64,000 bases of DNA from Streptomyces sp. CB02923 (lineage in GTDB: Bacteria; Actinomycetota; Actinomycetes; Streptomycetales; Streptomycetaceae): contig NZ_LWKZ01000029.1 in the NCBI RefSeq assembly GCF_001905005.1, positions 131,564 to 195,563 on the forward strand, read 5' to 3'. Made by a program: the position numbers and the translations under genes. Below, piece by piece: positions 1 through 64,000 of the stretch (position 1 is the first letter of the stretch; every line of letters starts with the position of its first letter). The notes below the pieces were generated by a model. The model worked only from the letters and a program-made list of their open reading frames with translations, searched no databases and was not told the DNA's origin.

Positions 1-126
1 CACGGTCAGCATGAGGAACGCGAAGCAGAAGACCGCCTTGACGGCGATCAGCCACCACGGGTCGCGGCCGAACATCGACAGGTCTTCCTGGGCCAGCGCG
101 CTGCCGGACAGGGCCAGGTGCTGCAT
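1..126 (-). CDS. nuoH: NADH-quinone oxidoreductase subunit H, N-terminal part (cut by window edge)
   Basis: Only the first 42 codons are in the window. The start ATG overlaps the nuoG stop as ATGA, so the two are translationally coupled. The visible peptide begins [19 protein letters not shown] and then enters a hydrophobic stretch (WWLIAVKAVFCFAFLMLTV) that would be the first membrane helix. NuoH is the membrane subunit joining the hydrophilic arm to the proton-pumping arm and helps form the quinone-binding chamber. The identity rests mainly on position directly after nuoG plus the N-terminal character; the conserved loops lie outside the window. Confidence 0.8.
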   Translation of the reverse strand, partial: MQHLALSGSALAQEDLSMFGRDPWWLIAVKAVFCFAFLMLTV

Positions 127-2701
127 CACGCGTCCACCTCCTCTACGGAACCGGAACCGGAAGCCGTACCGGACACCGGACCGGACGTACCGGAAGCCAG
201 ACCGGAAGCACCCGGCTCCGGCTCACCGGCCCCGGCCACCGCCGCGACCTTCACCGGCTCCCCGGGCCGCGCCCCCAGGTCGGCGGCCGTCCCGCCGCCC
301 ACCGAGTTCAGCGGCAGCCACACCACCCGGTCGGGCATCGGGGTGACCTGAAGCGGCAGCCGTACGGACCCGCCGGGGCCGGTGACCGCCAGCAGGTCGC
401 CGTCCTTGACCCCGGTCTCCTCGGCGGTGGCCGCCGACATTCGGGCGACGGCCGCGTGCCGCGTGCCGGCCAGCGCCTCGTCGCCCTCCTGCATCCGCCC
501 CTGGTCGAGCAGCAGCCGGTGGCCCGCGAGTACGGCCTCGCCGGGCTCGGGACGCGGCAGCGCGCGCCCGGCCTCCAGGGGGTCGGCGGCGTACGTGCCG
601 CCCCACGGCCCCAGCGCGGTCAGCTCCCGCCGCACCGCCCGTACGTCGGGGAGCGCCAGGTGGACGTCCATCGCGTCGGCGAGCATGTGCAGCACCCGGG
701 TGTCCGGCAGCAGATGCCGCCGCGTCATCTGGTCCGGTTTGAGCGCGGCCTCGAACGGCCGGGCGCGCCCTTCCCAGTTGAGGAAGGTGCCGGACTTCTC
801 GACGACCGCCGCGACCGGCAGGACGACGTCCGCCCGTTCCGTCACGGCCGACGGGCGCTGCTCCAGACTCACCAGGAAGTCCACCGCGTCCAGCGCCTCC
901 AGGGCCCGCGCCGGGTCCGGCAGGTCCGCCGGATCGACGCCCGCCACCAGCAGGGCGTTCAGTTCGCCACCGGCCGCGGCGGCCAGGATCTGGCCGGTGT
1001 CCCGGCCGTGCCGCTGCGGCAGGCCGGCGACGCCCCAGGCGGCGGCGACCTCCTCGCGGGCGCGCGGGTCGGTCGCCGGGCGCCCGCCCGGCAGCAGTCC
1101 CGGCAGCGCGCCTGCCTCGACGGCGCCGCGCTCGCCGGCCCGCCGGGGGATCCACACCAGCCGGGCGCCGGTCGCGGTGGCGGCCCGCATGGCCGCCGTC
1201 AGCGCGCCCGGCACCGCGGCCAGCCGCTCGCCGACGACGATCACCGAGCCCGCGCCGCGCAGCGCCTCGGCCGCGCCGCGTCCCGCGCCCTCCAGTCCCA
1301 CGCCGCCGGCCAGCGCGTCCAGCCACTCCGTCTCCGTGCCGGGCGCGGCGGGCAGCAGCGTGCCGCCCGCCTTGGCCAGGCCGCGTGTCGCGTACGGCGC
1401 GAGCCCGAAGGTGCGCTGCCCGTGCTTGCGGTGGGCCTTGCGCAGCCGCAGGAAGACGCCGGGCGCCTCCTCCTCCGCCTCGATTCCGGCGAGGAGGACG
1501 ACCGGCGCCTTCTCCAGCTCGGCGTACGTGAGGTGCGGTCCCCCGAGGTCGCGGCCCCGCCCGGCGACCCGCGCCGCCAGGAAGTCGGCCTCTTCGGCGC
1601 TGTGCGCCCTGGCCCGGAAGTCGATGTCGTTGGTGTCCAGCGCGACCCGCGCGAACTTGGCGTAGGCGTACGCGTCCTCGACGGTCAGCCGGCCGCCGGT
1701 GAGCACGCCGGTACGGCCCTTGGCGGCGCCCAGTCCGCGCGCCGCCGCCTCCAGGGCCTCCGGCCAGCTCGCCGTCACCAGTTCACCGGTCGCGGTGTCG
1801 CGCACCATCGGGCGCTCCAGCCGGTCGCGCTGCTGCGCGTACCGGAAGCCGAAGCGGCCCTTGTCGCAGATCCACTCCTCGTTGACCTCGGGGTCCTCGG
1901 CGGCGAGCCGCCGCATGACCTTGCCGCGCCGGTGGTCCGTGCGGACCGCGCAGCCGCCCGCGCAGTGTTCGCAGACGCCCGGCGAGGACACCAGGTCGAA
2001 GGGGCGCGACCGGAAGCGGTAGGCGGCCGAGGTCAGCGCGCCGACCGGGCAGATCTGGATGGTGTTGCCGGAGAAGTACGACTGGAACGGGTCGCCCTCG
2101 CCCGTACCGACCTGCTGGAGCGCGCCCCGCTCGATCAGTTCGATCATCGGGTCGCCCGCGACCTGGTTGGAGAAGCGGGTGCAGCGTGCGCACAGCACGC
2201 ACCGCTCGCGGTCCAGCAGTACCTGTGTGGAGATCGGCACCGGCTTCTCGAAGGTGCGTTTCCTGCCCTCGAACCGGCTGTCCGACTGCCCGGCGGACAT
2301 CGCCTGGTTCTGCAGGGGGCACTCGCCGCCCTTGTCGCAGACCGGGCAGTCCAGCGGGTGGTTGATCAGCAGCAGTTCCATCACGCCGCGCTGCGCCTTC
2401 TCCGCGACGGGCGAGGTGAGCTGCGACTTGACCACCATGCCGTCGGTGCAGGTGATGGTGCAGGAGGCCATCGGCTTGCGCTGGCCCTCCACCTCGACGA
2501 TGCACTGGCGGCAGGCGCCGGCCGGGTCCAGCAGCGGGTGGTCGCAGAACCGCGGGATCTCGATGCCGAGGAGTTCGGCGGCCCGGATGACCAGCGTCCC
2601 CTTGGGGACGGAGATCTCGATGCCGTCGATCGTCAGCGTGACGAGGTCTTCGGGCGGTACGGCCGCCCCGCCGGCCCCGGTGGGGGCGTCGCTCGTGACG
2701 G

Positions 2702-2705
<4 letters not shown>
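126..2705 (-). CDS. nuoG: NADH-quinone oxidoreductase subunit G
   Basis: 859-aa iron-sulfur subunit of complex I that passes electrons from NuoF through a chain of clusters. The N-terminal [2Fe-2S] ferredoxin domain has Cys54, Cys65, Cys68 and Cys82. His116/Cys120/Cys123/Cys129 give the HxxxCxxCxxxxxC cluster, and Cys169/172/175/219 a [4Fe-4S] cluster. Cys245/248/252/280 match the extra N7-type cluster that only some bacteria keep. The rest is molybdopterin-oxidoreductase-like fold without catalytic function, and the C-terminus ends in a Gly/Ser/Pro-rich tail. The start ATG overlaps the nuoF stop as ATGA, which supports it over the longer upstream extension of the frame. Confidence 0.96.
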
Positions 2706-4056
<1,351 letters not shown>

Positions 4057-4060
<4 letters not shown>

Positions 4061-4976
4061 TCCCCCTCCTCGGCGGTCGGTCCGGCGATGTCACCGCGGG
4101 GCGAAGCCCCTCCATCCGAGGTGGTGGCGGGAGACGGGTGGGCAGGGTCGGAGGCCGAGGTCTCGCGTGGTGCGTCGTGCGAGCTGGGGTGCGTGGCCGG
4201 TGCCTCGCCGGTGGCCCGTCCGGCCGGTTCGCCCTCGGCTTCGGCGGGGTCCGCGCCCCGCTGCGGTACGACGTGGTCGGCGGCGCCCGCGCCCGGTACG
4301 GCCTCGCCCTTGGCCAGCCGCAGCCCCACCAGCGAGGCGGGTCCGGCTCCGCCGGTGGCCTCGACCGCGCCCGGCCGCCCGTCCGGGAACCCGGCGAGGA
4401 TGCGGGCCGTCTCCTTGTACGTGCACATCGGCGCGCCCCGGGTCGGCTCGACGGTCCGCCCCTCCCGCAGGTCGTCCACGAGCCGCTTGGCGCTGTCCGG
4501 TGTCTGGTTGTCGAAGAACTCCCAGTTCACCATCACGACGGGCGCGAAGTCGCAGGCCGCGTTGCACTCGATGTGCTCCAGCGTGACCTTGCCGTCCTCG
4601 GTCGTCCCGCCGTTGCGGACGCCCAGGTGCTTCTGCAGCGCCTCGAAGATCGCGTCGCCGCCCATCACCGCGCACAGGGTGTTGGTGCAGACCCCCACCT
4701 GGTAGTCGCCGCCGGGCCCGCGCCGGTACATGGAGTAGAAGGTGGAGACCGCCGTGACCTCCGCCGACGTCAGGTCGAGCATCTCGGCGCAGAAGCGGAC
4801 GCCGGTGCGGGTGACGTGCCCTTCCTCCGCCTGGACGAGGTGCAGCAGCGGCAGCAGCGCGGAGCGCGGGCCGGGGTAGCGGGCGATCACCTCCTTGGCG
4901 TCCGCTTCGAGCCGGGCCCTGACCTCGGCCGGATAGTCGGGGGCGGGGAGCTGCGGCATCCCCAAACTGACGTCTG

Positions 4977-4980
<4 letters not shown>
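4057..4980 (-). CDS. nuoE: NADH-quinone oxidoreductase subunit E with long C-terminal tail
   Basis: 307-aa [2Fe-2S] subunit of complex I carrying the N1a cluster. Ligands are Cys98 and Cys103 (CTNTLC) and Cys139 and Cys143 (CNAAC). The thioredoxin-like core ends near residue 235. After it comes a roughly 70-residue Ala/Pro/Glu-rich, low-complexity tail not present in the compact E. coli-type NuoE. The GTG start overlaps the nuoD stop as GTGA. The reading frame extends upstream without a stop, but the overlap and the [17 protein letters not shown] start fix the N-terminus. Confidence 0.95.
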
Positions 4981-6298
<1,318 letters not shown>

Positions 6299-6299
<1 letters not shown>

Positions 6300-7117
6300 C
6301 AGGTGTACGACCTCCGCTGGTCGGGAGCCGGGATCTGGGCGCCCTTGTACTCGACGGGAATGCCGCCGAGCGGGTAGTCCTTGCGCTGCGGGAAGCCCTG
6401 CCAGTCGTCCGGCATCATGATCCGGGTGAGCGCCGGGTGGCCGTCGAAGATCAGTCCGAAGAAGTCGTACGCCTCGCGCTCGTGCCAGTCGTTGGTCGGG
6501 TAGACGCTCACGAGGGACGGCATGTGCGGGTCGGCGTCCGGTGCGGACACCTCCAGGCGGATCAGCCGGTTGTGGGTGATCGAACGCAGGTGGTAGACGG
6601 CGTGCAGCTCGCGGCCCTTGTCGTCGGGGAAGTGCACCCCGCTGACGCCGGTGCACAGCTCGAAGCGGAGCGCCGGGTCGTCGCGGAGGGTCTTCGCGAC
6701 GGTCGGCAGGTACTCCCGCTCGATGTGGAAGGTCAGCTCACCGCGGTCGACGACGGTCTTCTCGATCACGTTCTCGGGGACCAGGCCCTGTTCTTCCAGG
6801 GCGCCTTCCAGCTCGTCCGCGACCTCGTCGAACCAGCCGCCGTACGGGCGTGAACCGGCGCCCGGCATCCGTACGGACCGTACGAGCCCGCCGTACCCGG
6901 AGGTGTCACCGCCGCCGCTCGCGCCGAACATGCCGCGGCGGGTGCCGATGACCTCGCCGTGGTCGCCGCGCTGGCCGGGGAGGTTCTGCGCGTTCAGGTC
7001 CTGGTCGGGGTTGACCCCGTTGGGTCCCTCGGCCGCTCCGGGCCCCCGGGAGCCGTTGACACCGCCAGTGCCGTTGGTGTCACCGTTCCCGCCGGTTCCC
7101 CTGGTGCCGTCGCTCAC
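6299..7117 (-). CDS. nuoC: NADH-quinone oxidoreductase subunit C with Gly-rich N-terminal extension
   Basis: 272-aa 30-kDa-type subunit of complex I. The conserved core holds the family signature [20 protein letters not shown] and a C-terminal [11 protein letters not shown] segment. In front of the core is an unusual stretch of about 85 residues rich in Gly, Asn and Thr (start [23 protein letters not shown]). The GTG start overlaps the nuoB stop as GTGA. The extension is unlikely to be catalytic and looks like an in-frame repeat expansion. Confidence 0.95.
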
Positions 7118-7668
7118 CGCAGCAGCCCCTTCATCTCGATCGTCGGGAGCGCCTTGAGCGCCGCTTCCTCCGCCTCGCGGGCCGCCTGCTGCTGGTTGAC
7201 CCCCAGCTTGGTGTCCTGGATCTTCTGGTGCAGCTTGAGGATGGCGTCCATCAGCATTTCGGGGCGCGGCGGACAGCCGGGCAGATAGATGTCCACGGGG
7301 ACGATGTGGTCGACGCCCTGGACGATCGCGTAGTTGTTGAACATCCCGCCCGACGAGGCGCACACGCCCATCGAGATGACCCATTTCGGATTCGGCATCT
7401 GGTCGTATACCTGCCGCAGCACGGGCGCCATCTTCTGGCTCACCCGGCCGGCCACGATCATCAGGTCCGCCTGGCGCGGCGACCCGCGGAAGACCTCCAT
7501 GCCGAAGCGGGCGAGGTCGTAGCGCCCGGCGCCGGTCGTCATCATCTCGATGGCGCAGCAGGCGAGGCCGAAGGTGGCGGGGAAGACCGATGACTTGCGC
7601 ACCCAGCCCGCGGCCTGTTCGACGGTGGAAAGCAGAAAGCCGCTCGGCAGTTTCTCTTCAAGTCCCAT
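7114..7668 (-). CDS. nuoB: NADH-quinone oxidoreductase subunit B
   Basis: 184-aa PSST-type subunit carrying cluster N2, the last iron-sulfur center before the quinone. The ligand set Cys37-Cys38, Cys103 and Cys132 ([23 protein letters not shown]) is complete. Length is normal. It sits 9 bases after nuoA and overlaps nuoC by GTGA, so it is the second gene of the operon. Confidence 0.97.
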
Positions 7669-7677
7669 TGATGGCCC

Positions 7678-8037
7678 CTAGTCCCATTCCAGGCCGCCAC
7701 GACGCCATACATAGGCGTAGGCGACGAAGACGGTGAGCGCGAAGAGGAGCATCTCCACGAGCCCGAAAAGCCCGAGCGCGTCGAAGGTGACGGCCCAGGG
7801 GTAGAGGAAGACGATCTCGATATCGAAAATGATGAAGAGCATCGCCGTGAGGTAGTACTTGATCGGAAATCGACCGCCGCCGGCCGGCTGCGGCGTGGGC
7901 TCGATTCCGCATTCGTACGCCTCTAGCTTCGCCCGGTTGTAGCGCTTGGGTCCGACGAGCGTGGCCATCACGACAGAGAAGATCGCAAAGCCTGCCCCGA
8001 GGGCTCCCAGTACGAGGATGGGCGCGTAAGCGTTCAC
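7678..8037 (-). CDS. nuoA: NADH-quinone oxidoreductase subunit A (first gene of nuo operon)
   Basis: 119-aa small membrane subunit with three predicted helices (residues about 5-27, 62-84 and 89-111). The signature KLEAYECGIEPTPQPAGG, including the loop cysteine near the quinone site, is present, as is FDIEIVFLYPWA in helix 2. Start codon is GTG with a GGGAG-like ribosome site just upstream. It opens the nuo operon, and the Rex-type operator lies about 80 bases upstream. Confidence 0.96.
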   Translation of the reverse strand: MNAYAPILVLGALGAGFAIFSVVMATLVGPKRYNRAKLEAYECGIEPTPQPAGGGRFPIKYYLTAMLFIIFDIEIVFLYPWAVTFDALGLFGLVEMLLFALTVFVAYAYVWRRGGLEWD

Positions 8038-8118
8038 CGTCCTCGCTCCCTTCAGTCGACGATGACTGGTTGGCGGTCCGCCCGGTCCCGCTCACCGGCC
8101 CCACGAAGATCGCGCCTA

Positions 8119-8134
8119 TGTGAGGCAGTTCACA
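8119..8134. promoter_or_regulatory. Rex-type operator (ROP site) upstream of nuoA
   Basis: 16-bp imperfect palindrome, TGTGA-N6-TCACA, about 82 bases upstream of the nuoA start. It matches 12 of 16 positions of the Streptomyces coelicolor Rex operator TGTGAACGCGTTCACA. Rex is the NADH/NAD+-sensing repressor, and the nuo operon is a known Rex target in S. coelicolor. On the minus strand a TTGTGA hexamer overlapping the site could act as a -35 element, which would place the repressor on the promoter. Confidence 0.75.
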
Positions 8135-8817
8135 AGCCCGAGCCGCCTGCATCTTATGCCCGCCGGTCTGTGATCTGCGACACGGGGTACGACAACGCCT
8201 TTGTGATCTCCACCACCTGACGGCCGGTCATCTGGTCCGATGAGCGTCGATCTTCGTACGGCAAGCGCGCGGATGATCACTGGAGGTGACATCGGACGGC
8301 GTTACGCCTGGTCAGCGTGGGGTTGCCACTATCAAGAGATGGAGGATGCAAGCAAATTGGTGCTGAGCCGATCCAACTGCTAGCGCACGGCGGGCCTCTG
8401 GCAAGGGCCGGCCGGGGTCACCTTGCCGCGACCGTCCCGAGGTCGTCGTGACCATCCCGAGACCGTCGTGACCGTCCCGTGATCATCGGTACGTGCTCGC
8501 GTTCACGAGCCCATCCGTCACGGCGACATCACGGGAACATAACGGGCACTCACGAGTGACCTATCCCACGCGGCTTGCTGTCTTGAATGCTTGACCTTCG
8601 GGAAGCCTTGGCGTGGCGGATCAGTAGGTGATAAGCGCCCCCGGGTCGCGCTTCGGCCCGTAAACGCCATGCGTAAGAACATGATCACGAAATGCGGACC
8701 GTCCACCGCGCGGCCGATGACCGGCGAAAAGTCCCTTTTATTCATCGCGTACGCGTCAAGTGTGGTGCACGCCACCTTTGTTGGCAGCAACCTGTGGCTC
8801 CTGATAGCCGTGGTGCC
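8135..8817. other. Intergenic region between nuoA and NlpC/P60 gene
   Basis: About 680 bases between divergent genes. I found no credible ORF with coding character here. I looked for a ydaO-type c-di-AMP riboswitch, common before cell-wall hydrolase genes in actinobacteria, and did not recognise one. The part around 8400-8480 has short near-repeats of ACCGTCCCGA/GTCGTGACC. Promoters for both flanking genes must lie here, but only the Rex site could be placed. Confidence 0.5.
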
Positions 8818-9648
8818 ATGTCCCCGAACGCAGTCATACCCAGCCACCGGAAGCCCCGCCGTTCCGCGTCCTCGCGGGCACTGCGCGCAGGGGTCACCGG
8901 TGGCATCATCACCCTGGCGGTGACCGGCGCGAGCATGCCGGCCGGCGCCGCGGAGAAGCCCGTCTCCGAGACCCAGGAAATGCCGACCATCACCTCGGCA
9001 CTGGCCACCAGCCTGGCCAAGAGCGCGGACACCGCGCAGCAGATGGCCCTGGACTACGAGCGCCAGGCCGCGCAGGACTCCGCCACCGCCGAGGCCGCCG
9101 AGGCCGCCACCAAGGCGAAGGACGAGGCCGACAAGAAGGCCGCCGCCGAGAAGAAGGCCGAAGAGGCCCGCAAGGCCAAGGAGCAGGAGAAGGAGAAGGC
9201 CGACCAGCAGCGCGCCTCCCGCTCCTCCGAGCGCACCTCGCTGCGCTCCTTGTCCGCCACGTCCGCCGACTCCCCCGTCAGCAGCGGCGCGACCGGCAGC
9301 TCCTCCTCCCTGATCGGCTTCCTCCGCGCCCAGCTCGGCAAGTCCTACGTGCTCGGCGCCTCCGGCCCGTCCGCGTACGACTGCTCCAGCCTGGTCCAGG
9401 CGGCCTACCGCACCATCGGCATCGACCTGCCGCGCACCTCGCAGCCGCAGTCGACCGCCGGTTCCCAGGTGGGCCTGGACAACCTCCAGGTCGGCGACAT
9501 CCTGTACTGGGGCAGCGCGGGCAGCGCGTACCACGTCGGGGTCTACGTCGGTAACGGCAACTTCATCGGTGCGCAGAACTCCAGCACCGGCATCGTGGAG
9601 AAGCCGCTGAGCTACAGCCAGCCGACCGGCGCGGTCCGCGTCCTGTAG
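8818..9648 (+). CDS. Secreted NlpC/P60 family peptidoglycan hydrolase
   Basis: 276-aa exported protein likely to cleave peptide stems in peptidoglycan. A positively charged N-region and a hydrophobic segment ending ASMPAGAAE (about residues 20-43) form a signal peptide. Residues about 75-145 are Ala/Glu/Lys-rich and strongly predicted coiled coil. The C-terminal NlpC/P60 domain carries catalytic Cys189 (YDCSSLVQAAY) and His239 (YHVGVYVGNGNFIGA). The frame runs on upstream, but the ATG at 8818 places the signal peptide correctly. A perfect hairpin terminator follows. Confidence 0.9.
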   Translation: MSPNAVIPSHRKPRRSASSRALRAGVTGGIITLAVTGASMPAGAAEKPVSETQEMPTITSALATSLAKSADTAQQMALDYERQAAQDSATAEAAEAATKAKDEADKKAAAEKKAEEARKAKEQEKEKADQQRASRSSERTSLRSLSATSADSPVSSGATGSSSSLIGFLRAQLGKSYVLGASGPSAYDCSSLVQAAYRTIGIDLPRTSQPQSTAGSQVGLDNLQVGDILYWGSAGSAYHVGVYVGNGNFIGAQNSSTGIVEKPLSYSQPTGAVRVL

Positions 9649-9669
9649 GACGCCCCCCCACGCACGGCC

Positions 9670-9708
9670 GAGGGCCGCCGTTCCCACCGCTCGGGAACGG
9701 CGGCCCTC
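9670..9708 (+). terminator. Rho-independent-like hairpin after NlpC/P60 gene
   Basis: Perfect 16-bp stem (9670-9685 with 9693-9708) and a 7-base loop, starting 21 bases after the stop codon. There is no clear T-run, which is usual for Streptomyces terminators. Confidence 0.8.
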
Positions 9709-9928
9709 GTGCGTTGCACGGGCAAAGTGCCGGTGTGTCCTATCTTGTGACTAATCATCGGATAAGACCGCAGCGCGCATTCGATCAAGCAACGCCCGTT
9801 CGGCACAACTACCGTAACGACTCTGTCCCAGTTGTACCTCTCGCCGTACTCATCCCTTCCGTGCCGGATTGCCCGCACCCTTTCCCGTGGCATCGGACGG
9901 CGGCCGACGAGAGGAAGCACTTTCTTAC

Positions 9929-11230
9929 ATGAGACACCATCGTGCCCATACATTTCGGGCTGTCGCCTGGACGGTGACAGCGACCGCACTTGCCTCCACT
10001 CTCAGCCTGGGTCCGGTCCAAGCCGTTGAGCCCGCCTGCCCGCCGGCCGAACCCAAGCAGAAGCCTGCCCATACCTGTCCCGCGCCGTCCGCCAAGAAGC
10101 AGGCTGCGAAGAAGACCCCGGCCAAGAAACAGGCCGCCAAGAAGCAGGCCGCGAAGAAGACCCCGGCCAAGAAGACCGCTGCCAAGAAGAAGACTCCGAA
10201 GCAGCAGGCGACGCAGCAGCAGGCCGCGAAGAAGCAGGCGGCGCGAAAGCAGGCCGCCAGGAAACAAGCTGCCAGGAAGCAGGCGGCCAGGAAGCAGGCG
10301 GCGAAAAAGCTGGCTGCCAGGAAGCAGGCCGCGAAGAAGCAGGCCGCCAGGAAGCAGTCGCCGCAGGCACCGTCCGCGGCCTGCCGCCCGCCCAGGCCCA
10401 AGCCGGCGGCCACCTGCCAGTCCGCGCCCAAAAAACCCGCTGCGAAGCATCCCGCTGCCAAAAAGCCCGCGGCGAAGCAGCCTGCTGCCAAGAAGCCCGC
10501 CGCCAAGAAGCCGACGGGCCAGCGGCCCCCGGCGAAGCGGCCGCCGACGAAGAAGCCTCCGGCCAAGAAGAGGCAATTGAAGAAGGACCACGGCTGGAGC
10601 TGGGAAGGGCTTTACATCGACGCCGCGGACTTGCGGAAGGTCAATGTCTTCCTCGCCCGTGCCAGAAAGGCGGAGCGCACCATCAGCCCCCAGGTGCGCA
10701 GCATCGCCCGCCGGACCAACGCCACGGTGGTCGGTTTCAACGACCGGCTGAGGACCCCGGAGGCGGTCAAACGTTCGATCGCCCGCGATATGCAGGACAA
10801 CCCCACCGAGACGGCGGACGAAGCGCTGGAAAAGATCAACGACTCCGTCCGCTACATCCTCCAATGGCCGGACGCGTCATACGTCAAGGGCGTCAACGAC
10901 ACGACCAAGCTGCTGGGCCAGTGGAAGAACGCGAACCTGCGCTGGTCCAACACCTGGGCACGCGCTCGCGGCTACAAGGGCATCAACACCGCCTGGCGGG
11001 CCAACAATTCCGGTCACCCCTACGAGCTCCAGTTCCACACTCCTAAGAGCCGGGCCGCCCAGAACCGCAGCCGGAAGCTGTACGAGGAGGCCCACAGCCC
11101 CCGTACGGGCTCCGCGCGCCGGGCCCAGCTACAGGGCCAGATGAACCGGATCTACAACACCGTCCCCTGCCCCGCGGGCTCCCAGCTCCTTAACGGCCCA
11201 CGCCGCCGCTCCGTAGAACGGCCGACGTGA
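9929..11230 (+). CDS. Secreted Lys/Ala-repeat protein with RelA/SpoT-like nucleotide pyrophosphokinase domain
   Basis: 433-aa protein. Residues 1-33 are a signal peptide (VAWTVTATALASTLSLGPVQA). Residues about 53-218 are low-complexity repeats of AAKKQ, AARKQ and AAKKP, like the tails of histone H1-like and actinobacterial HU proteins. The C-terminal ~200 residues look like a RelA/SpoT synthetase fold: FNDRLRTPEAVKRSIARD, a region KINDSVRYILQW, then GYKGIN (about 348-353) and YELQFHTPKS with Glu366 in the place of the catalytic E of the RelA ExQxRT strand. Streptomyces morookaensis is known to secrete an ATP:nucleotide 3'-pyrophosphokinase of this fold, so a secreted (p)ppNpp-forming enzyme or toxin is the best guess. 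An upstream ATG at 9869 would spoil the signal peptide. Confidence 0.7.
   Translation: MRHHRAHTFRAVAWTVTATALASTLSLGPVQAVEPACPPAEPKQKPAHTCPAPSAKKQAAKKTPAKKQAAKKQAAKKTPAKKTAAKKKTPKQQATQQQAAKKQAARKQAARKQAARKQAARKQAAKKLAARKQAAKKQAARKQSPQAPSAACRPPRPKPAATCQSAPKKPAAKHPAAKKPAAKQPAAKKPAAKKPTGQRPPAKRPPTKKPPAKKRQLKKDHGWSWEGLYIDAADLRKVNVFLARARKAERTISPQVRSIARRTNATVVGFNDRLRTPEAVKRSIARDMQDNPTETADEALEKINDSVRYILQWPDASYVKGVNDTTKLLGQWKNANLRWSNTWARARGYKGINTAWRANNSGHPYELQFHTPKSRAAQNRSRKLYEEAHSPRTGSARRAQLQGQMNRIYNTVPCPAGSQLLNGPRRRSVERPT
10085..10585 (+). repeat. Degenerate Lys/Ala coding repeat
   Basis: About 500 bases of short degenerate in-frame repeats built from AAGAAGCAGGC(C/G)GC-like units of 12-15 bases inside the secreted RelA/SpoT-like gene. 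They encode AAKKQ/AARKQ and, later, AAKKP/AAKHP pentads. The period changes near 10370, where a Pro/Cys-containing spacer (CRPPRPKPAATCQ) separates the two blocks. Confidence 0.85.
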
Positions 11231-11252
11231 GCTGAAACTCTGGCGGAAAGGA

Positions 11253-11304
11253 GAACCCCGCAGGGCCGGCCTCGGTGTTTGCCGATGATGCCTGGGCGGG
11301 GTTC
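11253..11304 (+). terminator. Inverted repeat after secreted RelA/SpoT-like gene
   Basis: GAACCCCGC (11253-11261) pairs perfectly with GCGGGGTTC (11296-11304) across a 34-base spacer, 22 bases after the stop. Possible terminator; the loop is long. Confidence 0.45.
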
Positions 11305-11448
11305 ATCGGGGACGTAAAGGACGGTGGCCGGACCGGGGGACGTCGTTCGCCGGATCGCGGGTTTCCACGACCCGGCGAGCGACGTCACGGTGTGCCCCGA
11401 GACCCCTTAAAGAACTGGGGAAAGAACTAACCAACCTCCCCCCCTGCC

Positions 11449-11497
11449 CCCCGATTTCGTCCGTCACCTGATCAGGTGACGGGCTCGCAATTCGGGG
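11449..11497. promoter_or_regulatory. 22-bp perfect palindrome inside a larger dyad
   Basis: 11461-11482 is a perfect palindrome centered on TGATCA, with half site CCGTCACCTGA. It is flanked by CCCCGA on the left and TCGGGG on the right, giving a nested dyad of about 49 bp. It lies about 120 bases upstream of the winged-helix gene at 11604, so it is either that gene's operator or a factor-independent terminator for the gene before it. No T-run follows. Confidence 0.55.
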
Positions 11498-11603
11498 CCG
11501 GGAGGCTGTACGTTCACGCCACAAACCAAAAATGAACGGCCCCCGACGGGACTGCCATCCCATATGCCGAGGGCCTGATCAAGAGGAAGAAGCGTGCTTC
11601 CCC

Positions 11604-12950
11604 ATGAACCGTCGCGAGTCTAACGCGCGGGCCTGTGCCGCCGCTGCCGCATCACCCTCCGGTGTGTTCCACGTACGGCACCGCCACGACACCGAGTTCA
11701 CGGTCGTCGGCAATCACCTCGCCCTCCACCCGGGGATCTCCGCCGCCGCCCTCGGCTACGCCGTACGGATCCAGGCCATGCCCGACGGCGCCTCCGTCAG
11801 CATCCGGACGCTCGCCGACCGGTTCGTGGAGACGGAGTACCGGATCGCGCAGGCGCTGAACGAGCTGGAGGCGGCGGGCTACCTGGTACGGCAGCGGGAA
11901 CGCACTCCGGAGCAGCGGATCGTCACCCGCACCACGTACTACGAGCACCCGGACGACCGGCTGCTCCCGACGCCTCCCGAACCGCCGTCGCCGCCGCCCG
12001 CCTCCCCACCGCCGCCTGCGGACACCCCCGAGCCCCCACAGACGGCGGAACGGGAGCAGGCGCCCGCAGCGCCCGACGCGCCCGATGCACCCGCACCGCC
12101 CGATGCACCCGATGCACCTGGTGCGCCCGATGCGCCCGATGCACCTGCGGTGTCTGCCGCACCTGCCGTATCTGTCGCACCTGCCGTAGCTGCCGTATAC
12201 GTCCTGCCGGTCGCTCCCTCGGATCCCCCCGAGCCCGACGAGCCCCCGCCGCCGCCCTCTGCCCCGGCGGCGGCCCCGATCCCGGCGGCAGCGACAACGG
12301 CAACGACAGCGACAGCGACAGCGACAGCGGCAACGGCAGCGGCAACGGCAGCCCCAGCGGCAGCATCGGCTCCTCCCCCGCCCTCCACCTTCATCCCCAC
12401 CCCGGTCACCGACCTCCTCTCCGGGCTGCGGCTCACCGACGCGCGCCTGACGCTCTCCGTACGCGATGTGATCCGCCTGACCCCGGCCGTATCGGTCTGG
12501 CTCGACCGGGGCGTGCCCCCGGCGCACATCGTCCGTACGCTCACCTCGATGCTCCCCGCCGGCACGATCTTCCGCCCGGCCGCGATCCTGGAGTACCGCC
12601 TCACCGAGTGGCTGCCGCCGCCGCTGCCCCTCCGGCCCGCCGAGGAGCCGAGGCGCGTGCGCGACACCACCCAGGAGTGCCGGTTCTGCGGCGACCCCTT
12701 CGAATCCCAGGCCCCGCCGCCGACCTCGTCGCCGCCGACCTCGTCACCGTCCTCGGCGACGCCCTCACCCCCGGCCCCGGCCCGTTGCCCCCGATGCCGT
12801 ACGGCCGAGGCGTGGACCGAGGCGGCGCCCCGGCCGGCCTCGCTGCGCAACCTCCACGCTCCCACCCACCTCAGGACCGGAGCAGCCGCTTCTGGACGGA
12901 CTCCAGCGGCCCGTGCTCGAAGCGCCGCAGCCACAGCTGTGCCCCGGTGA
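11604..12950 (+). CDS. Winged-helix DNA-binding protein with Pro/Ala-rich linker and zinc-ribbon-like C-terminus
   Basis: 448-aa probable regulator. Residues about 30-115 form a helix-turn-helix domain of the Streptomyces type in which chosen genes are read after FTVVGNHLALHPGISAAALGYAVRIQAMPDGASVSI...LADRF, resembling replication-initiation/GntR-like winged helices. Residues about 125-290 are a long Pro/Ala/Asp-rich linker with APDAPDAP and TATATA repeats. The C-terminal part has a conserved helical segment (LSGLRLTDARLTLSVRDVIRL) and CRFCGDPF with CPRCR, a likely zinc ribbon. The last 80 bases overlap the convergent DUF418 gene. AAGAGGAAGA upstream of the ATG is the ribosome site. Confidence 0.75.
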   Translation: MNRRESNARACAAAAASPSGVFHVRHRHDTEFTVVGNHLALHPGISAAALGYAVRIQAMPDGASVSIRTLADRFVETEYRIAQALNELEAAGYLVRQRERTPEQRIVTRTTYYEHPDDRLLPTPPEPPSPPPASPPPPADTPEPPQTAEREQAPAAPDAPDAPAPPDAPDAPGAPDAPDAPAVSAAPAVSVAPAVAAVYVLPVAPSDPPEPDEPPPPPSAPAAAPIPAAATTATTATATATAATAAATAAPAAASAPPPPSTFIPTPVTDLLSGLRLTDARLTLSVRDVIRLTPAVSVWLDRGVPPAHIVRTLTSMLPAGTIFRPAAILEYRLTEWLPPPLPLRPAEEPRRVRDTTQECRFCGDPFESQAPPPTSSPPTSSPSSATPSPPAPARCPRCRTAEAWTEAAPRPASLRNLHAPTHLRTGAAASGRTPAARARSAAATAVPR

Positions 12951-14238
12951 ACAGCACCGCGCACACCACCGCCCACAGGCCCATCACCCACCACGGGCCC
13001 TGGTCCGCCCACCGAGCGGCCAGGCCGAGGCCGATGCCGTAACAGGCCAGTACGCACAGCGCGTTCTGGAGGACGTAGCAGGACAGTGCCGTACGGCCGA
13101 TGGCGGTGAGACCGGCGGTCAGCGGGCCGGGACGGCGTACGCGGTCGACGATCAGGCCGATGAGGCCGATGTAGCCGACGGCGACCACCGGGGCCGCTCC
13201 GTACCGGGCCACCAGGGCCAGGTCCGAACTCAGCGCCACGGCAGCGATGTTGAGCGGCACGCCGACGCCCAGGCCCCAGCCGCACATGCGTCGGCGCAGG
13301 CGCTGCCCGTTCGCGTCGGGGCGGAAGGCGCCCGCACGGAAGAGCCGTACGCCGAGATGGAAGAGGAAGACGAGCAACGCGAAGGAGATGACGGGTTCCA
13401 GACGCAGCGCAATCGCGTTCTGCAGGCGGAAGGAGATCTGGTCCAGGTAGCTCCCGTCGGCGTACAGAACGACAACTCGCCTCGCAGCCCCGCCGTTTCC
13501 CTCCCCGCCGCCGGCCCCGGTGCCGGAACCGGAGCCGACCCCGGTCGCGACCGCCGTCAGCAGCCCCAGCACCACCACGTGTACCCCGGCCGCCACCCAC
13601 ATCAGCACCCGCTGCGTGCGCACGGAACGCGTCAGCTGCCAGGCCACCAGGAGGGCGACGACCGCGTACCCCATCAGCACGTCCCACGCGAAGACGAGGA
13701 CAAAGTGCAGGGTGCCCTCGGCGAAGAGGAACAAGGCGCGCCACTTGTACCGGCCGGGCCACCGGCGGCCGTGCTTCGCGGCGGACCGGAACTGGATGGC
13801 CAGTCCGACACCGAAGAGAATCGTCAGCATCGAGAGGAACTTGCCGTCCGCGAGGAACCGGAAGACCGCCTCCGCGGACCCGGCCCACGACGAGCCGAAC
13901 GACGACGCGGCGGCGCCCCCGCTCAGCACGCCCCACTCCGCGCCCGGCGCCGCGAAGATCCAGACGTTGGTCGTCAGCGTGCCCAGGATCGCCACCCCGC
14001 GCAGCACATCCAGCAACGGCAGCCGCCCCGCACCCGCCACACCGACCGGACGCGCCGAACTCGCCGCACCCGCCGGATGCGTTGAACTCGCCGCACCCGC
14101 CGCATGCGTAGAACTCGCCGGACGCGCCGGGCTCGCCGCTCCAGCCACCCCCGCCGAACCCGCCGAACCTGCCGAACCCGCCGCGGTCCCCACCGTCTCG
14201 CCCACTCCGCCGCCCCCCGATGCTCGCTTTCCCACCAT
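12871..14238 (-). CDS. DUF418 family multi-pass membrane protein
   Basis: 455-aa integral membrane protein. After a low-complexity Gly/Ala/Ser N-terminus (about 65 residues, repeats such as AGAASSTHPAG) comes the family opening RLPLLDVLRGVAILGTLTTNVW. Around eight further hydrophobic helices follow, with the conserved FLSMLTILFGVGLAIQF and the C-terminal DUF418 signature TAIGRTALSCYVLQNAL and FEHGPLESVQKRLL. Function of DUF418 proteins is not established; some are linked to transport or acyl transfer. It runs convergent to, and overlaps, the regulator gene upstream on the plus strand. Confidence 0.88.
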   Translation of the reverse strand: MVGKRASGGGGVGETVGTAAGSAGSAGSAGVAGAASPARPASSTHAAGAASSTHPAGAASSARPVGVAGAGRLPLLDVLRGVAILGTLTTNVWIFAAPGAEWGVLSGGAAASSFGSSWAGSAEAVFRFLADGKFLSMLTILFGVGLAIQFRSAAKHGRRWPGRYKWRALFLFAEGTLHFVLVFAWDVLMGYAVVALLVAWQLTRSVRTQRVLMWVAAGVHVVVLGLLTAVATGVGSGSGTGAGGGEGNGGAARRVVVLYADGSYLDQISFRLQNAIALRLEPVISFALLVFLFHLGVRLFRAGAFRPDANGQRLRRRMCGWGLGVGVPLNIAAVALSSDLALVARYGAAPVVAVGYIGLIGLIVDRVRRPGPLTAGLTAIGRTALSCYVLQNALCVLACYGIGLGLAARWADQGPWWVMGLWAVVCAVLFTGAQLWLRRFEHGPLESVQKRLLRS

Positions 14239-14341
14239 CGTCGGGGCGGCCGGCTTCCGATTCTTCGTCCGCGGCGACGAGAAGCCACTACATCGTTCGA
14301 TGCAGCGGAAGCCGGAAGCCGGAAGCCGGGCGCGGTGGGCC

Positions 14342-15661
14342 CTACGCCTTCGGCGCCACCTTGCTCAGTCCGTTGATGATGCGGTCCATCGCGTCGCCGC
14401 CCGTGGGGTCGGTGAGGTTGGCGAGCATCTTGAGGGTGAAGCGCATCAGCAGGGGGTGGGTGAGGCCGCGCTGGGCGGCGATCTGCATGACCTTCGGGTT
14501 GCCGATGAGCTTCACGAAGGCGCGGCCGAGCGAGTAGTAGCCGCCGTAGGTGTCCTTGAGGATCTTCGGGTAGCGCTGGAGGGCCAGCTCGCGCTGGGCG
14601 TACGTGGCACGGGCCTGGGCCTGGAGGATGACCTCGGCGGCGATGGAGCCGGACTCCATGGCGTACGCGATGCCCTCGCCGTTGAAGGGGTTGACCAGGC
14701 CGCCCGCGTCACCGACGAGCAGCAGGCCCTTCGTGTAGTGCGGCTGGCGGTTGAAGGCCATGGGGAGCGCGGCGCCGCGGATCGGGCCGGTCATGTTCTC
14801 CGGGGTGTAGCCCCAGTCGGCGGGCATGGACGCGCACCACGCCTTGAGGATCTCGCGCCAGTCCAGTTCCTTGAAGGAGGCGGAGGTGTTGAGGACGCCG
14901 AGGCCGACGTTGCTCGTCCCGTCGCCCATGCCGAAGATCCAGCCGTAGCCGGGCAGCAGGCGGTCCTGGGCGCCGCGGCGGTCCCACAGCTCCAGCCAGG
15001 ATTCGAGGTAGTCGTCGTCGTGGCGCGGCGAGGTGAAGTACGTACGGACCGCGACGCCCATCGGGCGGTCTTCGCGGCGGTGCAGGCCCATCGCCAGGGA
15101 GAGCCGGGTGGAGTTGCCGTCCGCGGCGACCACGATCGGGGCGGAGAAGGTGACCGGCGTCTTCTCCTCGCCCAGCTTGGCCTGGACGCCCTCGATACGG
15201 CCGGTCAGCTCGTTTATCACCGGGGCGCCGACATTGCAGCGCTCGTACAGGCGCGCGCCGGCCTTCTGCGCCTGGCGCGCCAGTTGCTCGTCGAAGTCGT
15301 CGCGCTTGCGGACCAGGCCGTAGTCCGGGTACGAGGCGAGGTCCGGCCAGTCGAGCTGGAGGCGGTTGCCGCCGCCGATGATGCGCAGACCCTTGTTGCG
15401 CAGCCAGCCCGCCTCTTCGGAGATGTCGATCCCCATGGAGATCAGCTGCTTGGTGGCGCGGGGCGTGAGCCCGTCGCCGCAAACCTTCTCGCGCGGGAAG
15501 GCGGTCTTCTCCAGGAGGAGGACCTCCAGGCCGGACTTGGCGAGGTGGTACGCGGTCGCCGAGCCGGCGGGACCGGCCCCGACGACGATGACGTCCGCAC
15601 AGTGCTCGGAGCGGGGGGTGGTCGCGGACTCGCTCACGGACTCGGTCGCGGACTCGGTCAC
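14342..15661 (-). CDS. Geranylgeranyl reductase family flavoprotein, candidate menaquinone side-chain reductase
   Basis: 439-aa FAD-dependent reductase. The dinucleotide-binding motif VIVVGAGPAGSATAYHL is near residue 24, followed by the GGR family signature KVCGDGLTPRATKQL and the FAD-contact GDAGGLVNPFNGEGIAYAMESG near residue 300. Family members hydrogenate isoprenoid double bonds; mycobacterial MenJ saturates one isoprene of menaquinone-9. Streptomyces make partly saturated menaquinones, and this gene lies between complex I and menG, so the menaquinone side chain is the likely substrate. Start is GTG (VTESATES); an N-terminal Ser/Thr/Glu repeat precedes the fold. Archaeal-lipid-type activity is unlikely. 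Confidence 0.85.
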   Translation of the reverse strand: MTESATESVSESATTPRSEHCADVIVVGAGPAGSATAYHLAKSGLEVLLLEKTAFPREKVCGDGLTPRATKQLISMGIDISEEAGWLRNKGLRIIGGGNRLQLDWPDLASYPDYGLVRKRDDFDEQLARQAQKAGARLYERCNVGAPVINELTGRIEGVQAKLGEEKTPVTFSAPIVVAADGNSTRLSLAMGLHRREDRPMGVAVRTYFTSPRHDDDYLESWLELWDRRGAQDRLLPGYGWIFGMGDGTSNVGLGVLNTSASFKELDWREILKAWCASMPADWGYTPENMTGPIRGAALPMAFNRQPHYTKGLLLVGDAGGLVNPFNGEGIAYAMESGSIAAEVILQAQARATYAQRELALQRYPKILKDTYGGYYSLGRAFVKLIGNPKVMQIAAQRGLTHPLLMRFTLKMLANLTDPTGGDAMDRIINGLSKVAPKA

Positions 15662-15762
15662 GGCGGGATCTCCCGGAAGTCGATATCTGGGTGCCGACCG
15701 GCACTGGGCCCCTGCAGTCTATGGGGGCGTAGGTGATCAGGATCTGAAGGGTTGGTTGGTCC

Positions 15763-16404
15763 ATGCACGAGCCACTGCAGCCGCCGCAGTCGTCGCCCGG
15801 ACGGCTCTCACAGCCGTCGCAGGAACGGTTCTCCTCGTCGTCGCCGGAACGGTTCTCCCCACCGTCGCCGGAACGGCCCTCGCAGCCGCCGTCCGCGCCG
15901 GGTTTCACGCTCCGGGTTCCGGTCGAGGAGGACGCCTGGCACTGGCACCGGGTGTTCGACCACCCGGAGGTGATGGAGTTCCACGGTGGCGCTTCCTCCG
16001 AACTGTCCGTCTACCAGGAACTGACCGCCCGGCAGCGCAGACACCACGCCGAGCACGGGTTCTGCATGTACTCGATGGTCGGCACGGAAGCGGAGGAGGC
16101 CGGTGCCGTCCTGGGATTCACGGGCGCACAGCCCTGGCCGCACGACGACTGGGGGCCGGTGGGCGAGATCGAGATCGGCTGGCGCCTCGGCCGGGCCCAC
16201 TGGGGCAAGGGGTACGCGACGCAGGCCGCACAGGCCGCGCTGGAAGCGGTGCGGGCCGCGGGGGTACGGAGCGTGGTCGCGATGGTGGCGGCCGGGAACG
16301 AGCGGTCCATCGCGGTGACGCGGCGGCTCGGCATGCGGCACGCGGAGACGTTCCGCGGCCCGGTGTCCGGGCGGGAGGGGTACTGCTTCCGGCTGGAGCT
16401 GTGA
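15763..16404 (+). CDS. GNAT family N-acetyltransferase (RimJ/RimL-like)
   Basis: 213-aa acetyltransferase. The first 46 residues are a Ser/Pro/Gln repeat region (three copies of an ERFSSSSP-like octad, 24-base period), probably disordered. The GNAT core follows: LRVPVEEDAWHWHRVFDHPEVMEF, motif A with acetyl-CoA loop RLGRAHWGKGYATQAAQAAL, and NERSIAVTRRLGMRHAETF typical of the RimJ/RimL-like group. Substrate cannot be told from sequence. It is isolated on the plus strand between two minus-strand quinone-related genes. Confidence 0.85.
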   Translation: MHEPLQPPQSSPGRLSQPSQERFSSSSPERFSPPSPERPSQPPSAPGFTLRVPVEEDAWHWHRVFDHPEVMEFHGGASSELSVYQELTARQRRHHAEHGFCMYSMVGTEAEEAGAVLGFTGAQPWPHDDWGPVGEIEIGWRLGRAHWGKGYATQAAQAALEAVRAAGVRSVVAMVAAGNERSIAVTRRLGMRHAETFRGPVSGREGYCFRLEL

Positions 16405-16554
16405 GGGAGGGATAGGGGGCGGGGCAGGGGCAGGGGGCGGCAGCAGGCGAGGGGCCGGGCACGGCACGGAACCGCCGCGGCCCCCTCCCCGTCACGCACC
16501 CGGCATGCTCCCGTCACGCACCCGGCTTCGTCTCACGCGCCCGGCCTCATGCCG

Positions 16555-17253
16555 TCACGCACCCGGCTTCGTGCCCCGGTGCAGGGCGACCACGCCGCCG
16601 GTGAGGTTGCGCCAGGCCACCTTCGACCAGCCTGCGCCCTGGAGGCGGGCCGCCAGTTCCGGCTGGTTGGGCCAGGAGCGGATGGACTCGGCGAGGTACA
16701 CGTACGCGTCCGGGTTGCTGCTCACCGCGCGCGCCACGGGCGGCAGCGCCCGCATCAGGTACTCGGTGTAGACCGTACGGAACGGGCCCCACGTCGGCTC
16801 GCTGAACTCGCAGATGACGACCCGGCCGCCGGGCTTGGTGACCCGGTACAGCTCACTCAGGGCGGCATCCGTGTCCTGTACGTTGCGCAGCCCGAAGGAG
16901 ATGGTGACGGCGTCGAACACGTCGTCGGCGAAGGGGAGTCGCATCCCGTCACCGGCCACGAACGGCATCCACGGGCGGCGCTTCTTGCCCTCGCCCAGCA
17001 TGCCGACGGAGAAGTCGCAGGGGACGACGTACGCGCCGGTGCGGGTGAAGGGCAGCGACGAGGTGCCCGTACCGGCGGCGAGGTCGAGCACGCGCTCGGC
17101 GGGGCGCGCCGCGACGGCCCGCTCCACCTCCTTGCGCCACAGCCGCGCCTGTCCGAGGGACAGCACGTCGTTGGTCAGGTCGTAGCGCGCCGCCACGTCG
17201 TCGAACATCGCGGCGACGTCCCGCGGCTGCTTGTCCAGAGAGGCTCGGGTCAC
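16555..17253 (-). CDS. menG: Demethylmenaquinone methyltransferase
   Basis: 232-aa SAM-dependent C-methyltransferase (UbiE/MenG family) that makes the last step of menaquinone synthesis. The family start [28 protein letters not shown], the SAM motif [39 protein letters not shown] and the C-terminal [14 protein letters not shown] are all present. Start is GTG; the frame continues upstream but the homologous N-terminus begins here. In this genome the naphthoquinone ring is expected to come from the futalosine route, whose genes surround it. Confidence 0.93.
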
Positions 17254-17480
17254 CGGGCCATTGTCCCTTACGGCTCCGGAAGGTGTTGGACGGGGACGGC
17301 CCGATGCCCCCCTCAGAACATCCGGGCGGTCCCGCGGTGCTGCGTCTCGTGCGAAGCATCGTGAGCGGCCGAATCGGCCGTCCCCGCGAGAAAGATCTTG
17401 CCGGGCGGTGGGATGGATTCCGGTTGCGTTGACGGGGTCCTGACGAGGGGGCATGGCCTCTTGACGGGTCTCGTACGCGC

Positions 17481-18086
17481 TCAGCGCCGGACGAACCCCG
17501 TCAGATCGAAGCTCACCGGGAACGGGTGCTCCGTCTCCAGCTTCTCGCGATGCAGGGGGTGCTCCGGTGCCGGGATGTAGACGCCCATCTCCCGGTGGAG
17601 CCAGAACTCGTGCACCTCGGGGACGTTGTCCGGACCGTGCTCGACCCGCCAGAAGTACGGGACCCCCGCGGCCGCGAACATCGCCGGTTTGCGCACCCGG
17701 TCGTCCTGCTGCGACCCGGCGGACACCACTTCGACGACGAGGACGACCCACTGGACGGGCACGCTCTCCAGATCCCAGAGGTCCTGCCCCTGGCCGTCGA
17801 AGACGATGACGTCTGACTTGGGGGTGTTGCGTCCGTCGATCCGGACGCTCTGTTCGGACAAGACCTCGTATGGATCGCGCTGCGCGTCTTCGAGGGACCG
17901 CAGGAGACGATCCCGCACCCGGTTGTGCGACGGAACGGTCTGTCCCCGCGCCACGATCAATCCGTCCACAAGTTCCCAGTCGAAGGGAAGGTCCAGGTCC
18001 TTGACCTGTTCATGCGTCCAGCCGTCGGCGGGCGGGAACATCCAGGTCTCAGGAGTGGCTTTCGCCGCCGGCCGGTCAGCGCTCAT
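17481..18086 (-). CDS. Uma2 family (DUF820) putative endonuclease
   Basis: 201-aa member of the Uma2/DUF820 restriction-endonuclease-like superfamily, abundant in Streptomyces and cyanobacteria. Visible elements are [14 protein letters not shown], the nuclease-core acids [10 protein letters not shown] and [36 protein letters not shown], which fits the D/E-x-E...K pattern. Cellular role is unknown. Start ATG gives [17 protein letters not shown]; a second ATG sits four codons upstream. It appears to be a single gene. Confidence 0.85.
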
Positions 18087-18190
18087 CACTGCTCCCATGG
18101 ACGCGAGTGTGGACGCGAGTGCGGATCGCGGTCCTGAATACGACAGTACCGTCACACGAAGTGACGGGGGCGCTTCTCGGCGTTGACGCC

Positions 18191-18784
18191 TCAGCGTCCC
18201 CGGTACACCAGCCGCCCGCCCAGCACCGTCACCAGGCACCCGCCGTCCTCCGCGAAGACCGCGAAGTCGGCGGGGGCGCCGGGGGCCAGGGGGTGCGGGG
18301 CGGGGCGGTCGGGCAGGCCGGAGCGGGCGACGGCGGTGCGGACGGCGGGGCGGGTGAAGGGGCCGGAGAGCGACGTCGTGCCGGTGGCCAGCAGGCGCTG
18401 GATGCCGCGGCGGGCGCTCGCGCCCCAGCGGGTGTCGGTCATGCCGAGGGCGGTGAGCGCGTCGCCGGTGAGCGGGTCGGTGCCCAGGTCGTCGGCCTCG
18501 CGCGGGTCGGGGTGGTAGGCGGATTCGAGCAGCGCCGCGCCGTCGGGTTCGTGGCGGCCGGGGGTCAGGACGCCGTCCCACTCCCGTACGCGGGCGCGCT
18601 CGCCGTACCGCCCGTACAGCTCCTCGTACGGGCCGATGGCCTCGATGCGGTCGCCTGAGACGACGACCGCGTGCCCGGCCTCCGGGGCGGTGTCCGAGGC
18701 GTCGTCCGACGCGGCGATCGGGGTGGCGTCCGGGGCGGCGTCCGGGGCACGGCGGACACCGTGCACCCGGTGGATCGTCAGCAC
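18191..18784 (-). CDS. Imidazolonepropionase/amidohydrolase-like protein lacking the catalytic barrel
   Basis: 197-aa protein. Its N-terminus (MLTIHRVHGVRR...VVVSGDRIEAIGPYEEL) and C-terminus (APADFAVFAEDGGCLVTVLGGRLVYRG) match the two halves of the amidohydrolase beta-sandwich, but the metal-binding TIM barrel and its HxH motif are missing. The middle has a short helical piece (LESAYHPDPREADDLGTDPLTGDAL...). It lies 31 bases downstream of mqnC in the same direction, probably one transcript. It cannot be an active amidohydrolase as it stands; a structural or binding role is a guess. An Asp/Ala/Ser repeat near residue 20 adds length. Confidence 0.7.
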   Translation of the reverse strand: MLTIHRVHGVRRAPDAAPDATPIAASDDASDTAPEAGHAVVVSGDRIEAIGPYEELYGRYGERARVREWDGVLTPGRHEPDGAALLESAYHPDPREADDLGTDPLTGDALTALGMTDTRWGASARRGIQRLLATGTTSLSGPFTRPAVRTAVARSGLPDRPAPHPLAPGAPADFAVFAEDGGCLVTVLGGRLVYRGR

Positions 18785-18815
18785 GAGGGGGTCACCCGCG
18801 GGTCCCGGCCGGCAC

Positions 18816-20015
18816 TCAGTTGGCGTCGACGAGCTTCAGCTCGGGGTGCGCCGTGCCGCCCTCGATGGCGGTGGAGGAGATGTGCGAGGCGACGCGCTCG
18901 TCGACCGGGTCGTTGGCCGGGTCGTCGTGCACGACCAGGTGCTCGTACGTCGTCGCGCGCTGCGCCGGGACGCGGCCCGACTTGCGGATCAGGTCGATGA
19001 TCTCCTGGCGGTTGGAGCGGTGCTTGGCACCGGCGGAGGAGACCACGTTCTCCTCCAGCATGATCGAACCGAGGTCGTCGGCGCCGTAGTGCAGGGAGAG
19101 CTGGCCGATCTCCTTGCCGGTGGTCAGCCAGGAGCCCTGGATGTGGGCGACGTTGTCGAGGAAGATCCGGGCGATGGCGATCATGCGCAGGTACTCGAAG
19201 ATCGTCGCCTGGGTACGGCCCTTGAGGTGGTTGTTCTCGGGCTGGTAGGTGTACGGGATGAAGGCGCGGAAGCCGCCCGTACGGTCCTGGACGTCACGGA
19301 TCATGCTCAGGTGCTCGATGCGCTCGGCGTTGGTCTCGCCGGTGCCCATGAGCATCGTGGAGGTGGACTCGACGCCCAGGCCGTGGGCGGTCTCCATGAT
19401 CTCCAGCCAGCGCTCGCCGGACTCCTTCAGCGGGGCGATGGCCTTGCGCGGGCGCTCCGGCAGCAGCTCGGCACCGGCACCGGCGAAGGAGTCCAGGCCC
19501 GCGGCGTGGATACGGCGGATGGCGTCCTCGACGGAGGTCTTGGAGATCCGGGCCATGTGCTCGACCTCGGAGGCGCCGAGGGAGTGGATGACCAGCTGCG
19601 GGAACGCCTTCTTGATGGCGGAGAAGTGCTCTTCGTAGTACTCGACGCCGTAGTCCGGGTGGTGGCCGCCCTGGAACATGATCTGGGTGCCGCCCAGCTC
19701 GACGGTCTCGGCGCAGCGGCGCAGGATGTCGTCGAGGTCGCGGGACCAGCCCTTGGCGGTGTCCTTGGGCGCGGCGTAGAAGGCGCAGAACTTGCAGGCC
19801 GTCACGCACACGTTGGTGTAGTTGATGTTGCGCTCGATGATGTACGTGGCGATGTGCTCCGTACCCGCGTAACGGCGGCGGCGCACGGCGTCGGCGGCGG
19901 CACCCAGCGCGTGCAGCGGCGCGGAACGGTACAGGTCGAGCGCTTCTTCGGGCGTGATCCGCCCGCCCGCCGCGGCGCGGTCGAGTACGGACTGGAGGTC
20001 GGCGTTCTCGGTCAC
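18816..20015 (-). CDS. mqnC: Cyclic dehypoxanthinyl futalosine synthase
   Basis: 399-aa radical SAM enzyme of the futalosine menaquinone pathway that closes the ring of dehypoxanthinyl futalosine. Radical SAM cysteines are Cys70, Cys74 and Cys77 (NYTNVCVTACKFCAFY), preceded by TYIIERNINYTN as in MqnC. Other family blocks are GGTQIMFQGGHHPDYGVEYYE and GSWLTTGKEIGQLSLHYGADDLGSIMLEENVV. The GTG start gives MTENADLQSVLDRA. It differs from the second radical SAM enzyme in the window (MqnE), which has HFNVNRHLNMTNVC at the same place. Confidence 0.94.
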   Translation of the reverse strand: MTENADLQSVLDRAAAGGRITPEEALDLYRSAPLHALGAAADAVRRRRYAGTEHIATYIIERNINYTNVCVTACKFCAFYAAPKDTAKGWSRDLDDILRRCAETVELGGTQIMFQGGHHPDYGVEYYEEHFSAIKKAFPQLVIHSLGASEVEHMARISKTSVEDAIRRIHAAGLDSFAGAGAELLPERPRKAIAPLKESGERWLEIMETAHGLGVESTSTMLMGTGETNAERIEHLSMIRDVQDRTGGFRAFIPYTYQPENNHLKGRTQATIFEYLRMIAIARIFLDNVAHIQGSWLTTGKEIGQLSLHYGADDLGSIMLEENVVSSAGAKHRSNRQEIIDLIRKSGRVPAQRATTYEHLVVHDDPANDPVDERVASHISSTAIEGGTAHPELKLVDAN

Positions 20016-20370
20016 CGGGCGTCCCTTCGGAGGCGGGCATATCGACCGAACCAGCGTACGCCAGCGGTACGACAGCCCTGGCGGCGGCCGGGGTGGCGGC
20101 CGGGATGGCGGGCGCCGCCGGGCCTGCCCCGGCCTCCTGGTGAGCGGCCCGGCCGGTCAGCCGCCGGCCTTCTTCATGGAGGCGCGGGGCCGCCCGCCCC
20201 CAGCGGCTCCATGGCTTCGCCTCCCCCTGCCGGCCCGATCACTGCCCAGCCTATGACCCAGGTCATGCCCGGTCCGGTGAACCCGTACAGCGGCTTTCGC
20301 CATCAAAGAGATGGAACGCAAGCAACCGTCCGACTTGTCCTGCGGGGCAGCGCACCATCCGGAGGCCTTC
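20016..20370. other. Intergenic region between mqnC and esterase gene
   Basis: No ORF with coding character. 20085-20140 is a run of degenerate GGCGGCCGGGATGGCGG repeats. 20254-20267 is a 14-bp palindrome, ATGACC-CA-GGTCAT, about 104 bases before the esterase start, a possible operator. Confidence 0.45.
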
Positions 20371-21576
20371 GTGCAGCACCATTCCGGGGAGCAGCCCCCG
20401 CACGGCCCCGGGGGCCGGTCTTCCTACGGGCCCGACGGCGGACCCGCATACGGACCCGCGTACGGACCCGACGGCGGACCCGCGTACGGCCCTGCCCGTG
20501 AGCACCGCGCCCCGCGCCGCCGTGCGGGGCGGCGTAAGCGGCTCTGGCTGCTCGGCGCGGCCGTCGCCGTACTCGGGCTGGCCGCCGTACCCGTACTGAA
20601 CGCCTTCGACGTCTTCTCCGACAACGGCGAGCCGATGACCTTCGGCCGGCCCGGTCCGGACGGCGGCGGCACGGGCGGGTCCGGCGGTGCGGGCGGGGCG
20701 TCCGGCACCGCCGATCCGAAGGTCCGGATGCCCACCGGCCCGCAGGCGCAGTTCACGACGGCGAACACGCTGGACGACGGCACCAAGATCGGCGTGACCA
20801 CGCTGCACGGGAAGAAGTCCGGCTTCACGGGCAAGGTCTGGGTCTGGGCGCCCAAGGAGTACTACGAGGACAAGTACGCCAAAAGCGCGTTCCCGGTGCT
20901 CATCGCCCTGCCCGGCGGCCCCGGCTACCCGGTCAACTACTGGATGGGTACCGACCTGAAGCTGCAGAGCAGCATCAGCGAGTGGTCGCAGTCGGGCAAG
21001 AGCAAGCCCTTCATCGTCGTCATGCCGGTCCTGAACGCGGACGACAAGCACTACTACGACGGCAGCGACATCCCGGGGCAGCCGAAGATGGGCACCTGGA
21101 TGTCCGACGACGTCCCCGACCTGGTCAAGGCCAATTTCCGGACCTTCGCGTCGCGGGACGGCTGGGCCTTCATGGGCTCCTCCTCGGGCGCCTACGTGGG
21201 CCTCAAGCAGGTGCTCCAGCACCCCGACCGGTTCAAGGCCGTGATCGCGAGCGGCCCCGACACCCGGCCGGACTCACCGCTGTGGCGCGGCCACACGAAG
21301 GAGCAGCGGGCCAACGATCCGGAGCAGCTGGCCAAGGACCTGCTCGCCCGGCCCGGGGCCCCGGACGTGCACATCGCCTTCCAGATCGGCACCAAGGAGG
21401 GCGGGCGGGCCAAGCTGGAATCTTTCATGAAGAAATACGGCAAGGGGCCGATCAAGACCCGCCTTCAAGTGATCGAAGGCGGTGGGCACAACGCCCGGGG
21501 GTACATCCGCGGCATGAATGACGGATCCATGGAATGGATCAGCAAGGTGATGCCGGGCCCGACACCCGCACCCTGA
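20371..21576 (+). CDS. Membrane-anchored or secreted alpha/beta-hydrolase esterase
   Basis: 401-aa protein of the esterase D/antigen-85-like fold. The GTG start is chosen because GGAGG lies 5 bases upstream; an ATG 60 bases earlier has no such site. Residues about 10-45 are YGPDGGPAYGPA repeats, then RRRAGRRKRLWLLGAAVAVLGLAAVPVLNA is a signal or anchor helix (about 50-80). After a Gly-rich linker the hydrolase domain has an oxyanion region VLIALPGGPGYPVNYWMG, nucleophile motif GSSSGAYVG and a terminal GGGHNARGY histidine. Substrate unknown; trehalose-mycolate chemistry is not expected in Streptomyces. Confidence 0.82.
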   Translation: MQHHSGEQPPHGPGGRSSYGPDGGPAYGPAYGPDGGPAYGPAREHRAPRRRAGRRKRLWLLGAAVAVLGLAAVPVLNAFDVFSDNGEPMTFGRPGPDGGGTGGSGGAGGASGTADPKVRMPTGPQAQFTTANTLDDGTKIGVTTLHGKKSGFTGKVWVWAPKEYYEDKYAKSAFPVLIALPGGPGYPVNYWMGTDLKLQSSISEWSQSGKSKPFIVVMPVLNADDKHYYDGSDIPGQPKMGTWMSDDVPDLVKANFRTFASRDGWAFMGSSSGAYVGLKQVLQHPDRFKAVIASGPDTRPDSPLWRGHTKEQRANDPEQLAKDLLARPGAPDVHIAFQIGTKEGGRAKLESFMKKYGKGPIKTRLQVIEGGGHNARGYIRGMNDGSMEWISKVMPGPTPAP

Positions 21577-21599
21577 CGCGCGCCCCGGCCGGGCATTCC

Positions 21600-21860
21600 G
21601 CACACCGTCCGTACATCTTCCGCGCGCGGGCGTGCGTCTTCCGCGTACGCCTCACGTACGCCTCACGCACGCTTCAGGTACGTCTTCCGTGCGTCGCGCG
21701 TACACCTTCCGTACGCCTTCCCGGCATTTCCCGATGACTTCCGAACGACTTCCTGACGCTCCCGTACGACTTCCGCACATCTCCGCCTGGGCCGCACGCG
21801 CCTTTCGTATGCTTTTCGCATACCTTTCGCCCATGTTCCGCCCGTGTTCCACCCCTGCGG
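21600..21860. repeat. Degenerate CTTCCGTACG-type repeat in intergenic DNA
   Basis: Between the esterase and mqnA (both ends converge here), about 250 bases consist of many imperfect copies of a 10-12-base unit related to (C/T)CTTCCGTACG, for example near 21617, 21636, 21689, 21706, 21715, 21746 and 21766. The strand is pyrimidine-rich throughout. No gene is visible. Confidence 0.6.
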
Positions 21861-21882
21861 AATTCGCCGCCGGAATCGGGGA

Positions 21883-22791
<909 letters not shown>

Positions 22792-22871
22792 CTAGACCTG
22801 GTGTGTGCCGAGCGATGCGGCGGGGCCGCCCGTGGCCCCGCCGCACCGCGGGTAAACGTGATCTTTGGCTC

Positions 22872-22901
22872 TTCCGCCCCGCAAGCGCCCCGTGCTAGGC
22901 T
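22872..22901 (+). promoter_or_regulatory. Candidate promoter of cold-shock gene
   Basis: TTCCGC (22872-22877) and TAGGCT (22896-22901) are separated by 18 bases, a plausible housekeeping-sigma pair. It would give a leader of about 125 bases before the cold-shock gene. Confidence 0.4.
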
Positions 22902-22939
22902 CAGCGCAAGTTGCAGTTTGGTTTCCCTTGCAGTACAGA

Positions 22940-22970
22940 GCCTGCGGAGCATGTGACGCCGCAGGCTTTT
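22940..22970 (+). promoter_or_regulatory. Terminator-like hairpin in cold-shock gene leader
   Basis: GCCTGCGG (22940-22947) pairs perfectly with CCGCAGGC (22959-22966) and is followed by TTTT, then GTAGTTTT. It looks like an intrinsic terminator placed about 60 bases before the start codon, so it may attenuate transcription or fold differently with temperature. Confidence 0.55.
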
Positions 22971-23031
22971 GTAGTTTTCAGACTTCTTGCAGGTTCTGGA
23001 GCAGGGCAACCCTTTGGCCCAAGGAGGGCTT

Positions 23032-23235
23032 ATGGCTACCGGAACCGTGAAGTGGTTCAACGCTGAAAAGGGCTTCGGCTTCATCGCCCAGGACGGCGGC
23101 GGCCCGGATGTCTTCGTTCACTACTCTGCGATCAACGCCTCTGGCTTCCGCTCCCTGGAAGAGAACCAGCAGGTGAACTTCGACGTCACGCAGGGCCCGA
23201 AGGGTCCGCAGGCGGAGAACGTCACGCCGGTCTGA
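23032..23235 (+). CDS. CspA-family cold-shock protein
   Basis: 67-aa nucleic-acid-binding protein, a single cold-shock domain. RNP1 (KGFGFIAQ) and RNP2 (DVFVHYSAI) are intact in the start [18 protein letters not shown]. It should act as an RNA chaperone. AAGGAGG lies 4-10 bases before the ATG, an unusually strong ribosome site for this window. The long leader with a terminator-like hairpin suggests post-transcriptional control, as known for cold-shock mRNAs. A long hairpin terminator follows. Confidence 0.96.
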
Positions 23236-23277
23236 GTTGCCCGGTCCGACCGATCGCGGTCGACTTAGCAGTACCCA

Positions 23278-23320
23278 AGGAGCCCCGCTCCTTCCCTCCG
23301 GGGAAGGGGACGGGGCTCCT
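23278..23320 (+). terminator. Hairpin terminator after cold-shock gene
   Basis: AGGAGCCCCG (23278-23287) pairs with CGGGGCTCCT (23311-23320), and an inner CTTCCC/GGGAAG pair (23291-23306) extends the fold. Confidence 0.75.
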
Positions 23321-23486
23321 GCCTTTGGCGTCCCGCCTTTGCCTCCCGCCTTTGCCCGCCGACTTTGCGCCCCGCCATTGCGCGCTGCCTTTGCGCGCGC
23401 CGCCGGTGAAAGCCGCGGGGCGCTTCTTTTTTCGGCCCGGTCGCCCCTCCTGACCTTCCCGCCCCCCACGGCTACCGTGAAGGGTC

Positions 23487-24677
23487 ATGACCGGGCCGAC
23501 CATCGCGGTGCACCATGTGCGGGCCGTGCTCAGCGGTGCGCGGCGGGCGGGTGTGGACACCGTGCCCTTGTTGCAGGCCGCGCGGATCTCGCCGTTGCTG
23601 CTCGGGGACGAGCGGGCGCGGGTCGGCGCGGACCGGTTCGCGCGGCTGGTCAAGGAGGTGCAGCGGGCGACGGACGACGAATTCCTGGGGCTCGGGCCGC
23701 TGCCCAGCCGCCGGGGCACGTTCGCGATGATGAGCCTCGCCTGCCTGGGCTGCCCCGACCTCGGTACGGCTCTGGAGCGGGCCGTGCGCTTCTACGGGCT
23801 GTTCCCCGGCGGGCCCGACATGGCGGTGACGGTGGAGGGCGGGACGGCCACCGGCCCTGCGACGGGTCCCACGACCGGCCCCGCGACCGGTCCCACCTGC
23901 GGCCCCGGCCACACGGCCGCCCGCGCCTCCACTCCCACTCCCACCCCCGCCTCCGCCTCCGCCTCCACCCTCGCCTCCGCCGAGTTCTCCCTCCGCAGCG
24001 ACCTGCGCCGCTCCCCCGAGGGCGCCTTCCTCGCCGAGTCCGTGATGATCATCTGGCACCGGCTCTCCAGCTGGTTCGTCGGCCGCCACATCCCGCTGCG
24101 GCAGGCCCGCTTCGCCCACCCGGCCCCCGCGCACGCCCGCGAGTACGCGCTGCTGTTCGGCTGCGAGGTGCGCTTCGGGGCGCCGCACACCTCGGCGGCC
24201 TTCGACGCCCGCTGGCTGGGGGCACCGGTCGTCCGGGACGAGGCGGCGCTGACCGCGATGCTGCGGCGGGCCCCCGCCGACCTGCTGAGCCGCCGGGAGT
24301 ACGGCACGACCGTCGCCGAACGGGTGCGGCGCACGCTCGCGGCGGCCCTGCGCGCCACGGGTCCGGCCCGGCTGCCGGAAGTGACCGAGGTCGCGGCGCG
24401 GCTTGCGGTCAGCCCCGCCACGCTGCGCCGTCGGCTTCAGGAGGAGGGGACCTCGTACCAGCGCCTGAAGGACACGGTGCGGCGGGACGCGGCGATCAGC
24501 TCGCTGGTGGCGGGCCGGGAGCCGATCGCCGAGCTGGCGGCGCGGCTCGGCTTCTCCGAGGACACCGCCTTCCACCGTGCGTTCCGGAGGTGGACGGGGA
24601 CCACGCCGGGCGCGTACCGGCTGCACCCGCCCGCCCGGGGCGCGCTGCCGGGCGCTCCCCCGGGTCAGCAAAGCTGA
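23487..24677 (+). CDS. AraC family transcriptional regulator
   Basis: 396-aa regulator. The N-terminal effector domain (about residues 15-240) is of the arabinose-binding-like type found in OruR/ArgR-type AraC proteins (VRAVLSGARRAGVDTVPLLQAARIS, MSLACLGCPDLGTALERAVRFYGLF). It is interrupted by a low-complexity ATGPATGPTTGPATG and TPTPASASAS insert near residues 118-165. Two helix-turn-helix motifs lie at the C-terminus (LAVSPATLRRRLQEEGTSY and ELAARLGFSEDTAFHRAFRRWTGTTPGAYR). It is followed 83 bases later by the lipase gene, a plausible target. Confidence 0.9.
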   Translation: MTGPTIAVHHVRAVLSGARRAGVDTVPLLQAARISPLLLGDERARVGADRFARLVKEVQRATDDEFLGLGPLPSRRGTFAMMSLACLGCPDLGTALERAVRFYGLFPGGPDMAVTVEGGTATGPATGPTTGPATGPTCGPGHTAARASTPTPTPASASASTLASAEFSLRSDLRRSPEGAFLAESVMIIWHRLSSWFVGRHIPLRQARFAHPAPAHAREYALLFGCEVRFGAPHTSAAFDARWLGAPVVRDEAALTAMLRRAPADLLSRREYGTTVAERVRRTLAAALRATGPARLPEVTEVAARLAVSPATLRRRLQEEGTSYQRLKDTVRRDAAISSLVAGREPIAELAARLGFSEDTAFHRAFRRWTGTTPGAYRLHPPARGALPGAPPGQQS

Positions 24678-24760
24678 GCGTCCCGGTCAGCGCCGTACTT
24701 ACCCGTCGGTCACTACGGTCACCCCAACTGACCCGTCCTCCGGACCGTTGGGAGAGCCGC

Positions 24761-26035
24761 ATGGTGCACACCACCCCCCATGCCCGGCGCGCGCCCCGCG
24801 CGCTGCGCACCACCGCCCTCACCGCCGCCACGGCACTCGCCCTCTCGCTCGGCCTGACGAACGCCGCGGCCACCACCGCACAACCCGCGCCGTCCCCGCA
24901 GCCGACCCAGGCACACCAGGCACACCAGGCAGACCAGGCGGCCCAGGCACACCAGGCGGCCCCCGCGCGGCCGGGCGACATCGTGAAGTCCTCGCCCACG
25001 TCCTTCCACCCGCTGCCGGGCCAGCCGACCCGCACCCGCGCCTGGCACATGGAATACCGCTCGACGACCGCCAAGGGCACCCCGAACGTGGTGTCCGGCA
25101 CCGTCATCGTCCCGGACGACGGCCGCACCGGGCCGCGCCCGCTGGTCACGTACGCCGTCGGTACGGTCGGCCTCGCCGACATGTGCGCGCCCTCGGCCGG
25201 CTTCCCCAAAGGCACCACCGTCGAGGCCAACCTCATCCAGCAGCTCACGGCCCGCGGCTGGGCGGTCGCCGTGACCGACTACGAGGGCCTGGGCACGCCC
25301 GGCGAGCACACCTACACCGTCGGCCGCGCCGAGGGGCAGGCCGTCCTGGACGCGGCGCGCGCCGCCCAGCGCCTGCCCGGTGCCGTGCAGGCGGGCGTCA
25401 CCGAGGACTCCCCGGTCGGGATCATGGGCTATTCGCAGGGCGGCCAGGCGTCGGGCTGGGCGGCCGAGCTGCACGGCACGTACGCGCCCGAGCTGAAGGT
25501 CAGGGGCACCGCGGCCGGCGGCGTCCCGGCGGACCTGCTCGGCGTCGCCGACTTCAACAACGGCAACGTGGGCGCGGGCCTGATCCTGATGGCGGCCGTC
25601 GGCCAGGACGCCGCCTTCCCCGAACTGGACCTGGCGAAGTACCTCAACGGCAAAGGACGGCACTACGTCGGCTTCATGAAGAAGAACTGCGTGGCGATCG
25701 ACGCCGTGGCGGGCGCCTTCAAGAGGATCTCCGACGTCACGGTCAAGAACCCCCTGGACGAGGCCGACTGGCAGCGGCGGCTGCGGGAGTCGGACCTCGG
25801 TACGCGCAAGCCGGACGCACCGGTCTTCCTGTACCACGGCACGCTCGACGAGCTGATCCCGTACGGCGTCGGCAAGCGGCTGCGCGCCGACTGGTGCGCC
25901 AGGGGCACCGACGTGCGGTGGGCCCCGCTCCCGCTGGCCGAGCACGTCATCGGCGCGGTCGCGGGCGCCGTACCGGCCGCCAACTGGCTGGCGGACCGCT
26001 TCGCCGGGAAACCGGCGAACGGCAACTGCGGCTGA
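24761..26035 (+). CDS. Secreted lipase (secretory lipase/LIP family)
   Basis: 424-aa exported alpha/beta hydrolase. Signal peptide about residues 1-40 (LRTTALTAATALALSLGLTNAAATTA), then a QAHQAHQADQAAQAHQAA repeat. The catalytic domain has VVSGTVIVPDD, VTDYEGLGTPGEHTY, the nucleophile elbow GIMGYSQGGQASGWAAELH, an acidic turn YHGTLDELIPYGVG and the His in PLAEHVIGAVAG. These are the marks of the fungal-type secretory lipase family found in actinobacteria. GGAGAG precedes the ATG. It is read with the AraC gene and ends at a strong hairpin. Confidence 0.88.
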   Translation: MVHTTPHARRAPRALRTTALTAATALALSLGLTNAAATTAQPAPSPQPTQAHQAHQADQAAQAHQAAPARPGDIVKSSPTSFHPLPGQPTRTRAWHMEYRSTTAKGTPNVVSGTVIVPDDGRTGPRPLVTYAVGTVGLADMCAPSAGFPKGTTVEANLIQQLTARGWAVAVTDYEGLGTPGEHTYTVGRAEGQAVLDAARAAQRLPGAVQAGVTEDSPVGIMGYSQGGQASGWAAELHGTYAPELKVRGTAAGGVPADLLGVADFNNGNVGAGLILMAAVGQDAAFPELDLAKYLNGKGRHYVGFMKKNCVAIDAVAGAFKRISDVTVKNPLDEADWQRRLRESDLGTRKPDAPVFLYHGTLDELIPYGVGKRLRADWCARGTDVRWAPLPLAEHVIGAVAGAVPAANWLADRFAGKPANGNCG

Positions 26036-26071
26036 GGTTGCGGCCAAGGCCAAGACCGGGGCTCACGGCAA

Positions 26072-26114
26072 GGAACCCCGTGCCACTTCCCCCACAGAGG
26101 TGACACGGGGTTCC
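26072..26114. terminator. Bidirectional hairpin between lipase and acyl-CoA ligase genes
   Basis: GGAACCCCGTG at the left pairs with CACGGGGTTCC at the right, and the stem continues with one mismatch (CAC/GTG). It sits between convergent genes. Confidence 0.8.
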
Positions 26115-26190
26115 GGTCTGCCGGGCCGGGCGCACCCGATGTTACCCGGGGGTCAGTTAACGGAACATCAGTACAGCGCGCAACGGGACA

Positions 26191-28248
26191 TCAGGACGAC
26201 GCACCCGTTCCGTACAACTCCTCCGTCTCCTTGGCGAAGTCGCGGGCGATGGCGGCCCGCTTCAGCTTCAGGGACGGGGTGAGATGACCGGACTCCTCCG
26301 TGAAGTCGACCGGCAGCACGGTGAACCGGCGTATCGACTCGGCGCGCGAGACCAGCTGGTTGGCGTCGTCCACGGCGCCCTGGAGATCGGCCAGCAGCGC
26401 CTCGTCGTGGACCAGTTCGGCCAGCGGCACCTGCTGCTTCTTCCGCATCTGCCGCCAGTGCGCCAGCCCGTCCGGCTCCAGCGTGACCAGCGCGGTGATG
26501 TACGGGCGGTCATCGCCGACGACCATGCACTGGCCGACGAGCGGATGTGCCCGCAGCCGGTCCTCCAGTGGGGCCGGGGCGACGTTCTTGCCGCCGGAGG
26601 TGACGATCAGCTCCTTCTTGCGGCCGGTGATGGTCAGGTAGCCGTCCCCGTCCAGAGCACCGATGTCACCGGTCGCCAGCCACCCACCGCGACCGGCCCC
26701 GGCCCCACCTCCCGTCTCGTCCAACTCCCCCGCCGCGTAAGCATCTCCGGCCTCGTACGTGTCTCCGGCCTCGTGGAACTCCCCCGCCTCCCTCAACTCT
26801 CCCACCTCACGCATCTCCCCGGACGGCAGCGGCCCCTCGGACGCGGCGTCCCAGTAGCCGGTGAAGACCTGCCCGCCGCGCAGCAGCACCTCCCCGTCCT
26901 CCGCGATCCGTACGGCGGTGCCGGGCAGCGGCCAGCCCACCGTGCCGATCCGGGGCCTGAGCGGCGGGGTGAGGGTGGCCGCCGCGGTGGTCTCGGTGAG
27001 CCCGTACCCCTCGAAGATCTCGACGCCCGCGCCCGCGTAGAAGGCCGCGAGGCGGTGCCCGAGCGGGGAGCCGCCGCAGATCGCGTAGCGGACCCGGCCG
27101 CCGAGTGCGGCGCGGATACGGCGGTAGACCAGCGGGTCGTACAGCCGGCGGGCGGCCTTCAGCGCCACGCCGGGACCGCTGCCCTTGCCGTGCTCCTTCG
27201 CCTCGACGGCTTCCCCGTAGCGCCGGGCGATCGTGGCGGCGCGGTCGAAGGAGGCGGCCCGGCCCATCTTCTCGGCGGTGGCCCGGCCGGTGTTGTAGAC
27301 CTTCTCCAGGACGTAGGGGACCGCGAGCAGGAACGTCGGACGGAAGGCGGCCAGGTCGGCGAGGAGGTCCTCGGTGCGGATGCTGGGCGCGTGGCCGAGC
27401 CGTACCCGGGCGCGCAGACAGCCGACCGCGACCATCCGGCCGAAGACGTGCGACAGGGGCAGGAAGAGCAGCGTCGAGGCGGGCTCGCTGCTGACCGACC
27501 TGAAGACCGGGTGCAGCAGTTCGACGGCGTTGTCCACCTCGGCGAAGAAGTTGCCGTGGGTCAGGACGCAGCCTTTCGGACGGCCGGTGGTACCGGAGGT
27601 GTAGACGAGGGTGGCGATGCTGCCGGGGCCGGTGACCGCCCGCCGCTCGGTCACCAGCGCGTCCGGCACCTGCCGCCCGGCCGACACGATCTGCTGCACG
27701 GCGCCGGTGTCGAACTGCCACAGGTGGCGCAGCCCGGGGAGCCCGGACCGTACGCCGCTCACCAGCCGGGCCTGTTCGACACTCTCCACGAAACAGGCCA
27801 CCGCACCCGAGTCCCGCAGGATCCAGTGCGCCTGGTGGGCCGAGGAGGTCGGATACACGGGCACGGTGACCAGCCCGGCCGCCCATGCGGCGAAGTCGAC
27901 CAGCGTCCACTCGTACGTCGTCCGGGCCATGATCGCCAGCCGGTCGCCCGCCCGCAGTCCGTGGGCGATCAGCCCCTTGGCCACGGCGAGCACTTCGGCG
28001 GCGAACTCGGCGGCGCTCACGTCCCGCCACGCGCCCCCGGCCTCCCTGCCCGCCGTCTTGCGCGCAAGCACCACCTCACCGGGCGCTTGCGCGGCGTTGT
28101 CGAAGGGAATGTCTCCCAGCGCACCGGTCCGCACCGGCGGCACCAGCGGCGGTACGGACACCTCCCGCACGACCCCGCCCCGCACCCGCGTGCGCGGCTC
28201 CACGAGAGCGGGCGCCGGTGGCCCGCCTTGCAGTTGCTGACTGGACAC
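26191..28248 (-). CDS. Long-chain fatty acyl-CoA ligase (FadD15-type AMP-forming)
   Basis: 685-aa AMP-dependent synthetase that activates fatty acids to acyl-CoA. The P-loop-like motif ATLVYTSGTTGRPKGCVLTHGN is near residue 210, the A5 motif FEGYGLTETTAAATL near 425, and the A8 hinge GDIGALDGDGYLTITGRKKELIVTSGGKNVAP near 560. Between A7 and A8 an insert of six hexads (EVGELR, EAGEFH, EAGDTY, EAGDAY, AAGELD, ETGGGA) lengthens a surface loop. The C-terminus SLKLKRAAIARDFAKETEELYG is typical. GTG start. It is divergent from the MaoC gene with a TetR-type operator between them. Confidence 0.92.
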   Translation of the reverse strand: MSSQQLQGGPPAPALVEPRTRVRGGVVREVSVPPLVPPVRTGALGDIPFDNAAQAPGEVVLARKTAGREAGGAWRDVSAAEFAAEVLAVAKGLIAHGLRAGDRLAIMARTTYEWTLVDFAAWAAGLVTVPVYPTSSAHQAHWILRDSGAVACFVESVEQARLVSGVRSGLPGLRHLWQFDTGAVQQIVSAGRQVPDALVTERRAVTGPGSIATLVYTSGTTGRPKGCVLTHGNFFAEVDNAVELLHPVFRSVSSEPASTLLFLPLSHVFGRMVAVGCLRARVRLGHAPSIRTEDLLADLAAFRPTFLLAVPYVLEKVYNTGRATAEKMGRAASFDRAATIARRYGEAVEAKEHGKGSGPGVALKAARRLYDPLVYRRIRAALGGRVRYAICGGSPLGHRLAAFYAGAGVEIFEGYGLTETTAAATLTPPLRPRIGTVGWPLPGTAVRIAEDGEVLLRGGQVFTGYWDAASEGPLPSGEMREVGELREAGEFHEAGDTYEAGDAYAAGELDETGGGAGAGRGGWLATGDIGALDGDGYLTITGRKKELIVTSGGKNVAPAPLEDRLRAHPLVGQCMVVGDDRPYITALVTLEPDGLAHWRQMRKKQQVPLAELVHDEALLADLQGAVDDANQLVSRAESIRRFTVLPVDFTEESGHLTPSLKLKRAAIARDFAKETEELYGTGASS
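26711..26818 (-). repeat. 18-base in-frame tandem repeat in acyl-CoA ligase
   Basis: Six imperfect copies of an 18-base unit coding for E-A-G-(E/D)-x-x hexads, inserted in the loop before the A8 motif of the ligase. The reading frame is kept. Confidence 0.8.
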
Positions 28249-28431
28249 GAGCGGCTCCTCGTCTCACGGTGGGCGTGGCGGCCGGCCGACGGCGCAGCGG
28301 CCTGTCTGCCTCGACGAGCTGCCTCGACGAGCTGCCTCAACGAGCCGGTGGAGCAGGCCCGTTCGGCGGCCGTGGAGGGCGCGCGGCCCGCAGGTTCGCG
28401 CCCTCGACCAGCACCTGACCCGACAGTAACC

Positions 28432-28451
28432 TTACTTCCAAGTAAATTTAC
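28432..28451. promoter_or_regulatory. TetR-type operator before MaoC gene
   Basis: TTACTT-CC-AAGTAA (28432-28445) is a perfect 14-bp palindrome that runs into GTAAATTTAC (28442-28451), itself a 10-bp palindrome. A close relative, CCAAGTAAGTTTACG, occurs at 30337-30351 beside the tetR gene. The TetR repressor at 29642-30304 is the likely binder. Confidence 0.6.
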
Positions 28452-28472
28452 GCGAGGACCAGGAGTTGGCCA

Positions 28473-28574
28473 ATGCCCGAACACCGTCTTCCTCCCACCG
28501 ATTCGGCTCCGGCCCCCCTCCTGGTCTCCCGCACGGACCATCCGCCGCGCGCACCGCACCGGCGGGGCGCCTGA
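28473..28574 (+). CDS. Possible 33-codon upstream ORF coupled to MaoC gene
   Basis: AGGAG (28461-28465) stands 7 bases before this ATG, the best ribosome site in the region. The ORF starts MPEHRLPPTDSAPAPL and its TGA overlaps the ATG at 28574 as TGATG, which would couple translation to the MaoC gene. It could be a real leader peptide or the remnant of a longer N-terminus lost by frameshift. No similarity is recognised. Confidence 0.4.
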   Translation: MPEHRLPPTDSAPAPLLVSRTDHPPRAPHRRGA

Positions 28575-29473
28575 TGCCGGGCGACGCGCCGGGCGGCGCG
28601 AGCACCGGCCTGTCCCGCCCGCCACGGCTCATGCCCGTACTGGCCAAGGGCGTCCTGACCGGGTTCGGCAAGCACCCGCGGCCGGATGCCGAACTGCCGC
28701 CCACCCGCCTCGTCCTGCCCGCCGCCCGGATCGGACTGGGCCGGGCCGCCGCCTACGCCCGGGTCTGCGGGTACGAGGCCGCCGCCCCGCTGCCCGTCAC
28801 CTATCCGCACATCCTCGGATTCCCGCTGGCCGCACGGCTGATGAGCGCGCGGGAGTTCCCGCTGCCGATGCTCGGCCTGGTGCACACCGGCATCGAGATC
28901 ACCCAGTACACGCCGCTGCACCCCACCGACCTGCTCGAACTGACCGTGTTCGCCGGTGCGTTGCGCCCGCACCGGCGCGGCACCGAGGTCGTCATGACCA
29001 CCGAGGCGCGCCGCGCGGACGCGCTGGTGTGGCACGACCGGAGCACCTACCTGGCCCGGCACCGGACGGCGGGCAGCGGGGAGCCCCGGCGCTCCGACGC
29101 CCTATCACCCGGCCCCCGCGAGCTGCCCGTACGCGCCCGGTGGCGCCTGCCCGCCGACCTCGGCCGCCGCCACGCCGCCGTGTCCGGCGACTACAACCCG
29201 ATCCACCTCCACGCCCTCACGGCCCGCCCGCTCGGCTTCCCGCGCGCCATCGCGCACGGCATGTGGACCTTCGCGCGCTGCGCGGCCGAGGCGGTGCTGC
29301 CGGGTACGCCGACGCTGCGGATATCGGCGGAGTTCCGCGCCCCGGTGCTGCTGCCCGCCACCGTCTCGTACGCGTACGAGACCACGCGCAACGGCGGCGC
29401 GTTCCAGCTGCGCGGCGGCCCCGAGGGCCGGTCCCGTATCCACCTGGAGGGGAGGGTGGAGACGGACGTGTGA
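28574..29473 (+). CDS. MaoC family acyl-CoA dehydratase (hot-dog fold)
   Basis: 299-aa protein of the MaoC/R-specific enoyl-CoA hydratase family. The C-terminal hot-dog domain holds the hydratase motif with catalytic Asp and His: YAAVSGDYNPIHLHALTARPLGFPRAIAHGMW. The N-terminal half (LPLGLVHTGIEITQYTPL region) is the degenerate second hot-dog typical of double-domain actinobacterial members. The start is uncertain: ATG 28574 is coupled to a short upstream ORF, while an internal ATG at 28631 (MPVLAKGVLTGFGK) looks closer to the family N-terminus. It lies divergent from the acyl-CoA ligase, so a fatty-acid role is likely. Confidence 0.85.
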   Translation: MPGDAPGGASTGLSRPPRLMPVLAKGVLTGFGKHPRPDAELPPTRLVLPAARIGLGRAAAYARVCGYEAAAPLPVTYPHILGFPLAARLMSAREFPLPMLGLVHTGIEITQYTPLHPTDLLELTVFAGALRPHRRGTEVVMTTEARRADALVWHDRSTYLARHRTAGSGEPRRSDALSPGPRELPVRARWRLPADLGRRHAAVSGDYNPIHLHALTARPLGFPRAIAHGMWTFARCAAEAVLPGTPTLRISAEFRAPVLLPATVSYAYETTRNGGAFQLRGGPEGRSRIHLEGRVETDV

Positions 29474-29509
29474 CGCACACGGTTCGGCCCGGGGCGACGC
29501 GGCCGCCTC

Positions 29510-29655
29510 CGGGCCGACGGTGCACCCCTCACCTGCCGCCCGGCGGGGGCCCTCACCCGCCTCCCGGCGGCACACCCCTGCACCCGCCCGCCGCCCGGCG
29601 GTGCACCCCCGTCCCCGCCCGCCGCCCGGCGGTTGTGCCCCTCACCCGCCCGGCG
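29510..29655. repeat. GC-rich dyad repeats downstream of MaoC gene
   Basis: Four to five imperfect copies of a unit containing CCGCCCGGCGG (itself a hairpin) with CCCCTCACC or TGCACCCC between them, in the gap between convergent MaoC and tetR genes. It probably serves as a terminator region for both. Confidence 0.6.
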
Positions 29656-30304
29656 ACCACCGCTCTCCGCCCATCAGCCGCCCCAGCCCCGCCCATGCGA
29701 AGTTCATCAGCGTCGCCGCCGTGTCCTTGGCCGACGGGCGCTCCCCGGAGGGCATCCCGCCGTCGCGCGCGTTGGCCCAGTCGGCCAGCGATTCGGCGGC
29801 GCCCACCAGGGCGTGCGCCAGGCCGGACACCTCGCGGGCGGCGGGTTCCCGGTCGCAGCCCGCCTCCTGGGCCGCCGCGCCGATCATCGCCGTGACGAAC
29901 TCGACGATCTCCGCCCGCATCGCGGCGACTTCGACCGCGAACGGTTCTCCCTGGGTACGGGCCTGCTGGTGCAGCACCGCCCAGCCGTCCGGGTGTTCGG
30001 CCGTATGAGCGAAGAATCCTTTCAGCCCGCTCCACAGCTGCCGGTCGGCGGACGCGTCCGGCTCCACCGCGGCCCGTACCGCCTCGGCGAGCGCCGCCGA
30101 CTCCCGCCGGATCACGGCGCTGAACAGCTCCTCCTTGGAGTTCAGGTACAGATAGACCAGCGGCTTCGACACGCCGGCCACCTCGGCGATCTCGTCCATC
30201 GAGGCCGCCCGGTAACCGCGCCGCGCGAAGGTCAGCACGGCCGCGTCCAGCATCTGCTGCTCCCGTACGGCCCGCGGCATTCGCTTGCTCTTCACAGCTC
30301 CCAC
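29642..30304 (-). CDS. TetR family transcriptional repressor
   Basis: 220-aa regulator. The N-terminal helix-turn-helix reads LTFARRGYRAASMDEIAEVAGVSKPLVYLYLNSKEELFSAVI, a typical TetR domain of the type often linked to fatty-acid genes. The ligand domain is variable, with HPDGWAVLHQQARTQGEPF. GTG at 30304 gives MGAVKSKRMPRAVREQQ; a TTG further out at 30340 would lie inside the operator and is less likely. The related palindromes at its own promoter and before the MaoC/ligase pair suggest it controls both. Confidence 0.88.
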   Translation of the reverse strand: MGAVKSKRMPRAVREQQMLDAAVLTFARRGYRAASMDEIAEVAGVSKPLVYLYLNSKEELFSAVIRRESAALAEAVRAAVEPDASADRQLWSGLKGFFAHTAEHPDGWAVLHQQARTQGEPFAVEVAAMRAEIVEFVTAMIGAAAQEAGCDREPAAREVSGLAHALVGAAESLADWANARDGGMPSGERPSAKDTAATLMNFAWAGLGRLMGGERWSPGG

Positions 30305-30330
30305 GCCAATTGCCCTTCCGTCCCACCCCT

Positions 30331-30351
30331 TTACCGCCAAGTAAGTTTACG
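30331..30351. promoter_or_regulatory. TetR-type operator before tetR gene
   Basis: TTAC-N6-GTAA followed by GTAAGTTTAC (30342-30351), matching the 28432-28451 site over CCAAGTAA(A/G)TTTACG. It is about 27 bases upstream of the chosen TetR start, a position that fits autoregulation. Confidence 0.6.
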
Positions 30352-30375
30352 TTTTCCCGCCTTGTCCGACGCCCC

Positions 30376-30418
30376 TTGACGTGATCGCCCTCATAACGAG
30401 ACGATACGACTCGTCTCG
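30376..30418 (+). promoter_or_regulatory. Promoter with inverted-repeat operator before alpha/beta hydrolase
   Basis: TTGACG at 30376-30381 is a good -35 element. CGAGACGA (30397-30404) and TCGTCTCG (30411-30418) form a perfect 8-bp inverted repeat with a 6-base spacer, covering the -10 region and presumed start point, about 28 bases before the hydrolase ATG. Its sequence differs from the GTAA/TTAC sites, so a second repressor is likely. Confidence 0.55.
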
Positions 30419-30445
30419 ACTCGGTCCGGCGGAAGGCCCTCCCCC

Positions 30446-31333
30446 ATGCAGCTGACGCATCAGCAGTTCGTCGAAGCGGGCACCGGCGTGCGCCTGTGGA
30501 CCGAGCAGCGCGGCGCGGCCGACGCGCCCCCGCTGCTGCTCCTCATGGGTGCGCAGGCGTCCGGCCTGGGCTGGCCGGAGCCGTTCGTGAACGCGCTCGC
30601 CGTCCACCACCGGGTCATCCGTTACGACCACCGCGACACCGGCCGCTCCACCTGGTCCTTCGACCAGCGGCCGTACCGCGTCACGGACCTGGCGCAGGAT
30701 GCCGTCCGCGTCCTCGACGGCCTCGGGGTCGAGCGGGCGCACCTGGTGGGGATGTCGCTCGGCGGGATGCTGACGCAGCTCGCCCTCGCCGACCACCCCG
30801 GCCGGGTACTGAGCGCCAGCCTGCTGGGCACCTCGGCGCTGAGCGCCACCCCGTACACCCGCCCGGACGGCACGCGGGTCCCCGCCACCGGGCTGCCCGG
30901 CATCGCGCCGGAGCTGCTGGAGCTGTGGGCCCGCCCCGTCGAGGACCACGGCCTGGAGGCCGAACTCGACCGCCGCGTGGAGCACTGGCGGGCACTGAGC
31001 GGCACCCGGCTCCCCTTCGACGCCGGTCACTTCCGCCGCCTGGAACGCCGGATCATCGAGCACACCGGCCGGTACGACGTCTCCACCGCGCACGGCCGCG
31101 CCGACGACTCGGGCATGCTGCGCACCGAAGCCCTGGCCGCCGTCCGGGTCCCCGTCCTCGTCATCAGCGCCCCCGCCGAACCGGTCTTCCCGCCACCGCA
31201 TCCGCACCACCTCGCCCAGGTCATCGGGGGCGCCCGCCTGGTGGAGATCCCGGGCATGGGCCACGCCCTGCCGCCCGAAGTGCAGGGGCCGCTGGCGGCG
31301 GCGATTCTCGCGCATACGGGGGAGGCGGGCTGA
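30446..31333 (+). CDS. Alpha/beta hydrolase
   Basis: 295-aa cytoplasmic alpha/beta hydrolase of the small-molecule esterase/haloperoxidase-like group. Features are the oxyanion strand PLLLLMGAQASGLGWPEPF, YDHRDTGRSTW, the nucleophile elbow VGMSLGGMLTQLAL, an acidic position in VLVISAPAEPVFPP and the terminal GMGHALPPEV histidine. The RDTGRS motif is frequent in aclacinomycin methylesterase (RdmC)-like proteins. Substrate unknown. It ends before a strong hairpin shared with the convergent symporter gene. Confidence 0.87.
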   Translation: MQLTHQQFVEAGTGVRLWTEQRGAADAPPLLLLMGAQASGLGWPEPFVNALAVHHRVIRYDHRDTGRSTWSFDQRPYRVTDLAQDAVRVLDGLGVERAHLVGMSLGGMLTQLALADHPGRVLSASLLGTSALSATPYTRPDGTRVPATGLPGIAPELLELWARPVEDHGLEAELDRRVEHWRALSGTRLPFDAGHFRRLERRIIEHTGRYDVSTAHGRADDSGMLRTEALAAVRVPVLVISAPAEPVFPPPHPHHLAQVIGGARLVEIPGMGHALPPEVQGPLAAAILAHTGEAG

Positions 31334-31366
31334 GCGGAGGGCGCGTACAGACGCAGGCGCACGCGA

Positions 31367-31406
31367 AACGCCGGACGGGCTGGGACATCCCAGTCCGTCC
31401 GGCGTT
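31367..31406. terminator. Bidirectional hairpin between hydrolase and DAACS symporter
   Basis: AACGCCGGACGG (31367-31378) pairs with CCGTCCGGCGTT (31395-31406) and, after one unpaired base each side, CTGGGA pairs with TCCCAG around a 2-base loop. Very stable. Confidence 0.85.
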
Positions 31407-31445
31407 CAGGTCACCGCGGTCGGGCGGCGCGGGCCGGAGCCGGTG

Positions 31446-32813
31446 CTACGCCCCGGCGGGCGCCGGGACCGACACCTTCTGCTCGGGCTGCTCGGGCTCG
31501 CCCGCCGCACCGTCCTCCAGCTCCACACCGGCGGCACGGGCGTACGCGTCGCGGTCCAGGATCTTCTCCTTGGCCGAGACCAGGATCGGCACGACGACCT
31601 GGCCGGCGACGTTCGTGGCCGTCCGCATCATGTCCAGGATCGGGTCGATGGCCATCAGCAGGCCGACGCCCTCCAGCGGGAGGCCGAGCGTGGACAGGGT
31701 CAGGGTCAGCATGACGGTGGCGCCCGTCAGGCCCGCGGTGGCCGCCGAGCCGATGACCGAGACGAAGGCGATCAGGACGTAGTCGCCGATGCCCAGGTCG
31801 ACGTCGAAGATCTGCGCGATGAAGATCGCGGCGAGCGCCGGGTAGATCGAGGCGCAGCCGTCCATCTTGGTCGTCGACCCGAAGGGCACCGCGAAGGACG
31901 CGTACTCCTTCGGGACGCCCAGGCGCTCGGTGACCTTCTGGGTCAGCGGCATGGTGCCGACCGAGGAGCGGGAGACGAACGCCAGCTGGATGGCGGGCCA
32001 GGCGCCCTTGAAGAACTGCAGCGGGTTGACCTTGGCGAAGACCGACAGCAGCAGCGGGTAGACGCCGAACAGGACGATCGCGCAGCCGACGTAGATGTCG
32101 ACGGTGAAGGTCGCGTACTTGCTGATCAGGTCCCAGCCGTAGTCCGCGATGGCGTAGCCGATCAGGCCGAGCGAGCCGATCGGGGCGAGGCGGATGACCC
32201 ACCACAGGGCCTTCTGGAGCAGCTCCAGCGCGGAGCGGCTCAGGCGCAGCACCGGCTCGGCGCGGTCGCCCAGCTTCAGGGCGGCGATGCCGGCCACCGT
32301 CGCCATGAAGACGATCTGCATGACCTTCAGCTCGGTGAACGGCGTGATGACGTCCTTGGGGACGATGCCGGTCAGGAAGTCGATCCAGGAGCCGGCGTGC
32401 TCGGGGAGCTTGCCGTCCTTGGGCGTCAGCCCGGTGCCCGCGCCGGGGTTGCTGATCAGGCCGATCGCCATGCCGATGGCGACCGCGATCAGCGAGGTGA
32501 CCATGAACCACAGCAGGGTGCGGGTGGCCAGCCGGGCGGCGTTGTTGACCTGCCGCAGGTTGGTGATCGAGACCAGGATGGCGAAGAAGACCAGCGGTGC
32601 CACGGCCAGCTTGAGGAGCTGGACGAAGAGGTCGCCGATGGTGTCGAGGGTGGTCTTCAGCCAGGAGACGTCACCGCTCTTGGCGATCCAGCCGAGCAGC
32701 ACACCGAGGACGAGGCCGAGCAGGATCTGGGCCCAGAACGGGACCTTGGGTATGCGGCGGGAGGATCTGGCGGTCTCGGTGGACCGCGAGGTCTCGGAAG
32801 ACGTGGTGGACAA
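31446..32813 (-). CDS. Dicarboxylate/amino acid:cation symporter (DAACS family)
   Basis: 455-aa Na+ or H+-coupled membrane transporter with about eight helices and two re-entrant hairpins. Family marks are the HP1 serines RSSVGTMPLT, the transport helix FGSTTKMDGCASIYPALAAIF and HP2/TM8 MRTATNVAGQVVVPIL. DAACS members carry C4-dicarboxylates, glutamate or cystine, and sequence alone does not settle which. A Cys-rich leader peptide upstream argues for cystine. TTG at 32813 is preferred because GGAG lies 8 bases upstream; GTG 32822 would overlap that site. The N-terminal 25 residues are Ser/Thr-rich, the C-terminus acidic and Pro-rich. Confidence 0.9.
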   Translation of the reverse strand: MSTTSSETSRSTETARSSRRIPKVPFWAQILLGLVLGVLLGWIAKSGDVSWLKTTLDTIGDLFVQLLKLAVAPLVFFAILVSITNLRQVNNAARLATRTLLWFMVTSLIAVAIGMAIGLISNPGAGTGLTPKDGKLPEHAGSWIDFLTGIVPKDVITPFTELKVMQIVFMATVAGIAALKLGDRAEPVLRLSRSALELLQKALWWVIRLAPIGSLGLIGYAIADYGWDLISKYATFTVDIYVGCAIVLFGVYPLLLSVFAKVNPLQFFKGAWPAIQLAFVSRSSVGTMPLTQKVTERLGVPKEYASFAVPFGSTTKMDGCASIYPALAAIFIAQIFDVDLGIGDYVLIAFVSVIGSAATAGLTGATVMLTLTLSTLGLPLEGVGLLMAIDPILDMMRTATNVAGQVVVPILVSAKEKILDRDAYARAAGVELEDGAAGEPEQPEQKVSVPAPAGA

Positions 32814-32874
32814 CGGACACACTCCGTGGACAGACAGGCGTCGGGAAGGAAACGGCGGACAGCGCCAGGAGAAA

Positions 32875-32905
32875 GGAGGTCCGTATCGATCCGTACGGGA
32901 TCTCC
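32875..32905 (-). promoter_or_regulatory. Hairpin between leader peptide and symporter gene
   Basis: In the 114-base gap after the leader stop, GGAG...CTCC and CCGTA...TACGG pair to make a hairpin, followed on the minus strand by TTTCTCC. It could be the attenuator or ribosome-site-masking arm expected after a leader peptide. Confidence 0.4.
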
Positions 32906-32927
32906 GGCCGCTGCGGTGACAGGAAGG

Positions 32928-33032
32928 TCAGCGGCGGCAACAGGCCGCGGACATGCAGCGGCAAAGATCGACGTGCAGGCGCGCCACGAGCGGGACGCCC
33001 GTGGACATGTGGTGCGCTGCTGCTGTCTTCAT
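32928..33032 (-). CDS. Cys-rich leader peptide upstream of DAACS symporter
   Basis: 34-codon ORF, MKTAAAHHMSTGVPLVARLHV followed by DLCRCMSAACCRR. The core RLHVDLCRCMSAAC matches the pattern of actinobacterial putative leader peptides (R-x-HVDL-x-R-x-x-SA-x-C) that sit before sulfur and cysteine metabolism genes. Four Cys codons in the last 11 would let ribosome stalling report cysteine supply. A second ATG at 33008 may be the true start, giving 26 residues. The symporter begins 114 bases downstream. Confidence 0.65.
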   Translation of the reverse strand: MKTAAAHHMSTGVPLVARLHVDLCRCMSAACCRR

Positions 33033-33054
33033 GTCGAACACGTTAACACTTGAA

Positions 33055-33083
33055 CTTTGGGGAACCCAAAGAAATTCTTTGGG
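33055..33083. promoter_or_regulatory. Overlapping CTTTGGG/CCCAAAG palindromes before leader peptide
   Basis: Three alternating half sites: CTTTGGG (33055-33061), CCCAAAG (33065-33071) and CTTTGGG (33077-33083). Adjacent halves make two overlapping dyads, one of them a perfect 9-bp repeat around a single A (33065-33083). It is 23-51 bases upstream of the leader start, where the promoter should be, so it is a likely operator. Confidence 0.55.
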
Positions 33084-33123
33084 CAGGAGGGGCGGGAGGC
33101 GGCTGTGATGCCTGGTGGAACGC

Positions 33124-33162
33124 GTGATGCCCCGTCGCGGAGGGGTTCTCCGCTACGGGGCA
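33124..33162 (-). terminator. Hairpin terminator after DUF4229 gene
   Basis: GATGCCCCGT (33124-33133) pairs with ACGGGGCATC (33153-33162); inner GCGGAG/CTCCGC extends the stem. It insulates the leader-symporter unit from the DUF4229 gene. Confidence 0.8.
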
Positions 33163-33254
33163 TCCGTCGGCTGTGAGGCGGCTTACAGCGCCGCGGGGCG
33201 CAGGGCCGCGGGGCGCGGGCGCGGGGCCGTCGGGTGGCGGCCGCCGTGACCGGG

Positions 33255-33545
33255 CTACAGGAGGCCGTCCTCCTGGCGGGCGCTGGCCGAGATACGGGCC
33301 TTCTGCCGGTCCACCTTCGCCACGATCTGCTCGGACATCGCGTCCCGCTGCTTGCGCAGCAGCACGAAGCTCAGCGGCGCGGAGATCACGACGGAGAGCA
33401 GCAGCAGCCATACGGCGTTGGCGCTGCCCACGCCGAGGGGAATGATGTGGAAGTACGCCAGCACCCAGACCAGCGCGAAGCACACGACGAAGATCCCCAG
33501 GCGCAGGGCGGTGTAGCGGAGCGTGGCGAACTTCTGGCTACTCAC
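33255..33545 (-). CDS. DUF4229 family small membrane protein
   Basis: 96-aa protein with two predicted helices (about residues 16-36 and 44-63) and a basic, polar C-terminal tail (RKQRDAMSEQIVAKVDRQKARISASARQED). It matches the layout of DUF4229, conserved in actinobacteria near the mqn genes; function unknown. GTG start (MSSQKFATLRYTALRLG). Confidence 0.85.
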   Translation of the reverse strand: MSSQKFATLRYTALRLGIFVVCFALVWVLAYFHIIPLGVGSANAVWLLLLSVVISAPLSFVLLRKQRDAMSEQIVAKVDRQKARISASARQEDGLL

Positions 33546-33639
33546 GGGCGGACCTTCTTCACGACGACTACCGAAAGGGTCTGCGTCCAGTCAAGCACAG
33601 CCCGATTCGTGATCTTTTCGGGCCCCTGCCATGAACGGA

Positions 33640-33771
33640 ACACACCGCGCCGGAACCCCCCGTCCGGGCACCGGCCCCCGTCCGGCCACCGGCACGCGTC
33701 CGGCCACGGCTCCCGCCTCGCCCGGCCACGGCTCCCGCCACATCCGGCGGCCACAGCTCCCGCCCGTCCCG
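33640..33771. repeat. Degenerate 20-base repeats in intergenic DNA
   Basis: Four to five imperfect copies of a unit like CCGGCCACGGCTCCCGCC, between the DUF4229 start and the GNAT stop. No ORF is supported. Confidence 0.5.
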
Positions 33772-34293
33772 CTACAGCACCCGCCACATCGTGATGTCGT
33801 CCCGGTGGTCGTCGTCGGCCAGCTTGATCGCCGACGGCACCCGGCCGACCTCCCGGTAGCCGCAGGAGCCGTAGAAGTGCTCGACGCCGATGCCGCCGCG
33901 GCAGGTGAGCCGGATGCTCTCGATGCCGTCGGTCGCGCGGGCGGCCTCGTCGACGGCCGCCATCAGCGCGCGGCCCGCGCCCTGCCCCTGGAGGCAGGGG
34001 TGCACCATCACGGTGTAGACCCACAGCCAGTGCTTCATCAGGCGGTGCTGGTTGAGGTGGAGGAACGCGGTCGCCAGCACCCGGTCGCGTCCGTCGCGGC
34101 CCACGATCAGCCGGGCGCGCCCCTCCGACATCGCCACCAGGTGGGCGAGCAGGTCGGGGCGTACGTCCTCGGCCGTCACCGGCGGCACACAACCGACGGC
34201 ACCCCCCGCGTTGGACACTTCGGCCCACAGCGTCCGGATGCCGTCGGTGAGTTCGGGGGTGACGGCGGGGTCCAGGTCGAAGCGCAGATCCAT
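33772..34293 (-). CDS. GNAT family N-acetyltransferase
   Basis: 173-aa acetyltransferase with one GNAT domain. The acetyl-CoA loop is VYTVMVHPCLQGQGAGRALMAAVDEAARA, and the C-terminal strand reads GVEHFYGSCGYREVGRVP. The chosen ATG gives MDLRFDLDPAVTPELTD. It lies 42 bases downstream of mqnE in the same direction and may be cotranscribed, but no pathway link is known. Confidence 0.87.
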   Translation of the reverse strand: MDLRFDLDPAVTPELTDGIRTLWAEVSNAGGAVGCVPPVTAEDVRPDLLAHLVAMSEGRARLIVGRDGRDRVLATAFLHLNQHRLMKHWLWVYTVMVHPCLQGQGAGRALMAAVDEAARATDGIESIRLTCRGGIGVEHFYGSCGYREVGRVPSAIKLADDDHRDDITMWRVL

Positions 34294-34335
34294 GGTGCGG
34301 ACCCTATGCGCCCCGGGTAACACCCGCCTCGGGTG

Positions 34336-35514
34336 TCACACCCGCATCGGCTGCGGTGCCTCGCGGCGCTCCGCGTCCGGGCCCGGGTACTCCCGGATGG
34401 TCTCGTAGCGGGTGTTGCGCTCGACCGGCCGGAAGCCCGCGTCGCGGATCAGGTCCAGCAGGTCGTCGCGGGTGAGCTTGTTCGGCGTGCCGTAGTTGTC
34501 CGCGTCGTGCGTGATCTTGTACTCGACGACCGAGCCGTCCATGTCGTCGGCGCCGTGCTGGAGCGCGAGCTGCGCGGTCTGCACGCCGTGCATGACCCAG
34601 AAGACCTTCACGTGCGGCACGTTGTCGAACAGCAGCCGGGAGACGGCGAAGGTCTTCAGCGCCTCGGCCCCGGTCGCCATCGTGGTGCGCGCCTGGAGCT
34701 TGTTGCGGACCTTGCCGTCCTTCATGTCCACGAAGTCGTGCTGGTAGCGCAGCGGGATGAAGACCTGGAAGCCGCCCGTCTCGTCCTGCAGCTCGCGCAG
34801 GCGCAGCACGTGGTCGACGCGGTGCCGGGGCTCCTCGATGTGCCCGTACAGCATCGTCGCCGGGGTCTTCAGACCCTTCTCGTGCGCCAGGCGGTGGATG
34901 CGCGACCAGTCCTCCCAGTGGGTGTCGTGGTCGACGATGTGCTGGCGCACCTCCCAGTCGAAGATCTCCGCGCCGCCGCCGGTCAGCGACTCCAGACCGG
35001 AGTCGATCAGCTCGTCGAGGATCTCGGAGGCGGGCAGCCCGGAGATCTTCTCGAAGTGGTGGATCTCGGTGGCGGTGAACGCCTTGAGGGAGACCGTGTC
35101 GGGCAGCGCCTCCTTGAGGGCGCTGAGCGAGCGCGGGTAGTAGCGCCACGGCAGGGTCGGGTGCAGGCCGTTGACGATGTGCAGCTCGGTGAGGTTGTCG
35201 CCCTCCATCGCCTTGGCGAGGCGGACGGCCTCCTCGATGCGCATCGTGTACGCGTCCTTCTCGCCGGGCTTGCGCTGGAAGGAGCAGTACGCGCACGAGG
35301 CGGTGCACACGTTGGTCATGTTGAGGTGACGGTTGACGTTGAAGTGCACGACGTCGCCGTTCTTGCGCGTGCGCACCTCGTGGGCGAGTCCGCCCAGCCA
35401 CGCCAGGTCGTCGCTCTCGTAGAGGGCGATGCCGTCCTCGCGGGTCAGCCGCTCCCCGGACCGGACCTTGTCCTCCAGCTCGCGCTTGAGACCCACATCC
35501 ATGGATGCAGTCAT
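34336..35514 (-). CDS. mqnE: Aminofutalosine synthase
   Basis: 392-aa radical SAM enzyme that joins 3-enolpyruvylbenzoate and the adenosyl group of SAM to make aminofutalosine, the second step of the pathway. Cysteines Cys70, Cys74 and Cys77 lie in NRHLNMTNVCTASCAYCSFQR, characteristic of MqnE. Further blocks are ELHIVNGLHPTLPWRYYPRSL and KVFWVMHGVQTAQLALQHGADDMDGSVVEYKITH. GGGAGG stands 7-12 bases before the ATG at 35514, which decides the start over the upstream frame. Confidence 0.94.
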   Translation of the reverse strand: MTASMDVGLKRELEDKVRSGERLTREDGIALYESDDLAWLGGLAHEVRTRKNGDVVHFNVNRHLNMTNVCTASCAYCSFQRKPGEKDAYTMRIEEAVRLAKAMEGDNLTELHIVNGLHPTLPWRYYPRSLSALKEALPDTVSLKAFTATEIHHFEKISGLPASEILDELIDSGLESLTGGGAEIFDWEVRQHIVDHDTHWEDWSRIHRLAHEKGLKTPATMLYGHIEEPRHRVDHVLRLRELQDETGGFQVFIPLRYQHDFVDMKDGKVRNKLQARTTMATGAEALKTFAVSRLLFDNVPHVKVFWVMHGVQTAQLALQHGADDMDGSVVEYKITHDADNYGTPNKLTRDDLLDLIRDAGFRPVERNTRYETIREYPGPDAERREAPQPMRV

Positions 35515-35682
35515 CCGGCCGCCTCCCATATCTCTGCCAAAATCGGGCTTCACCGAGCGTACTCCCCCGTATTCCGGCCCGGCCGGGCCCCCATGCCTGT
35601 ACGGCCGGGAGCCCGCCGTACAGGCGCGGAAGCGGGGTCCTGCGTGTCGTTCTCCGGGCGCCGCGGCCCCCGGGGCGCCGCC

Positions 35683-36138
35683 CTACGCGTCCTCGGGGAG
35701 CTCGCCGACGCGGTTCTCCCACTTGGTGGAGAGCACGATGGTGGTGCGCGTACGGGAGACGCCCTTGGTGCCGGAGAGCCTGCGGATGGTGCGCTCCAGC
35801 CCGTCCACGTCGCCGACCCGGACCTTGAGCATGTACGAGTCGTCGCCCGCGATGAACCAGGCGTCCTCGATCTCCGCGAGGTCGCGCAGCCGCATGGCCA
35901 CGTCCTCGTGGTCGGCCGCGTCCGACAGGGAGATGCCGACGAGGGCGGTGACGCCCAGGCCCAGGGAGGCCGCGTCGACGGTCGCGCGGTAGCCGGTGAT
36001 CACGCCGGCCGCCTCCAGGCGGTTGATCCGGTCGGTGACGCTGGGCCCGGACAGGCCCACGAGCCGGCCCAGCTCCGCGTACGAGGCCCTGCCGTTCTCC
36101 CGCAGTGCCTGGATGAGCTGCCTATCTACGGCATCCAT
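35683..36138 (-). CDS. Lrp/AsnC family transcriptional regulator
   Basis: 151-aa feast/famine regulator. Helix-turn-helix is DAVDRQLIQALRENGRASYAELGRLVGLSGPSVTDRINRLEAAGVITGY; the C-terminal RAM domain reads LGVTALVGISLSDAADHEDVAMRL...AWFIAGDDSYMLKVRVGDVDGLERTI and would bind an amino acid or related effector. An alternative ATG six codons upstream exists. It is divergent from the small 46-aa gene, sharing a 130-base promoter region, and lies directly before mqnE. Confidence 0.9.
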   Translation of the reverse strand: MDAVDRQLIQALRENGRASYAELGRLVGLSGPSVTDRINRLEAAGVITGYRATVDAASLGLGVTALVGISLSDAADHEDVAMRLRDLAEIEDAWFIAGDDSYMLKVRVGDVDGLERTIRRLSGTKGVSRTRTTIVLSTKWENRVGELPEDA

Positions 36139-36183
36139 ACGCCCTTGACCTTCCATTCACTCTGCAAACCCGGCTTGTACGTG

Positions 36184-36218
36184 TAGAATCTAAGGCATAC
36201 AGGGGCTTCGACCCTGTA
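36184..36218 (+). promoter_or_regulatory. Candidate -10 element and leader hairpin of 46-aa gene
   Basis: TAGAAT (36184-36189) is a good -10 hexamer with only a weak -35. Immediately after it TACAGGG (36198-36204) pairs with CCCTGTA (36212-36218), which could be an operator or a 5'-leader hairpin. Confidence 0.4.
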
Positions 36219-36269
36219 GAACCGTCAATTTCAGTTGATCAAAGACGATCTTTCACAGGAGATGTCACC

Positions 36270-36410
36270 GTGTACTCGATCGAGATGGCCTACGCCCGTA
36301 TGCGCGAGCTGCAGGACCTGGCCAATCGTTCACGTGCCCACCGTCCTGCCGCCCCGGCTCAGGGCAAGCGCCTCTTCGGCCGCAACGGCTCCACCGCCAA
36401 GAAGCGCTAG
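36270..36410 (+). CDS. 46-residue small basic protein
   Basis: Short ORF, GTG start, with AGGAGA (36257-36262) at ideal distance. It encodes MYSIEMAYARMRELQDLANR, a likely amphipathic helix, then SRAHRPAAPAQGKRLFGRN and a basic end GSTAKKR. Codon use is like the neighbours (third positions mainly G/C). Its TAG stop shares bases with the convergent mqnM-type stop (CTAG). No family recognised; conservation across Streptomyces would settle it. Confidence 0.6.
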   Translation: MYSIEMAYARMRELQDLANRSRAHRPAAPAQGKRLFGRNGSTAKKR

Positions 36411-37165
36411 TTCTCCTCCTTGGAGCCCGATCCGAGCTCCCCGACCCACCGCCGGTAGAGCCGGTGCGGCACGCCCGCCGCATCCAGCACCCGGCCCGCG
36501 ACGAAGTCCACCAGATCCTGGATGTGCGTCGCTCCCGCATAGAACGCCGGCGAGGCGGGCAGCACGACAGCGCCCGCCTCGTCCAGCGTCACCAGATGCC
36601 TGAGGGTCTGCCCGTTCAGCGGGGTCTCCCGCACCGCGGCCACCAGTCTCCTGCGCTCCTTGAGCGTCACGCTCGCCACCCGCTGGAGCAGGTCCTTCGA
36701 CAGCCCGAGCGCCACCCCCGCCACACACGCCGTGCTCGCCGGCACGATCAGCATGCCCTTGACCGGGTACGAGCCCGACGACGGCCCCGCGGCGAGATCA
36801 CCGGCCGGCCAGTACCGCACCCGGTCCAGGTCCGCCTCCGTGACATCGAACGTCCCCGGCTTGCCGTCCGCGCCGCGCGCCAGCCACTCCCGCAGGTCCG
36901 CGCGCCAGTGCGCGTCCCGGAAGGAGATTCCGGTCTCGTCCAGCAGCGTCAGCCGCGAGGCCCGGCTGACGATCAGGTCCACCGCCTCCCCGGCCGCGAG
37001 CAGGCCGCGCACCACGGACGCCGCGTACGGCGTGCCGGACGCGCCGGAGACACCCACCACCCAAGGGCGGCGGGGCACGTCGGCGGACCCGGCGGCCGGC
37101 CGGGCGGAGTGCCCGCCGGGCCTTGTGACACCGGTCTGACTGGGGTTGTTGTCCTGCGGTTCCAC
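36407..37165 (-). CDS. UbiX-like flavin prenyltransferase (menaquinone pathway, mqnM-type)
   Basis: 252-aa flavoprotein that makes prenylated FMN, the cofactor of UbiD decarboxylases. The UbiX opening PWVVGVSGASGTPYAASVVRGLL, the phosphate-binding SRAS and PLNGQTLRHLVTL/PASPAFYAGATHIQDLVDFVAGRVLD segments are present. It sits in the same cluster and direction as the prenyltransferase and UbiD-like decarboxylase, though split from them by the rhomboid gene, and should activate that decarboxylase. GTG at 37165 is chosen; a longer N-terminus is open. About 35 N-terminal residues are unlike UbiX. Confidence 0.88.
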   Translation of the reverse strand: MEPQDNNPSQTGVTRPGGHSARPAAGSADVPRRPWVVGVSGASGTPYAASVVRGLLAAGEAVDLIVSRASRLTLLDETGISFRDAHWRADLREWLARGADGKPGTFDVTEADLDRVRYWPAGDLAAGPSSGSYPVKGMLIVPASTACVAGVALGLSKDLLQRVASVTLKERRRLVAAVRETPLNGQTLRHLVTLDEAGAVVLPASPAFYAGATHIQDLVDFVAGRVLDAAGVPHRLYRRWVGELGSGSKEEN

Positions 37166-37245
37166 GGGATCGAGCCTATCCGGCGGAACCAGCGGACCCG
37201 TCACAGCCGTTTGTCCCAGTGAACGGGGAAAGGAAGGTGCCGCCG

Positions 37246-37851
37246 ATGACGACACGAGCGAGGGAGCGCGCCGGGCCCGCCGCCGCGGTGATGCTGGGCT
37301 GGGTCGCGCTGCTGTGGGTCCTGGAGATCGCCGACGCCGCTTCCGGCAACGCGCTGGACACCTTCGGCGTGCGCCCGCGCGAGATGGGCGAGCTGGCCGA
37401 CGTGCTGCCCGCCGCCTTCGTGCACTTCGGCTTCGACCACCTGACGGCCAACACCCTGCCGCTGCTGCTCCTCGGCTTCCTCGCCGCGCTCCGCAGCGGC
37501 CTGCGCCGCTTCGCCGGGGTGGCCCTGCTCATCGCGCTCACCAGCGGCCTGGGCGTCTGGCTGACCGCCCCCGCCGGGAGCAACACGGCCGGCGCCTCGG
37601 GCGTCGTCTTCGGCCTCTTCGGCTATCTCCTGATACGCGGCTTCATCGACCGCAAGCCGCTGGACATCGGCCTCGGCGTGCTGGTCGCCGCGGTGTACGG
37701 CTCGATCCTGTGGGGCGCGCTGCCGACCGCCGGCGGCGTCAGCTGGCAGGGCCATCTGTTCGGCCTGGTGGGCGGCGTGCTGGCGGCGTTCGTCTTCCGG
37801 CAGCGCCCGGCCGGGCGGATACCCGGCGCGGACGCCCGGCCGATCCCGTAG
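37246..37851 (+). CDS. Rhomboid family intramembrane serine protease
   Basis: 201-aa membrane protease with about six helices. The catalytic serine lies in NTAGASGVVFGLFGYLLIRGF and the histidine in SWQGHLFGLVGGVLAAFVF; the HFGFDHLTANTLPLLLLGF segment is the usual TM2 with its His-Asn. AGGAAGG precedes the ATG by 8 bases. Substrate unknown. It lies on the plus strand between UbiX-like and prenyltransferase genes. Confidence 0.9.
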   Translation: MTTRARERAGPAAAVMLGWVALLWVLEIADAASGNALDTFGVRPREMGELADVLPAAFVHFGFDHLTANTLPLLLLGFLAALRSGLRRFAGVALLIALTSGLGVWLTAPAGSNTAGASGVVFGLFGYLLIRGFIDRKPLDIGLGVLVAAVYGSILWGALPTAGGVSWQGHLFGLVGGVLAAFVFRQRPAGRIPGADARPIP

Positions 37852-37960
37852 GCGGGCCGGGGGCCCGGCCCGCGCGGGGGCGCTCCGGCGTACGGCCCTC
37901 CGGCGTACGGCGCTCCGAAGGCGGCCGCCCCCGGAGCGCCGCGGCTCAGAGCGCCCTGGC

Positions 37961-38884
37961 TCAGAGCGTCAGGCCGCGTACGAACAGGTCGAGCAGCGCG
38001 CAGACGAACAGCGCTATCCCGATGAACCCGTTGACCTGGAAGAAGGCCCGGTTGAGCCGGGACAGGTCGTGCGGGCGCACGATGGTGTGCTCGTAGAGGA
38101 AGGCGCCGACGACGATCACCAGACCGAGCCAGAAGAACGCCCCGGCGTGGGTGGCGAGCGCGTACCAGACCAGCAGCGCCGTGGTGACGGCGTGGCTGGC
38201 GCGGGCGCCGTGCAGGGCCGCCGGGATGCCGAAGCGGGCCGGTACGGACTTCACGCCGTGTGCCCGGTCGGCCTGCACGTCCTGACAGGCGAAGATCAGG
38301 TCGAAGCCGCCGATCCAGACGCCGACCGCCAGCCCCAGGATCACCGCGTCCCAGGACCAGGTCCCGCTGATCGCCACCCAGGCGCCGACCGGGCCCATCG
38401 CCTGGGCCAGGCCCAGGATCGCGTGCGGGAAGTTCGTGAACCGCTTCCCGTACGGGTAGACGACCATCGGGATCACCGCGATCGGCGCCAGCGCCAGGCA
38501 CAGCGGGTTGAGCAGCGCCGCGGCGCCGAGGAAGAACACCACGGCGATCAGCGCGCCGGTCCACGCGGACCGTACGCTCACCGCGCCGGTGACCAGCTCA
38601 CGGCCCGCGGTGCGCGGGTTACGGGCGTCGATCTCCCGGTCGATGATGCGGTTGGCGGCCATCGCGAACGTCCGCAGGCCCACCATCGCGACCGTGACCA
38701 GCAGCAGCTTGGTCCAGTGGATGGTCCTGTCCCACTGGTGCATCGCGGTCAGCGAGGCGATGTAGGCGAAGGGCAGCGCGAAGACCGAGTGCTCGATCAT
38801 CACCAGCCGCAGGAAGGCCTTCACCCGGCCGGGCGGTGCGGGTTCCGGGGCGAAGAGATCCGGTGTCGCTGAATCGGCGCTCAT
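37961..38884 (-). CDS. mqnP: Menaquinone biosynthesis prenyltransferase (UbiA family, MqnP)
   Basis: 307-aa integral membrane prenyltransferase with about nine helices that attaches the isoprenoid chain to the naphthoate ring. The two Asp-rich motifs are AANRIIDREIDARNPRTAGR near residue 77 and FACQDVQADRAHGVKSVPARFG near 200. Streptomyces MqnP acts on a dihydroxy-naphthoate made by the futalosine route. Only 2 bases separate its start from the downstream end of the upstream decarboxylase gene, so the two are one operon. Confidence 0.92.
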   Translation of the reverse strand: MSADSATPDLFAPEPAPPGRVKAFLRLVMIEHSVFALPFAYIASLTAMHQWDRTIHWTKLLLVTVAMVGLRTFAMAANRIIDREIDARNPRTAGRELVTGAVSVRSAWTGALIAVVFFLGAAALLNPLCLALAPIAVIPMVVYPYGKRFTNFPHAILGLAQAMGPVGAWVAISGTWSWDAVILGLAVGVWIGGFDLIFACQDVQADRAHGVKSVPARFGIPAALHGARASHAVTTALLVWYALATHAGAFFWLGLVIVVGAFLYEHTIVRPHDLSRLNRAFFQVNGFIGIALFVCALLDLFVRGLTL

Positions 38885-38886
38885 GT

Positions 38887-40344
38887 CTAGAACCCGTACT
38901 CCTTCCAGCGGCGGTCGACCTTCGCCGCCGTCACGCTGTCCGACTCGACCATCTCCGGCCAGCCGCCGTCCCTCGTGTACCCCTCCTCGGGCAGCTTCTT
39001 CGTCGCGTCGATGCCCGCCTTGCCGCCCCAGAACTGCTGGTACGAGGCGTGGTCGAGGTGGTCGACCGGCCCCTCGACGACGGTCAGGTCGCGCGCGTAG
39101 TCCGTGTTGCCGAGGGCCCGCCAGGACACCTCGTGCAGGTTGTGCACGTCACAGTCGGCGTCGACCACGATGATCAGCTTGGTCAGCGACATCATGTGCG
39201 CGCCCCAGATGGCGTGCATGACCTTCTGCGCGTGCTTGGGGTACTTCTTGTCGATCGAGACGATCGCGCAGTTGTGGAAGCCGCCGGACTCGGGCAGGTG
39301 GTAGTCGACGATGTCCGGCACGATGATCTTCAGCAGCGGCAGGAAGAACCGCTCGGTGGCCCGGCCCAGCGGCCCATCCTCCGTCGGCGGCCGTCCGACC
39401 ACGATCGACTGGAGCAGCGGCCGCTTGCGCATCGTCACACAGTCGATGGTCAGCGCGGGGAACGGCTCCTGCGGCGTGTAGAAGCCGGTGTGGTCGCCGA
39501 AGGGCCCCTCCGGCAGCATCTCGCCCGGCTCCAGCCAGCCCTCCAGCACGACCTCGGCGTTGGCCGGGACCTGGAGCGGGACGGTCTTGCAGTCCACCAT
39601 CTCGATGCGCTTGCCCTGGACGAGCCCCGCGAACAGGTACTCGTCGATGTCGCCGGGCAGCGGCGCGGTGGAGGCGTAGGTGACGGCCGGCGGGCAGCCG
39701 AAGGCGATGGCGACCGGCAGCTTCTCGCCGCGCCGGGCGGCCACCTGGTAGTGGTTGCGGCTGTCCTTGTGGATCTGCCAGTGCATGCCGATGGTGCGCT
39801 TGTCGTGGCGCTGGAGGCGGTACAGGCCCAGGTTCCGCACGCCGGTCTCCGGGTGCTTGGTGTGGGTCAGGCCCAGGTTGAAGAACGACCCGCCGTCCTG
39901 CGGCCAGGTGAACAGCGCGGGCAGCCGCTCCAGGTCCACCTCGTCGCCCTGGAGCACGACCTCCTGGACCTGGGCGCTGTCGCCCTTGACCTTCTTCGGC
40001 GGTACGTGCGCCATGTCCGCCAGCTTGCCGAACGCCTCGCGCACACCGACGAAGCCGTGCGGCAGCTCGGGCTTGAGCAGGCCGCCGATCTTGTCGCTGA
40101 TGTCGTCGTACGACGTCAGGCCGAGCGCCTTGAGCAGCCGGCGGTCCGTGCCGTACACGTTCATCGCCAGCGGCATCGACGAGCCCTTGACGTTCTCGAA
40201 GAGCAGCGCCGGGCCGCCGGACTTCTGCACCCGGTCGACGATCTCGCCGACTTCCAGGTGGGGGTCGACCTCGGCCTTGATGCGCTTGAGGTCGCCCTCC
40301 CGGTCGAGCGCGCGCAGGAACGAGCGAAGATCGTCATAAGCCAT
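38887..40344 (-). CDS. UbiD-family menaquinone biosynthesis decarboxylase (mqnL-type)
   Basis: 485-aa prenylated-FMN-dependent decarboxylase that should remove the carboxyl group from the prenylated naphthoate. UbiD marks: YDDLRSFLRALDREGDLKRI at the start, the cofactor region GLYRLQRHDKRTIGMHWQIHKDSRNHY, the catalytic EGPFGDHTGFYTPQEPFP with its Glu, and TKLIIVVDADCDVHN. It is the first gene of the decarboxylase-mqnP unit. ATG start; a GTG/ATG choice is not needed. Confidence 0.92.
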   Translation of the reverse strand: MAYDDLRSFLRALDREGDLKRIKAEVDPHLEVGEIVDRVQKSGGPALLFENVKGSSMPLAMNVYGTDRRLLKALGLTSYDDISDKIGGLLKPELPHGFVGVREAFGKLADMAHVPPKKVKGDSAQVQEVVLQGDEVDLERLPALFTWPQDGGSFFNLGLTHTKHPETGVRNLGLYRLQRHDKRTIGMHWQIHKDSRNHYQVAARRGEKLPVAIAFGCPPAVTYASTAPLPGDIDEYLFAGLVQGKRIEMVDCKTVPLQVPANAEVVLEGWLEPGEMLPEGPFGDHTGFYTPQEPFPALTIDCVTMRKRPLLQSIVVGRPPTEDGPLGRATERFFLPLLKIIVPDIVDYHLPESGGFHNCAIVSIDKKYPKHAQKVMHAIWGAHMMSLTKLIIVVDADCDVHNLHEVSWRALGNTDYARDLTVVEGPVDHLDHASYQQFWGGKAGIDATKKLPEEGYTRDGGWPEMVESDSVTAAKVDRRWKEYGF

Positions 40345-40432
40345 GCGTTCCAGTATCCGGTACGGACTACCCTGGACGGGTCACCGGGCCCCGCCGAGGC
40401 CCGCCCGTCAGCTCTGGGGGGCTGCTTCCGCA

Positions 40433-40879
40433 ATGCTCAGGTATCTGCCGTTCCTCTTGATCCTGGCGCTGTGGATCTACGCGTTCATCGACTGCCTGAA
40501 CACGCCGGAGAACCAGGTACGCGGCCTGCCGAAGATCGCCTGGGTCTTCATCATCCTGCTGTTCGGCGAGGTGCTGATCGGGCCGGTCGCCTGGCTCGTC
40601 GCCGGCCGCCCCCGGCGGGAGCACGCGGGCGGCGGCGCGCCGTCGCCGTGGCCCCGGGCCGGGCGCGGCCCGGCCCCGAAGTGGGTCGCGCCGGACGACA
40701 ACCCCGACTTCCTGCGCTCGCTCAAGGACGAGGGCGGGAAGGACGAGGGCAAGAAGGACGAGGCGCACCTGAAGGACTGGGAGGACGACCTGCGGCGCCG
40801 CGAGGAAGAGCTGCGGCGCAAGGAGAACGGTTCGCCGGACGGCGGCGAGGGCGACACCCCGCCGCCGAAGAAGGGCTGA
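40433..40879 (+). CDS. PLDc N-terminal domain membrane protein
   Basis: 148-aa protein. Two helices near the N-terminus (MLRYLPFLLILALWIYAFIDCL and KIAWVFIILLFGEVLIGPVAWLVAG) with the PLDc_N signature DCLNTPENQVRGLPK. The C-terminal half is charged, with KDEGKKDEAHLKDWEDDLRRREEELRRKE likely coiled coil. Function unknown. It is divergent from the UbiD-like gene with a 88-base gap. Confidence 0.85.
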   Translation: MLRYLPFLLILALWIYAFIDCLNTPENQVRGLPKIAWVFIILLFGEVLIGPVAWLVAGRPRREHAGGGAPSPWPRAGRGPAPKWVAPDDNPDFLRSLKDEGGKDEGKKDEAHLKDWEDDLRRREEELRRKENGSPDGGEGDTPPPKKG

Positions 40880-40993
40880 CGCTCCGCCGGACGGCGCTCA
40901 CCGCCGCCCCGCGCTCCCCCACACCCCTGACACGCCGGTCCGATCACGTCCCGCGCGTTGCCCGGCCGCCCGGGAACGAGGAGAGTGGCCGTC

Positions 40994-41443
40994 GTGAGGG
41001 ACCGGGAGCGGGAGATGCTGGCGACCGCGCTCGCCGAGGCACGGGCCGGGCTGGCGGAGGGCGGCATCCCCATCGGCGCCGCGCTGTACGGCCCCGACGG
41101 CACCGTTCTCGGACGGGGCCGCAACCGGCGTGTCCAGGACGGCGACCCGTCCGCGCACGCGGAGACCACCGCCTTCCGCGCCGCGGGCCGGCAGCGCCGC
41201 TACCGCGGCACGACGATGGTCACCACCCTCTCCCCGTGCTGGTTCTGCAGCGGCCTGATCCGCCAGTTCGGCATCCCGCGCGTCCTGATCGGCGAGACCC
41301 GCACCTTCCACGGCGGACACGACTGGCTGGCGCAGAGCGGCATACGGATCGTGCTGCTGGACGACGCGGAGTGCCGGACCCTGATGCGGGAGTTCATCGC
41401 GGCCCGGCCCGCGGTGTGGAACGAGGACATCGGCCATGAATGA
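40994..41443 (+). CDS. Nucleoside/cytosine deaminase (CDA superfamily)
   Basis: 149-aa zinc hydrolase resembling yeast cytosine deaminase. Catalytic HAE sits in PSAHAETTAFRAAG, and the zinc-binding PCWFC in LSPCWFCSGLIRQFGIPRVLIG. Helix and strand order fits the guanine/cytosine deaminase group. GTG at 40994 is used because GAGGAG lies about 10 bases upstream; a GTG 9 bases earlier overlaps that site. Its end overlaps the oxygenase start by 8 bases. Confidence 0.87.
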   Translation: MRDREREMLATALAEARAGLAEGGIPIGAALYGPDGTVLGRGRNRRVQDGDPSAHAETTAFRAAGRQRRYRGTTMVTTLSPCWFCSGLIRQFGIPRVLIGETRTFHGGHDWLAQSGIRIVLLDDAECRTLMREFIAARPAVWNEDIGHE

Positions 41444-42410
41444 CCACCCGGACGCCGGGCCCGCCTGCCCCGTCCCCACCGTCGACCTCGTGCGCTGGCG
41501 GACCGGAGACGCGGCCACGCGCCGCGGCATCGCCGAGGCCGTCGACGCCGGGCTGCGCGCCGCCGGGTTCCTCGTCGTCACCGGCCACGGCATCGGCCAG
41601 GAGCTGCGCGACCGCGTCCGCGCCACCGCCCGCGCCTTCTTCGCGCTGCCCGCCGCGGAGAAGCAGCCGTACGCCACCGAGGTGGGCGGCCGGGGCTGGC
41701 TGGGCCCCGGCGCGGAGGCCAACGGAGCCGCCGAAGGCACCGCGACGCCGCCGGACATGAAGGAGTCCCTGTCCTTCGCCTCCGAGGAGCCGACCGGTGT
41801 CCCGGCCGTCGACGCCGAGTGGTTCCTGCCCAACGTCTGGCCCCACCAGGTCCCCGCCCTGCGCACCGACGTACAGGACCTGCTGGCCGCCATGCGCGCC
41901 CTGTCCGACCTGCTCCTGGAGCTGCTCGCCGGAGCGCTCGGCGCCGCGCCGGACCGCTTCACCCGGCACACCGCCCACCCCACCTGGGGTTTCAACATCA
42001 ACTGGTATCCGGGCACGGAGACGGTGGGCGAGGCCCTGCCCGGCCAGTTCCGCATCGGGCCGCACACCGACTTCGGCACGGTCACGGTCCTGGACCGGCA
42101 GCACGGCAAGGGCGGCCTCCAGGTCTGGTCCGACCCCGCGCGGGGCGGCGCGGGCTGGCAGGACGCCCCGTACGTGCCGGGTTCCCTCACCGTCAACGCC
42201 GGAGACCTGATGGCCCGCTGGACCGACGGCCGCTGGCGCTCCGGCCGCCACCGCGTCCTGCCGCCCCCGCCGGACGCCCCCTCCGAAGAGCTGATGTCCC
42301 TCGTCTACTTCTACGAGTGCGACCCGGGCACCCGCATCGGCTCGCTGGCGGACTCCCACACGTATCTGCGCGGCCAGCTGACCGCCATCAACGCCCAGGG
42401 CGGCGCCTGA
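41436..42410 (+). CDS. Isopenicillin N synthase-like Fe(II)/2-oxoglutarate oxygenase
   Basis: 324-aa non-heme iron oxygenase. N-terminal DIOX_N (PTVDLVRWRTGDAATRRGIAEAVDAGLRAAGFLVVTGHGI), then iron ligands His and Asp in IGPHTDFGTVTVLD and the distal His in RSGRHRVLPPP. The RxS arginine that usually binds 2-oxoglutarate is not present; the place reads EELMSLVYFYE. The start ATG overlaps the deaminase stop, so the two are coupled and may act on the same base or nucleoside. Substrate not known. Confidence 0.85.
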   Translation: MNDHPDAGPACPVPTVDLVRWRTGDAATRRGIAEAVDAGLRAAGFLVVTGHGIGQELRDRVRATARAFFALPAAEKQPYATEVGGRGWLGPGAEANGAAEGTATPPDMKESLSFASEEPTGVPAVDAEWFLPNVWPHQVPALRTDVQDLLAAMRALSDLLLELLAGALGAAPDRFTRHTAHPTWGFNINWYPGTETVGEALPGQFRIGPHTDFGTVTVLDRQHGKGGLQVWSDPARGGAGWQDAPYVPGSLTVNAGDLMARWTDGRWRSGRHRVLPPPPDAPSEELMSLVYFYECDPGTRIGSLADSHTYLRGQLTAINAQGGA

Positions 42411-42447
42411 CGCAGGACGGTGCCTGACGCGGGACGGTGCCTGACAC
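42409..42447. repeat. 17-base tandem repeat after oxygenase gene
   Basis: Two full copies and a partial of TGACGCAGGACGGTGCC, beginning at the oxygenase stop codon. The repeat itself contains stop codons in all copies. Confidence 0.65.
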
Positions 42448-42470
42448 AGGGCACCGCCCGGCCTGCTGCC

Positions 42471-43004
42471 CTACTGCCCGGCCGCCGCGTAGTCCGCGCG
42501 CAGTTCCCGCCACCGGTCCAGGTTCCAGGTGGACCAGTCCTCGGGGTGCCCGGTGAGGGCTTCGGTGAGGAATTCGAAGTGGTGGTGCCAGCCGGCGAGG
42601 CAGTCCAGGAGGGAGGCGGCGGAGCCGGTGAACTCGTTGGTGAAGCGCAGGCGGGTGCCGTGCCCGCCGGGACCGGCATCGGGCTGGAGTTCGAAGCGGA
42701 TGCGGCCGTGGACGTCGACGGTGTATTCGGCCAGCCGGGTCGGGCCCCAGCCGGTGACCTGGCCGGGCGCCACCGTCGCGGTGCCGTGTTCGTCGGTGTT
42801 CTGCCAGCGGAGCGTGATCGCGCCGCCCTCGTGCCGTTCGAACGGGTCGGCGACCGCGAGCCATTCCGGCAGGCCCTCCCGCGTGGCCACCGCGTCCCAG
42901 ACCTTCTCCCCGTCATGGGGCAGGCGCAGCTCGTAGCGGAGGGTGTGGGTGGCGTCGGCGGAAACGGCGGTGCCGTACGGGACGGGGCTCTCAAGGCGAT
43001 CCAT
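42471..43004 (-). CDS. SRPBCC family protein
   Basis: 177-aa protein of the START/Bet v1-like fold, AHSA1 type: LRYELRLPHDGEKVWDAVATREGLPEWL, then RWQNTDEHGTATVAPGQVTGW and HGTRLRFTNEF. Proteins of this fold bind hydrophobic ligands; many Streptomyces members are of unknown use. ATG start. Read in the same direction as the downstream-lying cytochrome maturation genes with a gap of 56 bases, but no link to them is known. Confidence 0.85.
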   Translation of the reverse strand: MDRLESPVPYGTAVSADATHTLRYELRLPHDGEKVWDAVATREGLPEWLAVADPFERHEGGAITLRWQNTDEHGTATVAPGQVTGWGPTRLAEYTVDVHGRIRFELQPDAGPGGHGTRLRFTNEFTGSAASLLDCLAGWHHHFEFLTEALTGHPEDWSTWNLDRWRELRADYAAAGQ

Positions 43005-43060
43005 GAGGCCACCGTCGCGTACGGCACCGGTTCCCGCAGGCGCGTACTGCGCCGACCGGG

Positions 43061-44152
43061 TCAGACTCCGGAGTAGGAGTGCAGACCGGAGAAGAAGTAG
43101 TTCACGACGTAGTAGTTGAAGATGTACGTCACGAAGGCGAACAGGCCCAGGTAGGCGGCCTTGCGGCCCTTCCAGCCCGCGGTGGCGCGGGCGTGCAGGT
43201 AGGCGGCGTAGGCGACCCAGGTGACGAAGGACCAGATCTCCTTGGAGTCCCAGCCCCAGTAGCGGCCCCAGGCCTCGCCCGCCCAGACCGCGCCCGCGAT
43301 GATCGTGAAGGTCCACAGCGGGAAGATCGTGGCGTTCACCCGGTAGGAGAACTTGTCCAGGCTGGCCGCGGCGGGCAGGCGCTCCATGACGGAGGTGGCG
43401 AAGGCGCCGGGCTGCTTTCCGGACGGGTCGGCCAGCTTGGTCTCGTAGCGGTCGCGGAAGAGGTAGAGCAGCGTCGAGACGGCGCCGAGGTAGAGGAAGG
43501 CGCCGGAGATGATCGCGCAGCTGACGTGGATCCACAGCCAGTACGAGTGCAGGGCCGGGACCAGCTGGGAGCTGTCGGTGTAGAGCCAGGTGACGGCCAC
43601 GCCCAGGTCCAGCAGGACGGTGGCGGTCAGCAGCAGGCCGATCCAGCGGACGTTCTTCTTCAGGGCCAGCAGCACGAGGTACGCGGCCACGGCGACCATG
43701 CCGAAGGTCGTCGAGAACTCGTACATGTTGCCCCAGGGGGCGCGCTGCACGGACAGGCCGCGGGTCAGGACGCCGCCGATGTGGATCAGGAAGGCGAGGG
43801 TGGTCAGCGAGATGGCGATCCGGCCGTAGAGGTCGCCCTTCTCGGTGCCGCCCGCGGCGCCCGGCCCGTCCGGGACGTCCCGGCTGCCGTTGGCCGCGCG
43901 CGTGACGACCTTGGGGCGCTCCAGTACGGCCGTACCGCCGCCCTGCTCCGCCTTCCGGTCCGCCGCCTTGGCGGGGGCGGGCACCGTGGCGGTCAGGGCC
44001 GCGGCCGTACGGCCGACCTTGCTGCGGCTGCCGAAGGCCCACTCGGCGAGGTGCGCGAGGAAGGCGAGGGTGTAGACGGCCATGGCCGAGTAGATCAGCA
44101 CGTTGCTGATACTGGCCAGGTTCTCGTTGGTGGCTGCGGCAGCGACGTTCAC
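43061..44152 (-). CDS. ccsB: Cytochrome c biogenesis protein CcsB/ResC (heme handling)
   Basis: 363-aa membrane protein of System II cytochrome c maturation. The heme-binding WWD-like motif is WAGEAWGRYWGWDSKEIWSFVTW near residue 290. Heme-ligand histidines sit in helices such as SLTTLAFLIHIGGVL and YWLWIHVSCAI. Residues about 45-110 form a hydrophilic Ala/Gly-rich loop between helix 1 and 2. The GTG start overlaps the resB stop as GTGA. With ResB it moves heme out and ligates it to apocytochrome. Confidence 0.93.
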   Translation of the reverse strand: MNVAAAATNENLASISNVLIYSAMAVYTLAFLAHLAEWAFGSRSKVGRTAAALTATVPAPAKAADRKAEQGGGTAVLERPKVVTRAANGSRDVPDGPGAAGGTEKGDLYGRIAISLTTLAFLIHIGGVLTRGLSVQRAPWGNMYEFSTTFGMVAVAAYLVLLALKKNVRWIGLLLTATVLLDLGVAVTWLYTDSSQLVPALHSYWLWIHVSCAIISGAFLYLGAVSTLLYLFRDRYETKLADPSGKQPGAFATSVMERLPAAASLDKFSYRVNATIFPLWTFTIIAGAVWAGEAWGRYWGWDSKEIWSFVTWVAYAAYLHARATAGWKGRKAAYLGLFAFVTYIFNYYVVNYFFSGLHSYSGV

Positions 44153-45885
44153 GCGCGCGCTCCTTCGGAGGGATCAGCAGGATCGGCGGAGTCGGAGGGC
44201 TTCGCCGCGTCTTCGTGCTCGGTGGGGTCGGGGGTGGGGGGCGGGGCGGCGGCCTGCGGCGCGTCGGGCCCCAGGGCCTCCGCGAGGCCCGCCAGTTCCT
44301 CCGGCAGCCGGGCGGACTCGCTGCGGCCCAGGCCCGCGAGCTCGACGACGGTCACCCCGTCGGCGCCCTCGACGGCCCGTACCCACACCCGGCGGCGCTG
44401 GATGAACAGCGAGCCGGCCAGGCCCAGCAGCACGGCGACGGCGCCGATCAGCGCGAGGCCGTTGCCGGGCTGGTGGGAGACCTGGAAGGTGGCCCACTGC
44501 TTGACGCCGACGAACCTGATGCTGCCGTCGCCGCCGGGCAGCTTCATCGTCTCGCCGGGCTGCATCATCTGGGCGACGGCGCGGCCGTCCTGCTTGTACT
44601 GCTTGAGGTTCTTCTTCTCCAGCTGGTACACGCTCTGCGGCAGCCCGGAGTCCACGCCGAGGTCGCCGTGGTAGGCGGTCAGCGTCAGCCGCGGGTTGTC
44701 CAGCGCGGGGAACGTGGAGAACATCGAGCCCGAGCCCTTGCCGCCGTACGTCGGCACGAAGAAGCCGGAGAAGCCGAGCTGGTTGCGCTTGCCGTCCGCG
44801 TTCTGCGCGTTCGGCACCTTGACCACACCGGTGGAGGTGTAGTTCTGCATGTCCTGCGGCAGGAACGGCACCGCGCCGCTGTAGACCGGCCGGCCGCGGC
44901 CGTCGGTGACCTCGACGACCGGCGCGTACCCGTGGGAGAGCAGGAAGACCTTGGAGTCCGCGATCTCCAGCGGGTGGTTGACCTCGATCTTGCCCTGGTG
45001 TTCCGTGCCGTCCGCGCCCTGGAAGTGCGAGATGTTGGCGCGGAACTCGCGCGGGGTGCCCTTCTGGGGCCCGGTGCGCTCGTAGGACGCGTCGAAACTC
45101 TTGAGCGAGAAGCCGAACGGCGCCAGGTCGTCCTTGTCGTAGAAGGCACCGGACTTGAAGTTGTCGTACTGGGTGAGGCTGTTGGCGAAGCCGTCGCCCT
45201 CGACGACCAGCTTGCCGCCCTCGGCCTTCCACAGGCTGCCGACGGCGACCGCCACCAGGATCACGATCAGCGAGATGTGGAAGACCAGGTTGCCGGCCTC
45301 GCGCAGGTAGCCCTTCTCGGCGGCGACCGCGTCACCGACCGTGTGGGCGCGAAAGCGCCGCTTCTTCAGCAGGCGCTGCGCGGCGCCGAGCACCTCGTCG
45401 GGCGAGCGCTCCGTACGCCACGTCGTGTACGCGGGCAGCCGGGTCAGCCGCCGCGGGGCGCCCGGCGGGCGGCTGCGCAGCTGGCCGACGAACTGCCACG
45501 TGCGCGGCACGATGCAGCCGATCAGGGAGATGAACAGCAGCAGGTAGATCGCGGAGAACCACACCGAGCTGTAGACGTGGAACAGGCCCAGCTTGTCGTA
45601 GACCGGCGCCAGCGTCGTGTGGTCGGCCCGGAACTGCTCGACCTTGGTCGGGTCGATGCTGGTCTGCGGGACCAGCGAGCCGGGGATGGCCCCCAGCGAC
45701 AGCAGGAACAGCAGGATCAGCGCGACCCGCATCGAGGTCAGCTGCCGCCAGAACCACCGGGCCCAGCCGATCGGCCCGAGGGACGGGAGGGAGACCTCCT
45801 CCACGGGCGCGGTGGACAGCTGCGAGCCCGCGGCGCCGACATCGGCGTCGTCGGCGTCGCGGGAGGCGTCGGTCTTGGTGGACAT
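44149..45885 (-). CDS. resB: Cytochrome c biogenesis protein ResB/Ccs1
   Basis: 578-aa partner of CcsB. Helices near residues 40-65, 90-120 and 200-225 and a terminal one near 490-510 bracket a large extracytoplasmic domain (about 230-480). Family features are RWFWRQLTSMRVALILLFLLSLGAIPGSLVPQ and the post-domain WATFQVSHQPGNGLALIGAVAVLLGLAGSLF. The C-terminus is Pro/Ala/Asp-rich and likely disordered. ATG at 45885 is used; it follows the ccdA stop by 3 bases. Confidence 0.94.
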   Translation of the reverse strand: MSTKTDASRDADDADVGAAGSQLSTAPVEEVSLPSLGPIGWARWFWRQLTSMRVALILLFLLSLGAIPGSLVPQTSIDPTKVEQFRADHTTLAPVYDKLGLFHVYSSVWFSAIYLLLFISLIGCIVPRTWQFVGQLRSRPPGAPRRLTRLPAYTTWRTERSPDEVLGAAQRLLKKRRFRAHTVGDAVAAEKGYLREAGNLVFHISLIVILVAVAVGSLWKAEGGKLVVEGDGFANSLTQYDNFKSGAFYDKDDLAPFGFSLKSFDASYERTGPQKGTPREFRANISHFQGADGTEHQGKIEVNHPLEIADSKVFLLSHGYAPVVEVTDGRGRPVYSGAVPFLPQDMQNYTSTGVVKVPNAQNADGKRNQLGFSGFFVPTYGGKGSGSMFSTFPALDNPRLTLTAYHGDLGVDSGLPQSVYQLEKKNLKQYKQDGRAVAQMMQPGETMKLPGGDGSIRFVGVKQWATFQVSHQPGNGLALIGAVAVLLGLAGSLFIQRRRVWVRAVEGADGVTVVELAGLGRSESARLPEELAGLAEALGPDAPQAAAPPPTPDPTEHEDAAKPSDSADPADPSEGARA

Positions 45886-45888
45886 CAA

Positions 45889-46653
45889 TCAGATCCCTGG
45901 GGTGAAGCTGCTGGACCAGCGCTGCAGGCCGGACATCAGGTCGGCCCACGCTCCGGTGAGGAGCAGGACGCCGAGCACGACCATCATGCCGCCGCCGAGC
46001 CGCATCACCCACACGTAGTGGCGCTTGACCCAGCCGAAGGCGCCCAGCACCTTGCGGAAGGCCAGCGCGACGGCGATGAAGGGCAGGCCCAGTCCCAGAC
46101 AGTAGGCCACGGTGAGCAGGGCGCCGCGTCCGGCACTGGCCTGGTCGATGGCGAGCGAGCTGACCGCGGTGAGCGTCGGGCCCAGGCACGGCGTCCAGCC
46201 GACGCCGAAGAGCACGCCGAGCACCGGGGCGCCGGCCAGGCCCATGGCGGGCTTCTTGTGGAAGCGCAGCTCGCGCTGGCCGAAGTTCTTCAGGATGCCG
46301 GCGAAGGCCAGGCCGAGCAGGATCAGCAGGACGCCGAGGACCTTGTTGATCAGGTCCTGCTGTTCCTGGAGCTTGCTGCCGAAGTAGCCGAAGAGCGCGC
46401 CGGTGGAGACGAAGACGGCGGTGAAGCCGAGGACGAAGAGGGAGGCGCCCGCGAGCATCCGGCCGCGCTTGGCGTCGGCGAGGTCCGTACCGGTCACGCC
46501 GGTGACGTAGGACATGTAGCCGGGTACCAGCGGCAGCACGCAGGGCGAGAAGAAGGAGACCAGGCCGCCGAGGAGGGCGACGGGCACGGCGAGCAGCAGC
46601 GCGCCCGAGGTGATGGTGGAGGCGGGTCCGGTGGCGGCGGCGAGCGTGATCAC
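45889..46653 (-). CDS. ccdA: Thiol:disulfide interchange membrane protein CcdA
   Basis: 254-aa six-helix membrane protein that moves reducing equivalents to ResA for apocytochrome reduction. Redox cysteines are in VSFFSPCVLPLVPGYMSYV and VGWTPCLGPTLTAVSSLA. GTG start 5 bases after the resA stop, inside the palindrome TGATCACGTGATCA (46647-46660). Order resA-ccdA-resB-ccsB is the usual actinobacterial arrangement. Confidence 0.95.
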   Translation of the reverse strand: MITLAAATGPASTITSGALLLAVPVALLGGLVSFFSPCVLPLVPGYMSYVTGVTGTDLADAKRGRMLAGASLFVLGFTAVFVSTGALFGYFGSKLQEQQDLINKVLGVLLILLGLAFAGILKNFGQRELRFHKKPAMGLAGAPVLGVLFGVGWTPCLGPTLTAVSSLAIDQASAGRGALLTVAYCLGLGLPFIAVALAFRKVLGAFGWVKRHYVWVMRLGGGMMVVLGVLLLTGAWADLMSGLQRWSSSFTPGI

Positions 46654-46657
46654 GTGA

Positions 46658-47272
46658 TCACTTCTCGTCGATCAGCGGCTGCACCATCTTGCGCAGCTCG
46701 TCCTCGCCGAGCGGGCCGATGGACCGCGCCGCGATCTTGCCGTCCCGGTCGACGGCGATGGTGGAGGGGATGGCCTGCGGGTTGAGGCTGCCCTTGGGGA
46801 AGCGCAGCATCAGCTTGCCGGTCGGGTCGAACAGGCTCGGATACGGCGCCTTGTGCTGCTCCTCGAAGCTGACGGCCTGCGACTCCCGCGAGTCGCGGGT
46901 GTTGATGCCGATGAACTGGACGCCCTTGGCCTTGGTCTCGTTCGCGACCTTGGCGAAGTTGGGGGCCTCGGCGATGCAGGGGGCGCACCACGATCCCCAG
47001 ACGTTGAGGACCACGACCTTGCCCTTGTAGTCCGCGACGTTCAGCTGCTCACCGCGGGTGGTCTTGCCGGAGAGTTCGGGGGCGGGCCTGCGGTCCTTCT
47101 TGGCGACCCGCTCGACTCCGTCCTTGCCCTCGACGAACTGGGTCTGTTCGGAACCGCCGGAGGTGCCCTCGCCGCAGGCGCTCAGCGTCAGCGCGGCGAG
47201 CGCGGCTCCCGCGGCGAACAGCGCGGTGCGGCGATGACTGGCGAGTCGTCGGGGGACGCGGCAGGCACTCAT
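46658..47272 (-). CDS. resA: Thiol-disulfide oxidoreductase ResA/TlpA-like lipoprotein
   Basis: 204-aa membrane-anchored thioredoxin. Signal with lipobox LTLSACGEG (Cys near residue 33), then the TlpA/ResA domain with active site WGSWCAPCIAEAPNFAKVANE and KGVQFIGINTRDS. It should reduce the CXXCH cysteines of apocytochrome c. ATG at 47272 is used because it gives a proper signal. First gene of the cytochrome maturation operon. Confidence 0.93.
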   Translation of the reverse strand: MSACRVPRRLASHRRTALFAAGAALAALTLSACGEGTSGGSEQTQFVEGKDGVERVAKKDRRPAPELSGKTTRGEQLNVADYKGKVVVLNVWGSWCAPCIAEAPNFAKVANETKAKGVQFIGINTRDSRESQAVSFEEQHKAPYPSLFDPTGKLMLRFPKGSLNPQAIPSTIAVDRDGKIAARSIGPLGEDELRKMVQPLIDEK

Positions 47273-47363
47273 GTGAAAAGTTTCGCATGGGGCTGTCACG
47301 GATCTTCCGCACCCCCCTCGCCGGTGTCGTACCGGTCATCCCGGGGCAGGTCAGGCGGCCTGC

Positions 47364-47388
47364 GGGCCGGGGCGCGCGGCCCCGGCCC
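47364..47388 (-). terminator. Hairpin after deacetylase-like gene
   Basis: GGGCCGGGG (47364-47372) pairs with CCCCGGCCC (47380-47388). It sits 8 bases past the stop of the upstream minus-strand gene. Confidence 0.65.
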
Positions 47389-47395
47389 CCGCGTC

Positions 47396-48613
47396 TCAGG
47401 CGCCCGCGAGGAACGTCTTCCAGCCGCCGGTGGGCTTCCGGCCGACCGGCAGGCCCTGGAGCTTGGCCACGACCTTCGGGTCCTGCGCGTCGAGCCAGTC
47501 GGTGAACTGCCGGAACGAGACCAGGCGCACGTCCTTGCGCTTCTCGTCGGCGATGTGCTTGAGCGCTTCCTCGACGGCGTCCATGTAGAGGCCGCCGTTC
47601 CACTGCTCGAAGTGGTTGCCGACGAACAGGGGGGCGCGGTTGGTCTCGTAGGCGCGCTCGAAGCCCTTGATGTAGGCGCCGGTGGCTTCCTTGCGCCAGT
47701 GCGGGTAGTTGGCGGGCGGGCCCTTGGTGGAGTTCTTCGACTGGTTGGCGAGGATGTTGTAGTCCATGGAGAGGACCTCGAACCGGTGTCCGGGGAAAGG
47801 TATCTGCTGGAGCGGGAAGTCCCACAGACCCATCTTCTTCTTGGGCCACATCTGCAGGCCGCCCGGCGAGCTGGCGTCGTAGCGCCAGCCCAGCTTCCTG
47901 GCGGTCGGCAGCAGGTTGTCCTGGCCGAGCAGGCACGGCGTACGGCCGCCGATCAGTTCCTTCTTGTAGTCGAAGGGCAGCGGCTCCAGGTCGGTGAAAC
48001 CGGTATGCGTACGCCACTTCGTGACGAAATCCATGGCCTGGTCGATTTCGGACTGCCACTGGGCCGGGGTCCAGTGCTTGACCGAGGTACGGGACTCGCC
48101 GCAGAAGTGCCCGTTGAAGTGGGTGCCGATCTCGTGGCCCTCCAGCCACGCCTCCCGCACGTTCTTCAGGGTCGCCTTGATGTGCTCGTCGGTGAGGTAG
48201 CCGATGTCCGAGGCGCCGACCTTGTTGTTCGGCGGGCGGTAGAGGTGCTTCTTCGACTCCGGGAGGCAGTAGAGCCCGGAGAGGAAGAAGGTCATGGCCG
48301 CGTTGTGGTCCTTGGCCAGCTTGCGGAAGCGCGGGAAGAGGCCGTTGCCGACCTCGCCCGCGCCGTCCCACGAGAAGATCACGAACTGCGGCGGGGTCTC
48401 ACCGGGCTCCAGCCGGCGCGGCTTCTCCGGCTGGTGGGGCTGCGGTCCCGCGTCGGCCGTCGAGCCGTCGCCGATCGGCTTGGCCTTGGCCTGCACGTCG
48501 TTCTTGCCCTGGTCGGTGCCGGACCCGGAGCCGGAGGAGCAGCTCGCGACGCCGAGCGCCGCGGCCGCCCCCGCTCCCATGCCCAGCACGTTCCGCCGAC
48601 TGATCGCGCGCAT
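47396..48613 (-). CDS. Polysaccharide deacetylase-like lipoprotein
   Basis: 405-aa exported protein. A twin-arginine-like start (MRAISRRNVLGMGAG) leads to a lipobox GVASCSS. The mature part follows the carbohydrate esterase 4 plan: VIFSWDGAGEVGNGLFPRF (in place of TFDDGP), MTFFLSGLYCLPESKK, HEIGTHFNGHF (metal His-x-x-x-His) and RTPCLLGQDNLL. The TFDDG aspartate pair is reduced to SWDGA, so activity may differ. ATG at 48613 is preferred for the Tat signal; GTG 48640 and TTG 48646 also open the frame. Confidence 0.8.
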   Translation of the reverse strand: MRAISRRNVLGMGAGAAAALGVASCSSGSGSGTDQGKNDVQAKAKPIGDGSTADAGPQPHQPEKPRRLEPGETPPQFVIFSWDGAGEVGNGLFPRFRKLAKDHNAAMTFFLSGLYCLPESKKHLYRPPNNKVGASDIGYLTDEHIKATLKNVREAWLEGHEIGTHFNGHFCGESRTSVKHWTPAQWQSEIDQAMDFVTKWRTHTGFTDLEPLPFDYKKELIGGRTPCLLGQDNLLPTARKLGWRYDASSPGGLQMWPKKKMGLWDFPLQQIPFPGHRFEVLSMDYNILANQSKNSTKGPPANYPHWRKEATGAYIKGFERAYETNRAPLFVGNHFEQWNGGLYMDAVEEALKHIADEKRKDVRLVSFRQFTDWLDAQDPKVVAKLQGLPVGRKPTGGWKTFLAGA

Positions 48614-48640
48614 ACCGTCGTCCCCATCCGTACTCGTCAC

Positions 48641-48671
48641 ACTCAATATCCGTATAAACGGAACATTGAGT
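48641..48671. promoter_or_regulatory. Nested inverted repeat at deacetylase-like gene start
   Basis: ACTCAAT (48641-48647) pairs with ATTGAGT (48665-48671), and inside it CCGT (48650-48653) pairs with ACGG (48658-48661) around ATAA. The site is AT-rich against a GC-rich background and lies just upstream of the chosen start. Confidence 0.5.
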
Positions 48672-48800
48672 GAGAGGGTTTGTCGAACACGGAGGTTCCG
48701 GGCTATTGCCGCGAACTTATTATTTTGCTCGTTAGTGACCTCACGTCACACCGGCCTCTCGCGTCTCTCGCACCACAAGACGCGAAAAGCCGGCCGGACG

Positions 48801-49481
48801 TCACGCCCCGAACGCCTTGGATTTTCCCTTCACGGGCCGGGCGCCCGCCCGCAGGTGCACCGGCACCAGATCACGCGCCGGCTCGCTGTAACCCACTGAA
48901 ATGATCTTGTCGCCGCGGAAAGTGAAAGAGGTCAGCGAGGCGAGCGTGCACTGCCGCTTGCGCGGGTCGTGCCACAGCCGCCGCCGCTCGGCGAAGCTGC
49001 GCACGATCCAGATCGGCAGCTGATGGCTGACCGCCACCGCCTCGTGCCCGCGGGCCGCGTCCCGGGCCGTGCCGAGCGCCGCCATCATCCGGACGACCTG
49101 CTCCAGGTACGGCTCACCCCACGACGGGCGGAACGGGTTGGTCAGGTACTTCCAGTTGCGGGGGTGCTTCAGCGCGCCGTCACCGACACCGAAGGACTTG
49201 CCCTCGAAGACGTTGCCCGCCTCTATCAGCCGCTCGTCGGTCGACAGACCGAGGCCGTGCGCCTTGGCGATCGGCGTCGCGGTCTCCTGCGCCCGCTCCA
49301 GCGGGGACGCCACGACATGCGTGACGTCCCGGTCCGCCAGGTGCTCGGCGACCCGGTCGGCCATGCTCCGGCCCAGCTCGGAGAGGTGGTAGCCGGGCCG
49401 CCGCCCGTACAGGACCCCCTCGGGGTTGTGCACCTCGCCGTGCCGCATCAGGTGTACGACAGTGATGTCTTCGCTGCTCAT
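48801..49481 (-). CDS. Histidine phosphatase family protein
   Basis: 226-aa phosphoglycerate-mutase-like phosphatase. The catalytic RHG motif is VVHLMRHGEVHNPEGVLYG, the second basic pocket VASPLERAQETATPIA and the second catalytic His VAVSHQLPIWI. Substrate cannot be told. It follows hemL by 35 bases on the same strand and is likely cotranscribed. ATG at 49481; an alternative lies three codons upstream. Confidence 0.9.
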   Translation of the reverse strand: MSSEDITVVHLMRHGEVHNPEGVLYGRRPGYHLSELGRSMADRVAEHLADRDVTHVVASPLERAQETATPIAKAHGLGLSTDERLIEAGNVFEGKSFGVGDGALKHPRNWKYLTNPFRPSWGEPYLEQVVRMMAALGTARDAARGHEAVAVSHQLPIWIVRSFAERRRLWHDPRKRQCTLASLTSFTFRGDKIISVGYSEPARDLVPVHLRAGARPVKGKSKAFGA

Positions 49482-49516
49482 GTCACCCATCTTCCGGTCC
49501 GATCCGCCCGTCCGGC

Positions 49517-50824
49517 TCACGCGGCAGCCTCCGCGGCGGCCCGCGCGGCCGACGGCAGGGCCGCGGCGATCCGCTCGACCGCCCGCTCGTCGTGCGCGGT
49601 CGAGACGAACCACGACTCGAAGGCGGACGGCGGCAGGTACACGCCCTGGGACAGCATCGAGTGGAAGAACGCGGTGAAGCGGAACGTCTCCTGCGCCTTC
49701 GCCGAGGCGTAGTCGGTCACGTCCTGGTCGGTGAAGGCGAACGAGAACATGTTGCCCGCGACCTGGAGGCGGTGCGCGACGCCCGCCTTCGTGAGGGCGT
49801 CGGTGACCAGCGAGCGCACCTCCGCCGAGACCGCGTCGACCTTCTCGTACGCCGCCTCGTCCAGCAGCTTGAGCTGCGCGACACCGGCGGCCGTGGCGAC
49901 CGGGTTACCGGACAGGGTGCCCGCCTGGTAGACCGGACCGACCGGCGCGAGGTGGGCCATCACGTCGGCGCGCCCGCCGAAGGCCGCGGCCGGGAAGCCG
50001 CCGCCCATGACCTTGCCGAAGGTCATCAGGTCGGGCCGGACGCCGTCGATGCCGTACCAGCCGGTGCGGCTGACCCGGAAGCCGGTCATGACCTCGTCGG
50101 AGATGTAGAGCGCGCCGTTCTCGGCGCAGACGTCCTTCAGGCCCTGGTTGAAGCCGGGCAGCGGCGGGACGACGCCCATGTTGCCCGCCGACGCCTCGGT
50201 GATCACGCAGGCGATCTCGCCGGGGTGCGCGGCGAAGGCGGCCCGTACGGCCTCGATGTCGTTGTACGGCAGCACGATGGTGTCGCCGGCCTGGGCGCCC
50301 GTGACGCCGGGCGTGTCCGGCAGCCCGAAGGTCGCGACGCCGGAGCCGGCCGCGGCCAGCAGCGCGTCCACGTGCCCGTGGTAGCAGCCGGCGAACTTCA
50401 CGACCTTGGTCCGGCCGGTGAAACCGCGCGCCAGCCGGATGGCGGACATGGTCGCCTCCGTGCCGGAGGAGACCAGGCGCACCTGCTCGACGGGGTCGAT
50501 CCGGTCCACGATCTGCTCGGCCAGCTCCACCTCGCCCTCGCCGGGCGTGCCGAAGGAGGTGCCGCGGGCGACGGCCTCCTGGACGGCGGCGATCACCTCG
50601 GGGTGGGAGTGACCGAGGATCATCGGACCCCACGAGCACACGAGGTCGACGTACTCGCGTCCGTCGGCGTCGGTGAGGTACGGACCGGTACCGGACACCA
50701 TGAACCGGGGCGAACCACCCACGGCGCCGAACGCGCGCACGGGAGAGTTCACCCCGCCCGGCGTCACAACGGCCGCACGGTCGAAGAGCGTCTGCGAAAC
50801 TGGGGCTTCATAGGGAAAAGGCAC
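49517..50824 (-). CDS. hemL: Glutamate-1-semialdehyde 2,1-aminomutase
   Basis: 435-aa PLP enzyme that makes 5-aminolevulinate from glutamate-1-semialdehyde, the committed entry to heme. Marks are [25 protein letters not shown], the gating [32 protein letters not shown] and the PLP lysine in [24 protein letters not shown] start is used; the upstream frame is open but unlike the family. Proximity to cytochrome maturation genes fits a heme supply role. Confidence 0.95.
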
Positions 50825-51208
50825 TGTGATCCTGACCTGCGCATATGTAGGAAGGGGCGGCGGCCGGCGGCGACACCCGGGCGGAGCGCGGAGCAGAAAT
50901 CCCCTCGCTACCGACCAGGTGTCAGACCCCGCGGGTCTGCAAAACTGGGGCAACGTACGAGTAAGTCACGCAAGCAATGGTCTCAGAGGCGCACGGGGGC
51001 GCGCGGCCGGGAGTTTCGCGCGCCGGTGACGGGGGAGGTCTCTGAGACGATGATCGGGTTGCGCGGCTGGGGCTGCGAGTGGTCGGGTGGAGATATGCAT
51101 CGCGGTGGTGGACTGGGCGAGGGCACCGATGACCGGGGACCCGAGCGCGACCAGCGGGGCCGCCACCGGCGCGAGGAGACCAAGGGCGGGGGAAACAGAG
51201 GCGGCCGC
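50825..51208. other. Intergenic region between hemL and 145-aa gene
   Basis: Promoters for both divergent genes must be here. CAGACCC/GGGTCTG (about 50922-50940) and GTCTCAGAG/CTCTGAGAC (50980-50988 and 51040-51048) are inverted repeats. The plus-strand gene's frame is open back through 51050, so part may be coding. Confidence 0.5.
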
Positions 51209-51646
51209 ATGGGGGTGACGTACAAGTACTTCGGCGCGCCGAACGGAGCCACGGCGGCGCGCGTGCCGATCTCGATGCGGCCCGAAGAGCTCGGCGGCGA
51301 CGAGCTCGGCATGGGCGGCATGTTCACGAAGATCAAACCGGAGACGATGGCCGCGATGGTCCTCACCGGTATAGAAGGCATACCGCTGCACAAGGTCCCC
51401 CCGCTCGAACTGGTCGTCCTCCACCCCGACTACGCCGTCGTCAAGCTGCCCATGACGGTCGTCGACCCGCTGCGCGGCGTCGGCGAGGAGTCGGTGGGCG
51501 CCGCGGCCTTCATCTGGTCCACGGTCCCCGACCGCGGCGGCCCCCGCGACGCCTTCACCGTCTACCAACTGCTCCACGAGTGGCAGGACTTCTCCCACCG
51601 GCTGCACGAGGCCGGGCACCAGGCGTACTGCCTGGTGTGGCCGTGA
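51209..51646 (+). CDS. Conserved hypothetical protein
   Basis: 145-aa protein starting MGVTYKYFGAPNGATAARVPI, with GGMFTKIKPETMAAMVLTGIEG, VVLHPDYAVVKLPMTVVDPLRG and a C-terminal LLHEWQDFSHRLHEAGHQAYCLVWP. No family recognised. AGAGG lies 8 bases before this ATG. The frame also opens at ATG 51050 and 51095; the extra residues would be Gly/Arg-rich. Confidence 0.65.
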   Translation: MGVTYKYFGAPNGATAARVPISMRPEELGGDELGMGGMFTKIKPETMAAMVLTGIEGIPLHKVPPLELVVLHPDYAVVKLPMTVVDPLRGVGEESVGAAAFIWSTVPDRGGPRDAFTVYQLLHEWQDFSHRLHEAGHQAYCLVWP

Positions 51647-51737
51647 CCTGCGACTGAGCCGCACGCCCGCCGGAGCCAGGCGCCCGGCGGGCCCACGGCC
51701 CCGGCGCCTCGCGGGGGCTCTTGTAGCGTGTGATCCC

Positions 51738-52604
51738 GTGGCTTTACGACTGTGGCACCCCCGGCGCACCCGGACCGTGGTCCTGCGCCCGTCCGCCCCG
51801 CCCCTGACGACGGGCGGGCACCGCACGGACGCGTACGTCGAGATCGGCTCGGTGACCAAGGTGCTCACCGGCACCGCACTGGACCGGCTGGCGGCCGAGG
51901 GCGTACTGACGCCGGACGACCCCGTGGACCGCTGGCTCGACGCGCCCCGCGGCACCGGCATCACCCTGCGCCACCTGGCGGAACACACCTCCGGCCTGCC
52001 CAGGCTGCCTCCGCTGCGCCTGCCCCGCCGGGACCCGTACCGCCTCTTCGACGCGGCGGCGCTGCACTCTCTCGTGGGCCGGCTCGACCGGATCACCACC
52101 GCGGCTCCCGGGGAGACCGAGGAGTACTCCAACTTCGGTTACGCCGTCCTGGGGGCCGCACTGGCCGCTGCCGCCGGGGAGCCGTACGAACGCGTCGTAC
52201 AGAGCCGCGTACTCGACCCGCTGGGCATCGAGGAGATGACCACCCGGCCGCCCGACGGCCGGCGGATGGCCGGAACCGGACGGTGGGGCCGGCCGCGCAG
52301 CCCGTGGACCATGACCGGCGCCGTACTGCCGGCCGGGGGCTACTGGGCCACGCCGCCCGCCGTCGCCGCCCTGGTCCGCGGCCTGCTCGTCGACCGGGTA
52401 CTGGGGACCCCGGCGCTGACCTGGCGTCAGAACGGCCCGGTGACCTGGCACAACGGCGGCACCCGGGACGCCGCGGTCTTCACCGGACTGCACCGGGAGA
52501 GCGGCGAATGGGTGGTCGTGCACTGCCTCGACGGCGGCCTGGACGAGGCCGACCGGACCGGCGTACGGCTCCTGGTGGGCGAAGGCGCGACGGCCGGAGG
52601 GTGA
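51738..52604 (+). CDS. Serine hydrolase (beta-lactamase/class C-like family)
   Basis: 288-aa protein of the beta-lactamase-related serine hydrolase fold. Active-site Ser is in EIGSVTKVLTG (SxxK), the YxN motif is EEYSNFGYAVLG and the third motif is WHNGGTRDAAVF in place of KTG. No signal peptide is visible, so a cytoplasmic esterase/peptidase role fits better than antibiotic resistance. GTG start. Confidence 0.87.
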   Translation: MALRLWHPRRTRTVVLRPSAPPLTTGGHRTDAYVEIGSVTKVLTGTALDRLAAEGVLTPDDPVDRWLDAPRGTGITLRHLAEHTSGLPRLPPLRLPRRDPYRLFDAAALHSLVGRLDRITTAAPGETEEYSNFGYAVLGAALAAAAGEPYERVVQSRVLDPLGIEEMTTRPPDGRRMAGTGRWGRPRSPWTMTGAVLPAGGYWATPPAVAALVRGLLVDRVLGTPALTWRQNGPVTWHNGGTRDAAVFTGLHRESGEWVVVHCLDGGLDEADRTGVRLLVGEGATAGG

Positions 52605-52775
52605 CGCAACAGCGCACCCTCGCGGCGCACACCACGCGGGTGATGCGCCGTCATAGCGCCCCCATATCCGACCGGTCGGTCACGCACGCTGTTCGCGCCA
52701 CGTGCCCCGCACTATTCTGAGAAGTGCAGCCCGAGTCCCCGGCAGCGCGGAATACCGTCCGCCCGGAGGAGGCGC

Positions 52776-53294
52776 GTGCTGATGGCAGACCCCGGAACCT
52801 CCCTCGACTTACCACGCGTCGGCGCGGTGGGCTCGCGGGTGCCCCCGACCCGTCACCGCGCCCGGTACGCGCCGGCGCGGCCCCCCGCCCCGGCCGGACG
52901 GCCGGAGCCCGCGGCGGACGAGGCACCGTCAGCTCCCGTGACCGACACCGACTTCGCGGTCCTCATCGTGCGCGGCAGGGTGGATCTGGCGACCCTGCCG
53001 GCCCTGCGTGAACGCCTGCGGCGGCTGCCCCGCGACTCCGGCAGCCTGCTGATCGTCGACCTCTCCGAGGTCACCGCCTGCTGCGCGCTCGCCCTCGGAC
53101 CGCTCGTCGCGGCGGCCAGGCGGGCCCGCTCGCACGGCGGTGACCTGCGCCTGGTCCAGCCAAGTCCCGCCGTCCTCACGGCCTTGCAGGCCAGCGGGCT
53201 GAACCGGCTGCTGCCGGTCTTCCCCGGCCTGGACACCGCGACCGGGACCACCGCCGTCGGCCCGCCCGGCCCACAGGCCGGGGCCGTGGCCTAG
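52776..53294 (+). CDS. STAS-domain protein, anti-sigma-factor-antagonist-like, without usual Ser
   Basis: 172-aa protein. The first 60 residues are Pro/Ala/Arg-rich. The STAS core reads FAVLIVRGRVDLATLPALRERLRRLPR, then LLIVDLSEVTACCALALGPLVAAARRA and LRLVQPSPAVLTALQASGLNRLLPVFP. At the site where SpoIIAA-type antagonists carry a phosphorylated Ser (DSSGL) this has CCALA. GGAGGAGG lies ahead of the GTG; an ATG two codons later is also possible. Confidence 0.82.
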   Translation: MLMADPGTSLDLPRVGAVGSRVPPTRHRARYAPARPPAPAGRPEPAADEAPSAPVTDTDFAVLIVRGRVDLATLPALRERLRRLPRDSGSLLIVDLSEVTACCALALGPLVAAARRARSHGGDLRLVQPSPAVLTALQASGLNRLLPVFPGLDTATGTTAVGPPGPQAGAVA

Positions 53295-53348
53295 GGAGCG
53301 TCAGGGCGGGGCGCCTCCGATCACCGCACACTCTGTGGGAGGTGCGCA

Positions 53349-53576
53349 GTGTTCCCGCTTCTGCTCGTCTTGTTCCTGGCCACGGTCGCCGCCGGATTCG
53401 CGAATCCGATGTGGTGGCTGGCCTCCGCCGTCCTGCTCTACCTCGCCGTGCGCTACCGCCAGGGCTACCTGAGTTACGACGCGGAGTACCGCGCCTACCG
53501 GGAGCGCCGCATCCGCCAGGACCGCTACGACCGGCGGTACCGCGCGGAGCGGGGCAGCGCGGCGAAGGGCAAGTAG
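53349..53576 (+). CDS. Small membrane protein
   Basis: 75-aa protein with two closely spaced hydrophobic segments (residues about 1-18 and 22-36) and a Tyr/Arg-rich tail RYRQGYLSYDAEYRAYRERR. GTG start preceded by GGGAGG. Function unknown. Confidence 0.7.
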   Translation: MFPLLLVLFLATVAAGFANPMWWLASAVLLYLAVRYRQGYLSYDAEYRAYRERRIRQDRYDRRYRAERGSAAKGK

Positions 53577-53597
53577 CCGGGCCGCCCCGGCGGGCGG

Positions 53598-54383
53598 TCA
53601 CCAGGCGGGCCCGGCCGACACGCCGCCGTCCACCACCAGGTCGTGTCCGGTCACCCACGCGGCCATCGGCGAGGCGAGGAAGACGCACGCGTCGCCGATG
53701 TCCTCGGGACGGCCGAGCCGCCCGGCCGGGGCCGCCCGCCGGTAGCGGGTCACGCCGTCCGGCCAGGCCGCTGCCAGGCCCTCGCGGTCGACCAGGCCCG
53801 GCGAGACGCTGTTGACGCGGATGCCGTCGGGCCCGTACTCCAGCGCGGCCGAGCGGGCGTGCATCACGACGGCCGCCTTGGAGGCGCAGTAGTGGGCGTG
53901 GTCCGCGGCGGGCCGGTGCGCCTCGATGGAGGCGATGTGCGTGATCGAACCGCCGCCGCCGTCCCGCATCACCGCGGCCGCGGCCCGGGTGCAGGCGAAG
54001 GTGCTCAGGACGTTGGTGTCCATGACCGCGCGCCAGTCGGCGACGGTCATGGACGCCAGGTCCTGGAGGGGCTGCACGCCCGCGTTGTTCACCAGGGCGG
54101 TGAGCCCGCCGCGCCACTCCGCCGCCGTGCGCACCAGACGGTGGCACTCCTCCTCGGCGGTCAGGTCGGCCCGTACGGCCAGCGCGCTGCCGCCCTGCTC
54201 CTCGATACGGGCGACGAGCGCGTGGGCGGCGGTGGCGTTCGTACGGTAGTGGGCGACGACCGCGGCGCCCGCCGCGGCGAAGCGGAGCGCGATGCCGGTG
54301 CCGAGGCCGCCGCCCGCGCCGGTCACCAGGGCCACCCGGCCCGCGAGGGACGGCAGCTCCGCGCTGCCGGCGGCGGCGTTCAC
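53598..54383 (-). CDS. SDR family NAD(P)-dependent oxidoreductase
   Basis: 261-aa short-chain dehydrogenase. Cofactor motif VALVTGAGGGLGTGIAL, NNAG at LTALVNNAGVQPL, and catalytic Ser-Tyr-Lys with THIASIEAHRPAADHAHYCASKAAV. RIRVNSVSPG-like segment GIRVNSVSPGLVDREG is present. GTG start overlaps the cupin stop as GTGA, so both are one unit. Substrate unknown. Confidence 0.9.
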   Translation of the reverse strand: MNAAAGSAELPSLAGRVALVTGAGGGLGTGIALRFAAAGAAVVAHYRTNATAAHALVARIEEQGGSALAVRADLTAEEECHRLVRTAAEWRGGLTALVNNAGVQPLQDLASMTVADWRAVMDTNVLSTFACTRAAAAVMRDGGGGSITHIASIEAHRPAADHAHYCASKAAVVMHARSAALEYGPDGIRVNSVSPGLVDREGLAAAWPDGVTRYRRAAPAGRLGRPEDIGDACVFLASPMAAWVTGHDLVVDGGVSAGPAW

Positions 54384-54883
54384 GGGCGGGACAGCGCGGT
54401 GATCCGCGCCGCCTCCCGGGGGTGGCGCGCGGCCAGTTCGGCGGCGTCCCCGTGCTCGTATCCGTCGAAGGTGAATCCCGGCGCCATGGTGCAGCCGAAC
54501 AGCGACCAGGCGCCGCCGTCGGCGACCTCGGCGGCCATCCAGGTGCCGGCGGGCACCGTGAACTGGATGTGCTGGCCGCCCAGAACGTCCGGGCCGAGGA
54601 CGACCGTACGGCTGCCGCCGGACGGGTCCAGCAGGAGCAGCGAGAGCGGGTCGCCGAGGTAGAAGTGCCAGACCTCGTCGGCGGGCAGGCGGTGCAGGGC
54701 GCTGAAATCGCCGGGGCCCGAGGTGAGGAGCGCGACGATCGCGGTGCCCTCCGGGCGCCCGTCGGGGCGCGCGGGCCCCGCCCAGGTCTGCCGGTAGCGG
54801 CCGCCTTCCCTGGGCAGCGGTTCCAGTCCGTACAGCTCGACGAGTTCCTGGGGAGAGGGCTTCGCGGAAGTGTGCCGGGGCAT
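54380..54883 (-). CDS. Cupin (DUF985 family) protein
   Basis: 167-aa single-cupin protein of the DUF985 group: LVELYGLEPLPREGGRYRQTWAG, then FSALHRLPADEVWHFYLGDPLSLLLLDPSG and AGTWMAAEVADGGAWSLFGCTMAPGFTFDGYE. The His/Glu/His set of the cupin motif is partly kept (HRLPADEVWHFY). Enzyme role unknown; some relatives are sugar epimerase-like. It is coupled to the SDR gene. Confidence 0.85.
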   Translation of the reverse strand: MPRHTSAKPSPQELVELYGLEPLPREGGRYRQTWAGPARPDGRPEGTAIVALLTSGPGDFSALHRLPADEVWHFYLGDPLSLLLLDPSGGSRTVVLGPDVLGGQHIQFTVPAGTWMAAEVADGGAWSLFGCTMAPGFTFDGYEHGDAAELAARHPREAARITALSRP

Positions 54884-54985
54884 GCGTCTCCTTCCCGTTC
54901 CATCGCGGGTACGGCCCTCACCGTAGGCAGGGTGCGGGTGCCGCGTCCGGGAGATCGCCCAGGTGGCCCGCCGATGGGCCGGACG

Positions 54986-55633
54986 CTACGGGTGCTCGGC
55001 GGTCAGATAGCGCTGGACGGTGGGCGCCAGCCAGGTCACGACCTCCTCGCGGGTGAGGCCGACGGCGGGCGGCAGGAACAGGATGTAGCGCAGCAGGCCC
55101 ATGCCCACCACCTGGGAGCCGATCAGTGCCGCGCGGGACGCGACCTCCTCCGCGGGGAACGGGCAGATCGCGGCGAGGGCCGGTCTGATCTGTTCCTCGA
55201 AGACGCCGCGCAGGCGCTCGGCGCCCGCTTCGTTGGTGACGGCGACGCGCACCATCCCGGTCAGCGTCTCGTCGCGCTCCCAGCGGTCGAGGAAGTGCCC
55301 CACGAGCAGGGCGCCGAGCTGTTCGCGCGGTACGGCCGACAGGTCGGGCAGCCGCAGATCGATCTTCGAGGCCGCCGCGAACAGGCCCGCCTTGTTGCCG
55401 TAATAGCGCATGACCATCGACGGGTCGATGCCCGCGTCCCGGGCGACGGCCCGGATGGTGGCGCGTTCGTAGCCTTCGGCGGCGAAGCGGTCGCGGGCGG
55501 CGTCGAGGATCGCGGCACGGGTGGCGTCGGAGCGGCGGGGGCGGCCCGGGGTGGCGTCCGATGCGGAATCCGGGGCGCCATCCGGGGCGGAATCCGGGGC
55601 GGCATCTGGGGTGGAGGGGGCAGTATCGGCCAT
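54986..55633 (-). CDS. TetR/AcrR family repressor
   Basis: 215-aa regulator. After a repetitive N-terminus (SAPDGAPDSASDATPG) the helix-turn-helix is RAAILDAARDRFAAEGYERATIRAVARDAGIDPSMVMRYYGNKAGLFAAA. ATG start. It is divergent from the FAD monooxygenase with four tandem palindromic sites between, so it most likely represses that gene and itself. Confidence 0.9.
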   Translation of the reverse strand: MADTAPSTPDAAPDSAPDGAPDSASDATPGRPRRSDATRAAILDAARDRFAAEGYERATIRAVARDAGIDPSMVMRYYGNKAGLFAAASKIDLRLPDLSAVPREQLGALLVGHFLDRWERDETLTGMVRVAVTNEAGAERLRGVFEEQIRPALAAICPFPAEEVASRAALIGSQVVGMGLLRYILFLPPAVGLTREEVVTWLAPTVQRYLTAEHP

Positions 55634-55648
55634 ACCAACGACTGTAGG

Positions 55649-55732
55649 CCAACAAGCGTTGACCGGCCACCATGACAGGCCTACTGTTGCCAACAAGCGT
55701 TGACCAACAACCGTTGGCCAACAAGGGTTGGC
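55649..55732. promoter_or_regulatory. Four palindromic operator copies between tetR and FAD monooxygenase
   Basis: Sites related to CCAACAA-NN-GTTGG: 55649-55664, 55690-55705, 55704-55719 and 55718-55731. The last three abut at a 14-base period with shared CC bases. The TetR protein at 54986-55633 is the likely binder. Confidence 0.7.
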
Positions 55733-55745
55733 ATTGGAGGCGGCC

Positions 55746-57512
55746 ATGCACCGCAAGCCCGGCACCATCAGCGACCAGAACCCCACCCCCGCCGACCGCA
55801 CCGGCGCGACCGCCGACGTCATCGTCGTCGGCGCCGGCCCCACCGGACTGCTGCTCGCCGGAGACCTCGCGGTCGCCGGACTCAACGTCACCCTGCTGGA
55901 GCGACGCGCCCCCGGCCTCAGCAACCTCACCCGCGCGCTGACCGTGCACACCCGCAGCCTCGAACAGCTCGACGCCCGCGGACTCGCCGACGAACTCGTG
56001 GCCGGCGGCCACGCACTACAGCGCCTCCAGCTCTTCGGCGGCGCCGTACTGAAGCCGTCCCGGCTGCCCTCCCGCTTCCCGTTCACGCTGATCACCCCGC
56101 AGTACGAGGTCGAGCGGCTGCTGGAGCGGCGCGCGCAGAAGGCCGGCGTCACCTTCCGGTACGGGGCCCGGGTGACCGGGCTGGACCAGGACACCCACGA
56201 GGTCCGGGCCCGCGTACGGGAGGAGGACGGGGCCACCGCGACGTACCGCGCGGCGTACCTGGTCGGCGCGGACGGGGTGCGCAGCGCCGTCCGCGAGGCC
56301 ATCGGCCTGCCCTTCCCCGGCCGGTCCGTGGTCAGCTCCATCGCCCTGGCCGACGTACGGCTCGACGAGCGGCCCGACGTCCCGCTGATCGCCAACGCCA
56401 CCGGCGACACCATCGCGCTCATCGCCGACTTCGGCGACGGCTGGTACCGCGTCATCGGCTGGGACCGCCGACGCCAGATACCCGAGGACGTCCCCGTCGA
56501 ACCCGACGAGATCCGCACGTACCTGCGCCTCGCCTTCGGCAGCGACTACGGGATGCACGACGTGCGGTGGACCTCCCGCTTCCACAGCGACGAACGCCAG
56601 GTGCCCCGCTACCGCGTCGGCCGCGCCTTCCTCGCCGGCGACGCCGCGCACGTCCACTCCCCCGCAGGCGGCCAGGGCATGAACACCGGCCTCCAGGACG
56701 CGGCCAACCTCAGCTGGAAGCTCGCCGCCGCGGTGCGCGGCGACGCACCCGACGGCCTGCTGGACAGCTACCACGACGAGCGCCACCCGGTGGGCAGGAT
56801 GGTGCTGCGCAGCAGCGGCACGCTCATCCGGGCGGCACAGCTGCGCAGCGCACCGGCGCGGGCGCTGCGCGCCGCGGGCGCCCGGCTGCTGAACGTGACA
56901 CCGCCGCTGGCGGACCTGGCGCTGTCGAAGATCAGCGGCGTGGGCATCGCGTACCCGGCCGGGCGCGGCGCCCACCCGCTCGCGGGCAAACGGGCCCCCG
57001 ACCTCCGGCTGGCGGGCGGCACCCGGCTGCACGAGGCGCTGCGGGGCGGGGCGTTCGTGCTGGTCACCCCGGTGGGCGAGACGCTGCCGGGGGGCGGGGA
57101 ACTGCCAGGGGGCGAGGTATTGCCGGGGGGCGAGGTACTGCCGGGGGGCGGGGAACTGTCGGGTGCGGATTTCGTGGGGGCGGAGCCCGCCTCGGGCGCC
57201 GGGGCCGTTCCGGACGCCGAGATCGTTCCGGACGCCGGAACCGTTCCGTACGCCGGGGCCGTCTCGTCGGAAGCCGCGGGCGTTCCGGGCGCCGGGCCAG
57301 CCCCGGACGCCGGGGCCGCCGTCGGTCCCCGGCTCGTCCGGGCCACCTGGGACAGCGCGCGGCGCACCGCGCTCCTCGTGCGCCCGGACGGCTACATCGC
57401 CTGGGCCACCGACGCGAGCGACCCGGCCGTACGCGCCGAGTCCCTGCGCGGCGCACTCGTCCACTGGACCGGCGCGGTCCTGACCGCGGCCCGCACCGCT
57501 GCCCGGTCCTGA
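55746..57512 (+). CDS. FAD-dependent aromatic monooxygenase (class A flavoprotein)
   Basis: 588-aa flavoprotein hydroxylase of the PHBH/rifampicin-monooxygenase type. FAD motif DVIVVGAGPTGLLLAGDLAVAG, DG motif YLVGADGVRSAVREAIG and GDAAHVHSPAGGQGMNTGLQDAANLSWKLA are present. The C-terminal thioredoxin-like domain is interrupted (about residues 445-520) by LPGGGE and VPDAG repeats. GGAGG precedes the ATG by 5 bases. Substrate may be a phenolic or antibiotic; it is probably induced through the TetR repressor. Confidence 0.92.
   Translation: MHRKPGTISDQNPTPADRTGATADVIVVGAGPTGLLLAGDLAVAGLNVTLLERRAPGLSNLTRALTVHTRSLEQLDARGLADELVAGGHALQRLQLFGGAVLKPSRLPSRFPFTLITPQYEVERLLERRAQKAGVTFRYGARVTGLDQDTHEVRARVREEDGATATYRAAYLVGADGVRSAVREAIGLPFPGRSVVSSIALADVRLDERPDVPLIANATGDTIALIADFGDGWYRVIGWDRRRQIPEDVPVEPDEIRTYLRLAFGSDYGMHDVRWTSRFHSDERQVPRYRVGRAFLAGDAAHVHSPAGGQGMNTGLQDAANLSWKLAAAVRGDAPDGLLDSYHDERHPVGRMVLRSSGTLIRAAQLRSAPARALRAAGARLLNVTPPLADLALSKISGVGIAYPAGRGAHPLAGKRAPDLRLAGGTRLHEALRGGAFVLVTPVGETLPGGGELPGGEVLPGGEVLPGGGELSGADFVGAEPASGAGAVPDAEIVPDAGTVPYAGAVSSEAAGVPGAGPAPDAGAAVGPRLVRATWDSARRTALLVRPDGYIAWATDASDPAVRAESLRGALVHWTGAVLTAARTAARS
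57083..57315 (+). repeat. 18-base in-frame repeats in FAD monooxygenase
   Basis: Two blocks: four copies of CTGCCGGGGGGCGGGGAA-like 18-mers (57083-57154), and three clear copies of an 18-mer coding for VPDAG-type hexads (57206-57260) with degenerate continuation. They encode low-complexity loops. Confidence 0.8.
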
Positions 57513-57543
57513 CCGCCACGCCGTGCCGCATCCGGTGCGGCCC

Positions 57544-57587
57544 GCGCGGACCCGTCCCCCGGCCATGAACGGGGGACGGGTCCGCGC
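57544..57587 (+). terminator. Hairpin terminator after FAD monooxygenase
   Basis: Perfect 17-bp stem, 57544-57560 with 57571-57587, loop 10 bases. Confidence 0.85.
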
Positions 57588-58119
57588 CGTCCTGTACGCC
57601 CGGCCGTCCCCGGGCCGGGCGGACGGACGCTCGCCGGGCCTGGCGGCCGTCCCGGATCCCGCAGCTGCCCGGATCGTGCCGCCCGCCACCGAAGTCCGCG
57701 GTCGCGCTGGAAGGTGAAACCGGTCCCCGAAGACGCGGGGCGGGCCGGGTGCGTCCACGTCCGCATCCGGGTGCACCGCAAGGAATTCGAGGTGGTCACC
57801 AGTTGTCCGCCGATCAACGGAAAGCCGCGCTTTCCCGCTCTGTCCGCCACCCGCCGATCAGCGTCGTGCCCCCCGGTAAAAGGGGAATCTAGGGACGCTC
57901 CTGGCGCCTGACAAGGGGCCCGGCCTGGGGATGTGACGCACCGTACGGTTTTTGGCCAGTGGTTCGCCCTTCACGTAGCGGTGCCCGTCAACACTTTTCC
58001 CTTTCCCGTCAATCCCCGCTTCCGGACAGACACCGCGGGCCGCGCCCGGCGGCATCCCGCCGCACCGGGCCTACCGGGCGCACCGGTCACACCGGAAGCG
58101 CCCTCCACCCCCTCCCGCC
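57588..58119. other. Intergenic region without recognised gene
   Basis: About 530 bases between convergent genes. Short ORFs here lack ribosome sites and coding character. Base composition falls in parts (for example 57940-58010), unlike the surrounding genes, so decayed sequence is possible. Nothing was recognised. Confidence 0.5.
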
Positions 58120-58848
58120 TCAGCCGATGATGTGCCGCAGATACGCCCGCGGGTCGGTGAGATAGCGGCGCCAGTGGTCGACGAGGGCCAGTTCGTCCCA
58201 CTCCACCGAGCGCATGCCGTGCTCACCGACCTCGACTATCTCCGCGCCGGGCAGGGCCGTGAGCAGCGGGGAGTGCGTGGCGCAGACGATCTGGGCGCCG
58301 CTGCGGCCCAACTCGTGCAGCACGCCGAGGAGTTCCAGGCAGGAGGAGAACGACAGCGCGGCCTCGGGCTCGTCGAGCACGTACAGCCCCGGCTGCCGGA
58401 ACTTCTCGCGGAACGCCATCAGGAACCCCTCGCCGTGGCTCATCTCCTCCGGCGCCCCCGACAGCCGCTCGCGGCCCAGCGCGTCCCACGCGGTCTCGGC
58501 GCGCAGGAAGAAGCCCCGCCTGCGCGTACGCGGCCCGCGGACCATCCGGCGGCCCGCCGTCGTCGCGTCGAAGCGGATGGCCGCGCCCAGCTCGGACGGC
58601 GCGCGCGAACTGGCGTACTTGTAACCTGCCGAGCCGCCGTACGAATCGAGCCCGAAGCCCTCCGCCAGGGCTTCGGCCAGCGTCGATTTGCCGGAGCCGT
58701 TCTCCCCCACGAGAAAGGTGACCGGCGCGCCGAATTTCAGCCCGTCCGCAGCCAACCGCCGGACGCACGGGACCGTCCAGGGCCAGCTGTCCCCGGTCTC
58801 CGCCCACGCTTCCTCGGAGCGATCCACGTACGCGCGTTCGATGAGCAT
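58120..58848 (-). CDS. AAA family ATPase (ABC-like, single gene)
   Basis: 242-aa ATPase resembling the RecF/OLD-like nucleotide-binding domains. Walker A is [23 protein letters not shown], the signature region [15 protein letters not shown], and Walker [28 protein letters not shown], with switch His CATHSPLL. No transmembrane partner is beside it, so a transport role is unlikely. ATG start. Confidence 0.87.
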
Positions 58849-58984
58849 GTCTCGAAGCTCTCACACGCCACTGACAACCGCCCCGCACACCGGCCGCCGG
58901 TGCCCCCTCCAGTCCGCCCCAGGCCCCCCGCTCGCCCCTCCGAGCCACCAGAACCCCACCGCTCCCCCTCCTTACGCTGGGCAC

Positions 58985-59320
58985 ATGCTGATCGCCCGTT
59001 CCATCGCCCTCTTCGCCCTCGCCGCCCTCTTCGAGATCGGCGGAGCCTGGCTCGTCTGGCAGGGCGTGCGCGAACACCGCGGCTGGGCCTGGATCGGCGC
59101 GGGCGTCCTGGCCCTCGGCGTGTACGGCTTCGTCGCCACCCTCCAGCCGGACGCCGACTTCGGCCGCATCCTCGCCGCGTACGGCGGAGTCTTCGTCGCG
59201 GGCTCGCTGGCCTGGGGCATGGTCGCGGACGGCTACCGGCCGGACCGCTGGGACGTGGCCGGCGCGCTGATCTGCCTGGCCGGCATGGCTGTGATCATGT
59301 ACGCGCCCAGGGGCCGCTGA
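58985..59320 (+). CDS. YnfA/UPF0060 family membrane protein
   Basis: 111-aa four-helix protein: [23 protein letters not shown], then [48 protein letters not shown]. The family, related to small multidrug-resistance exporters, has uncertain substrates. ATG start. Confidence 0.93.
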
Positions 59321-59381
59321 CCGCGCGCATATCCTGCGTAGGCACCACGACCGTCGCCCGCAGCGCCCGAGGAGCCACCGC

Positions 59382-60164
59382 ATGACCGCCGTACCCGACG
59401 CGCCCGCCGCCCGTACCCGTACCGCCGTCGTCACCGGAGCCAGCAGCGGCATCGGTGCCGCGACCGCCCGCCGGCTGGCCGCCGAGGGCTACCGCCTCGT
59501 CCTCGCCGCCCGGCGCGAGGACCGCATCGAGGCGCTGGCCGCCGAGCTGCCCGGCGCCGAGGCCCACCGGCTCGACGTCACCGACCGCACCGCGGTGGAC
59601 GCCTTCGCCGCCCGCCTCCGGGAGCGCCACGACTCGGTGGACGTGCTGGTCAACAACGCCGGCGGAGCCCTCGGCGCCGACCCCGTCGCCACCGGCGACC
59701 CGGCCGACTGGCGCACGATGTACGAGGTCAACGTCCTCGGCGTGCTCAACGTCACCCAGGCCCTGCTGCCCGCCCTGACCGCCTCGGGGGACGGCACGGT
59801 CGTGGTCGTCTCCTCGACCGCGGGCCACGGCACCTACGAGGGCGGCGGCGGCTACGTCGCCGCCAAGCACGGCGCGCACGTCATCGCCGAGACGCTCCGG
59901 CTGGAACTGTGCGGCGAGCCCGTCCGGGTCATCGAGATCGCCCCCGGCATGGTCAAGACCGACGAGTTCGCCACCACCCGCTTCCGCGGCGACGCCGCCA
60001 AGGCCGCCAAGGTCTACGCGGGCGTGGCCGAGCCCCTCACCGCCGACGACGTCGCCGACACCGTCGGCTGGGCCGTCACCCGCCCCGCCCACGTCAACGT
60101 CGACCTCCTGGTCGTCCGCCCCCGCGCCCAGGCGTCCAACTCCAAGGTGCACCGGGCCTCCTGA
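59382..60164 (+). CDS. SDR family oxidoreductase
   Basis: 260-aa short-chain dehydrogenase: [40 protein letters not shown], and catalytic [23 protein letters not shown]. Resembles YdfG-type serine/3-hydroxy acid dehydrogenases ([16 protein letters not shown]). ATG start. Confidence 0.92.
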
Positions 60165-60196
60165 AGCCGTACGCAGCGCGCTCCCCGACGGGCCGC

Positions 60197-60232
60197 GCGG
60201 CCGCCGCGGAAAACCGTTGGCGCGGCGGCCGC
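60197..60232 (+). terminator. Hairpin after SDR gene
   Basis: Perfect 12-bp stem GCGGCCGCCGCG (60197-60208) with CGCGGCGGCCGC (60221-60232). Confidence 0.75.
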
Positions 60233-60535
60233 CCCCGCCCGTACCGTTTCCGGAGTCGGCGCACCCGCGCGCCGTCGCACGTGCCCGACTTCGCACGTGT
60301 CCCTCTCTCGGGCCCCGCCCCGGAAAGCAGTGTCTATGCCCCGGCCGGCGCTGAGCGCGCCTCACCACCGCGCGGACGAACCCCGCCGCTGACCTTCGCC
60401 GTCTCCGGCCGCCGTCCGCCACGCCGGCCCGGCCGCACCCGCCTTCGCGCGGTGCCGCCCGCTGCCCGCACGACCGAGGCCCGCTCGGCCTGCTCCCGCT
60501 GCCACTTCCCACGTTTTCCGGCAAGGAGTCCCCGA
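60233..60535. other. Intergenic region upstream of RNHCP genes
   Basis: About 300 bases after the SDR terminator. The open frames here are shadows without ribosome sites. The promoter of the RNHCP pair should lie here; AAGGAG at 60523-60528 is the ribosome site of the first gene. Confidence 0.5.
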
Positions 60536-60919
60536 GTGCTGTCCGACAGCCCCGACCGTTTCCACCGTCCGAACCCGCTCCCGCGCACCGACACCTTCAC
60601 CTGCGTCCGGTGCGGACTGACCGTCACCACCCTCGACCCGGCCGGCAACCGCCGCAACCACTGCCCCAGCTGCCTGCACTCCCGGCACGTACGGGACGCG
60701 GTCGAGGGCGGCCCGTCCACCTGCCGGTCCCGGATGTCGCCGATCGCCATCGCGGTGCTGCGCACCGGCGACTGGATGGTCATCCACCGGTGCACCCGCT
60801 GCGACGAGCTGACGTCCAGTCCGGTCTCCCCGGACGACAACCAGCTGATCCTGATGCGGATGGCGGTCCGGCCGCTGGCCCAGCCGCCGTTCCCGCTCGA
60901 AGCGTTCGGCGACCTGTGA
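60536..60919 (+). CDS. RNHCP domain protein 1
   Basis: 127-aa protein with a zinc-ribbon-like set: FTCVRCGLTV (CxxC), RRNHCPSCLHSRHV (the RNHCP motif, CxxC) and HRCTRCDELTSSPVSPDDNQLILMRMAVRPLA. Function of RNHCP proteins is unknown. AAGGAG lies 8 bases before the GTG start. A second copy follows 18 bases downstream, so the pair arose by duplication. Confidence 0.87.
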   Translation: MLSDSPDRFHRPNPLPRTDTFTCVRCGLTVTTLDPAGNRRNHCPSCLHSRHVRDAVEGGPSTCRSRMSPIAIAVLRTGDWMVIHRCTRCDELTSSPVSPDDNQLILMRMAVRPLAQPPFPLEAFGDL

Positions 60920-60937
60920 GCGGGGAGTGACGAGACC

Positions 60938-61354
60938 ATGCCACGACGCCGTACCCCGGGACAGCAGCGCCGCGCCCAGCGGCCCAAGGACGTCCTCCAC
61001 GGGCCGGGCGGCGCGTCCGGCGACACGTTCCGCTGCGTCGGATGCCGCCTGGAGGTCCCGCTGGCCGCACCGGGCACCGCCCACCGCAACCACTGCCCGC
61101 ACTGCCTGGCCAGCCGCCACGTGGACCGCAGGATCCCGGGCGACCGGTCCGCGGCCTGCGGCGGCCGGATGCAAGCCCTGTGCCTGACCACCCGGCAGGA
61201 CGGGGAGTGGCTGCTGATCCACCAGTGCCTGGCCTGCGACGAGCTGAGCACCAACCGCACCGCGGGCGACGACAACGCCCTGGCCCTGATACGCCTGGCC
61301 GTCCGGCCCCTGGCCGACACCGGGATGCCCGTACGGGCGCTGATCACCCTGTGA
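60938..61354 (+). CDS. RNHCP domain protein 2
   Basis: 138-aa paralog of the preceding protein: FRCVGCRLEVPLAAPGTAHRNHCPHCLASRHVDR, then CGGRMQALCLTTR and HQCLACDELSTNRTAGDDNALALIRLAVRPLA. The N-terminal 28 residues are basic (RRRTPGQQRRAQRPKD). It ends just before a very stable hairpin, and rtcB runs toward it. Confidence 0.87.
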   Translation: MPRRRTPGQQRRAQRPKDVLHGPGGASGDTFRCVGCRLEVPLAAPGTAHRNHCPHCLASRHVDRRIPGDRSAACGGRMQALCLTTRQDGEWLLIHQCLACDELSTNRTAGDDNALALIRLAVRPLADTGMPVRALITL

Positions 61355-61358
61355 AAAA

Positions 61359-61396
61359 GCCGGGGCCCGGACCGGAAAACCGGTCCGGGCCCCGGC
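61359..61396. terminator. Bidirectional hairpin between RNHCP pair and rtcB
   Basis: Perfect 17-bp stem (61359-61375 with 61380-61396) and an AAAA loop. On the minus strand it can also end rtcB. Confidence 0.9.
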
Positions 61397-61425
61397 CCAG
61401 GGCGCGCGGCCCCGGGTGGCCGCGC

Positions 61426-62619
61426 TCAGCCCTTCACGCACACCACCTGCTTGAGCTTGGCCACGACCTCCACCAGGTCCCGCTGCTGGTCGATGACCTT
61501 CTCGATCGGCTTGTACGCGCCCGGGATCTCGTCCACGACGCCGGAGTCCTTGCGGCACTCCACGCCCCGCGTCTGCTCCTCCAGGTCCCGCGTCGAGAAA
61601 CGCTTCTTCGCCGCGTTGCGGCTCATCTTCCGGCCGGCGCCGTGCGACGCGGAGTTGAAGGACGCCGGGTTTCCGAGGCCCTTGACGATGTACGAGCCGG
61701 TGCCCATCGAGCCGGGGATGATGCCGTAGTCGCCGCTCCCGGCGCGGATCGCGCCCTTGCGCGTCACGAGCAGGTCCAGGCCGTCGTACCGCTCCTCCGC
61801 CACGTAGTTGTGGTGGCAGGAGATCACCGGCTCGAACGTCGGCTTCGCCTTCTGGAACTCCTTGCGGACGACGTCCTGGAAGAGGGCCATCATGATCGCG
61901 CGGTTGTGCTTGGCGTACTCCTGCGCCCAGAAGAGGTCGTTGCGGTACGCCGCCATCTGCGGGGTGTCCGCGATGAAGACGGCGAGGTCGCGGTCGACCA
62001 GCCCCTGGTTGTGCGGCAGCTGCTGCGCCTGGCCGATGTGGAAGTCGGCCAGTTCCTTGCCGATGTTGCGGGAGCCGGAGTGCAGCATCAGCCACACCGA
62101 GCCGGACTCGTCGAGGCAGAACTCGATGAAGTGGTTGCCGCCGCCGAGCGACCCCATCTGCTTGACGGCCCGGTCCTCGCGGAACCTGACCGCTTCCGCC
62201 ACCCCGCCGAAGCGGGCCCAGAAGTCGCTCCAGCCGCTCGTCGCCAGGCCGTGCAGGCGGCGCGGGTCCACCGGGTCGTCGTGCATGGCCCGGCCGACCG
62301 GGATGGCCTCCTCGATCTTGGAGCGGAGGCGGGACAGGTCGCCGGGCAGGTCGTCGGCGGTGAGCGAGGTCCGGACGGCGCTCATCCCGCACCCGATGTC
62401 GACGCCGACGGCCGCCGGGCAGACCGCGCCGTGCATGGCGATCACCGATCCGACCGTCGCACCCTTGCCGTAATGCACGTCCGGCATCACGGCCAGGCCC
62501 TTGATCCATGGCAGGGTGGCCACGTTGCGCAGCTGCTGCATGGCCACGCCCTCGACCGTGGACGGGTCCGCCCACATCCGGATCGGAACCTTCGCTCCGG
62601 GCACTTCGGTGTACGACAT
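61426..62619 (-). CDS. rtcB: RNA-splicing ligase RtcB
   Basis: 397-aa GTP-dependent RNA ligase that seals 2',3'-cyclic phosphate to 5'-OH ends in RNA repair and tRNA processing. MPDVHYGKGATVGSVIAMHG, metal-site GVDIGCGMSAVRTSLTADDLPG, MGSLGGGNHFIEFCLDE, HSGSRNIGKELADFHI and the guanylylated His in SASHGAGRKMSRNAAKKRFS are present. ATG start. The upstream region 62620-62780 is AT-rich and holds its promoter. Confidence 0.95.
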   Translation of the reverse strand: MSYTEVPGAKVPIRMWADPSTVEGVAMQQLRNVATLPWIKGLAVMPDVHYGKGATVGSVIAMHGAVCPAAVGVDIGCGMSAVRTSLTADDLPGDLSRLRSKIEEAIPVGRAMHDDPVDPRRLHGLATSGWSDFWARFGGVAEAVRFREDRAVKQMGSLGGGNHFIEFCLDESGSVWLMLHSGSRNIGKELADFHIGQAQQLPHNQGLVDRDLAVFIADTPQMAAYRNDLFWAQEYAKHNRAIMMALFQDVVRKEFQKAKPTFEPVISCHHNYVAEERYDGLDLLVTRKGAIRAGSGDYGIIPGSMGTGSYIVKGLGNPASFNSASHGAGRKMSRNAAKKRFSTRDLEEQTRGVECRKDSGVVDEIPGAYKPIEKVIDQQRDLVEVVAKLKQVVCVKG

Positions 62620-62780
62620 AATTTCCCCATTCCCCCGAAAAACAATAAATAGCAAAAGCCGGACAAGGAGTCTGATCAAGGACAGGGGACCGGCGTATGC
62701 GGCAGAACGTGCGGTAGACATTGTGTCCATCCGCCGCCTGGCCGCGGCAACCAGATTTCCTACGGAAGGAGCCGGGAACG

Positions 62781-63701
62781 GTGCAGCGAAGGGCGTTCGT
62801 ACCGGGTACCGCGCTGGCGACCGCGGCAGCGCTGGCCGCCACGCTCACCGCCTGCACCGGCAGCTCCGCATCCGGCGGCGGCGCCGACGACACCAAGAGC
62901 GGCGGCTCGGCCGCCACGAGCACGTCCGCCGAGCCCGGCAAGTACAAGACGCTCCCCGAGCCCTGCGGCCTGCCCGGCAAGGGCATCCTGCGCCGGCTGC
63001 TCCCGCCCGGCGGCGCGGAGAGCCCGCAGGACGCCGAGAAGGTCTACGCGGGCAGCGCCGACATCACGTACGACACGGACCGCCGCGTCGGCTGCCGCTG
63101 GAAGCGCGAGGCCCCCGACGGCACCCGCCACCTCACCCTCGACTTCGAGCGGGTCGTCTCCTACGACCCCGCGGTCAGCGACGACGACAAGGCGCAGAGC
63201 GTCTACGGGAAGAAGGAGCTCGCCGCCGAGCTGCCCCCCGGCGGCAGTACGACCCCCACCCCCACCCCGTCCACCGGCAAGGACGGGCAGCCCGGGACGG
63301 AGACCGGCGGCGGCCAGGAGACCGGCGGCGGCCAAGGGACCGACGGCAGCCAGGAGACCGGAAAGGGCACCGACGGCGGCAAGGCGTCCCTCGCCCCCTC
63401 CACGCCCCCGCCCTCCCCGTCCTCCCCGTCGGGCAAGGGCGCGAGCGACTCGCCCGGCGCCGCCATCGCCCCGCGCGTCCTGGACGGCCTCGGCGACGCC
63501 GCGTTCCTCAACGACAAACTGATCACCGCCGACAGCGGCGTGCACCGTGACGTCACCATCGTCTTCCGCTCCTCGAACGTCATCGTGACCATCGGCTACG
63601 ACCAGTGGTCGGCCGACAAGACGACCATGCCCGACAGCAAGGACCTCCAGGACAAGGCGCAGGCACTGGCCCAGGAACTGGCCGACCGCTTCAACGAATA
63701 G
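62781..63701 (+). CDS. DUF3558-like secreted lipoprotein
   Basis: 306-aa lipoprotein with lipobox ATLTACTGS. The conserved core PEPCGLPGKGILRRLLP ... VGCRWKREAPDGTRHLTLDFERV and the end DVTIVFRSSNVIVTIGYDQWSAD look like DUF3558. The middle is Gly/Ser/Thr/Pro-rich. GTG start with GAAGGAG upstream. Cell-envelope location, function unknown. Confidence 0.8.
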   Translation: MQRRAFVPGTALATAAALAATLTACTGSSASGGGADDTKSGGSAATSTSAEPGKYKTLPEPCGLPGKGILRRLLPPGGAESPQDAEKVYAGSADITYDTDRRVGCRWKREAPDGTRHLTLDFERVVSYDPAVSDDDKAQSVYGKKELAAELPPGGSTTPTPTPSTGKDGQPGTETGGGQETGGGQGTDGSQETGKGTDGGKASLAPSTPPPSPSSPSGKGASDSPGAAIAPRVLDGLGDAAFLNDKLITADSGVHRDVTIVFRSSNVIVTIGYDQWSADKTTMPDSKDLQDKAQALAQELADRFNE

Positions 63702-63901
63702 CCTGGTTTGTCCGGCGAGTAACGTCACGAATCGCCCTCCGGCCGCCCTCCGCCGCGTACCGTGTGCCCCCGAGCCCCGCGCGCGGCAGCGTCGCCGCGC
63801 GCCCCCGAAGGACGTACCGCACGCGGACCGCACCCGGACCGCGGACGGCACCCGACGGCGTCCCTGCGACGCGCCGAACGACGACGAACAGCGAAGGAAC
63901 C

Positions 63902-64000
63902 ATGCACCGTTCAGCCAAGCGACTCGCCAGCCTCCTCGCCTGCGCAGCCGTACCGGTGATGCTCGTCGCCGGCTGCTCCTCCGACGACGACTCCGGCAAG
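63902..64000 (+). CDS. Lipoprotein, N-terminal part (cut by window edge)
   Basis: 33 codons visible: MHRSAKRLASLLACAAVPVM then LVAGCSSDDDSGK, a signal peptide with lipobox VAGC. GAAGGAACC before the ATG is the ribosome site. It follows the DUF3558-like gene by 200 bases and may be a second member of that family. Confidence 0.7.
   Translation, partial: MHRSAKRLASLLACAAVPVMLVAGCSSDDDSGK

Follow-up and report, generated by a model that had tools for sequence, protein, structure and literature searches.

Organization of the locus

The window, by which we mean the whole 64,000-nucleotide stretch of Streptomyces DNA analysed here, from 131564 to 195563 of contig C29, contains a gene for a symporter of the DAACS/SDF family that is preceded on the same strand by a short, cysteine-rich leader peptide gene, promoter-like elements and a putative DNA operator (Table 1). 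Read from the ATG at 33032 on the minus strand, the leader has the C-terminal end ...LVARLHVDLCRCMSAACCRR, and the ORF ends DLCRCMSAACCRR. The same ORF spans 32928-33041 (minus strand) if read from a GTG; because this GTG overlaps the -10-like element, the ATG is the likely start. For the symporter, TTG 32813 is probably the start rather than the GTG from which the ORF is listed, because the GGAG motif begins 12 nt before the TTG. Of 104 orthologues, whose starts were chosen by Shine-Dalgarno-like sequence, 103 have a GGAG that begins 9-12 nt upstream of the start so chosen. An earlier note on this DNA had described a 34-codon Cys-rich leader ORF, a hairpin downstream of it and overlapping CTTTGGG/CCCAAAG dyads upstream. 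The ORF is real and has 34 codons when counted from ATG 33032, the hairpin is present by sequence, and the dyads were confirmed as one 27-bp array.

Between the MqnE gene and the leader the window holds a DUF4229 gene, and a DUF4229-like sequence also precedes the symporter in five of the orthologues inspected (L014, L020, L043, L092 and L095).

Table 1. Features placed in the window, with the basis for each.
Feature	Position	Strand	Basis and remarks
MqnE, futalosine menaquinone route	34336-35553	-	Model matches
Putative triple half-site operator, CAAAG-N5-CTTTG-N7-CAAAG	33055-33081	-	27 bp; pattern counts
Candidate -35-like element, TTGGGT	33064-33069	-	Placed by eye; 18 nt before the -10-like element, overlapping the middle half-site
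-10-like element, TAACGT (TAnnnT)	33040-33045	-	Ends 7 nt upstream of the ATG of the leader by the spacing count
Leader peptide gene, 34 codons, MKTAAAHHMSTGVPLVARLHVDLCRCMSAACCRR	32928-33032	-	ORF list, motif at orthologues and NF042934 match
Segment 1, GATCTTTGCCGCTGC, Asp-Leu-Cys-Arg-Cys codons	32955-32969	-	Complement search and predicted fold
Segment 2, GCAGCGGCCGGAGATCC, after the stop codon	32898-32914	-	Two alternative predicted partners: the Cys codons (1:2) and segment 3 (2:3)
Segment 3, GGACCTCC	32875-32882	-	Possible pairing with segment 2 (hairpin 2:3), judged from the sequence
Weak terminator-like hairpin, TGGCG-CTGTC-CGCCG then TTTCC	32853-32867	-	Consensus scan
Shine-Dalgarno GGAG of the symporter	32822-32825	-	Read from the sequence
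DAACS/SDF symporter	31446-32813	-	PF00375, 1.7e-105; ORF listed from GTG 32822
Alpha/beta hydrolase	30446-31333	+	Nearest to macrolide esterase models, 166.8 bits against a cut-off of 420
TetR-type regulator	29642-30340	-	Nearest to FasR, 94.4 bits against a cut-off of 330
Streptomyces sRNA scr4677, Rfam RF02673	11383-11603	+	73 bits

Conservation of the leader peptide

Symporter orthologues were found in 101 of the 150 Streptomyces genomes searched and were missing from the other 49. The leader motif L[HP][VI]DL[CGR]R lies intact upstream of 95 of the 101. At the six remaining loci the leader is altered (L014, L020), cut by a gap in the sequence that leaves the tail alone visible (L102), or absent upstream of the symporter (L043, L092 and L095). 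In a second sample of 80 named symporter loci, nearly all from Streptomyces and possibly overlapping with the first, the leader was present at 77 and the exact operator at 66, compared with two hits in 320 control stretches; the regular expression did not find the leader at L213, L217 and L272. Outside the genus the symporter gave 59 matches in the class, and upstream of the 13 loci that were examined a leader-like ORF stood at 12, in two cases as a variant (examples are RLYVDLRRQASGVCPA and RLHVDLCRLNGDLCR); at the thirteenth, L150, there was no leader-like ORF before the symporter.

The codons of the Streptomyces leaders vary synonymously (His CAC 63/CAT 32, Asp GAT 65/GAC 30, Val GTC 72/GTG 13) while the motif residues hardly vary, which argues for selection on the peptide over most of the motif. 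Cys codons lie near the leader stop, as in cysteine-responsive leaderless attenuators. The peptide has no match in Pfam. Loss of the leader codons at homologous loci had been named as an observation that would speak against the leader; the comparison was made, and at 95 of 101 and 77 of 80 loci the leader survived it. The arrangement of leader and symporter is real and conserved.

Relationship to the NF042934 leader family

We compared the leader with the NCBIfam model NF042934 (cis_reg_atten, 'putative leader peptide'), with which it has in common an HVDLxR...SAxC core; in the leader studied here the invariant Cys is flanked by additional Cys codons (C-R-C-M, C-C). It scores 21-22 bits (E 8.9e-5) and so falls below the curated cut-off of 27 bits, which weighs against the reading proposed below; it also matches the Ms4527A model weakly. 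At least six orthologous symporter leaders, assigned to symporter loci by coordinates, exceed the cut-off: at least four from other Streptomyces genomes (G009, 32.8 bits; G027, 31.3; G012, 29.5; G026, 29.3) and those of two other genera (G260, 36.4; G263, 34.8). Because its own score is under the cut-off and orthologous leaders are over it, our leader is a divergent relative of the family, in an orthologous group that contains members.

The same model gave 18 matches at E<=10 in the genome under study, comprising six above the cut-off, the leader described here and 11 that scored no more than 15 bits; at this threshold 10 of 14 control genomes also gave matches, none of them above the cut-off. 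At E<=0.001 the family was found in 31 of 31 Streptomyces genomes and in none of the 14 controls, and of 197 genomes searched across the class, 128 have matches that exceed the cut-off. Four of the six other family leaders in the genome precede genes for a ThiS-family (CysO-like) protein, a nitrite/sulfite reductase, a cysteine dioxygenase and a rhodanese. For the remaining two the downstream gene encodes a luciferase-like monooxygenase in one case and an ABC permease in the other; both families often serve sulfonates, and these targets are likely to be sulfur-linked too. The sulfur link is thus given by Pfam name for four of the six targets, and for the symporter it is itself argued from the evidence below. 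The statement, given as known in the earlier note, that leaders with an HVDLxR..SAxC pattern precede sulfur genes holds in this genome. Very probably, then, the leader senses cysteine and belongs to a kind of element already known.

An invariant UGU codon

Of the 95 Streptomyces symporter leaders, 93 have UGU as their last, invariant Cys codon; in one of the exceptions, L090, we noticed by eye a duplicated segment whose second copy carries UGU. This codon is also UGU in all 11 leaders read at 12 symporter loci of other genera. The same was true of every family leader that could be read, 56 in all from 65 family loci, and these stand before several different genes. (The loci are L104-L109, L166-L190 and L275-L304 for the family leaders, plus those of the symporter leaders. 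Family leaders were read by regular expression at 25/35, 26/35 and 56/65 loci in three sets; 30 of the 56 came from the class search, and these 30 represent 16 genera by their codes.) The other Cys codons of the 56 leaders are UGC 78 times and UGU 23 times (Fisher 3.6e-24, a value that ignores kinship). Elsewhere, Cys is encoded by UGC 198 times and UGU 19 times in symporter genes, and 20 and 8 times, respectively, in 13 genes of the window. At every other motif position of the family leaders the third base varies.

Base pairing was considered as the cause of this constancy and rejected, since the 56 leaders showed no clear partner either after the stop or before the leader. After the stop, complements of the UGU windows occurred in 0 of 56 for three 6-mers, and two 5-mer complements were found 7 times against 3.2-3.4 expected; before the leader, 6-mer complements occurred 1, 3 and 1 times (0.6-0.8 expected) and 5-mer complements 6 and 5 times (3.9-4.3 expected).

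The likeliest explanation is that UGU is fixed for a reason at the level of decoding. For tRNA-Cys, UGU is a wobble codon, and a modification that contains sulfur may be required next to the anticodon; UGU may be the slower codon, possibly dependent on tRNA modification. A more speculative extension, which we regard as unlikely but worth stating, is that the whole actinobacterial HVDL leader family senses sulfur status on this one wobble-read UGU, with HVDLxR in the exit tunnel pausing the ribosome there, and that at the symporter this sensor was joined to a private operator so that two signals meet at one promoter. If so, because UGU is read by wobble and tRNA-Cys may need the sulfur modification, the leader could respond not just to Cys charging but also to tRNA thiolation.

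Promoter and operator upstream of the leader

The spacing between a TAnnnT element and the leader start was examined in 113 regions, of which 104 could be anchored; the nine left out (L036, L097, L098, L139, L140, L141, L143, L144 and L151) had no TAnnnT-linked leader start or no Shine-Dalgarno-linked symporter start. The distance was 7 nt in 96 orthologues and 6 nt in 8. As starts were picked by nearby TAnnnT or Shine-Dalgarno-like sequence, the informative part is the sharpness of the spacing and not the presence of the elements. Because the -10-like element stands only 7 nt before the ATG, this arrangement suggests that the leader message starts at or very near the ATG, that is, leaderless. 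A sigma-70 consensus scan of the stretch found no promoter before the leader, which counts against our reading.

On the plus strand the operator dyads read CTTTGGG-GAA-CCCAAAG-AAATT-CTTTGGG. The 9.57-Mb genome has a single match to the pattern CTTTGGGN{1,6}CCCAAAG, and the looser CAAAGN{4,7}CTTTG occurs in two places, compared with 21 for its reversed control. Of 101 Streptomyces genomes, 59 contain the exact triple pattern, each in a single copy (reversed control, 0). These 59 are among the 72 genomes that have the symporter; none of the 29 genomes that lack it has the exact operator, two of the latter (G001 and G079) being less than 80% complete. Each of the 59 copies stands upstream of the symporter match, at a distance of 64-365 nt. 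In its exact form the operator is, by these counts, a single-target site. It is absent from all 13 symporter loci examined in other genera.

The second place matching the looser pattern, on contig C24, was considered as another copy of the operator and rejected, since it belongs to a different palindrome, CTTTGCAAAG. This palindrome is repeated shortly before an ATG (C24:67859-67875), is unlike the symporter operator and is, by likeness, perhaps a LacI-type site.

The operator half-sites persist where the leader is absent, in exact form at L043, L092 and L126 and in degenerate form at L095. At L092 the symporter's own ATG lies 7 nt after a TAnnnT element and the operator is kept; here the control DNA appears to have outlived loss of the leader, with the symporter itself leaderless. 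A scan of five further proteins in the surroundings of the symporter yielded none for the operator: the TetR-type gene is the sole regulator among them, and another gene stands between it and the symporter.

The RNA between leader and symporter

Beyond the hairpin described earlier, the Cys codons GCCGCTGC (32955-32962) are an exact complement, over 8 nt, of the post-stop sequence GCAGCGGC (32907-32914), and in the predicted fold this helix is lengthened by GATCT/AGATC. When the 3' part of each leader was compared with its spacer, 40 of 104 orthologues had helices longer than in shuffled sequences at p<=0.05, 15 of them at p<=0.01; these rows are relatives and not independent. The other 64, including the sequence studied here (L001; longest helix p 0.31), had no significant helix, and this weakens the reading proposed below. 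In 19 orthologues TGCCGCTGTATG pairs with CATGCAGCGGCG, and in a group whose Cys run lies near the stop it is this run that pairs instead, for example CTGTTGCTGTT with AACAGCAGCGG. Several predicted orthologue folds contain a second hairpin (2:3) that uses post-stop segment 2.

Energies gave no comparable signal. RNAduplex energies of the leader 3' part with the spacer had a median z of -0.46, with 11 of 104 below -2, and spacer folds a median z of -0.79, with 12 of 104 below -2; shuffled sequences were as good in both cases, and the fold of our own RNA (z -1.39) is ordinary beside its shuffles. Because the energy tests gave no signal above shuffles, an RNA switch is argued here from helix length and relocation alone; such a switch appears to be supported in part of the orthologues and not significantly in our own sequence. 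A terminator scan gave two sites in the stretch against a shuffle mean of 0.2, one being the weak hairpin of Table 1 and the other the operator dyad on the plus strand. It found no strong terminator in this region, only a 5-bp stem with TTTCC, which again counts against the proposed control, and no Rfam family exceeded its gathering score over the leader region.

In five loci with short spacers (L086, L088, L129, L156 and L158) we noticed by eye that the stop codon lies inside an apparent inverted repeat, TGACGT...ACGTCA. The leader-symporter spacer of L098 carries an insert flanked by CTGTCTCTTATA...TATAAGAGAC; because these flanks look like sequencing-adaptor sequence, the insert is probably an assembly artefact.

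The symporter and its probable substrate

The top NCBIfam model for the symporter is DctA, at 213.9 bits against a cut-off of 513. Its TM8 reads DMMRTATN, like GltP, TcyP and the aspartate transporters and not like the SEARALTN of the one other SDF gene in the genome, which is of DctA type. By the score together with TM8 the symporter is not a DctA, and the earlier note's view that this is not such a carrier is well supported by these two features and by the separate DctA-type paralogue. In work on GltPh the Asp at this place of TM8 binds the amino group of the substrate; the substrate should therefore be an amino acid.

The symporter reads TKMDGCASIYPA in TM7 and TcyP reads IGQNGCAGLYPA. Both proteins have GCAx[IL]YPA in TM7 and D-M-x-R-T-A-x-N in TM8, whereas GltP, DctA and the aligned solved aspartate transporters are without the extra TM7 residue, the Cys and YPA. 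One TcyP was compared, that of E. coli (YdjN), a protein of the SDF family annotated as a cystine/sulfocysteine:cation symporter. It is about 30% identical to ours, and neither scores nor the tree make it a nearer neighbour than GltP and DctA: in BLAST against E. coli proteins the symporter scored 152 bits with TcyP, 152 with DctA and 162 with GltP, the top of four proteins, and in a tree of 15 rows with long branches it did not join TcyP. The best relative of solved structure is an aspartate transporter (268 bits), which speaks against a cystine substrate and so against our reading. The earlier proposal of a cystine carrier thus keeps its support from TM7 and TM8, but overall similarity and the tree do not favour TcyP. 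We consider that the symporter is probably a sulfur-amino-acid importer, for which cystine is the plausible and favoured substrate; S-sulfocysteine or aspartate/glutamate may be carried instead.

Proposed control of the symporter

We think it fairly likely that a two-level control region, combining a leader RNA with a DNA operator, drives a symporter for a sulfur amino acid, most likely cystine. RNA polymerase would begin transcription with the A of the leader ATG, or close to it, and produce a leaderless message. When Cys-tRNA is scarce, the ribosome on the leader would stall at the Cys codons (C-R-C-M...UGU). With a freely moving ribosome, segment 1, which holds the Cys codons, could pair with segment 2; with a stalled one, segment 2 would be free to form hairpin 2:3. 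The switch would thereby raise expression of the symporter at low cysteine, its output being either termination (Rho-type or at the weak terminator) or access to the symporter ribosome-binding site. Separately, a putative protein would bind the CAAAG half-sites, three in alternating orientation, that cover the -35 and spacer; a repressor is the simplest guess, made because the operator overlaps the -35-like and spacer region.

This reading draws on the leader motif, kept in both samples of loci, in the second against two hits in the control stretches, and also in other genera, on the family leaders above the cut-off, the six sulfur-linked leaders and the leaderless-type spacing. It draws further on the helices in 40 of 104 orthologues, the TcyP-like TM7 and TM8, the DctA-type paralogue, the restriction of the exact operator to genomes with the symporter (59/72 vs 0/29) and L092. 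It is weakened by the absence of the symporter from 49 of 150 Streptomyces genomes, by the undecided BLAST scores and tree, by duplex and fold energies no better than those of shuffles, and by modelled ribosome positions that leave the Shine-Dalgarno pairing as it is.

How the leader might act is less settled, and two routes seem to us possible to about the same, rather doubtful, degree. In one, the C-rich spacer would be a rut-like site for Rho, exposed once the leader ribosome finishes and hidden by the 2:3 fold that forms upon stalling. The spacer (0.41 C and 0.24 G in our sequence) has a C-G excess above 0.15 in 87 of the 94 orthologues whose spacer is at least 60 nt, a level reached by 8% of windows of 100 nt across the 64 kb; the scan found no strong intrinsic terminator, and Rho was proposed for mycobacterial cys leaders (Seliverstov 2005). 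The control windows were not limited to intergenic DNA, however, which may be C-rich generally, and the stall site lies upstream of the spacer, so that the ribosome would not hide it directly. In the other route the leader would act by translational coupling or by masking the Shine-Dalgarno sequence, with no premature termination. Cysteine cases in M. smegmatis are termed translation attenuation in PMC13236596, and segment 3 of our sequence holds CCUCC, which could pair with the symporter GGAG. Against this, with four ribosome positions modelled in 103 sequences the predicted Shine-Dalgarno pairing of the symporter was much alike throughout, and among the sequences listed CCUCC does not stand at the matching place in the larger orthologue group.

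Two alternatives touch the premise itself. The symporter could carry aspartate or glutamate, with the cysteine leader tying uptake of acidic amino acids to sulfur status. The best solved relative, the GltP score and the D-x-x-R-T-x-x-N of TM8, found in GltP and aspartate transporters, all point this way, but TM7 (MDGCAxIYPA) has the one extra residue and the Cys of TcyP, unlike 9bgz, the GltPh-type chain and GltP, and the six other such leaders of the genome precede sulfur-linked genes; we hold this to be improbable, though not negligibly so. Far less probable is that the leader is a fossil and the operator alone controls. Three of 101 loci indeed lack the leader with half-sites kept (L043 and L092 exact, L095 degenerate), as does L126 with the exact operator, yet 95 of 101 loci retain the peptide motif despite variation at synonymous sites, and the leader is kept in other genera whose loci lack the operator.

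If two-level control with a sulfur amino acid as substrate is correct, the symporter, scored nearest DctA by family models and present in 101 of 150 sampled Streptomyces genomes, gains a likely physiological role, and there is a hint of the means by which many Streptomyces take up oxidised cysteine. The locus would also be a compact case of two control layers at one promoter, with an operator that has one target per genome, and the fixed UGU offers a simple way to probe sulfur sensing by leaders. What would surprise a specialist here is the private triple half-site, together with the fixed UGU.

Relation to known leaders

Among the titles and abstract openings of the literature searched, none reported the leader-symporter pair, the operator or the UGU rule. 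As described in papers that cite Canestrari 2020, the mycobacterial polycysteine attenuators are leaderless sORFs with Cys codons near the stop that precede cysteine genes. Our leader likewise has Cys codons near its stop and is predicted to be leaderless; unlike them, it precedes a DAACS symporter, shares its promoter with a private DNA operator and may pair its Cys codons with post-stop sequence. Cys leaders were described in Mycobacterium and P. acnes, along with cbs of B. longum (PMC1262725), and a cysS uORF in which UGC dominates was described in Rhodobacterales (PMC8632094); further related literature includes PMC4633059 and PMC9094748. The S. lividans attenuators of PMC8079986 belong to amino acid genes and include several leaders with leaderless transcripts, as is predicted here, but its list of 8 leaders holds no cysteine leader. 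Among them the Cys-rich metL leader (RCMCRRMC) is discussed there for methionine and threonine. In our search it matches no NCBIfam model. Given as ARCMCRRMCAF in Table 4 of that paper and called methionine-dependent, it might sense cysteine.
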